A stretch of 32,519 bases of DNA from Betaproteobacteria bacterium (GTDB taxonomy: Bacteria; Pseudomonadota; Gammaproteobacteria; Burkholderiales; Burkholderiaceae_C). The notes beneath the pieces are model-generated. The model ran no database searches. It was given only the letters and a program-made list of their open reading frames with translations, and had not been told where the DNA came from. How positions within the stretch are numbered: the first letter of the stretch is position 1; every line of letters begins with the position of its first letter. The position numbers were made by a program, and so were the translations under genes. The stretch lies in NCBI GenBank assembly GCA_009919175.1, contig RGCL01000030.1:1-32519 (forward strand), read 5' to 3'. This document shows, one piece after another, positions 1 through 32,519 of this stretch.

Positions 1-1
1 G

Positions 2-694
2 GCCATGGACGAGCATTTCCTCTCAGCCCCGGCCGCGCACAACATGCCCATGCTGCTGGCTGCCTTGGGCATCTGGAACCGCAATTTCCTGGGCGCCAGC
101 ACGCATCACATCGCCTCTTATGCCTCGGCACTGCGTGGCCTGCCTGCACATTTGCAGCAATTGGAAATGGAATCCAATGGCAAGCACACGCACCGCAATG
201 GCCAGCCTGTCTGCGTGGACACTGCACCCATCGTCTGGGGCGGCCTGGGCATGGAGGGACAACATGCCTATTTCCAGCTGGTCCATCAAGGTTGCCACCT
301 GGTGCCCTTTGACTTCATTGGCGTGCGCACGACCACCGAAACGCAAGCCCATTGGGTGCATCAGCATCAGTTGGTGTTGCTCAACCTGCAGGCCCAGGCC
401 GATGCCATGGCATGGGGTCGCTCGCCCGAGCAAACCCTTCAAACGCTCAAGCAAGCCGGCATGGACGCAGTGGCAGCGCAATCCCAAATCCATCACCGCG
501 CCTATCCAGGCAATGTCCCCAGCAACCTCATCTGGCTGCACAGCCTGATCCCGCAAGCCATTGGCGCCCTGATGGCGCTCTATGAGCACAAGGTGTTTTG
601 CCAGGCAGCGATTTGGGACATCAATGCCTTTGACCAATGGGGCGTCGAGCTGGGCAAAAGCATGACCCAGGCCTTGCAGGCCAAGGCCGACTGA
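2..694 (+). CDS. pgi: Glucose-6-phosphate isomerase, C-terminal part (cut by window edge)
   Basis: This is the last 230 or so residues of phosphoglucose isomerase, the cytoplasmic enzyme that interconverts glucose 6-phosphate and fructose 6-phosphate. The reading frame is open to the first bases of the window, so the true start lies upstream; the ATG at position 5 is internal. Family-typical stretches are visible: the LQQLEMESNGK segment, then WGGLGMEGQHAYFQLVHQG, and near the end a KVFCQAAIWDINAFDQWGVELGK stretch (read here in pieces) that matches the conserved C-terminal PGI signature containing the catalytic lysine. The stop is TGA at 692-694. A crotonase-family gene follows 14 bases later on the same strand, so the two may be co-transcribed. 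Identification is firm; only the 5' end is missing. Confidence 0.96.
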   Translation, partial: AMDEHFLSAPAAHNMPMLLAALGIWNRNFLGASTHHIASYASALRGLPAHLQQLEMESNGKHTHRNGQPVCVDTAPIVWGGLGMEGQHAYFQLVHQGCHLVPFDFIGVRTTTETQAHWVHQHQLVLLNLQAQADAMAWGRSPEQTLQTLKQAGMDAVAAQSQIHHRAYPGNVPSNLIWLHSLIPQAIGALMALYEHKVFCQAAIWDINAFDQWGVELGKSMTQALQAKAD

Positions 695-708
695 AGGGGC
701 TGTGCATC

Positions 709-1503
709 ATGCATGACACCTCCTCCACCCCCAATCTGCACATCGATGGGGGCGTGGCCACCATCGTGCTCAACCGCCCCGACCAACGCAACCGGCTCGA
801 GAACCAGGACCTCGACACCTTGCTGAGTCATTTCGATGCCATCGAGGCCAACACCCAGGTTCACCTGCTGGTGATCACCGCCAACACCCAGGGGCAACCC
901 AAACCCATCTTCTGCTCGGGTTATGACATCACGGGCTTCGAGGAAGACCCCCTGCGCGCCAACGCGTTTGAAACCGTGCCCGAGCGGCTCATGCGCCTGA
1001 GGCCTGTGACCCTGTGTGCCCTCAATGGCAGCGTGTATGGCGGCGCCACCGACTTGGTGCTGGCCTGTGATCTGCGCATGGGCTTGCAAGGCATCGAATG
1101 GCGCATGCCGGCCACTGCGCTGGGTTTGCACTTTTATCCCAGTGGCTTGCGCCGCTACATGAGCCAGTTTGGCACTGCGGCCACGCAACGCGCATTCCTC
1201 ACTGCCCGCCCCTTGCGCGACGAGCAACTCCAGGCACTGGGATTGTTCGAGGGCTTTTACCCGGCCTCCCAATGGGATGCGACCCTCAAGGCCTTGATCA
1301 CGGATGTGCTGTCGCTTTCTCCCTCGGCAGTGCAGGCCACCAAACGCTCTCTTGTCGAGATGTCCATGGGTGAAATCAGCGACGAACACTTGCGCGAACG
1401 GGCCGATCAAAGCGCCCTGAGCGAGGACTTTGCCGAAGGCCGACGCGCATTTGCCCAACGGCGCAAGCCCCAATTCAAGCCCAACGCGGGTGGCGCGGGT
1501 TGA
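709..1503 (+). CDS. Enoyl-CoA hydratase/isomerase (crotonase) family protein with atypical active site
   Basis: This 264-residue protein has the crotonase fold. The N-terminal GGVATIVLNRPDQRN strand-turn, the oxyanion-hole segment FCSGYDITGF and the second oxyanion segment NGSVYGGATDLVLACDLRM are all recognisable. The two glutamates of true hydratases are not present: the PE of the PExxLGL motif is PA (about residue 135), and the second position aligns to Gln (about residue 160). It is therefore probably not a classical enoyl-CoA hydratase and may be a decarboxylase, thioesterase or isomerase of the superfamily (inference). The ATG at 709 was chosen because AAGGGG lies about ten bases upstream and the homologous part starts there; an ATG at 637 would overlap pgi. 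No fatty-acid oxidation genes are nearby. Confidence 0.85.
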   Translation: MHDTSSTPNLHIDGGVATIVLNRPDQRNRLENQDLDTLLSHFDAIEANTQVHLLVITANTQGQPKPIFCSGYDITGFEEDPLRANAFETVPERLMRLRPVTLCALNGSVYGGATDLVLACDLRMGLQGIEWRMPATALGLHFYPSGLRRYMSQFGTAATQRAFLTARPLRDEQLQALGLFEGFYPASQWDATLKALITDVLSLSPSAVQATKRSLVEMSMGEISDEHLRERADQSALSEDFAEGRRAFAQRRKPQFKPNAGGAG

Positions 1504-1567
1504 TGCGGCATCAAGGCCTCAAGGGGCTGCGTGCTATAACAAACCCCATTGCCGGGAGGAACAGACC

Positions 1568-2080
1568 ATGAATAAGCAGCTTCGTTTTTTTGCTTTTGGG
1601 ATCGCCTCCCAGATGCTGATGCTGGGTGCAGCTCTCGCTCAAAGCAGCATGTGGCAGACCATTGCTGCAGCCAATAAAAAAGACCAGATCGCCTTCACCG
1701 TCGGCAAAGACGACAACAAGCAGGTGCTGGCCGTGCGCTGTTTTCAAGACAGCAAGAAATGCGCGGTGATCCTGAGCATGGGCACCCAATGCGAAGACAA
1801 GGCGGTCTATCCCATGCTGATCAACTCCGATGCAGGCGCCTTGCAGATCCGTGGGTTTTGCACAGTCAACGAGGGGCGCTATGAATACATCCTCTCGCCC
1901 TACGATCAGGTGAGCCAAATCCTCTACACCGGCAAAGGCGTGCTGGGGATTGCCACCCCGCTGGAAGATGGCGCATTTCGCGCATTCCGCTTCAACTTAT
2001 ACGGCGCCAAAGACGCCATCGATGTCGTCTCCAGCAAGATCAAGGAATCAGACTCGCCCTCTAGCTCTTACAAATTCTGA
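1568..2080 (+). CDS. Exported protein of unknown function
   Basis: This is a 170-residue protein with a clear Sec signal peptide: Lys/Arg near the N-terminus (MNKQLRFF), a hydrophobic core and a likely cleavage after AALAQ at about residue 25. The mature part has four cysteines (in VRCFQDSKKCAV, GTQCED and GFCTV), which suggests disulfides in the periplasm. The start at 1568 follows a strong ribosome-binding site, GGGAGGA at 1554-1560. An upstream in-frame ATG at 1430 lies inside the preceding gene and lacks support. I do not recognise a domain; the cysteine arrangement is vaguely like IalB-type periplasmic proteins, but that is weak. It converges with another exported protein 25 bases downstream. 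Confidence 0.8.
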   Translation: MNKQLRFFAFGIASQMLMLGAALAQSSMWQTIAAANKKDQIAFTVGKDDNKQVLAVRCFQDSKKCAVILSMGTQCEDKAVYPMLINSDAGALQIRGFCTVNEGRYEYILSPYDQVSQILYTGKGVLGIATPLEDGAFRAFRFNLYGAKDAIDVVSSKIKESDSPSSSYKF

Positions 2081-2090
2081 TCGCAGGTGT

Positions 2091-2108
2091 TGAAGGATTG
2101 AACCTTCA
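2091..2108. terminator. Short hairpin between convergent genes, possible weak terminator
   Basis: TGAAGG (2091-2096) and CCTTCA (2103-2108) form a 6-bp stem with a 6-base loop in the 25-base gap between two convergent stop codons. There is no T-run on either side, so it does not look like a standard intrinsic terminator, and it overlaps the stop codon of the minus-strand gene. Position is the main argument. Confidence 0.2.
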
Positions 2109-3293
2109 TGGACTTTGCCAGGTTTGCGATAGGGCGCAGCTGCGCGCGAGACTCTCCTGAACTGTCGCCAAAGTGGTCACAGCTTTGACGCTGTGCGGGA
2201 AATCCTCATTGGAACTCATGAGCTGAAAGTACAAAGGCCGCTCAAGCTGGGAGAGTGCGACTTGCAATCGCTCGTTGAGCGCGTCCATCGATGCCAGCAT
2301 GGTCTGCTCAGATGCACTTGGCGCCTTGGCTGCCAGGACTTGTCTGGCCACCTGCTCCTGATTGGCCAGGGCAGCCTGAAGACCCTCCCAGCCTGACCAG
2401 ACCCTGGAAGATCGGGAGCCCCAATTGGCCACCAGATCCGCTCGACCGAACAACGCTTTGAACTCACCCAGGATCTGATTGACCGGCTTGAAAGCAGCCG
2501 AACGCTCGAACTGCGTTTTGTAGGTGGCTTGGATTTTTCTCATGGGTTGCGCTTGCTCGAGCATGGGGGCATAAGCGTCCCGAAAGGGCATCTCTGGTTC
2601 GTTTTGAATCAGGTGCTCCAGGGTGAGGGTATGCACCAGCTCGGCATTGAGCGGATCCATGGGCGTTTTTTGATCTCGCCTTGATTGGGGAATGCTGCCC
2701 GCTGCCCCGAGGTAGTTCATGGCGGTCTTGAGGTTTTTCTCAGAGTAAGGACCGCCCCAGGCCAAGGAACGCCCCCAAAACACCACAGAGGGATAGTTGT
2801 TCACGCCCTTGATCGCGGCCTGGATGAGCGCAACCCCACGCTGGGTGTTGGCCTCACTGGCCAGCGCAAAGTGAACAAAAGCCAGCGCAGACTGGGCATC
2901 AGCCCGCTGGGGGGTATCCGGGGTTTGCGCCAACTGCACGAGTTGAGCCAGGGCCTGTACATCGGCTTGGCGAATCACGCGGTCATACAAAAACCCAATT
3001 TGCCGGTTTTCAAACGAACGGGCAAAAAAATGGGGATGGGGAAAAACCGGGTTCAAGGCCGGCGCATCCGAGAACTGGATCAGCCTGGCGCGCAACGAAG
3101 AAACATCGGGCTGCAAAAACTCGGCCACAACGCCAACTCCCTGGGACTCATCGCGAGGGATGTCAAAGACATGGACGCGGCAAATGGGGGATGCGGGCGA
3201 TGCCGAGGGCTTGGCCTCGGTCGACTGTGCATGGGCTACAGCTGATAGCAAGAGCACGCTGCACAGCGCACAGGAGAGGGTCTTGGAAAACAT
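2106..3293 (-). CDS. Exported protein of unknown function
   Basis: This 395-residue protein starts with a Sec signal peptide (MFSKTLSCALCSVLLLSAVAH, cleavage near AHAQ at residue 22). The ATG at 3293 has GGGGA five bases upstream; a GTG at 3305 in the same frame has no ribosome-binding site. The mature part is largely helical. The stretch around residues 110-210 (AQSALAFVHFALASEANTQR, later YSEKNLKTAMNYLGAAGSI) is alanine-rich and reminiscent of TPR/Sel1-like helical repeats, but I cannot assign a family. There are two further cysteines, one near the mature N-terminus (PICRVHVF) and one near the C-terminus (ARSCAL), which could form a disulfide. It stands alone on the minus strand and is divergent from the DapA-fold gene, with a gap of 145 bases. 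Confidence 0.75.
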   Translation of the reverse strand: MFSKTLSCALCSVLLLSAVAHAQSTEAKPSASPASPICRVHVFDIPRDESQGVGVVAEFLQPDVSSLRARLIQFSDAPALNPVFPHPHFFARSFENRQIGFLYDRVIRQADVQALAQLVQLAQTPDTPQRADAQSALAFVHFALASEANTQRGVALIQAAIKGVNNYPSVVFWGRSLAWGGPYSEKNLKTAMNYLGAAGSIPQSRRDQKTPMDPLNAELVHTLTLEHLIQNEPEMPFRDAYAPMLEQAQPMRKIQATYKTQFERSAAFKPVNQILGEFKALFGRADLVANWGSRSSRVWSGWEGLQAALANQEQVARQVLAAKAPSASEQTMLASMDALNERLQVALSQLERPLYFQLMSSNEDFPHSVKAVTTLATVQESLARSCALSQTWQSP

Positions 3294-3438
3294 GTCATTC
3301 CCCACAATGTCAGTGCCCCATTATCTCCATGCACCCTTGTGCCTCTAATAATGGCTGGGGAAGGCACGTTCTTTCGCTTCAAAAGGAGTCATTTGCGACA
3401 TAATGACCCGCAACTTCTATCGAATTGCAGGAGCTGAT

Positions 3439-4377
3439 ATGACATCAGACTCGGTTGGTCTGCATGGCTTATGGGTCGACTTGTTGATGCCCCTCGATGC
3501 CAACTTGGACATCCACCACACCAAGCTCTATACCCACATTCAGACACTGGCGGTCAAAGGCATAGCCGGCATTGTGCTGTTTGGACCCTCTGGTGAAGGC
3601 GACGCCTTCAGTTGTGATGAGCGCATCGATGCCATCCGGCAATTGCTGGATCGAGGCATCTCGGCTAAAGACATGGCCATCCATGCTGCATTCCCCACCC
3701 TCAGGGACAGCCTCAAGCTGATCGAGCAAGCGCACGCCATGGGGGTCAAATGCTTCATCCTTCACCCGGCGTTCAACAACCGCGATGCCACCGATGCGGG
3801 CATGGTGGATTTTTTTAGTCACCTGGCTCAGCAGTTGAAGGGCCAGGACCTGCTGCTCTATCTGGCCTCTGACCCCTGCGCTGGTGCCCATGACCTCAAT
3901 AACCGCGTCATCAGCCAATTGCTGGCACAACACCGTGACCAGTTTGAGGGGCTGATTGATCAGAGTCACAACGCCTCCCACACCCTGGACTGGATGCGAG
4001 CCTTCGAAGAGAAATTGTCCATCCTCACCACGCAGGATATGAATGCCAAAGTCATGGCCAACCTGGGCGTGCACACGGGCATTTCAAGTTATGCCAATGT
4101 GATTCCTGCTTTGATGATTCGCACCATCATGTCCAACCAGGCCAGCAAGCGTTCGGTGACCGGTGAAGCCATTGATGTCGATGGGCAACTGCTGATGGCA
4201 TTTGATCAAATGATCATGTCCATGCCTGCTGTGCCAGCCCTCAAGTATTTGCTCTCGATCCAGTATCGTGACCCCGACTGGAACCGGGTACGCCCGCCTT
4301 TGTCATTGCTCAATTCAAGCACCCACGACAAGCTGCTCAAAGACTTTCAAAAGTTCAACGCGTCCGCAGCACCCTGA
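3439..4377 (+). CDS. DapA-fold (dihydrodipicolinate synthase/NAL family) protein lacking the Schiff-base lysine
   Basis: This 312-residue protein has the length and layout of the N-acetylneuraminate lyase/dihydrodipicolinate synthase TIM barrel. The GxxGE phosphate-loop motif is present as GPSGE (residues 49-53), the strand with the conserved tyrosine reads LLLYLASDP (Tyr about 141), and the region of the Schiff-base lysine reads FEGLIDQSHN. In active family members that segment is GIK(D/E)xSG; here the lysine position holds isoleucine (codon ATT at 3955-3957, about residue 173). The enzyme therefore cannot form the usual lysine imine at that position and may be a pseudoenzyme or use different chemistry (inference). 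The start at 3439 is set by AGGAG five bases upstream; an in-frame ATG at 3403 lacks good spacing. It heads a four-gene same-strand unit with very short gaps. Confidence 0.8.
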   Translation: MTSDSVGLHGLWVDLLMPLDANLDIHHTKLYTHIQTLAVKGIAGIVLFGPSGEGDAFSCDERIDAIRQLLDRGISAKDMAIHAAFPTLRDSLKLIEQAHAMGVKCFILHPAFNNRDATDAGMVDFFSHLAQQLKGQDLLLYLASDPCAGAHDLNNRVISQLLAQHRDQFEGLIDQSHNASHTLDWMRAFEEKLSILTTQDMNAKVMANLGVHTGISSYANVIPALMIRTIMSNQASKRSVTGEAIDVDGQLLMAFDQMIMSMPAVPALKYLLSIQYRDPDWNRVRPPLSLLNSSTHDKLLKDFQKFNASAAP

Positions 4378-4403
4378 TTACCCCTGCCCAGAGAAAGTAG
4401 CCC

Positions 4404-4631
4404 ATGGACATCAAAAGCGCTTGGTATCTGATTGTTCAAGAACGCATCCACCGCGTGGTTTCCCAGGAGCAGTGGTCCAAACTCGAGCCTGGCAGCTTCG
4501 AACTGCACCAGGTGTTTGACACCCAGCGTGATGCCCTTCAAGAGTTGAGTCGCCTGGTCAAGGTCAGCGTGGAAGAGGTCCGTGAAGAGGTCAACCGAGT
4601 GGCCGCGTCCAAACCTGGCCAGACGCGGTGA
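4404..4631 (+). CDS. Small protein of unknown function (75 aa)
   Basis: This is a short, charged, soluble protein without signal peptide or membrane segment. The C-terminal half (DALQELSRLVKVSVEEVREE) has a heptad-like pattern and probably forms an amphipathic helix. It begins 26 bases after the DapA-fold gene, and its stop TGA (4629-4631) lies next to the start of the M48 protease gene, so it appears to be part of the same transcript. The reading frame keeps the codon usage of its neighbours. I do not recognise a family; a partner or regulatory protein for one of the operon products is a guess from context only. Confidence 0.65.
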   Translation: MDIKSAWYLIVQERIHRVVSQEQWSKLEPGSFELHQVFDTQRDALQELSRLVKVSVEEVREEVNRVAASKPGQTR

Positions 4632-4633
4632 GC

Positions 4634-5497
4634 ATGAAGCCTTACTTTTTCAGACGAACGACATTTCAACCATCCCTGCGTCTGATGTTCAAGCTGGGCA
4701 TGGCCGGTGTCCTGGGCTCGTTGGCCAGCTGCGTCGAACACCCGTCAACGCCGCTGTCTAGCTCCGCCGACCAGATGCAGTCTTCCCAGGTCCAGGTTCA
4801 CATCCTCAGCCGCGATCTCTCCCAAGTCATTGGCGAGCGCACATACGGTGAATTGGTGGCCTCGTTGATCGACGAAGAGAAAGTTGAAACGAATGCACGC
4901 ATCAAAAAGCGTGTGGAAATCATTGCCACCCTGTTGGTGCAACAGGCCACGGCCGCTTATCCCTTCAGCCGAGAATGGGAGTGGGAAATTCACATCGTCA
5001 AAAGCGATGACGTCAATGCCAGTTGCATGCCTGGCGGAAAGATGACCATCAACACGGGCTTGCTCGAGCTCACCCAATTTGACGAGCACAAGGTAGCCAC
5101 CGTGCTCGGGCACGAAATCGCTCATGCCTTGCTGGAGCACGGCCGCACCCGAATTGGTCGCAGTGCCGTCACCATGGGCACCTTACAAGCCATGGCGCAA
5201 AGTTTCAAGATGGGCATGTTGCGCATCAGTACGCTGGCCGATAGCTTGAATACCATCACCTTGCCCATGGACCGACAACATGAGCGAGAGGCCGATCTTC
5301 TGGGCATGCAACTCATGTCACGCGCTGGCTACAACCCCGTCAGAGGCGCTTTGATCTGGGAAGACATGCAGGATGAAGAACCCTCCCCCATCCTGGCACA
5401 GCGGCTGGAGCCTTACCTGTCGTCGCACCCCACCAACACCGAGCGACTCGACACCTTGACGCAAGTCGCCCGGCAACTGGCAGTCCCTTCCAAATGA
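4634..5497 (+). CDS. M48-family zinc metalloprotease, predicted lipoprotein
   Basis: This 287-residue protein contains the gluzincin motif HEIAH (about residues 160-164) and the third-ligand motif EREAD (about residues 217-221), the M48 zinc site. The N-terminal region ends in a lipobox, LASC, after a hydrophobic stretch (LGMAGVLGSLASC), so it is probably exported, lipidated and anchored facing the periplasm, like the outer-membrane quality-control proteases BepA and LoiP of E. coli. Unlike BepA it has no room for a C-terminal TPR domain. The ATG at 4634 is followed by an RRTTF stretch before the hydrophobic core; a second ATG at 4685 would give a shorter conventional signal. It overlaps the following membrane-protein gene by four bases (ATGA), implying translational coupling. 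Confidence 0.88.
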   Translation: MKPYFFRRTTFQPSLRLMFKLGMAGVLGSLASCVEHPSTPLSSSADQMQSSQVQVHILSRDLSQVIGERTYGELVASLIDEEKVETNARIKKRVEIIATLLVQQATAAYPFSREWEWEIHIVKSDDVNASCMPGGKMTINTGLLELTQFDEHKVATVLGHEIAHALLEHGRTRIGRSAVTMGTLQAMAQSFKMGMLRISTLADSLNTITLPMDRQHEREADLLGMQLMSRAGYNPVRGALIWEDMQDEEPSPILAQRLEPYLSSHPTNTERLDTLTQVARQLAVPSK

Positions 5498-6648
5498 GCA
5501 TTTCCTCCGCTCCCACTCCCCTTGAAGAGAACTACAACCTAGGGCTGAGCCGCTGCTCCTCCTGGCTTGCTCAGGCACGCAGCCTGTGGGTCGAGCATCC
5601 CTTTTTCTTTTTGGCACTGGCCGCCTTGGTGGTTGTGCTCAGACGAACGCTCGATGTGCTGGGCATGGATGTGTTCATCATCGTGTCTTACCTGACCGAT
5701 GCCTGGATCTTCTCGTGGCTGGTGCTGGGCGTTTCACAGGCGCGTGAGGGCTCAGCATGGTCCATGGTGCGCGCTGGCGGCCTGAGCATGTGGGGACGGT
5801 TGTTTGCGGTGCTCAAAACCATCCTCTGGGGCATTCCCTCGGCCTTGACGTCTTATGTGATTTTTTTGCTGGTCCCCGAAGGCATTCAGGCCTTGGTGGT
5901 GATACAGGGCAATGTGCTGCTGGCCACATCCCTGCTTTTTGCGTCCTTGGTGGTGGGTGGCTTCATCTCCATGCTCCTGGCCCTGCTGCCGGTGTTGGCA
6001 GCCATCCAGATGGCGCGCGATCCTCATGCCACCCTGATGTCCAGCGGGCTTTGGGCTTATCGGGGTGTGCACGCAGGCATTCGCCCCCTGGCCGTGCTGT
6101 TTGTGCTGTTCCTCTTCAGCGCCCTGGTCTGCAATGCCCTCACCACCTGGTTGCTGGGTCACTTGCCGGTGGAAGTGTTCAGCGACTGGACAGCCGATGA
6201 CATCCTGGAGGCCTTGTATCAGGCGCCCACCACCACGTTCCTGGTGATGAATGCGTTTTTGGCGCTCCTGCCCAGCATGGCCAATGACTTGCTGCGCAGT
6301 GCCGACATTGACCTCTCTGACGAAATCTTTTCAGATGAAGACAAGGTGATTCAAGGCGATGCCTTTGGCATTCGCATCCTTGAACATGCCGGGCACGGCT
6401 TGCGACTGCTCTCCATGCTCTCCATCGTCTTCTTGGTGATTTATGTGTGGTTCTCGGGTTATTCGGAGGCCATCAAATGGTCGGTGCTCGCTCTGGCCAC
6501 GCACCAATGGGGCGGGAGCTTTCGCAAATCCGCCCAAGCCTGGCGTCACAAGGGTGCATGGCATCTTCGCTATCGCTTTGTGATCACCCCGATGCTCATG
6601 CTGGTGGCCTTGGTGGGTTTTGCGGTGATCTTTGATTCTGAGGAATGA
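5494..6648 (+). CDS. Polytopic inner-membrane protein of unknown function
   Basis: This 384-residue protein has about seven hydrophobic segments: one near FFFLALAALVVVL, one around IIVSYLTDAWIFSWLVLGV, two between about residues 105 and 175, one at LAVLFVLFLFSALVC, one at LLSMLSIVFLVIYVWF and one at the C-terminus (MLMLVALVGFAVIF). A soluble acidic stretch (SADIDLSDEIFSDEDK) separates the last pairs. No family is obvious to me. It starts inside the stop codon of the M48 protease gene (ATGA overlap), so synthesis of the two is probably coupled, and a physical or functional link between protease and membrane protein is a reasonable inference. Confidence 0.78.
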   Translation: MSISSAPTPLEENYNLGLSRCSSWLAQARSLWVEHPFFFLALAALVVVLRRTLDVLGMDVFIIVSYLTDAWIFSWLVLGVSQAREGSAWSMVRAGGLSMWGRLFAVLKTILWGIPSALTSYVIFLLVPEGIQALVVIQGNVLLATSLLFASLVVGGFISMLLALLPVLAAIQMARDPHATLMSSGLWAYRGVHAGIRPLAVLFVLFLFSALVCNALTTWLLGHLPVEVFSDWTADDILEALYQAPTTTFLVMNAFLALLPSMANDLLRSADIDLSDEIFSDEDKVIQGDAFGIRILEHAGHGLRLLSMLSIVFLVIYVWFSGYSEAIKWSVLALATHQWGGSFRKSAQAWRHKGAWHLRYRFVITPMLMLVALVGFAVIFDSEE

Positions 6649-6665
6649 AATAACCAGCACCTGGC

Positions 6666-6929
6666 TCAGGAGCGTTTGCGGCTCATCAACTCCTTGCTTT
6701 GCAAGGACACATCAAAGAGCTTGGCCTTGCCAAGATAGTACCGATCCAGGCGCCATTCCTTGAGGATGTCGATCACCAACTCAAAGTTCTTGATGTCGAG
6801 TCGGTACAGATCAGCCACGTTCAGCATCGCCTCGGATTCAAGCGCCAGCACAAATTGAGCGAGCAGTTGCGCCTGGTCTGAATCAGGATCAGATTGAATG
6901 AGTTTTCTGGCTTTTTTGATGGCGTTCAT
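6666..6929 (-). CDS. Small conserved-looking protein (87 aa), possibly Pho-controlled
   Basis: This is an 87-residue, mostly helical, cytoplasmic-looking protein rich in Leu, Asp and Lys, with a basic C-terminus (LMSRKRS). No signal peptide, membrane segment or cysteines are seen, and I do not recognise a family. The start is well supported by GGAGGG at 6938-6933, just upstream of ATG 6929. It is transcribed divergently from ppk. The shared 205-base gap contains, reading toward this gene, two perfect TGTCAT hexamers 11 bp apart, a degenerate third unit, and CATACT ten bases further on, the arrangement of a PhoB-activated promoter. A role in phosphate or polyphosphate physiology is inferred from this context only. 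It converges with the membrane-protein gene, with 17 bases between them. Confidence 0.72.
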   Translation of the reverse strand: MNAIKKARKLIQSDPDSDQAQLLAQFVLALESEAMLNVADLYRLDIKNFELVIDILKEWRLDRYYLGKAKLFDVSLQSKELMSRKRS

Positions 6930-6957
6930 AGGCCCTCCACCGGTTGAGTATGCGCCA

Positions 6958-6990
6958 TTGTGGTGATGGATTCATGACAGTTTCATGACA
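6958..6990 (-). promoter_or_regulatory. PhoB-box-like direct repeats with candidate -10
   Basis: On the minus strand three consecutive 11-bp units read TGTCATGAAAC (6990-6980), then TGTCATGAATC (6979-6969), then CATCACCACAA (6968-6958). The first two hexamers are identical and match the core of the E. coli Pho box (CTGTCATA..CTGTCAT). Ten bases after the third hexamer is CATACT (6952-6947), a plausible -10, which would place the transcript start just before the ribosome-binding site of the 87-residue protein gene. The repeats are seen directly; PhoB binding is inferred. Confidence 0.55.
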
Positions 6991-7004
6991 TTCATGCTGC
7001 TCCT

Positions 7005-7021
7005 TGTCATCAATTCATCAC
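7005..7021 (+). promoter_or_regulatory. Possible weak PhoB-like site facing ppk
   Basis: On the plus strand TGTCAT (7005-7010) is followed at 11-bp spacing by CATCAC (7016-7021). The second unit is the same degenerate hexamer seen on the opposite strand facing the small-protein gene. It could serve ppk, which belongs to the Pho regulon in several bacteria, but only one hexamer is good and no convincing -10 is visible. Confidence 0.25.
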
Positions 7022-7134
7022 AATTGAGATTCACACTTCTTCTGTGCGCGACCGAACCAACTTGCATTGCAAAGTCGGTTTGGTCAAAGACATCATTGGC
7101 GCTCAGCCATCAAACCAGAAGTCGGGATCCCTGA

Positions 7135-9225
7135 GTGAGCACTCTTCATACAATTCAGAACATGGGACGTGGCAAGTTGTCGGATCTTTGGCTGGATCGT
7201 GAGCTCAGTCTCTTGGCCTTCAACGCCAGGGTGTTGACCCTTTCCGAACGCGGCGACATTCCCTTACTGGAACGATTGCGTTATTTGACCATCGTGTCCT
7301 CCAACCTCGATGAATTCTTCGAAGTCAGAGCAGCCCTGGTGGAGCCTACCAATGCCCATGGTCAGCATGTGCCCAGCTACGCCAAAGCAGCACACGAGTT
7401 GGTGGAGCGCCAATACAAAATCCTGAATCAGCATCTGATGCCCGAGCTGGCTGGCCAAGGCGTTGATTTGGTGTCCCATGGCGACCGCACTGCTGAACAA
7501 AAAGCCTGGGTCAAACAACTGTTTGAGCGAGAGATCAAGCCGCTGCTGTTGCCGGTTGTGCTCGACCCCTCGCATCCTTTTCCCCAGGTTGCCAACAAGT
7601 CGCTCAACTTCATTGTCAAACTCAGTGGGGAAGACGCGTTTGGTCGTTCCAATCGGATCGGCATCGTCAAAGTCACGCGAAACCTGCAGCGGTATTACCG
7701 CTTCCCGGCACGGTTGAGCCCCAGCGGGCGGATGCAGTTTGTATCCATCTCCAGCATCATCCGCTCGCATCTGAGAGATCTGTTCGCCGGGCGTGAAGTC
7801 AGTGACTTCTCCCAATTCAGGGTGACCCGCCATTCCGACCTGTCGGTGGACGAGGATGATGTCAAGAATCTGAGGACCGCACTGCAACAAGGCTTGGTCC
7901 ATCGCAACTACGGCCAAGCCATGCGCCTGGAAGTCTCTTATGGATGCACCGAGGAACTGGCCAGCCTGCTCATGGCGCAGTTCAACCTCGCTGAGCATGC
8001 CCTCTACCGTGTGCATGGCCCGGTCAACCTGGTTCGGTTGAGCCGGCTGATTGAACTGGTCGATCAGCCCAGATGGCTTTACCCCAGCCATGCCGCGGCC
8101 TACCCACCGGCGCTGAAAAACGCAGAGTCTTTGTTTACCCAGATTCGCAAAGGGGATGTCCTCATTCACCAGCCCTTTGAGCAGTTTGATGCCCTCATCG
8201 ACTTGCTCAAGGAGGCCGTGAACGATCCCCATGTCTTGGCGATCAAGCAAACCATTTACCGCACCGGATCAGACTCTCGCCTCATGGAGCTGCTGCAAGA
8301 AGCAGTGACACGCGGCAAGGAGGTCACCGTCGTGGTGGAGCTCAAGGCGCGCTTTGACGAAGAGGCCAACATCAATTGGTCGCAACGGCTGGAGCAAGTG
8401 GGAGCTCAGGTGGTGTATGGCGTGGTGGGCCTCAAGACGCATGCGAAATTGATGCTGATCTCGCGGCGGGAAGGCGCCAACATCCGGCGCTATGCCCACT
8501 TGTCAACGGGCAACTACAACCCGCGTACAGCCAGGCTTTACACCGATTTGTCCATGCTCACCGTGGACCCCAAGATCACCGCCGACATCGAAGCCGTGTT
8601 CAATTTATTGGCCAACCAGACCAAGTTGCCCCGGTTGAACAAATTGATTGCGGCCCCCTTTCACCTACAACGCCAACTCATTGCACACATTCAGTCCACA
8701 GCCCAAGCTGCACGATCCGGCCTTGATGCGCGCATGGTGCTGAAGATGAATGCCCTCACCGACGAAAAACTCATGTCGGCGCTGGTACAAGCCAGCCAGG
8801 ACGGTGTGAAGATTGACCTCCTTGTGCGTGGTGCTTGCATGTTGCCAGCGCAGGTCAAAGGCTTCACCGACAACGTCAGGGTCAGATCGATTGTGGGACG
8901 CTTTCTTGAACACTCCCGCGTGTTTTATTTCCGTGCCAATGGGGTGGAGACGCTCTGGCTATCGAGTGCGGACTGGATGAACCGCAACATGTTGAGGCGC
9001 ATTGAAATCGCTTGGCCTGTTGAAGATCCTCAACTGCGCCAAAGGATCATCGATGAGTGCTTGGTCGCCTACCTCCACGACACTGCCGACGCCTGGGACA
9101 TGCAAAAAGATGGCCATTACCTCAGCGTCAGGCACTTGCACAGAAAGCCCGCCAAAGGCTCAAGCCAAGCCCATCGGCACAGTGCCCAGTTGGCCTTGAT
9201 GGCCAGGCATCCATTCCTGGCGTGA
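7135..9225 (+). CDS. ppk: Polyphosphate kinase 1
   Basis: This 696-residue cytoplasmic enzyme reversibly polymerises the gamma-phosphate of ATP into polyphosphate. Length and order match PPK1: the N-terminal helical domain begins with LWLDRELSLLAFNARVL, the middle domain follows, and two phospholipase-D-like domains carry the histidines. The autophosphorylated histidine is in KTHAKLMLI (His about 436) and the second essential histidine in EHSRVFYF (His about 593), almost the same numbering as His435 and His592 of E. coli. The GTG at 7135 is used because GGGA lies about seven bases upstream; ATG at 7162 is in frame but has no ribosome-binding site. sixA follows 12 bases after the stop, and ppx is convergent beyond it, so synthesis and breakdown of polyphosphate are encoded side by side. 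Confidence 0.97.
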   Translation: MSTLHTIQNMGRGKLSDLWLDRELSLLAFNARVLTLSERGDIPLLERLRYLTIVSSNLDEFFEVRAALVEPTNAHGQHVPSYAKAAHELVERQYKILNQHLMPELAGQGVDLVSHGDRTAEQKAWVKQLFEREIKPLLLPVVLDPSHPFPQVANKSLNFIVKLSGEDAFGRSNRIGIVKVTRNLQRYYRFPARLSPSGRMQFVSISSIIRSHLRDLFAGREVSDFSQFRVTRHSDLSVDEDDVKNLRTALQQGLVHRNYGQAMRLEVSYGCTEELASLLMAQFNLAEHALYRVHGPVNLVRLSRLIELVDQPRWLYPSHAAAYPPALKNAESLFTQIRKGDVLIHQPFEQFDALIDLLKEAVNDPHVLAIKQTIYRTGSDSRLMELLQEAVTRGKEVTVVVELKARFDEEANINWSQRLEQVGAQVVYGVVGLKTHAKLMLISRREGANIRRYAHLSTGNYNPRTARLYTDLSMLTVDPKITADIEAVFNLLANQTKLPRLNKLIAAPFHLQRQLIAHIQSTAQAARSGLDARMVLKMNALTDEKLMSALVQASQDGVKIDLLVRGACMLPAQVKGFTDNVRVRSIVGRFLEHSRVFYFRANGVETLWLSSADWMNRNMLRRIEIAWPVEDPQLRQRIIDECLVAYLHDTADAWDMQKDGHYLSVRHLHRKPAKGSSQAHRHSAQLALMARHPFLA

Positions 9226-9237
9226 GGCGGTGATCCC

Positions 9238-9726
9238 ATGGATTTGATCCTCTGGCGTCATGCTGAAGCCACCTTGGCCGAGGACGGTGCAGATGATGCA
9301 TCCAGAGCCTTGACGCCCAAGGGTGAACGACAAGCCGCCCGCATTGCCCAATGGCTGGATCGTCAACTCAGCGACGGCACCCGCATCCTGTGCAGCCCCG
9401 CAAGGCGCACCGAACAAACCGCCCTGGCCTTGCAGCGCAAGTTCAAGTTTCGCGAGGAACTGGGGCCGCAGTCCAATGCAGAGGCCGTGCTGGACCTGGT
9501 GAAGTGGCACGCTGACATGACCGTCCCGCCCAAGCAGTCGATCTTGTTGGTGGGTCACCAGCCCTGGATGGGCGATGTCATCATGAGCCTCACCAAACTG
9601 CCCTCGTCTGCCTGCGCGGTGCGCAAAGCATCTGTTTGGTGGCTCAGGGCGAGAGAGAGAAACCAGCAACTGCAAATCCTCATTCATGCCGTCATCAATC
9701 CGGAGATTGTGGGCGGCCTTCAGTAG
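9238..9726 (+). CDS. sixA: SixA-type phosphohistidine phosphatase
   Basis: This 162-residue protein belongs to the histidine phosphatase superfamily. It begins with LILWRHAEA, the RHG-type motif with the catalytic histidine, followed by RALTPKGERQA, SPARRTEQTA and, in the second half, LLVGHQPWMGD, which carries the second histidine. Length and motif spacing fit SixA, which removes phosphate from histidines of phosphorelay or nitrogen-PTS proteins. It starts 12 bases after ppk with GAGG upstream, so the two are probably one transcript. The natural substrate here cannot be told from sequence. It converges with ppx, with 16 bases between stop codons. Confidence 0.9.
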   Translation: MDLILWRHAEATLAEDGADDASRALTPKGERQAARIAQWLDRQLSDGTRILCSPARRTEQTALALQRKFKFREELGPQSNAEAVLDLVKWHADMTVPPKQSILLVGHQPWMGDVIMSLTKLPSSACAVRKASVWWLRARERNQQLQILIHAVINPEIVGGLQ

Positions 9727-9742
9727 CGCAAGGACCGCAGCC

Positions 9743-11239
9743 TCAGAGCATCAGCAGTTCGAATGAGCATGAGGTCTTATCCCAGGCCTGTTGCTCCAGT
9801 TGCAGTAAATGGGTGGACTGGGGAAATTGCTCTGCCCAACCTTGAGGCAGCGTCAATGTGAAGCTCATGCGGTGGGCATGCTGGGTGAGCATGAGCGCAT
9901 CAACTTGCGGCAGGGTGCGAGCATGACAAACAATGATGGCCAAACGCAGCGAGAGCAGCAATCTGCAAAACCGCTCATCTGACCAGTCGGCATCGAGCTT
10001 GCGCAATTTGCCTTTTTGCCCAAGGATGAGCATGCCCAGCCTGTGCAATTCATCATCGCTGAATCCAAACACCTCGGCATGATCAATGATGTAAGCACCG
10101 TGTTTGTGATGGTCTGCATGGGAAATGGCGCTTCCAATTTCATGCAATTGCGCGGCCCAAGCCAATTTACGCTTGGCATCGAGGTGCTCATGCTGCGGCG
10201 CGTCTTTCACCAATTGAGCAAAGAAAAACTGAGCCACCTGATTCACGCGCTGAGCCTGCTCCTGGTCCACCATGAAACGATGAAGCAATCGCCTGACGGA
10301 TACCTCCCGCTGATCCTTGGCTTCAACATGGCGATCCAGCATGTCAAACAACAGACCCTGGCGCAAGGCACCTTGAGCGACCACGATGGTGTCAATGCCC
10401 AGCACATCCATGACGGCACGAAGCACACTGATGCCGCCGCCAATGACCGCCCTGCGGTCTTCCTTGAGGCCATCGATCTGGATGCGATCCACATGCCCCG
10501 CACGCAGCAAGCACTTGGTCAGCCAATTGAGGCCTTCGCGTGTGATTTGCGAAGCAGGCCAACCACTCGCATTGAGCACATCTGCCACCGCTCCCACAGT
10601 GCCAGATGCACCGTATACGATGTCCCAATCCGACCTCGGAAATTGACTCCATGCGTCATCCAGGATGGCCTGAGCCGCAACTTCGGCCTTGTGAAACGCT
10701 TGCGCAGAGAGCTCGCCAGACTTGAAGTGTTTGATCGACGACGACACGCTTCCCACACGGTATGAAGCGACTTGGTTGGGGGTGTAGCCAACGCCCGCAA
10801 TGACCTCTGTGGAGCGACCGCCAATGTCAATCACGAGCCTGCGCTCGACCGATTGGGGCAGCAAATGAGAAACCCCCTGATAAATCAAGCGCCCCTCTTC
10901 CATGCCCGAGATCACCTCAATGGGAAAGCCCAGGATTTGACTGCCCACCGACAAAAATTCATCACGGTTGCGGGCTTCACGCAAGGTTTGCGTGGCCACC
11001 GCCCTCACCTGGCTGGGAGGAATGCCTTGGAGCCGTTCAGAGAACCTGGCCAGACAACTCCAACCCTTCTCCATGGACGTTTGGGAGAGGATGCGGTCCT
11101 CGTCCAAGCCACTGCCCAATCGAACGGTTTCCTTGAGGTACTCAACGCGCTGGATCTGATCGTGATCCAAACGTCCGATCTCTAAACGAAAGCTATTGGA
11201 GCCCAGATCAATGGCGGCCAGCAGTTGTGAAGCAGTCAT
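9743..11239 (-). CDS. ppx: Exopolyphosphatase (Ppx/GppA family)
   Basis: This 498-residue protein starts with LLAAIDLGSNSFRLEI, the phosphate-1 motif of the Ppx/GppA branch of the ASKHA fold, followed by VATQTLREARN, GMEEGRLIYQG, VIDIGGRSTEV and YGASGTVGA. The C-terminal half (ELHEIGSAISHADHHKHG) has the HD-like domain seen in long Ppx enzymes. It hydrolyses terminal phosphate from polyphosphate, or possibly pppGpp as in GppA. Two in-frame ATGs are possible, 11257 and 11239; neither has a clear ribosome-binding site. I favour 11239 because homology begins immediately after it. A series of TGTC repeats at 11-bp spacing lies over and just upstream of the start, and a tiny ORF in the same frame ends at 11276. 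The gene converges with ppk-sixA. Confidence 0.93.
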   Translation of the reverse strand: MTASQLLAAIDLGSNSFRLEIGRLDHDQIQRVEYLKETVRLGSGLDEDRILSQTSMEKGWSCLARFSERLQGIPPSQVRAVATQTLREARNRDEFLSVGSQILGFPIEVISGMEEGRLIYQGVSHLLPQSVERRLVIDIGGRSTEVIAGVGYTPNQVASYRVGSVSSSIKHFKSGELSAQAFHKAEVAAQAILDDAWSQFPRSDWDIVYGASGTVGAVADVLNASGWPASQITREGLNWLTKCLLRAGHVDRIQIDGLKEDRRAVIGGGISVLRAVMDVLGIDTIVVAQGALRQGLLFDMLDRHVEAKDQREVSVRRLLHRFMVDQEQAQRVNQVAQFFFAQLVKDAPQHEHLDAKRKLAWAAQLHEIGSAISHADHHKHGAYIIDHAEVFGFSDDELHRLGMLILGQKGKLRKLDADWSDERFCRLLLSLRLAIIVCHARTLPQVDALMLTQHAHRMSFTLTLPQGWAEQFPQSTHLLQLEQQAWDKTSCSFELLML

Positions 11240-11278
11240 GTGACAAGCATAAGACATGCAGATGACAACTCTGTGTCA
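11235..11278 (-). promoter_or_regulatory. Tetrad of 11-bp PhoB-box-like repeats at the ppx start
   Basis: Four successive 11-bp units on the minus strand read TGACACAGAGT (11278-11268), TGTCATCTGCA (11267-11257), TGTCTTATGCT (11256-11246) and TGTCACATGAC (11245-11235). TGTC recurs three times at exactly 11-bp steps. If the first two units are the functional box, TATGCT at 11251-11246 falls ten bases after TGTCAT as a -10, and the transcript would begin at about the ATG at 11239, giving a leaderless ppx mRNA. The periodicity is observed; PhoB control and leaderless translation are inference. Confidence 0.38.
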
Positions 11279-11350
11279 GTCCGCACGGGCTTTGACCTGA
11301 GCCAATCGGCCTGGGTCGGTGAGGTCATCTGGAACGCCATTGGTGGCCAT
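11276..11350 (-). CDS. Possible 24-residue small protein or leader peptide upstream of ppx
   Basis: An ATG at 11350 is preceded by an excellent ribosome-binding site, AGGAG with four bases of spacing (AGGAGATCC then ATG). The frame runs 24 codons to TGA at 11278-11276, giving a short acidic soluble peptide beginning MATNGVPDDL. It begins 14 bases after the stop of the binding-protein/channel fusion and is in the same frame as ppx, from which it is separated by one stop codon. It may be a real small protein, a leader peptide coupled to ppx, or the remnant of a longer N-terminus. Only the ribosome-binding site and position support it. Confidence 0.4.
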   Translation of the reverse strand: MATNGVPDDLTDPGRLAQVKARAD

Positions 11351-11364
11351 GGATCTCCTATGGC

Positions 11365-13089
11365 TCAATGACCGGCACCATGACTTGCCTCTCTACTGCA
11401 AATGAATTGCGGGTACATGATGTTGAATTTGTCGATCAGCAGCCTGAAGCTGATGATGAACAAGGTGGCACCAATGATGGTCATGTACACCGGAAGAGGG
11501 GTGTATTCATAGGCATTGGCCACCACCAAGCCCAACACGATCAGAAAGCCGCCAAGGACGGCAGCCTCTTCATACAGCACGCCCTTGAAAGTGTGAGGCT
11601 CTTGGTTGATCACGATGTCACGCAGCGCACCGCCGCCCGCGCAGGTGAGCGCCGCCAGGGCTGGCACCCAATACCAAGGCATATCGGCCAGGATGGAGTA
11701 CACCGCCCCGGCCACAGCCAAGCATGAGAACCCAATGATGTCCGAATACTTTTTGACTTTCTTGAATTTGTCTTTCTGATCGGCCTTGGGGAAAAACGCG
11801 ATGATGATGGAGGCGAATAAGACCACCAGACAGATGCCCACGGGATAAGTTGGATCCTTGACGTAATAAAAGGGCAGCCGCTCGCCACCGATGATCAGGT
11901 CTCTGATGGTGCCCCCGCCAATGCCCGAGAGGAAGGCCAGAATCAATCGCCCCCACAAATCGTAGTTGCGATGGATGGCCTCCAACACACCCGAGAGCGC
12001 ATAGATGAACACCCCAAAGTAGACAAATACCTTGAACAGCGGCATGAGTGAAATGTTCTTGAGGTAATGCTTGGTGGCCACGGTGAAGGTGGGCGCAGTG
12101 CCATCTTGCTTTTGAAGCTCGTTCCAGATGCGATGAGTCCAAATCTTGTTGGGCGAGGTCTCTTCATTGAGGCCTTGCTGGATGTAACGGTCCGATTCCA
12201 GGTCCAGGGCGTTGAGATCCAGCAAACCAAATTTTTTCTGCTCAGACGGAATCAAGGTGAGCATGGTCTCCAGCCCCTTGAGTTGATGGTCTTTGTCAAA
12301 AGACTTTGAAACCGACCGCACCGATTCCAGTGACAGGGTTGGTGCTGCCCGCGTCTCGCGCCAGCCTTCTCGCAAAGCCCTCAAAAAACCCACCAATTTG
12401 GCACGAAAGGCAGGGTCATCCAGGCGCCTGGAGTCCACATAAACACCGTCGAGCAAAACGGGAATGTCAAACTTGCTGGGTTCGATCACCAGCAGGTCGC
12501 TGTAGGGCACCCCCATTTCAATGACATTGAGGTATTCGTCAAACAGCATGGAGGTGGCACATGCCACTCGTTTGTTCACCAGGTCTGAGCCATCATGCTT
12601 TTGAATCACGAACTCGACCGCATCCGGTGGCAGCGACAGCTTTTTGAGCAACTCCTCAACAAACGGTTTTTCGTCATAGCCCCACACACCGAATTTCTTC
12701 CCGGCCATGTCTTTGGGGCCGTAAACGCCGGTGCTTCTTCTGCACACCACCACATAGCCTGAGCCACTGATGATCTGTGCGATGTTGGTGATGTGATAGC
12801 CATCTGGTTTGGATGCCAGCCATGCTCCGCCCAAACCGACGATGGCGACGTCCGCTTTGCCATCCCGCAAGACCTCGCCTGCATTCATGCCCTGGCCGCC
12901 TTCAATGAGCTTGACCGATAGGCCTTCTTTCTTGAAGTGATTGCGCATCTGGGCGACATAAAACCCTGTGAACTGGCTCTGATGGATCCAAGGCAATTGC
13001 ACCTTGAGTTCAGCCAACTCTTCTTCGGCAGCTTGTGCAGCCCCAGAAAGCATGCACAACGCCAATAGCGTGGACCAAAAATGCTTCAC
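11365..13089 (-). CDS. Periplasmic NMT1/THI5-like substrate-binding domain fused to UPF0126/TRIC-type membrane domain
   Basis: This is a single 574-residue frame with two unrelated modules. Residues 1-21 form a Sec signal peptide (core FWSTLLALCMLSGAAQA). Residues about 24-300 resemble NMT1/THI5/SsuA-type ABC substrate-binding proteins: LPWIHQSQFTGFYVAQ, FKKEGLSVKLIEGG, GKADVAIVG, MAGKKFGVWG. Residues about 350-560 are hydrophobic and carry two copies of the UPF0126/TRIC repeat, each with its glycine motif: GGGTIRD (about 391-397) and GGGALRD followed by LYEEAAVLGG (about 485 onward). TRIC-type channels have an outside N-terminus, so a periplasmic binding domain ahead of the first helix is topologically sensible. 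GTG 13089 is preferred because it starts directly at the signal peptide and the region upstream is AT-rich; an in-frame ATG at 13203 would add 38 unlikely residues. No ABC permease or ATPase gene is adjacent. Ligand unknown. Confidence 0.85.
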   Translation of the reverse strand: MKHFWSTLLALCMLSGAAQAAEEELAELKVQLPWIHQSQFTGFYVAQMRNHFKKEGLSVKLIEGGQGMNAGEVLRDGKADVAIVGLGGAWLASKPDGYHITNIAQIISGSGYVVVCRRSTGVYGPKDMAGKKFGVWGYDEKPFVEELLKKLSLPPDAVEFVIQKHDGSDLVNKRVACATSMLFDEYLNVIEMGVPYSDLLVIEPSKFDIPVLLDGVYVDSRRLDDPAFRAKLVGFLRALREGWRETRAAPTLSLESVRSVSKSFDKDHQLKGLETMLTLIPSEQKKFGLLDLNALDLESDRYIQQGLNEETSPNKIWTHRIWNELQKQDGTAPTFTVATKHYLKNISLMPLFKVFVYFGVFIYALSGVLEAIHRNYDLWGRLILAFLSGIGGGTIRDLIIGGERLPFYYVKDPTYPVGICLVVLFASIIIAFFPKADQKDKFKKVKKYSDIIGFSCLAVAGAVYSILADMPWYWVPALAALTCAGGGALRDIVINQEPHTFKGVLYEEAAVLGGFLIVLGLVVANAYEYTPLPVYMTIIGATLFIISFRLLIDKFNIMYPQFICSREASHGAGH

Positions 13090-13404
13090 TTCGTTTGTCC
13101 AGTTTTTTGATGATTTGAGTTTAATTTTTTGCAATGCAACCTTCTGAAAAGGACTATTGCCAAACGCTCTGGGCAAATCCTTTGACAGCGGCTTGAAGGA
13201 CATTTCGGCGAAGATCAGTCGCGCAGACTGATGCTGCAGTCACAGTTGGGTGGCCACCTCAAACAGCGATAAAAAATCTTTTTGCCACGGGCCGTCCTGG
13301 CCCACTGCGCCAGATGGTCATCGGCTACATCCTTGCTTGCTTGCGAGGGCATACTATCCCATCACCAAGAAACGCTTGCTTGGATGCAGTCAAGGAGTAG
13401 AACG
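13090..13404. other. Divergent intergenic region with a perfect inverted repeat
   Basis: These 315 bases separate the fusion gene from the isomerase gene. The part nearest the fusion gene (about 13090-13150) is AT-rich, as expected of a promoter. A perfect 7-bp inverted repeat with 5-base centre, ATCAGTCgcgcaGACTGAT, lies at 13214-13232 and could be an operator for either gene. GGGCC and GGCCC around 13288-13302 form a short weaker hairpin. No credible gene is seen here. Confidence 0.45.
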
Positions 13405-14004
13405 ATGAGCAACAAGACCCTGGAATTCCATTTCGACTTTGTCAGCCCGGCCACCTACCTGGCGTACACCCAAGTGGATCGCATCGCGAATGAAGCGGGT
13501 GCGACGATGGTATGGCATCCCATGCTGCTCGGCGGCGTGTTCAAAGCCACGGGCAATGCCAGCCCGGTGAGCGTGCCTGCCAAAGGGCGCTGGATGCAGG
13601 CCGACCTCGCGCGGTGGGCCAAGCGCTGGGGCGCGCCCTTTGTCTTGAATCCCCATTTCCCCATCCAGACCTTGCCCCTGATGCGCGGCGCATGCGGGTT
13701 GCTCATGCACCAACCCAATGACTTCAGGCGCTATGTGGATGCCGCATTCAAGGCCATCTGGGTCGATCAGCGCAATTTGAACGATGCCGCCGAGATTGAA
13801 TCCGTGCTCACCGAGGCCGGCTTTGATCCACAGGCGTTCATGGCGCTGGCGGGAGACCCCGCCGTCAAAGCCGATTTGGTGGCGCGCACCGAGGCCTCGG
13901 TGGCCAGAGGTGCATTTGGTGCGCCCACATTCTTTGTTGGCTCGAAGATGTTTTTCGGCCAAGACAGGCTGGACTTTGTGCAAGAGGCACTGGCTAAGGG
14001 GTGA
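13405..14004 (+). CDS. 2-hydroxychromene-2-carboxylate isomerase-like protein (DsbA/GST-kappa fold)
   Basis: This 199-residue cytoplasmic protein matches the HCCA isomerase (NahD) branch of the DsbA/GST-kappa superfamily. The N-terminal FHFDFVSPATYLAY has the active-site serine in place of the DsbA cysteine, and the C-terminal GAFGAPTFFVGSKMFFGQDRLD is the conserved cis-proline and helix region. In aromatic degraders the enzyme uses glutathione to isomerise a naphthalene catabolite. No naphthalene pathway is present here, so the physiological substrate is unknown; orphan copies are common in Burkholderiales (family knowledge). The start is fixed by AAGGAG at 13392-13397, seven bases before ATG 13405. 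A longer in-frame extension back to 13282 lacks support. Confidence 0.9.
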   Translation: MSNKTLEFHFDFVSPATYLAYTQVDRIANEAGATMVWHPMLLGGVFKATGNASPVSVPAKGRWMQADLARWAKRWGAPFVLNPHFPIQTLPLMRGACGLLMHQPNDFRRYVDAAFKAIWVDQRNLNDAAEIESVLTEAGFDPQAFMALAGDPAVKADLVARTEASVARGAFGAPTFFVGSKMFFGQDRLDFVQEALAKG

Positions 14005-14039
14005 GCTGAGCGCGCTTGGTATTTGAGGGGAAGAAATAC

Positions 14040-14061
14040 GAAAGCGCCCGAGGGCGCTTTC
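14040..14061 (-). terminator. Intrinsic terminator downstream of lysC/tRNA-Ser
   Basis: GAAAGCGCCC (14040-14049) and GGGCGCTTTC (14052-14061) form a perfect 10-bp inverted repeat. On the minus strand it comes nine bases after the tRNA-Ser 3' end and is followed by a T-rich stretch (TTTCGTATTTCTT). It probably ends the long minus-strand operon; the symmetric stem may also stop transcription of the convergent isomerase gene. Confidence 0.75.
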
Positions 14062-14070
14062 TGGTTTGTC

Positions 14071-14163
14071 TGGCGGAAACGGAGGGATTCGAACCCTCGA
14101 TGGGGCTCAACACCCCATACTCCCTTAGCAGGGGAGCACCTTCGGCCTCTCGGTCACGTTTCC
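14071..14163 (-). tRNA. tRNA-Ser (anticodon GCT)
   Basis: The minus strand folds as a class II tRNA of 93 nt including an encoded CCA (complement of 14071-14073). The acceptor arm is GGAAACG with CGTTTCC, discriminator G. The anticodon loop is CTGCTAA with anticodon GCT at 14129-14127, flanked by a CTCCC/GGGAG stem. A long variable arm (TGGGG with CCCCA) and the T-loop GGTTCGAATCC identify it as serine. It lies ten bases downstream of the lysC stop on the same strand and is probably co-transcribed with it. Confidence 0.97.
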
Positions 14164-14173
14164 GTAGTGAAAA

Positions 14174-15442
14174 TTATGCCTGATTCTGGTCCAGGTCAAA
14201 GGCCTTGTGCAAAGCCCGCACGGCCAACTCCATGTATTTCTCGTCGATCACCACCGAAGTCTTGATCTCTGAGGTGGAAATCATCTGGATGTTGATGCCC
14301 TCTTCACTGAGCGAACGGAACATCTTGCTGGCCACACCCACGTGGCTGCGCATGCCAATGCCCACGATGGACACCTTGCAGATCTTGGCGTCGCCCATGA
14401 CCTCGGGCGCGCCTAGCGAGGGCAATACATGGGCCTTGAGCAAATCCATGGCACGGGCATAGTCGTTGCGGTGCACGGTGAAGCTGAAGTCGGTTTTACC
14501 GTCTTTGCTGATGTTTTGAATGATCATGTCCACCTCGATGTTGGCCTGCGCCACAGCACCCAGGATCTGGTAGGCGATGCCGGGCTTGTCGGGCACGCCC
14601 ATGATCGAAATCTTGGCTTCATCTCGGTTGAAAGCAATACCGGACACAACAGCTTGTTCCATTTGTTCATCTTCCTCGAAAGTGATGAGGGTGCCGGACG
14701 CGGCTTCCTCATGAATGTCAATGTCCCAGGGTGTGAAGCTGGAGAGCACGCGCAGGGGCACTTTGTACTTGCCAGCAAACTCCACCGAGCGGATCTGCAA
14801 AACCTTGCTGCCCAGGGAGGCCATCTCAAGCATCTCTTCAAAGCTCACGGTCTTGAGGCGGCGCGCCTCGGGCACCACACGGGGGTCAGTGGTGTAGACG
14901 CCATCGACGTCGGTGTAGATCAGGCATTCGTTGGCCTTGAGGGCGGCAGCCACTGCGACTGCCGAGGTGTCGGAGCCACCACGCCCCAGGGTGGTGACGT
15001 GGCCGGCATCGTCCACGCCCTGAAAGCCGGTGATGATGACCACCTTGCCTGCATTGAGGTCGGCACGCACACGCTGGTCGTCAATCGACTCGATGCGAGC
15101 TTTGGTATAGGCATCGTTGGTGCGCACCGGCACTTGCCAGCCTGCATAGCTGATGGCGGGCATGCCCTCGGCTTGCAGGGCAATGGCCAACAAGGCCGAG
15201 GAGGCTTGCTCGCCAGTGGCGGCCAGCATGTCGAGTTCGCGCAGGTGGTCTTGGGTGACTTGAGCAGGGCTTAATGCTTTGGCCAACGCCAGCAGGCGGT
15301 TGGTTTCGCCGCTCATGGCCGAAGGCACGACCACCATCTGGTGCCCTGCCCTTGCCCATTTGGCCACGCGTTTGGCCACTTGCGAAATGCGCTCGGTGGA
15401 CCCCATGGAGGTGCCACCATATTTGTGAACGATGAGAGCCAT
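14174..15442 (-). CDS. lysC: Aspartate kinase
   Basis: This 422-residue enzyme phosphorylates aspartate, the first step toward lysine, threonine, methionine and diaminopimelate. The N-terminus IVHKYGGTSMGSTERI is the diagnostic kinase motif, with later FQGVDDAGHVTTLGRGGSDTSAVA and YTDVDGVYTTDPR. The C-terminal third has two ACT domains (MGVPDKPGIAYQILG and VGIGMRSHVGVASKMFRSL), the allosteric lysine/threonine sensors of single-function aspartokinases. ATG 15442 matches the family start; a longer frame to 15661 runs back into tilS and is not real. No strong ribosome-binding site precedes it. It follows tilS by 25 bases and precedes tRNA-Ser. Confidence 0.97.
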   Translation of the reverse strand: MALIVHKYGGTSMGSTERISQVAKRVAKWARAGHQMVVVPSAMSGETNRLLALAKALSPAQVTQDHLRELDMLAATGEQASSALLAIALQAEGMPAISYAGWQVPVRTNDAYTKARIESIDDQRVRADLNAGKVVIITGFQGVDDAGHVTTLGRGGSDTSAVAVAAALKANECLIYTDVDGVYTTDPRVVPEARRLKTVSFEEMLEMASLGSKVLQIRSVEFAGKYKVPLRVLSSFTPWDIDIHEEAASGTLITFEEDEQMEQAVVSGIAFNRDEAKISIMGVPDKPGIAYQILGAVAQANIEVDMIIQNISKDGKTDFSFTVHRNDYARAMDLLKAHVLPSLGAPEVMGDAKICKVSIVGIGMRSHVGVASKMFRSLSEEGINIQMISTSEIKTSVVIDEKYMELAVRALHKAFDLDQNQA

Positions 15443-15467
15443 GTGAATGATGCTTGATGTGTCGGGG

Positions 15468-16493
15468 CTATTTGCGCCCCGTGGAAAGGGGCAGATTGTA
15501 GCCAACCAACACCTCGGCCTGTCTGACAACCCGTCCCTCGCCCACCTTGAGTTCGATGTGGTGACCTTGCGTGGTGCAGGCCTGCACTTGCGACATGAGT
15601 TCATCGAGCTGCGCTGTGTTGACGCGTAGCCCCAGGCCTTTGAGCCACACGCGCAGCGCATTGGCCAAGCGAGCTGGGCTCAAGGCTTGCAAATCCTTGA
15701 TGCGGGGTGGCAAGCCACACGCCTTCAAATCCTGCTCGCCCACTTCACGCAGCAGGCCTTGCGCCTGGGCGGCATGACGGGCGCTGCGTGCGAGGGTTTG
15801 CCGATGCGCGGGAAAGTGGGCATCGAGCACAGGCGCGAGCGCATGACGAATGCGATTGCGGGTGTGGGCCAGTTGGTCGTTGCTGGGATCCTCCACCCAG
15901 GCTTGACCGGTGCTGCGCAACCAGCTGCGAATGTCCTGAGCATGGACGTGCAACCAGGGGCGATCGAAGCGCACGCCGTGACGCTCAAACCGCTCGGGCA
16001 TGGCCGCCAGGCCAGGCAACCCTGCGCCGCGCAACAAGGCCAGCAACACGGTTTCCACTTGGTCATCGGCATGGTGAGCCACAACGACGCTGCCCTGCTG
16101 CACACCCGCTTGCCCAGCCAATCGCGCCAGGGCCTCGTAGCGCGCCAGCCGTGCCGCTTGTTCCAGGCTATCGCCCTTGTGCAGGTCGATGTGAACGCGG
16201 TCACACCACAAGGGCACGCCCAGTTGCTGGCACAAGTGCTTGCAGTGCGCTTCAAACTCGGCGGCAGCGGCTTGCAAGCCATGGTTGATGTGAAGGGCAT
16301 GCACTTGCCCAGGCCAGCGCGCATGACATGCCAGCAGCATGGCGGTGGAGTCGGCGCCTCCGCTGAACGCCACGGCCAAGGGTAGCGCAGGCGTGTAGGC
16401 CGTCCATGAAGCGCCAGCCCATGGCGGTGATGGGGGCGCTGACGTTGATGCCCCCGCGGCCTCAGGCGGCTTTGGTGTCGTTGAATCGCCCAT
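15468..16493 (-). CDS. tilS: tRNA(Ile)-lysidine synthetase
   Basis: This 341-residue enzyme attaches lysine to C34 of the AUA-reading tRNA-Ile, changing its amino-acid and codon identity; it is essential in most bacteria. The PP-loop ATPase motif SGGADS is at residues 44-49, followed by HINHGL and [12 protein letters not shown], and the [18 protein letters not shown] stretch typical of TilS. The ATG at 16493 starts 32 bases inside the 3' end of accA, consistent with translational coupling. The first 35 or so residues are Pro/Ala/Ser-rich and poorly conserved in appearance. The C-terminal domain is shorter than in E. coli TilS (about 430 aa). Confidence 0.93.
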
Positions 16494-17433
16494 AGGCCTG
16501 CAAGCGCTCGTAGCGGCGTTCAAGCAAAGCCTTGACACTCAAGTCATCCACCTGCCGCAAGGCTTCGCCCAGGGCTCGCTTGAGTTGGGCTCCCATTTGT
16601 TTGAGGTCGCGGTGTGCGCCCCCCACTGGCTCGTTGATGATTTTGTCGACCAGCCCCAGGGCTTTGAGTCGGTGCGCGGTGATGCCCAAGGCCTCGGCGG
16701 CATCGGATGCCCGCTCGGCGGTCTTCCACAAAATGGAGGCGCAGCCTTCGGGGCTGATGACCGAGAACACGGCGTATTGCAGCATCAGAACCTGATCGGC
16801 CACGCTGATCGCCAGTGCCCCACCCGAGCCGCCTTCACCAATGACGGTGGAGATGATGGGCACTTCGAGTTGAGCCATTTCGTAGATGTTGCGGCCAATG
16901 GCTTCACTCTGGCCGCGCTCTTCGGCATCGATGCCGGGGTAGGCGCCAGGGGTGTCCACAAAGGTGAACACGGGGAGCTTGAATTTTTCGGCGGTCTTCA
17001 TGAGGCGCAAGGCCTTGCGATAGCCCTCGGGGCGGGTCATGCCAAAGTTCCTGAGGGTGCGCTCTTTGGTGTCGCGCCCTTTTTGATGACCAATCACCAT
17101 ACAAGCTGTGCCGTTGAGCCTGGCCATGCCGCCAATGATGCTCAAGTCGTCAGAGAAATGGCGGTCGCCATGCATCTCCACAAAATCGGTGAAGAGCTCG
17201 TTGATGTAATCCAGGGTGTAGGGCCGCTCAGGGTGGCGCGCGATCTTGGTGATTTGCCAAGGCGTGAGGTTGGCGTAGATGTCCTTGGTGAGCTTGACGC
17301 TCTTTTTGGTGAGCTGGTCAATTTCGTTGGAGATGTCCACCGCCGACTCGCCCTGCACATAGCGCAGCTCCTCGATCTTGTCTTCGAGATCGGCAATGGG
17401 TTGCTCAAAATCCAGAAACACTTTCTTGGCCAC
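16462..17433 (-). CDS. accA: Acetyl-CoA carboxylase carboxyltransferase subunit alpha
   Basis: This 323-residue protein is the alpha subunit of the carboxyltransferase that makes malonyl-CoA for fatty-acid synthesis, working with AccD and biotinylated AccB. The N-terminus [19 protein letters not shown] is the standard AccA start, and [38 protein letters not shown] and [11 protein letters not shown] are core crotonase-fold motifs. The start is GTG at 17433 with GGAG six bases upstream; the frame extends to 17505 but those residues are not AccA-like. It lies 26 bases downstream of the glycosylase gene and overlaps tilS. Confidence 0.97.
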
Positions 17434-17459
17434 AGGGATCTCCGTTGAGTGAGAGGCAA

Positions 17460-18107
17460 TCAGTAGGTGACAGGCAATGGATCCAGCGAACGCCACATGT
17501 ACCACGTGGCCACACTGCGATAGGGATCCCAGGCCTGGGCCACTTCGCGCGCGTCGCTGCGGCTCACCGCTTCACCTGAGAAGTAATTTTGGCTGATTCC
17601 CTTGATGAGACCCAGATCGTCCAAAGGCAGCACGTTGGGGCGCATCAAGTGAAAGATCAGGAACATCTCGGCGGTCCATCGGCCAATGCCGCGAATGGCC
17701 ACGAGTTCGGCAATCACCGCCTCGTCGTCCATGCTGCCCCATTGGTTGACGTGCACCAGGCGATCCGAAAAGTGCATGGCCAGGTCCACCAGGTATTCCA
17801 CCTTGCGCGCCGAGAGGCCTGCGCCCCGCATGTCGTCGATGCGCAGCTTGAGCACACTGGCTGGCGTGATTTTTTTGGGCAGCAAGGCAATGAAGCGATC
17901 CCACACCGATTGCGCGGCCTTGACGGAGATTTGTTGCCCAACGATGCTGCGCGCCAGCGTGACAAAGGCGTCACCCCGCGAAGCCAGGCAGGCATCGCCA
18001 AACTGGGGGATGAGGCGTCGCATGACGCGATCCTTTTTCATCAGGTACTTGCAAGCCTCCTCCCAGTAGGGTGGCACTTGCTCGATGATCTGGGGCTTAG
18101 TGGGCAT
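17460..18107 (-). CDS. DNA-3-methyladenine glycosylase, AlkA/HhH-GPD type
   Basis: This 215-residue enzyme removes alkylated bases from DNA. The core reads [15 protein letters not shown], then a helix-hairpin-helix ([18 protein letters not shown]) and the catalytic aspartate segment LPLDDLGL, all typical of the HhH-GPD superfamily and the AlkA-like branch. It lacks the N-terminal domain of E. coli AlkA and resembles the short bacterial form. No Fe-S cysteine cluster is present, unlike Nth/MutY. Its ATG shares one base with the cysS stop codon (TGATG), indicating translational coupling. Confidence 0.92.
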
Positions 18108-19483
18108 CAGGCTTTCTCCCAGGTCGTGCCCGAAGGCGAGTCTTTGAGCACGATGCCCTGATCGGCCAGCTCCTTGCGAATGGCATCCGCTTGGGCAAAG
18201 TCTTTGGCGGCCTTGGCCGCTGCTCGCGCCTGGATGCGTTGCTGGATGTGGTCTTCGCCCAGGCCAACCCCAGCCTGCAGGAAATGCTGGGGATCGTCTT
18301 GCAGCAAACCCAGCACACCACCCAAGGCCTTGAGCAAGGCACTGTCTGCGGCCAAGCGGCTGCGGTTGACTTCGGAGGCGAGTTCAAACAACTGGGCCAC
18401 GGCCTCGGGCGTGCCAAAGTCTTCGTTCATGGCCTGCTTGAAACTGTGGGCAACGGGGTGATTCCAATCAATGACAAAGCCGACCTGCGGGGGCACGGCA
18501 TCGAGGGCGGTGTAGAGACGCTTGAGGGCGGCGCGCGCATCGTCCAAATGGCTCAAGGCGTAATTGAGGGGGCTGCGGTAGTGGCTTCTCACGACAAAGA
18601 AGCGCACCGTCTCGGCGTCATAACGCTGGAGCACATCGCGGATGGTGAAGAAGTTGCCCAGGCTTTTGGACATTTTTTCGTCATCCACATTGATGAATCC
18701 GTTGTGCATCCAGTAGCGGGCAAGGGTTTGGCCATGAGCGCCTTCGCTTTGCGCGATTTCGTTTTCGTGGTGAGGAAACTGCAAGTCGGCGCCACCGCCG
18801 TGGATGTCAAAGGTCGTGCCCAACAAGGCGCAACTCATGGCCGAGCATTCGATGTGCCAGCCGGGGCGGCCTTTGCCAAAGGGGCTGTCCCATTGGGCTT
18901 CGGGGGGCTCGTCGGACTTGCCTGTTTTCCACAGCACAAAGTCCAGGGGGTCTTGCTTGTCGGACTGAACGGCCACGCGCTCGCCCGCTTGCAACTCATC
19001 GAGGGATTTGCCAGAGAGCTTGCCGTAGTGGGGAAAGCGGCGGACCGAATAAAGCATGTCGCCGCCCTGGCCGCGATAGGCCAAACCCTTGTCTTGCAAC
19101 TGGGCAATGAGGGCTTGCATTTGGGGCACGTAGTCGGTGGCTCGGGGCTCATGGGTGGGACGCTCGACGCCCAGGGCATCGGCATCCTGGTGCATGGCTT
19201 CGATCATGCGGGCGGTGAGCGCATGGATGGTTTCGCCATTGGCGACGGCGCGCTGGATGATCTTGTCGTCGATGTCGGTGATGTTGCGGACGAAGGTGAC
19301 TTTGAAGCCACTGGCCTTGAGCCAGCGCTGCACCACATCAAAGGCAATCATGGAGCGCGCATGACCCAGGTGGCACAGGTCATACACCGTCATGCCGCAG
19401 ACATACATGCGCACATGACCGGCCTCCAGGGGCGCAAACTCACGCACTTGGCGTTCAAGGCTGTCGTAAATCCGAAGTGCCAT
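18107..19483 (-). CDS. cysS: Cysteinyl-tRNA synthetase
   Basis: This 458-residue class I aminoacyl-tRNA synthetase charges tRNA-Cys. The N-terminus [10 protein letters not shown] leads into [19 protein letters not shown], which contains the first zinc cysteine and the HIGH-type motif HLGH. Later come [29 protein letters not shown] with zinc ligands, and the KMSKS motif in [11 protein letters not shown]. The start at 19483 matches family N-termini; the open frame further upstream overlaps the divergent TPR gene. It is the first gene of the minus-strand unit running to tRNA-Ser. The promoter region contains a 17-bp palindrome next to TATACT. Confidence 0.97.
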
Positions 19484-19542
19484 GGGAAAACAAAATTGGA
19501 GGAGTACAGGTACGCGGCGAAGGGCCTGACCTAGAATGAACC

Positions 19543-19567
19543 AGTATATCCACCCAAGCCTTGGGTG
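19543..19567. promoter_or_regulatory. Palindrome and -10-like box between cysS and the TPR gene
   Basis: A perfect inverted repeat, CACCCAAGcCTTGGGTG, spans 19551-19567. On the minus strand it is followed at once by GGA and TATACT (19548-19543), a good -10 for cysS, so the palindrome would occupy the spacer between -10 and -35. It looks like an operator, but no regulator is identified. Confidence 0.4.
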
Positions 19568-19600
19568 AATCACTTTCTTGACCAAGATTTTATTCGCTCG

Positions 19601-20146
19601 ATGAGAAGCTTGAACTGTCTTGCTGTGTTGACACTGTGCTCGCTGCTGGCGGGCGTGCCGGCTCATGCGCAATCGACCATGCCCAAACCTTTGAGCGTGG
19701 CCGAAACCATCCAGCAATGGCTCAAGCGCGGCGCGCCAGAAGAAGCCATGAAGGTGGTGGACAAGCAACTCAAAATCTACCCCAACGACCCCAACCTCAA
19801 GTTCCAGCGGGCGGTCATCTTTGAGCAACTCAACCAGCCTGAGCAAGCCCAAGAGCTCTACGTCGCACTGACCCAGGATCACCCTGAGCTCTCCGAGCCA
19901 CAAAACAACCTGGGCGTCTTGCTTGCCAAGAAAAACCAGTTGTCTGAAGCCCGTGAACGCTTTGAGCTGGCCTTGCGCGCCAACCCCAACAATCGCATGG
20001 CGCAGGAAAACCTCGCCGATGTGTGGCTGCGCATGGCCGATGCCCAATACCGCAAGCTCAAAGCCGCAGAACCCGGCAACGCCCGCTTGCAACGCAAGGT
20101 TGAATCGCTGCAAGCCCCCATTCAAGCCCTCAAGGATTTGCCCTGA
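19601..20146 (+). CDS. Exported tetratricopeptide-repeat protein
   Basis: This 181-residue protein has a Sec signal peptide ([20 protein letters not shown], cleavage after AHAQ at about residue 24) and then about three TPR-like units: [40 protein letters not shown] and [18 protein letters not shown]. It is predicted to be a periplasmic protein-protein adaptor. ATG 19601 begins the signal peptide cleanly; a GTG at 19565 in frame would place the palindrome inside the gene. It overlaps ppiA by one base (TGATG), which suggests a link to periplasmic protein folding or outer-membrane assembly. Its own partner is unknown. Confidence 0.85.
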
Positions 20147-20868
20147 TGTCTACCCCTGCGCCAACCCCCGCGCGCGCCATGCTGCGCCGCACCTTCACAC
20201 GGGCAGCGCTGTGCCTGGGTGGCCTGATCGCATCGCGCCCCCTGCTTGCGCAAACCTCCGAGGCCGCGCCGCGCGTGGTGCTGGAAACCAACTTGGGCAC
20301 CATCGTGCTCGAGCTTGCACCCGAGCACGCGCCCAAGACGGTGGCGAACTTTTTGCGCTACGTGAACGAGGGTCACTACAACGGCACGATTTTTCATCGC
20401 GTCATCCCCAACTTCATGGCGCAAGCGGGCGGCTTTGACGCCCAGCTGCGCGAAAAGCCCACCCGCCCCCCTGTGGAGCACGAAGGCCGCCAAGCCTTGC
20501 AAGCGGGCTTGCGCAACCAGATCGGCACGATTGCCATGGCCAGAACCAACGACCCGCAATCGGCCACCGCCCAGTTCTTCATCAACGTGGCCAACAACGA
20601 CTTTCTTGACCCCGTGCTCATCCCGCCAGGTGACCCGGTGCCCGAGTTCACGCACCGGGGCCGTGTCTATCGCAACGTGCCGCGATCTCAACTGCTGAAC
20701 TCGCCCCAGCTGTATGGCTACACCGTGTTTGGCCGTGTGGTCACGGGCATGGATGTCGTTCAACGCCTGGTTCAAATCCCCACCGGGTCTGCCGGTCCCT
20801 TCCCCACCGATGTGCCCAAGCAAACGGTGACCATCCTCAAAGCCTCTGTTCAGAAAGGTCGTACATGA
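20146..20868 (+). CDS. ppiA: Periplasmic cyclophilin-type peptidyl-prolyl isomerase
   Basis: This 240-residue protein is a cyclophilin-fold prolyl isomerase with an export signal. The signal contains LRRTFTRA before the hydrophobic stretch, which resembles a Tat motif (RRxF), with cleavage near LLAQ. The catalytic domain shows [17 protein letters not shown] (with the catalytic Arg), [17 protein letters not shown] and [15 protein letters not shown], all standard. An insertion of about 20 residues ([19 protein letters not shown]) distinguishes it from the neighbouring ppiB. ATG 20146 overlaps the TPR gene stop; an alternative ATG at 20179 would start right at the twin arginines. It overlaps ppiB by four bases. 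Confidence 0.92.
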
Positions 20869-21371
20869 GCAACCCCATCATTGACTTGCAGATTCGCGGT
20901 CATGGCACCATCACCTTGGAACTGGACCACGACAAAGCCCCGGCCACCGTCGATAACTTTCTGGCCTACGTCAACAGTGGCCACTACGACGGCACCATTT
21001 TTCACCGCGTGATCGATGGCTTCATGATCCAAGGCGGTGGCTTCACCGAAGACATGTCGCAAAAGCCCACCCTGGACCCCATCACCAACGAGGCCAACAA
21101 TGGGCTTCGCAATGACCGCTACACCATCGCCATGGCGAGAACCTCTGATCCGCATTCGGCATCGGCACAGTTTTTCATCAACGTGGGCGACAACGACTTC
21201 CTCAACCACACGGCCCCCTCGCGCCAAGGCTGGGGTTATGCGGTGTTTGGCCGTGTGATCGAAGGCACCGATGTCGTCGATGCCATTCGCCAGGTCAAAA
21301 CAGGTCGCAGCGGCTTTCATGACGATGTGCCCAAAGAGCCCGTGGTCATCGACACCGCCAAGGCCCGCTAA
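20865..21371 (+). CDS. ppiB: Cytoplasmic cyclophilin-type peptidyl-prolyl isomerase
   Basis: This 168-residue protein is a complete cyclophilin domain without signal peptide, the cytoplasmic prolyl isomerase B type. Motifs are [34 protein letters not shown] and [17 protein letters not shown]. It overlaps the end of the exported ppiA by ATGA. The two genes are clearly homologous through the whole catalytic domain and form a tandem periplasm/cytoplasm pair, an arrangement common in Burkholderiales (family knowledge). lpxH follows after 51 bases. Confidence 0.96.
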
Positions 21372-21422
21372 AGCGCCCCCAAGCGCCTTGAATTCCTCCA
21401 GCGTCGCCTTCCCCGCCAGCCC

Positions 21423-22211
21423 ATGAGCTCGCACGACATGACCCCCATGAGCTGGCTCACGGGGCCGTGCGATCACGTGGATTTCATCTCCGACCTGCAC
21501 CTGCAGGCCACGACGCCGCGCACCGCGCAGGCATTGTTTGACTTCCTCGCACAGCGCGAGCCTGCGCCCCTGGTGGTGCTGGGGGATCTGTTTGAGGTGT
21601 GGATTGGGGACGATTGGCTCTCGCATGCCGAGGCGGGCTTTGAGCGCAACTGCATGCAAGCCCTGGCGCAAGCCTGCAGCCAGTCGCCCGTGGCCTGGGT
21701 CTGTGGCAACCGCGACTTTTTAGTCGGCGAACAAGTCCACCAGGCGCTGGGCTGGCAGGCCTTGAAAGACCCCTCGGTGGTGATCGCTGCGTTTGGCCGC
21801 TGCCTCGTCACCCATGGTGATGCCTGGTGCCTGAGCGACACCGGGTACATGGCCTTTCGCAACGAGGTTCGCAGTGTGGCGTGGCAAAGCCGTTTTTTGT
21901 CGCAGGACTTGAACGAGCGCTTGAACGCGGCACGCCACATGCGCGAGCAAAGCCAGGCCACCCAGGCGCAACGCACGCAATGGGCTGATGTGGATCTGGC
22001 GCTGGCACGCGCTCAGTTGCAAGCTCATGGTTGCCAACACCTGGTTCATGGCCACACGCACCAACCCGCTGACCAGGACCTGGGGCAAGGCCTCATGCGC
22101 CACGTGCTCAGCGATTGGGATGTGGACCAGGCCAGACCCGCACGCGCGCAGGTCTTGCGCTGGCGTGCCCAGGGTTACGAACGGATCAACGTCGCGCCAG
22201 CAGGACTTTGA
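21423..22211 (+). CDS. lpxH: UDP-2,3-diacylglucosamine diphosphatase
   Basis: This 262-residue peripheral membrane enzyme cleaves UDP-2,3-diacylglucosamine to lipid X in lipid A synthesis. The calcineurin-like metallophosphatase motifs occur in order: FISDLHL, GDLFEVWIGDDW, CGNRDFLVG, THGDAWCLSD and HGHTH near the C-terminus. Several ATGs lie close together (21423, 21438, 21447), none with a strong ribosome-binding site, so the exact N-terminus is uncertain. Its last 26 bases overlap the end of the convergent DUF349 gene. Confidence 0.93.
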   Translation: MSSHDMTPMSWLTGPCDHVDFISDLHLQATTPRTAQALFDFLAQREPAPLVVLGDLFEVWIGDDWLSHAEAGFERNCMQALAQACSQSPVAWVCGNRDFLVGEQVHQALGWQALKDPSVVIAAFGRCLVTHGDAWCLSDTGYMAFRNEVRSVAWQSRFLSQDLNERLNAARHMREQSQATQAQRTQWADVDLALARAQLQAHGCQHLVHGHTHQPADQDLGQGLMRHVLSDWDVDQARPARAQVLRWRAQGYERINVAPAGL

Positions 22212-24822
22212 GCGCGTCCTGCAAGCGCTTTTCACCGGCCTCGCTGTGCGCCGAGGCCAGCACCTTGGCCACCTCATCGGGCCAGGTCTGCTCGGGCGTG
22301 GCGGCATGGCGCTGGGTGAGCAACTGCAACTGGTAGGCGCGCCGCTGGGCCTGGTCGCTCGCTGGCGTGGGCAAGCCCGCTGCAATGTCCAAACGAATCC
22401 AGGGGGTGGCATCCACGGCTTTGGCTGGCGACGCCACTGCGGTCTTCCAGGCTTGCCATTTGGCCGATTCCAGGCCTTTGCCCAACTCCTTGGCCGAGGG
22501 CAATTGCTCGGCATCTCGGGCTTGCCAGCTGTGCATCAACTGACGCAGATGCTCGCCATGGGCTTGGGCACTGAGCATGCGCATGGCCTTGTCGGCTTTT
22601 TCCAGTGCCTGGCGCTGTGCTCCAAACACGGCATCGGACAAGCGAGGACCTCGCGCTTCACCGTCGCGGCCAAAGGCGCGGCCTGGCCCCTGGGGTCGAT
22701 CACGGCGATGGCCTTCGGTGGCCGCCCGTTCGGTCTTGTGGCGATCATCACCGCGCACGGCCACCACCCGCTTGGGGGCGGGCGCTGGGGCAGGCTTGAC
22801 CACGGGGGCTTCGGCCGCTGGCGCGGCCTCTGACATTTCGGCGGCTTGGGTCGCTGCAGGCGCTGCTTCTCCCTCCGTCACATCGGCCACATCACCCGCT
22901 TCTGCCGGAGCTTGCATCGCTGGTGCGGGTGCCGCAGTGGGGGCGGCCTGGGCAGCGGGCGGGCGCAAGGCGGCCTGCAAGGCATCGCGGGCAGCCTGGA
23001 TGCGCGAGGCATCGCGCTCGGCAATCGCTTGCTCCAAGGCTTGCGTGGCCGCCATGACCGCTTGTTCGTGCGGGCTCAGGGGCGCGCGTGAGCCAGCGGC
23101 TGGACGGGCGGCATGGCGCGCGGGTTTGGGGTTGCGGGCAAAGGCCTCGTCAATGGGCTGGCGAAAGGCCTCCCAGAGTTTTTGGCTCAGTCGGCGATCG
23201 ATGGCGATGTGCTGCGACACCTGCTGCCAGCGTGATTGCAAGTCCTTGATGGCATCGATGGGCAGCGGGGTCTGTTCGCTCAAGGCCTTGGCTTCGTCGA
23301 TCAAGCGCTTGCGCTCGGCGATGTTGTCGCGCGTGACCGCATGCAAGGGGGCCTCGGCAGCTTTGAGGGCGGCTTTCCAGCGCGGCAGGATTTGGCTGAA
23401 CGCCTTTTCATTGAGGTGGCCGCAATGCCGCCACTGCTCGACAAACTGGTTCAGATCGCGCTGCACCTGCTTCCAGTCGGGCGCGTCGCCCAGCTTGGCC
23501 GTCCAGTCCTGCACGCTTTGGATCAGGCTTTCGCGTTGCGCCAAGTGCGACTGGTTTTGTTCCTTGATCTCACCCAACCAGGATTTCACAAAGGGATAGG
23601 CGCGGTTGCAGGCCTGATCAAATTTACGCCACAAGCCATGATGAACAGGAGCCTGGTGATCCAGCGCCTTCCAGGCTTCACGCAGGGCTCGCAGCTGCTG
23701 CTGGATCTGGCGCAGTGGCAGGGCGGCCTCCCAGTGGCCGTCGCTGGTGCCCGGAGTGGCTTCGGAGCCTGCTTCGGCTGGCGTCTGGGCGGGAGCCTCA
23801 GGAGGCTCGGCAGGAGGCTCGGCAGGGGTCTCTTCAGGGGCTGAAGCCTGAGGGGCAGGCTCGGCATCGGGTTTGGATTCGGTGGGCTTGGCCACCCAGC
23901 GCGTGAGCGCCTGAGCTTGCTGCAGCAACTCCAGGCGCTGGGCATGGACGGCTTGCCGTTGAGCGATTTCCTCTGGGGTGGGCTCGGGTTTGGCCGCCGC
24001 CGGGCTGGTGGGGGTGGGCGCCGCTTGGGGTGTGGGCTGTGCTGCGGCAGCCGCGGGGTTTCTCAGGCGCTCGATGGATTCAGCCCATGCCGGCACTGCG
24101 GGCAAAGGGGCTTGCGGATCTTGCTCGGCGGTGTGGGCAATGTGCCCTGCTTCGTCAAAGGCCTGCCAGGCGGCCCAGAGCAATTGCCGGGATTGCTCCA
24201 CCTGCGGCGGAAAGCGCAAATCCACATGCGGCCAGTCGGCGTGATGGACCAACTGGTCCAGCGCCTTGACGGCTTGCGCCACGTCTTCTTTCACCGCAGC
24301 CAGGCCAGCCTGCGCATGCACCCATTCGCGTGCGCTCAGGTTGTCCATGCGCTGCATGAGCAGGTGCACACCTTCGCGCTGCACCATGCATTGCTGTTGC
24401 AAGTCCTCCACCGACTTGATGCGCTCAGAGAGTTGGGCCTTGAGCGTGGCCAAGGGCTCCTTGGACAAGGGGGCACCGGCTTTGGCCGCATCGCGGATCC
24501 AGGCCAGGGCATCGCCCATCACAAAGGGATGCTGGGCCAACACCTGCTGGGCTTTGTCAGACCACTCGCTGGCCAACTCTTCCTGATGGTGTTCACGCTT
24601 GAGGGCATCCATGGCCTCTTTGAGCACCTTGGCTGCCCCCTTGTCGCGCCCGCTCATCTCGCGGTGCACTTTGACCAGATCGCCCAGCGCAGGCTGGGTT
24701 TGCAGCCAGGCCTTGAGCAAAGCGGTGCGTTCCTGGGATTGGGTGGCCGAGAACGCACCCGAGGTCAGTGCATTGAGGTCTTGGAGGGAAGCGGGGGCGT
24801 GTTGGGGGTCTTCAGCAGTCAT
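22186..24822 (-). CDS. Large DUF349 helical-repeat protein
   Basis: This 878-residue cytoplasmic protein is mostly alpha-helical and contains DUF349-type repeats, for example NIAERKRLIDEAKALSEQ followed by IKDLQSRWQQVSQHI and LWEAFRQPIDEAF. Low-complexity Ala/Pro/Glu-rich linkers interrupt the helical parts at about residues 250-350 and again near residues 620-720, followed by a basic stretch (HKTERAATEGHRRDRPQG). Function is not established for this family. ATG 24822 was chosen because the more upstream frame (to 24909) lies in the divergent promoter region. It converges with lpxH with a 26-base overlap of coding 3' ends and diverges from the SLT-fold gene. Confidence 0.88.
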   Translation of the reverse strand: MTAEDPQHAPASLQDLNALTSGAFSATQSQERTALLKAWLQTQPALGDLVKVHREMSGRDKGAAKVLKEAMDALKREHHQEELASEWSDKAQQVLAQHPFVMGDALAWIRDAAKAGAPLSKEPLATLKAQLSERIKSVEDLQQQCMVQREGVHLLMQRMDNLSAREWVHAQAGLAAVKEDVAQAVKALDQLVHHADWPHVDLRFPPQVEQSRQLLWAAWQAFDEAGHIAHTAEQDPQAPLPAVPAWAESIERLRNPAAAAAQPTPQAAPTPTSPAAAKPEPTPEEIAQRQAVHAQRLELLQQAQALTRWVAKPTESKPDAEPAPQASAPEETPAEPPAEPPEAPAQTPAEAGSEATPGTSDGHWEAALPLRQIQQQLRALREAWKALDHQAPVHHGLWRKFDQACNRAYPFVKSWLGEIKEQNQSHLAQRESLIQSVQDWTAKLGDAPDWKQVQRDLNQFVEQWRHCGHLNEKAFSQILPRWKAALKAAEAPLHAVTRDNIAERKRLIDEAKALSEQTPLPIDAIKDLQSRWQQVSQHIAIDRRLSQKLWEAFRQPIDEAFARNPKPARHAARPAAGSRAPLSPHEQAVMAATQALEQAIAERDASRIQAARDALQAALRPPAAQAAPTAAPAPAMQAPAEAGDVADVTEGEAAPAATQAAEMSEAAPAAEAPVVKPAPAPAPKRVVAVRGDDRHKTERAATEGHRRDRPQGPGRAFGRDGEARGPRLSDAVFGAQRQALEKADKAMRMLSAQAHGEHLRQLMHSWQARDAEQLPSAKELGKGLESAKWQAWKTAVASPAKAVDATPWIRLDIAAGLPTPASDQAQRRAYQLQLLTQRHAATPEQTWPDEVAKVLASAHSEAGEKRLQDALKVLLARR

Positions 24823-24939
24823 GGTCAGGGGTCCGTTACAGGCGGAATTATGGGTGCAAGCCGCGGGCTGTGACAGAGTCCGTCGCGTCAGAGGCCAGCA
24901 GCAGTCCACCTAAAATGCGTTTTTCGATTGGATCACCCC

Positions 24940-25797
24940 ATGAAATGGATGACATCACTGGCCCGCCACCTGAGGGTTGTGGGCTCTGACCTCACCAGCG
25001 GCTTCATGATGTCCACGCACAACAGCCTGGCCATGATTGGCATGCTGTTTTTTGTCACCTTCCTCACCTTCAGCATCCAGCCGCAATGGCGACAAGCCAG
25101 TCAGGCGCAGTTGCTCAATTGGTTGCAGTTTGAGGCCTATGTGCCCTTTCACCTTTTAGGGGATTCGCCCGTGCTCGAGCGCGTGACTGCGGCCAACCCG
25201 CGCGACTTGCCCAGCCAGCAAGCCCGCCTGGTGCAATGGCTGGCTCGCAAATACCGTGTCGCGCCTGAGCCCTTGAGCGCCATCGTCTCCGATGTGTTTG
25301 ATGTCGCTCCCAAAAACCAGGTGGATCCCTGGCTGGTGATCGCAGTGATTGCCGTGGATTCCAACTTCAACCCCTTCTTCCAAGGCCCCAGCGGCAAGTT
25401 GGGCCTGATGCAATACCAGCCCGAACAGGCCAGCTCGCGCACCTCGGCTTATGGCGGTGCCATGGCCAGTTTTGACCCCCTGTCCAATGTCCGCATGGGT
25501 TTGGCGGTGCTCAAGGACAGTTTGCTCATGGCTGGCACGGTGCGCGAAGGGCTCAAGCTCTATTCGGGCGAATATGCGCCCGGCGAGGACGAGCTGTACG
25601 TCAATAAAGTCCTCGCGGAATACCAGCGCTTGGTGCAAGCCAGCACATTGGCCAAGCAAGTGCCCGAGCCCGTCACGCCCTATCTGCAAGAAAGCGTGGC
25701 GCAAGGGGTGGAGAGCTGGGGCGAGCAGACCTGGCGTGCGCTGATGGAATGGCTGCACCTCATCCAGACGGCCACACCGCCCGAATCAGGCTCCTGA
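24940..25797 (+). CDS. SLT (lytic transglycosylase)-fold membrane-anchored protein with Asp at the catalytic Glu position
   Basis: This 285-residue protein has one N-terminal transmembrane helix (MIGMLFFVTFLTFSI, residues about 32-46) that probably anchors it with the rest in the periplasm. Residues about 128-235 match the lytic transglycosylase SLT domain: DPWLVIAVIAVDSNFNP, GKLGLMQYQPEQ and the later LYSGEY/YVNKVLAEYQR. In active enzymes the first motif contains the catalytic glutamate (xxESxFNP); here that residue is aspartate (about residue 140, codon GAT). The enzyme may be weak or inactive, serving as a peptidoglycan-binding protein (inference). A TAAAAT -10-like box lies at 24911-24916. 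ATG 24940 is preferred over TTG 24928. Confidence 0.82.
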   Translation: MKWMTSLARHLRVVGSDLTSGFMMSTHNSLAMIGMLFFVTFLTFSIQPQWRQASQAQLLNWLQFEAYVPFHLLGDSPVLERVTAANPRDLPSQQARLVQWLARKYRVAPEPLSAIVSDVFDVAPKNQVDPWLVIAVIAVDSNFNPFFQGPSGKLGLMQYQPEQASSRTSAYGGAMASFDPLSNVRMGLAVLKDSLLMAGTVREGLKLYSGEYAPGEDELYVNKVLAEYQRLVQASTLAKQVPEPVTPYLQESVAQGVESWGEQTWRALMEWLHLIQTATPPESGS

Positions 25798-25844
25798 GGC
25801 CTCGCCCGCACCCCGGCGGCTTGGGGTGGCGCTGATACACTGGC

Positions 25845-25975
25845 ACCCGCGTGCAACTGGCGATAGGGCCTCGCGGCCTGACGTGGAATGCAAGCCCACG
25901 GGCTTGGTCAACCACTGGGGAGCACGCCGCCCCTTGCGGGTGTTGAGCCGTTCGCCTGGGCAGCCCTGCCATTGC
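25845..25975 (+). promoter_or_regulatory. ZTP riboswitch (pfl motif) upstream of glyA
   Basis: The 207-base leader before glyA holds the conserved blocks of the ZTP/ZMP-sensing riboswitch. Helix P1 pairs GCGTGC (25849-25854) with GCACGC (25922-25927). Directly after the 5' strand comes the conserved ACTGGCGA, and before the 3' strand ACCACTGGGGA, matching the family's ACTGGCG and CCACCGGGGAGC blocks. The 3' signature CCGTTCGCCTGGGC is at 25948-25961. An extra GC-rich hairpin (GGCC/GGCC around 25867-25878) sits in the P2 region. The RNA switches one-carbon genes on when ZMP/ZTP signals folate shortage; with no clear terminator, control of translation is likely. Confidence 0.87.
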
Positions 25976-26004
25976 GCTGGGTTCACCTTGAACAGGACTG
26001 CCAC

Positions 26005-27249
26005 ATGTATTCACGTCAAACCCTGGTTGCACAAACCGATCCCGAGCTGTGGGCCGCCATCGAGGCCGAAAACCGCCGTCAGGAAGATCACATCGAGCTG
26101 ATTGCCAGCGAGAACTACGCCTCCCCTGCCGTCATGGCGGCACAAGGCTCGCAGCTCACCAACAAATACGCCGAAGGCTACCCTGGCAAACGCTATTACG
26201 GCGGTTGCGAACATGTGGATGTGGCCGAGTTGCTCGCCATCGCCCGCGTCAAAGAACTCTTTGGCGCCGATGCCGCCAACGTGCAGCCGCATTGCGGCGC
26301 GTCGGCCAATCAGGCGGTGTTTTTGGCCTTCCTCAAGCCGGGTGACACCATCATGGGCATGTCGCTGGCCGAAGGGGGTCACCTCACCCACGGCATGCCC
26401 CTGAACCTGAGCGGCAAGTGGTTCAACGTGGTCTCCTACGGCCTCAATGCCCAGGAAGCCATTGATTACGACGCCATGGAGCGGCTGGCTCACCAGAGCA
26501 AGCCCAAGCTCATCATTGCTGGCGCCTCGGCCTATTCGTTGCACATCGACTTTGCGCGCTTTGCCAAAGTGGCCAAAGACGTGGGTGCCATCTTCATGGT
26601 TGACATGGCGCACTATGCCGGCCTGGTGGCCGCTGGGGTCTATCCCAACCCGGTTCCCCATGCCGACGTGGTGACCTCCACCACCCACAAAAGCCTGCGC
26701 GGTCCACGAGGCGGCATCATCCTCATGAAGAGCGAGCACGAAAAAGCCATCAACAGCGCCGTCTTCCCTGGCTTGCAGGGTGGTCCGCTCATGCATGTGA
26801 TCGCCGCCAAGGCCGTGGCCTTCAAGGAAGCCCTCACGCCCACCTTCAAGGCCTATCAGCAGCAAGTCATCCTCAATGCGCAAGTGATGGCGCAAACCCT
26901 CACCGAGCGGGGCTTGCGCATCGTCAGCGGCAGCACACAAAGCCACGTGATGCTGGTGGACTTGCGCGCCAAGGGCATCACCGGCAAGGAAGCCGAGAGC
27001 GTGCTGGGCCAAGCCCACATGACCATCAACAAGAACGCCATCCCCAACGACCCTGAAAAACCCATGGTCACCAGCGGCATTCGCGTGGGCACCCCCGCCA
27101 TGACCACGCGTGGCTTCAAGGAGGCTGAAGCCCGCCTCACGGCCAACCTGCTGGCCGATGTGCTGGAAAAGCCCCGCGACGAAGCCCACATCGCTGCGGT
27201 GCGCGCCCGCGTGAGCGAACTCACCGCACGCTTTCCTGTGTATGGTTAA
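26005..27249 (+). CDS. glyA: Serine hydroxymethyltransferase
   Basis: This 414-residue PLP enzyme converts serine and tetrahydrofolate to glycine and 5,10-methylene-THF, the main entry to one-carbon metabolism. Motifs are [40 protein letters not shown], the PLP-lysine stretch [13 protein letters not shown] and [19 protein letters not shown] 26005 has AGGA seven bases upstream; the open frame back to 25888 runs through the riboswitch and is not coding. Control by the ZTP riboswitch fits its role in supplying folate one-carbon units for purine synthesis. nrdR follows three bases after the stop. Confidence 0.98.
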
Positions 27250-27252
27250 GGC

Positions 27253-27702
27253 ATGAAGTGTCCCTTTTGCGCTCACCCCGAGACCCAGGTGGTCGAAACG
27301 CGGGTGGGCGAAGAGGGCGACGTGATTCGCCGCCGCCGCCGATGCGTGGAATGCGACAAACGCTTCACCACCTACGAACGCAGCGATGTCACCTATCCGG
27401 CCATTGTCAAAAAAGACGGGCGTCGCATTGAGTTCGACGCCACCAAGCTGCGCTCATCCATGCAACTGGCCTTGCGCAAGCGCCCGGTGAGCACCGAACA
27501 GGTTGATGCCGCGCAAGAACGCATCCAGGAAAAACTGCTGTCCTACGGGCAGCGTGAAATCCCCTCAGCCCGGCTGGGCGAGTTGGTGATGCGGGAGCTG
27601 AAAAAACTCGACAAGGTGGCCTACATCCGCTTTGCCAGCGTCTACCGCAGCTTTGAAGACATCGACGAATTCAAAACCCTGGTCGAAGAGTTCCGCCGCT
27701 GA
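27253..27702 (+). CDS. nrdR: Transcriptional repressor NrdR
   Basis: This 149-residue repressor of ribonucleotide reductase genes has the N-terminal zinc ribbon (MKCPFC ... [17 protein letters not shown]) and the ATP-cone domain ([20 protein letters not shown]), which senses ATP/dATP. The end, [15 protein letters not shown], is also typical. It starts three bases after glyA and is almost certainly co-transcribed with it, linking thymidylate/one-carbon supply and dNTP control. No NrdR box pair was noticed in this window. Confidence 0.97.
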
Positions 27703-27784
27703 CCCACAGCTTGTGATCCAGCCCCTGCATTCTGGGGTGCATGCATCACACCACACCACCCCGGTTTAAGCCCAACATGGGCAC

Positions 27785-28294
27785 ATGTCGCTTTCAGATG
27801 TCCTCATGGGCTTGGCCCTGCTGGGGCTGCTGGGGAGCATGGCCTTGCCCACTTGGCAAAACGCCCTGACCCAGACCCAGCTCAAGGCTCGCGCCCAACT
27901 CCTCATGGCCGATGCCCAATGGGCACAGTGGCAAGCCTTGCGCCTGGCCGAACCCATCGATCTGCGCCCCCTGGCCTGCGCGGCAACGGCCAGCACCGCA
28001 CCCGCCCCACCGGGTCCAGACTGGTCCTGTGGTTGGCAAGTGCTTCGCCCGGCCTCGACCCAACTGCCCACCGACATCCTTCTGCGCCAGCGCGACCTCT
28101 CGCCCACCCTGCGCATGCAAGCCTCGCTGGCTCAAGCCGCCTGGCGCTTTGACGCGCAAGGCCGCTGGCGCATGGGCGCCATGCGCGTGGTGTGGTCGCC
28201 CGCCTTGTCCCAGGGCAAGCTCACGTCCCTCACCGTCTGCGTGTCCAACACGGGTCGTTGGCGCTGGCAATCCGGCTCGGGGTGCAGCACATGA
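27785..28294 (+). CDS. FimT/GspH-like minor pilin with leader peptide out of frame
   Basis: This 169-residue protein starts directly with a mature pilin N-terminus, MSLSDVLMGLALLGLLGSMA, and ends with a Cys-containing C-terminal part like FimT/FimU or GspH pseudopilins. A prepilin leader with Gly before the cleavage site is missing in this frame, and an in-frame TAA lies at 27767-27769. In another frame an ATG at 27741 encodes a plausible leader, MHHTTPPRFKPNMG; deleting one of the two CA dinucleotides at 27782-27785 would join it as MG|MSLSD. The gene may thus be frameshifted, or the base call wrong. Position 5 of the helix is Asp instead of the usual Glu. It begins the minor-pilin cluster after nrdR and overlaps the next gene by ATGA. 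Confidence 0.7.
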   Translation: MSLSDVLMGLALLGLLGSMALPTWQNALTQTQLKARAQLLMADAQWAQWQALRLAEPIDLRPLACAATASTAPAPPGPDWSCGWQVLRPASTQLPTDILLRQRDLSPTLRMQASLAQAAWRFDAQGRWRMGAMRVVWSPALSQGKLTSLTVCVSNTGRWRWQSGSGCST

Positions 28295-28626
28295 TCAAAG
28301 CCTGCACATCCACGCACCCCCGCATGCGCACGGCCAGTGCGCAAAGCGGCAGCATCCTCTCAGACTGGCAAGGCCAAGGGCCAGCCTCTGCCAACCCCTG
28401 CACCACGCAAGCCTGCAATCTGGCCGAATGGCACCCGTCACTAGCCCTGTGGATCCGACAGGCCGTGAGCCAGACCCTGCCGCAAGCTCAGCTCGAATGG
28501 TCCACCGGCGCCCCCCTGTCCTGGCAAGCGGGGGTGAGCCCGCTGGAATTGCCCCTGGGCGCCTGGCAGCTGCGCTGGGGCAGTGGCGACACCATGACCA
28601 GCCTGCGCCTCGTGGGGTCACCATGA
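28291..28626 (+). CDS. PilV-like minor pilin fragment without the hydrophobic helix
   Basis: This 111-residue frame overlaps the stop codons on both sides (ATGA at 28291 and again at 28623), so it is a genuine operon member by position. Its middle, NPCTTQACNLAEWHPSLALW, resembles the Cys-containing C-terminal part of PilV. The N-terminus ends a basic stretch with AQSGSILSDW, which looks like a cleavage glycine plus the first five pilin residues, but no hydrophobic helix follows; the family's next 60 or so residues are absent. It may be an internally deleted PilV. It could also be an unrelated small protein; assignment rests on order and the cysteine motif. Confidence 0.5.
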   Translation: MIKACTSTHPRMRTASAQSGSILSDWQGQGPASANPCTTQACNLAEWHPSLALWIRQAVSQTLPQAQLEWSTGAPLSWQAGVSPLELPLGAWQLRWGSGDTMTSLRLVGSP

Positions 28627-29357
28627 AAACCCCTGCCTGCTTGACCGCGTGCAGTGCGGCTTGGGGCCTGCTCGATGCCAGCCTGGGTTTAGCCCTGGCC
28701 GCCTGGCTCTTCACCGGGGGCTTGCTGGCCTTGTGGCAAACCCAGCAAGCCAGTGAACGGCTGCGCAGCGTGCAGGCCTGGTCTGACACCGAGGTCATCG
28801 CCAGGCACAGTGTGGGCCAACGCCTGCAACGCGCGGGCGCACCCGAGGCGCTGAGGCTCTCGACGGGTGGGTGGACCTTGCGCGCGCCCTGGCCTGCGCT
28901 GTCGACACCCGATGCCCGACAAGGCCCCTGGCAATTTGCCCATGCCACCCTCAACACGCCCCTCAATTGCCAAGGCGGCGCGGCGCAAGAGGCCCAGCAC
29001 ATCGATGCCTATGCTTGGTCCAGTCCCGATCGCTTGCTCTGCCATAACCCTCTGCATGCGGGCAATCTCCGTCAAACCCTGTGGGGCGGCATCCGGGGCT
29101 GGACCATCCAGGTGGCGGTTCGCGTGAGCGAGGCCCCCCAGACCTGGCAATGGCAAACCCTTTCACCCGCCCACACTGGCGAGGCAATCGCAGCCTTGCG
29201 CGTGTGCTGGCGTACTTCGCCCGAATCCACCACGGCTTGGGCAGGCCTTGAGGGCGGCACCACCGCGCTGGCGTGCGCCCTGCCCAGCAGCCCTGGTCCT
29301 GTGCGTGACCGCTGGCAACTGATTGCGCGCTGGCATGGCCAGCGTCCTGTGCTGTGA
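28623..29357 (+). CDS. PilW-like minor pilin
   Basis: This 244-residue protein has a short N-terminal leader-like segment and a hydrophobic helix (GLLDASLGLALAAWLFTGGL) followed by WQTQQASERLRSVQAWSDTEV and a region with RHSVGQRLQRAG, as in PilW minor pilins. The leader lacks a typical RG before the helix; counting the helix Asp as position 5 puts Ala at -1. Several cysteines (NCQG, LLCHN, RVCWR, LACAL) could form disulfides. It overlaps the preceding gene by ATGA, and its TGA (29355-29357) overlaps a GTG at 29354 that opens the possible leader of the next gene. Confidence 0.65.
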   Translation: MKTPACLTACSAAWGLLDASLGLALAAWLFTGGLLALWQTQQASERLRSVQAWSDTEVIARHSVGQRLQRAGAPEALRLSTGGWTLRAPWPALSTPDARQGPWQFAHATLNTPLNCQGGAAQEAQHIDAYAWSSPDRLLCHNPLHAGNLRQTLWGGIRGWTIQVAVRVSEAPQTWQWQTLSPAHTGEAIAALRVCWRTSPESTTAWAGLEGGTTALACALPSSPGPVRDRWQLIARWHGQRPVL

Positions 29358-29372
29358 TCCAGGCCCAACGCC

Positions 29373-29960
29373 ATGGTGCTGCCGCAGTCCCTGATGATCG
29401 CCAGCTTGCTGGGCATGCTGGTCCTCGCTTTGCAGCACACGGTGACGCAACAAACGGCATCTGTGCAAGCCCGGCTGGATGGCTTGCGCCAGCGCGAATG
29501 GGCTTGGGTGGGCTTGCAAGCGGCCTTGCGGGACATCCATGCGCCCCGCACCGATGCCCGTCATCCCGCCCAGGTGAGCCCTGCTCCAACACCCCTGCCG
29601 GTTCAAGCCTTGTTCATCCCCGGCGACTTGAGTCAGTGGCAAACGGCCTGGTCCACCGCCATGCCCAACCAGTGTCACCAGGGGCTGTGCACCGAATTGA
29701 CCCAGGCACAAGACCCGCAGAGCTGGACACGCCGCCTCGATGGGGTGAGCCTGCCGCCCACCACCGAATCGCCCTGGCCGCTGATGTACTGGATCGAGCC
29801 CCTGCGGCTGGAGTCCACCCCCGCCGGGTCCAGGCTGGTCTTTCGCATCACCGTGACATCTGGTCCACAGGTCTGGCAGGGCTGGTGGTTGCCACAAGTG
29901 GCATCAGCCCCCACGGTTCAAGGCGAATGGTTGTCGCTGCTGCGTTTGGAGTCGCCATGA
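29373..29960 (+). CDS. PilX-like minor pilin with leader peptide out of frame
   Basis: This 195-residue protein starts at the expected mature PilX N-terminus, MVLPQSLMIASLLGMLVLAL, with no leader in frame; the same frame is closed by the pilW stop at 29355-29357. A GTG at 29354, overlapping that stop as GTGA, encodes MIQAQRHG in another frame. Adding two bases (GG) before the ATG would give an MIQAQRG leader joined to MVLP, the classical PilX junction. The gene may be frameshifted at the cleavage site. The remainder has two cysteines in NQCHQGLCTEL and a Trp-rich C-terminus. It overlaps the next pilin gene by ATGA. Confidence 0.65.
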   Translation: MVLPQSLMIASLLGMLVLALQHTVTQQTASVQARLDGLRQREWAWVGLQAALRDIHAPRTDARHPAQVSPAPTPLPVQALFIPGDLSQWQTAWSTAMPNQCHQGLCTELTQAQDPQSWTRRLDGVSLPPTTESPWPLMYWIEPLRLESTPAGSRLVFRITVTSGPQVWQGWWLPQVASAPTVQGEWLSLLRLESP

Positions 29961-30409
29961 GGACCCTCACCCAGGCGCGGCCAGCCTTGCGCCCGCAACC
30001 GGCCGGCTGGAGCCTCACCGAGACCCTGGTGGCTTTGGCCTTGTCGGGGGTGCTCATGAGCTGGGCGTGGCCGCGCTGGGCACAGGCCAGGCAAATGCAG
30101 TTTCGCCAGCAAGCGCAGATGCAGTTGCATCAGATTGCCCAGGAACTGAACTGGAGCAGCCTGCTCACCACCAAGCGCCCCAGCACGCTCACGCCCACCC
30201 AGGCGCAAGTGACTGGCCTGCCCTATCGTTTCGACATCGATACCCGCAGCGCCTCGACGGCCGACCCTCAGGCCTATGTGCTGTGGGCCAAACCCGTGGG
30301 CGACCAGACCCTGGACCCTTGCGGCGCCCTGTGGCTGGACAGTGCAGGGCGAAAAGGCAATGCCAGCACCCAGCGCACAGGCGCTGCATGCTGGGGGCGA
30401 GCGCCATAA
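29957..30409 (+). CDS. PilE-like type IV pilin with canonical prepilin leader
   Basis: This 150-residue protein carries a basic leader ending in Gly (MRTLTQARPALRPQPAG) followed by WSLTETLVALALSGVLMSWA, with Glu at position 5: an intact class III signal for the prepilin peptidase. The C-terminal part is short with two cysteines (DPCGAL and AACWG) likely to form the D-region disulfide. In many related bacteria a large pilY1 gene separates pilX and pilE; here the two overlap by four bases. ribD follows nine bases after the stop. It is the only gene in the cluster with a conventional leader. Confidence 0.8.
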   Translation: MRTLTQARPALRPQPAGWSLTETLVALALSGVLMSWAWPRWAQARQMQFRQQAQMQLHQIAQELNWSSLLTTKRPSTLTPTQAQVTGLPYRFDIDTRSASTADPQAYVLWAKPVGDQTLDPCGALWLDSAGRKGNASTQRTGAACWGRAP

Positions 30410-30418
30410 TCTCCCACC

Positions 30419-31546
30419 ATGACCGCGCCACCGCCCCCCAGCTTTTCAGCCACCGATGCCTTGCACATGCAGCGTGCGCTGGCCTTGGCCGAGTCAGCCC
30501 TCTACCTCACTTCACCCAACCCGCGTGTGGGTTGCGTGCTGGTCAACCCCCAGGGTCAGGTGATCGGCGAAGGCCACACCCAGGCCGCAGGCCAAGCCCA
30601 TGCCGAGGTCATGGCCTTGCGCCAAGCCCAGCAGCAAGGCCACAGCACACAAGCTGCCACGGCCTATGTGACCCTGGAGCCTTGCAGTCACCATGGCCGC
30701 ACACCGCCTTGCTGCGATGCGCTCATCCAGGCACAGGTGGCGCGCGTGGTCTGTGCCCTTGAAGACCCTTTTCCAGCCAATCAGGGTCAGGGCTTTGCCC
30801 GCCTGCGCGCAGCGGGACTGCTGGTGGATGTGGGGCTCATGGCCCAGGCTGCCACCGAAATCAACATCGGCTTTTTGCACCGCATGCGCACAGGCCGCCC
30901 CTGGGTGCGCCTGAAGATGGCCGCGTCCATCGATGGCATCACCGCCTTGCCCAATGGGCAAAGCCAATGGATCACCGGCGAAGCCGCCCGCGCAGACGGG
31001 CACCACTGGCGCGCCCGTGCCTGCGCGGTGTGCACGGGCGTGGGCACGGTGCTCGAAGACGACCCGCAACTCGATGTGCGCGCGGTTCAAACCCCGCGTC
31101 AACCCACGCTGGTGGTCATCGACAGCCGCTTGCAAACCCCCACCCAGGCCCGCCTCTTTGGCCCCAAACGTCCGGTGTGGATTGCCCATGCGGTCCCGGC
31201 ATCACCCCAGTCGCCTGCGGCTGAGGCCTTGCGTCAGCGCGCAGCTGAGCTCATCCACCGCCCCAATGCCGCTGGCAAGGTCAGCCTGCCCGACTTGCTC
31301 CAGGAGCTGGGTCAGCGCGGCATCAACGAGCTGCACCTGGAGGCCGGCCATTTGCTCAACACCTCGTTCCTGCGCGAGTCGCTGGTGGACGAGGTGCTGC
31401 TCTACCAAGCCCCGCGCATGCTGGGTCAAGGCCGGGGGCTCTCGGCACTGGGACCTTTGGAAGACTTGGGGCAAAGCCTCGATTGGCGCTTTGTCGAGGT
31501 CAAAACCGTGGGCGAGGACCTTCGCGTGCGCATGATGCGCGCCTGA
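30419..31546 (+). CDS. ribD: Bifunctional riboflavin deaminase/reductase
   Basis: This 375-residue enzyme performs the second and third steps of riboflavin synthesis, deamination of the GTP-derived pyrimidine and reduction of its ribose. The N-terminal deaminase has the zinc motif HAEV and PCSHHGRTPPCCDA; the C-terminal reductase starts at about residue 155 with RPWVRLKMAASIDG and includes QWITGEAARADGHHWRA and later LHLEAGHLLN. It begins nine bases after the pilE-like gene, so it may be read from the pilin transcript or from a promoter inside it. No FMN riboswitch precedes it. Confidence 0.96.
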   Translation: MTAPPPPSFSATDALHMQRALALAESALYLTSPNPRVGCVLVNPQGQVIGEGHTQAAGQAHAEVMALRQAQQQGHSTQAATAYVTLEPCSHHGRTPPCCDALIQAQVARVVCALEDPFPANQGQGFARLRAAGLLVDVGLMAQAATEINIGFLHRMRTGRPWVRLKMAASIDGITALPNGQSQWITGEAARADGHHWRARACAVCTGVGTVLEDDPQLDVRAVQTPRQPTLVVIDSRLQTPTQARLFGPKRPVWIAHAVPASPQSPAAEALRQRAAELIHRPNAAGKVSLPDLLQELGQRGINELHLEAGHLLNTSFLRESLVDEVLLYQAPRMLGQGRGLSALGPLEDLGQSLDWRFVEVKTVGEDLRVRMMRA

Positions 31547-31629
31547 GCCCGCGGACGGCCTGACCCAGCCCCCTCGTTGCCCAAGCCTCCCTCGCCAGAG
31601 GGGTTCCATAAACCTGCGAAAATACGCCC

Positions 31630-32265
31630 ATGTTCACCGGAATCATCACCGGCGTGGGTCGAATCATCGACGTCCTTGACCTGGGTCGCTCTTTACAACA
31701 CGGCAAGCGCCTTCGCATTGAAGCGCCTGCCCACTACCTCGACGACGTGGTCCTGGGCGACAGCATTGCCCTCAATGGCGCATGCATGACGGTCGTCGAA
31801 TTGGCCCCACCCCACTTTTGCATCGACATCTCTGCCGAATCCCTGGCCAAGACGGCGGGTTTGGCCCAGACAGGGCGCATCAACCTTGAAAAAGCCCTGC
31901 GAACCAGCGATCGCCTCGGTGGCCACCTGGTGTCTGGCCATGTGGATGGCATTGGCCATGTGCAGGTCTTTGAACAGGTGGGCGAGAGCTGGTTGTTGCG
32001 CGTGCAGTCCCCGCCCGAGCTGGGGCGTTTTTTGGCCTACAAAGGCTCCATCACCATCAATGGCGTGAGCCTCACGGTCAATGCGGTGACCGATGTGGCC
32101 CAAGGCACGCTTTTTGACATCAACCTCATTCCCCACACGGTGACCCACACCAGCCTGGGCGACTTGCGAGCAGGCAGCCCAGTCAACCTCGAAGTCGATA
32201 CCGTTGCCCGCTATGTCGAGCGCATGCTGCATGCGGCTCCACCCCTGCGCTCGCCCGCCCCTTGA
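31630..32265 (+). CDS. ribE: Riboflavin synthase, alpha chain
   Basis: This 211-residue enzyme dismutates two lumazine molecules to riboflavin. It has the two homologous barrel repeats of the family: [12 protein letters not shown] at the start and again [12 protein letters not shown] at about residue 98, with [11 protein letters not shown] and [11 protein letters not shown] as the equivalent ligand-binding stretches and [16 protein letters not shown] near the end. It lies 83 bases after ribD; that gap contains no FMN riboswitch, only a short CCCTC/GAGGG hairpin. ribB/ribBA follows 14 bases later. Confidence 0.96.
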
Positions 32266-32279
32266 TTGCCGACTGCCCC

Positions 32280-32519
32280 ATGAACGCCACCGACCCCATC
32301 ACCCAAGCCATTTCCCCCGTCGAAGTCATCGTTGCCGAAATGGCCGCTGGCCGCATGGTCATCCTGGTCGATGAAGAAGACCGTGAGAACGAGGGCGACC
32401 TGGTCCTGGCTGCCGACCATGTGACCCCGGCTGCCATCAATTTCATGGCCACCCATGGCCGGGGGCTGATTTGCCTCACGCTCACCCGCGAACGCTGCGA
32501 GCACTTGCGCCTGCCCCCC
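32280..32519 (+). CDS. 3,4-dihydroxy-2-butanone 4-phosphate synthase (RibB or RibBA), N-terminal part
   Basis: The first 80 residues are present and run off the window. They contain the diagnostic [19 protein letters not shown] motif with the acidic metal-binding residues, followed by [14 protein letters not shown], the RibB active-site region. The enzyme makes the four-carbon unit used for lumazine. Whether a GTP cyclohydrolase II-like domain follows (RibBA) cannot be seen. It continues the ribD-ribE operon. Confidence 0.95.

Follow-up and report, generated by a model that had tools for sequence, protein, structure and literature searches.

A binding domain and a TRIC/UPF0126 domain encoded in one reading frame

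The window, by which we mean the whole stretch of 32,519 nucleotides that was analysed, carries on its minus strand a single uninterrupted frame (11365–13203) that encodes 612 amino acids when read from its first ATG at 13203 in the ORF list. An earlier note on this DNA had described a fused frame at 11365–13089, of which the uninterrupted fusion stands and the start does not: the ORF reaches the ATG at 13203, and the GTG at 13089 chosen in that note is preceded only by a weak GGA. A TTG at 13134 has AGAAGG upstream at good spacing and gives a protein of 589 amino acids, near the 587 amino acids of the homologue described below. For both reasons this TTG, rather than the ATG at 13203 or the GTG at 13089, is the likely start of the gene, which we call the substrate-binding protein (SBP)-TRIC fusion gene. 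Residue numbers of the window protein count from the ATG at 13203. The features of the locus are as follows.

11365..13134, minus strand: SBP-TRIC fusion gene, 589 amino acids with the inferred TTG start (the ORF to the ATG at 13203 encodes 612 amino acids)
13030..13134, minus strand: putative signal peptide with cleavage after AQA, judged by eye from the sequence
12106..13026, minus strand: periplasmic binding domain, residues 60–366 (Pfam, stand-alone relatives, fold matches to 3ix1, 4nmy and Thi5)
12340–12978, minus strand: NMT1 core of the binding domain (Pfam)
12043..12105, minus strand: short linker, residues 367–387, gap-free in the homologue
11410..12042, minus strand: TRIC/UPF0126 domain with seven predicted transmembrane (TM) helices, residues 388–598 (Pfam, PDB sequence matches, model, Foldseek)
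11899–11919, minus strand: first glycine motif, GGGTIRD, in TM2 (sequence, alignment)
11617–11637, minus strand: second glycine motif, GGGALRD, in TM5 (sequence, alignment)
14071..14163, minus strand: tRNA-Ser (gct) near the fusion gene, possibly marking an accessory site (context only)

Both modules score far over their Pfam gathering cut-offs in this one frame, as the earlier note had proposed: PF09084 (NMT1/THI5-like) covers residues 76–288 (E = 5.3e-26, 92.3 bits against a cut-off of 20.5), and PF03458 (UPF0126/TRIC, now named Glycine transporter) matches in two stretches (E = 1.8e-25, 89 bits against 23.5). The signal peptide and the two glycine repeats listed in that note are likewise present in the frame. 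PDB sequence matches at E ≤ 0.001 divide in the same manner, with TRIC channels matching residues 387–558 (the best being 5h36, 5wuc and 5wuf), and THI5/THI13 and one ABC binding protein matching residues 67–196. The six families that the Pfam scan of the fusion protein returned at E ≤ 1 include neither a TAXI or GltS model nor a model of a K+-channel-like P-loop pore of the ionotropic glutamate receptor (iGluR) type. A promoter and terminator scan of 11100–13450 gave no promoter-like site and five terminator-like sites, an uninformative number given the 2.7 ± 1.9 found in shuffled sequences.

Predicted topology and fold

In prokaryotic TRICs, the helix H2,3 between TM2 and TM3 lies outside and H5,6 lies inside (PMC5477506). 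The N-terminus of a TRIC domain is thereby placed outside, and an exported binding domain ahead of TM1 fits this arrangement. The loop charges of the seven predicted TM helices agree: the TM3–TM4 loop is strongly positive (7 K+R in 17 residues), as expected for a loop on the inside. The window fusion is thus predicted to be N-out, in agreement with the orientation assumed in the earlier note.

A structure prediction of the full chain was also suggested there. The AlphaFold2 model obtained shows seven long helices together with an alpha/beta domain; it is of low confidence (mean pLDDT 61, pTM 0.43), and its relative placement of the two domains is disregarded here. The model rests on four sequences because three scans of viral contigs, run to deepen the alignment, added only two stand-alone TRICs. 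In Foldseek searches, the top ranks for the binding domain were ThiY (3ix1), the thiamin-bound 4nmy and Thi5, with a target TM-score of at most 0.50, and the membrane domain matched the TRIC structures 5h36 and 5wuf at 0.71–0.74, the values for 5h36 being 0.73–0.74. Given the low scores of the top-ranked binding-protein matches, the model can be taken to support the fold class of both domains only.

A second fusion in another family

When the TRIC part was compared with 399 genomes of the order, one more fusion was found, a protein of 587 amino acids in a genome (G853) from another family of the same order. A scan of genome contigs returned the same gene again as CANHBC010000090.1, from a metagenome-assembled genome (MAG) designated Betaproteobacteria bacterium RE-16jun15-17. 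The two fusion proteins are 39% identical over 548 amino acids with 6 gap positions. The earlier note had also considered that homologues might always be two separate genes; the only other case found is one gene too.

Identity is 40% in the binding domain (residues 60–345), 42% in the junction (346–388) and 39% in the membrane domain (389–598). The two fusions align without a gap at the junction, and in the membrane domain the homologue carries a single insertion of 2 residues. Since the three regions are about equally conserved, the alignment indicates that neither half of the fusion is simply decaying. Neither copy contains a stop or a frameshift despite the 39% identity.

The history of the two halves was approached with trees. 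Placed among 44 stand-alone TRICs, the TRIC domains of the two fusions come out as sisters (100/99), with the second fusion on a long branch and a warning from the program of long-branch joins. Among 41 stand-alone SBPs, the binding domains of both fusions have very long branches and form no clade in the best tree; they come together in 10% of 200 bootstrap trees, and may still have had a single origin. In pairwise identity, each fusion has the other as its closest row in the two trees (38% and 37%).

Rarity of the fusion

How often the fusion occurs was assessed in genome samples that overlap and are in part drawn from larger groups. The window's genome was the only one with the fusion in the samples of the genus (84 genomes, 60 with a match at 1e-5), the family (299 genomes, 41 with a match at E ≤ 1e-30) and the phylum (398 genomes, 10 with a match at 1e-40), and it alone was found at 1e-30 among 369 genomes of the class. 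With the TRIC part as query, 78 of the 399 genomes in the order sample had a match at 1e-15, and the fusion was present in the window's genome and in G853. When the completeness limit was set to 95, G853 alone was found at 1e-28 among 399 genomes of the order. Within the family of G853, the fusion occurs in one of 11 genomes. The survey of both domains in one protein that the earlier note had called for thus yields two cases in the Burkholderiales samples.

Frames of at least 500 amino acids around TRICs in the order sample numbered three among the 81 matches listed, namely those of the window's genome, G853 and G1073. The last of these (L067) was rejected as a fusion: its ORF from the first start is 292 amino acids long, and further upstream the sequence is rich in arginine and does not look like an SBP by eye. 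Frames of less than 500 amino acids were treated as too short for a fusion, and two of them (L084 and L088) were inspected.

Plasmid records matched the query in 65 cases, none over 80% of its length. Two scans of genome contigs with a few short patterns returned, respectively, no relative and only the known G853 homologue, and a scan of viral contigs with the fusion alignment returned no fusion. These contig scans are narrow, and further fusions are possible outside the samples; a third SBP-TRIC fusion was absent from the genome samples and from the plasmid, contig and viral scans described here.

Relatives of the binding domain

The binding domain is 30–37% identical to the 38 closer of its 41 stand-alone relatives. 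For 16 of the 41, wider neighbourhoods were searched, the queries being the genes of L127, which is itself among the 16 and is counted. An ATPase and both permeases lie near the stand-alone SBP in 15 of the 16 neighbourhoods. A RutR-like regulator accompanies it in 11, and in six there are genes for PreA, dihydropyrimidinase or a carbamoylase-like protein. NCBIfam models assign the L127 genes to PreA, dihydropyrimidinase and a carbamoylase-type amidase over cut-off, and its regulator matches RutR models below cut-off. Because ABC genes occur in 15 and pyrimidine genes in six of the 16, the binding domain of the fusion is kin to SBPs of ABC importers that often stand in pyrimidine catabolism clusters.

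No ABC or pyrimidine-cluster genes were found beside either fusion with the L127 queries, in the window or in L092, the corresponding stretch of the second genome. At E ≤ 1e-8 the L127 ABC and pyrimidine-cluster proteins match only the SBP part of the window, which bears out the earlier remark that no ABC permease or ATPase gene is nearby. This situation is not unique to the fusions, because the sixteenth neighbourhood (L093, from the congener G732) gave only SBP matches and thus holds a stand-alone SBP without ABC genes in its stretch; the contig ends about 1.5 kb past the SBP. This stand-alone SBP, which is of the pyrimidine type (L043 1381–2418), is flanked by genes that, by eye, we take to be an aldehyde dehydrogenase gene and tsaD.

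At the level of whole genomes, PreA and dihydropyrimidinase, the two enzymes searched for, score over cut-off in neither the window's genome nor G853 (0 of 2 each). G853 has a hydantoinase-like gene that reaches 331 bits against a cut-off of 393, and the best matches to the L127 permease in the two genomes are 28–32% identical; an importer partner encoded away from the fusion is conceivable. The window's genome also contains distant SBP relatives of the ordinary kind, near permease-like ABC matches, at G000:C188:15187-16390 and G000:C170:9264-11898.

Both fusions have lost three residues that are nearly constant in the stand-alone SBPs, W123 (38 of 41), P125 (37 of 41) and Y242 (41 of 41); the window protein has G, G and P there. 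W72, Q75, Q77, D118 and E223 are kept in both. Judged from the alignment, the replaced and the kept residues probably line the ligand pocket. The fusions therefore resemble ABC-importer SBPs of pyrimidine clusters, of which ThiY (3ix1) and 4nmy are solved relatives, in identity and fold class, but differ from them in these three replacements and in having no cognate permease or ATPase nearby.

Conserved and altered residues of the membrane domain

In SaTRIC, a lock is formed by D99-R139-D140-Y155 and an ion site by N144 (PMC5477506). In our sequence alignment these positions correspond to D488-R528-D529-Y544 and N533 of the window protein, which therefore keeps all four lock residues (each found in 44 of 44 stand-alone TRICs), the cation-site Asn (41 of 44) and both glycine motifs. 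In the second fusion the lock positions read N, L, D and F, so that only the second D is kept, together with the Asn; GGA replaces its first GGG. Loss of three of the four lock residues argues, from sequence, against a standard TRIC gate in the second fusion.

Other positions set both fusions apart from the stand-alone TRICs. Where 42 of the 44 carry E or D in TM1, both fusions carry V; in TM2 they carry W at a site occupied by V or F in all 44, and R at another where 31 of the 44 have V. In sum, the window protein resembles the prokaryotic TRIC/UPF0126 proteins SaTRIC, CpTRIC and RsTRIC in having seven predicted helices, both glycine repeats and the residues of the lock and the cation site; unlike them, it has a signal peptide, a periplasmic binding domain of 300 residues and, in common with the second fusion, the V, W and R just described.

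TRIC proteins are described as K+-permeable channels (PMC5477506). UPF0126 genes have also been linked to glycine use in 11 bacteria, according to a review rather than primary data (PMC12173739), and 'channel' is therefore not the sole reading of the membrane module.

The window's genome has an ordinary stand-alone TRIC/UPF0126 as well (G000:C69:26509-27120, L001), whose matched part shares 32–33% identity with the fused domain. Against the NCBIfam cut-off of 326 bits for the YadS-type equivalog NF007874 (PRK10578), the fusion scores 55.6 bits and this stand-alone copy 148 bits.

Genomic setting of the two fusion genes

The genes around the fusion in the window were recognised by eye and are presumably ppk, sixA, ppx, a DsbA-like gene, lysC, tilS and accA. 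All 13 congeners searched have ppx. The order ppk-sixA-ppx (window 7135–11257) recurs in three of nine congener stretches, and sixA adjoins ppx in two more. In the ppx flanks of nine congeners, the fusion and the dsbA-like, lysC, tilS, accA and alkA-like genes were not found at E ≤ 1e-5, and no tRNA was found. As the window genes beyond ppx are not found in the congener stretches, the fusion stands at a synteny break, and for this reason no empty site is defined.

GC content is 0.53–0.54 for the two domains of the fusion against 0.60 for the window. The lowest-GC segment of the window (12001–13500, 0.522) spans only the binding-domain half of the gene, and most 1500-base segments in the left half of the window are at 0.54–0.58; with left-hand neighbours nearly as low, the dip is weak evidence here. 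In L092, where the fusion gene has a GC content of 0.555 against a contig mean of 0.644, the dip is sharper, extends over about 5.6 kb and begins at a tRNA-Ser. This tRNA gene (L092 6984–7073, tga) is 0.3 kb away from the fusion; in the window, the distance between the fusion and a tRNA-Ser with another anticodon (14071–14163, gct) is about 0.9 kb. The fusion may be a horizontally moved accessory gene.

Genes resembling tilS and accA lie 2–4 kb from the fusion in both genomes (window 15468–17505; L092 1003–3589), on its upstream side in one genome and on its downstream side in the second. This could reflect a shared site history or coincidence.

Possible functions of the fusion

Combining these findings, we tentatively favour, at a likelihood that we put somewhat short of even, a protein that takes up its substrate in a binding-protein-dependent manner within a single polypeptide and without an ATPase, the membrane module being a tethered pore or carrier; in its logic, such a protein would compare with TAXI-GltS fusions and with iGluRs. 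The exported NMT1-type domain would catch a small solute in the periplasm, and the linker of about 20 residues would hold it at the outer mouth of its own seven-helix TRIC/UPF0126 unit, which presumably assembles as a trimer. Closure of the ligand-bound domain would then hand the solute to, or open, the pore of the same chain. The substrate would be altered from the pyrimidine class, with glycine, another small amino acid or a heterocycle as candidates, and transport would presumably run inward. A more specific version, in which three binding domains sit on the trimer as a self-contained SBP-operated TRIC pore and each domain gates or supplies the pore of the chain to which it belongs, we consider possible though doubtful.

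The uptake reading is supported by the two domains in one frame, the full-length homologue with its even conservation along binding domain, junction and membrane domain, the sister placement (on long branches) of the fused TRIC domains, the missing ABC neighbours, the N-out topology, the link between UPF0126 and glycine, and a precedent. In TAXI-GltS, an N-terminal binding protein and a non-ABC membrane transporter likewise form one polypeptide (PMC12344293), so the general idea of joining a binding protein to a membrane module outside the ABC class is already known; the parts are different, with TAXI instead of NMT1 as the binding family and GltS instead of TRIC as the membrane module. The reading is weakened by its having two members only, by the lock loss and the GGA in the second fusion, by the lack of a fusion clade in the best SBP tree, by the review origin of the glycine link, and by the stand-alone SBP of L093, which has no ABC genes either in its stretch. 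The authors of the TAXI-GltS work suggest that coupling to an SBP goes with elevator carriers (PMC12344293), which also counts against uptake. TRIC proteins are not known to be carriers of this type.

A ligand-gated cation channel, in which the binding domain is a periplasmic sensor that opens the TRIC pore and the ligand itself stays untransported, is in our estimate unlikely, though it is the most serious competitor. Prokaryotic TRICs are described as trimers with a pore in each protomer, together with electrophysiology (PMC5477506), and the window protein retains the lock tetrad and N533. A fusion of a binding protein with a K+ channel is moreover considered as the origin of prokaryotic iGluRs such as GluR0, in which a periplasmic-binding-protein-type domain is likewise combined with a cation channel (PMC3483616). 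The iGluR channel, however, resembles a tetrameric K+ channel with a P-loop (PMC3483616), whereas the window fusion has a TRIC module, known members of which are trimeric, placed after the whole binding domain. Such gating also has to contend with the N, L and F at three of four lock positions in the second fusion, and with our inference that a domain ahead of TM1 has no known way to act on a pore within the protomer. We favour ATP-free uptake over the gated channel; uptake has the TAXI-GltS precedent, which includes fused forms, and the hint that UPF0126 proteins carry glycine.

It is improbable that the protein is a tethered scavenger or sensor without coupling, its TRIC part a mere anchor or independent channel and its binding domain acting alone or on another partner. 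SBPs do also stimulate transmembrane receptors (PMC9602780), and TRIC residues have drifted in the second fusion, but a full seven-helix TRIC held at 39% identity over 210 residues with one 2-residue insertion exceeds what an anchor needs. Still less credible is the reading that this is an accessory gene, moved recently and without a settled function, that is heading for decay: the gene is rare in the samples, and in both genomes its GC content lies under the contig mean and a tRNA-Ser is nearby, yet two copies that are only 39% identical are free of stops and frameshifts and evenly conserved along the chain, and the GC difference from the left-hand neighbours in the window is small. Although each assembly is split into many contigs (248 and about 260) and the second is a MAG, an assembly chimera of two genes or a chance fusion has next to no chance of being correct, because the full-length architecture and its gap-free junction are common to genomes of two different families.

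Significance for binding proteins and the TRIC/UPF0126 family

The earlier note knew of no characterisation of this architecture, and this agrees with the literature searched (titles and abstract openings, with broad topics covered in part), which contains no description of an SBP-TRIC fusion; nor do we know of one. The transport partners of binding proteins comprise ABC, TRAP and TTT systems, a list that TAXI-GltS newly extends (PMC12344293). A fusion to TRIC would add to these partners a pore of a different fold. The self-contained SBP-operated pore, if real, would to our knowledge be the first SBP-coupled TRIC, built from parts that differ from those of the glutamate receptors and of the TRAP, TTT and GltS carriers, and the TRIC/UPF0126 family would gain a defined extracellular ligand. 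The ligand of the fused domain could be measured on a soluble fragment and then on the membrane part, and the fusion would bear on the question of whether the UPF0126/TRIC proteins act as K+ channels or transport glycine.
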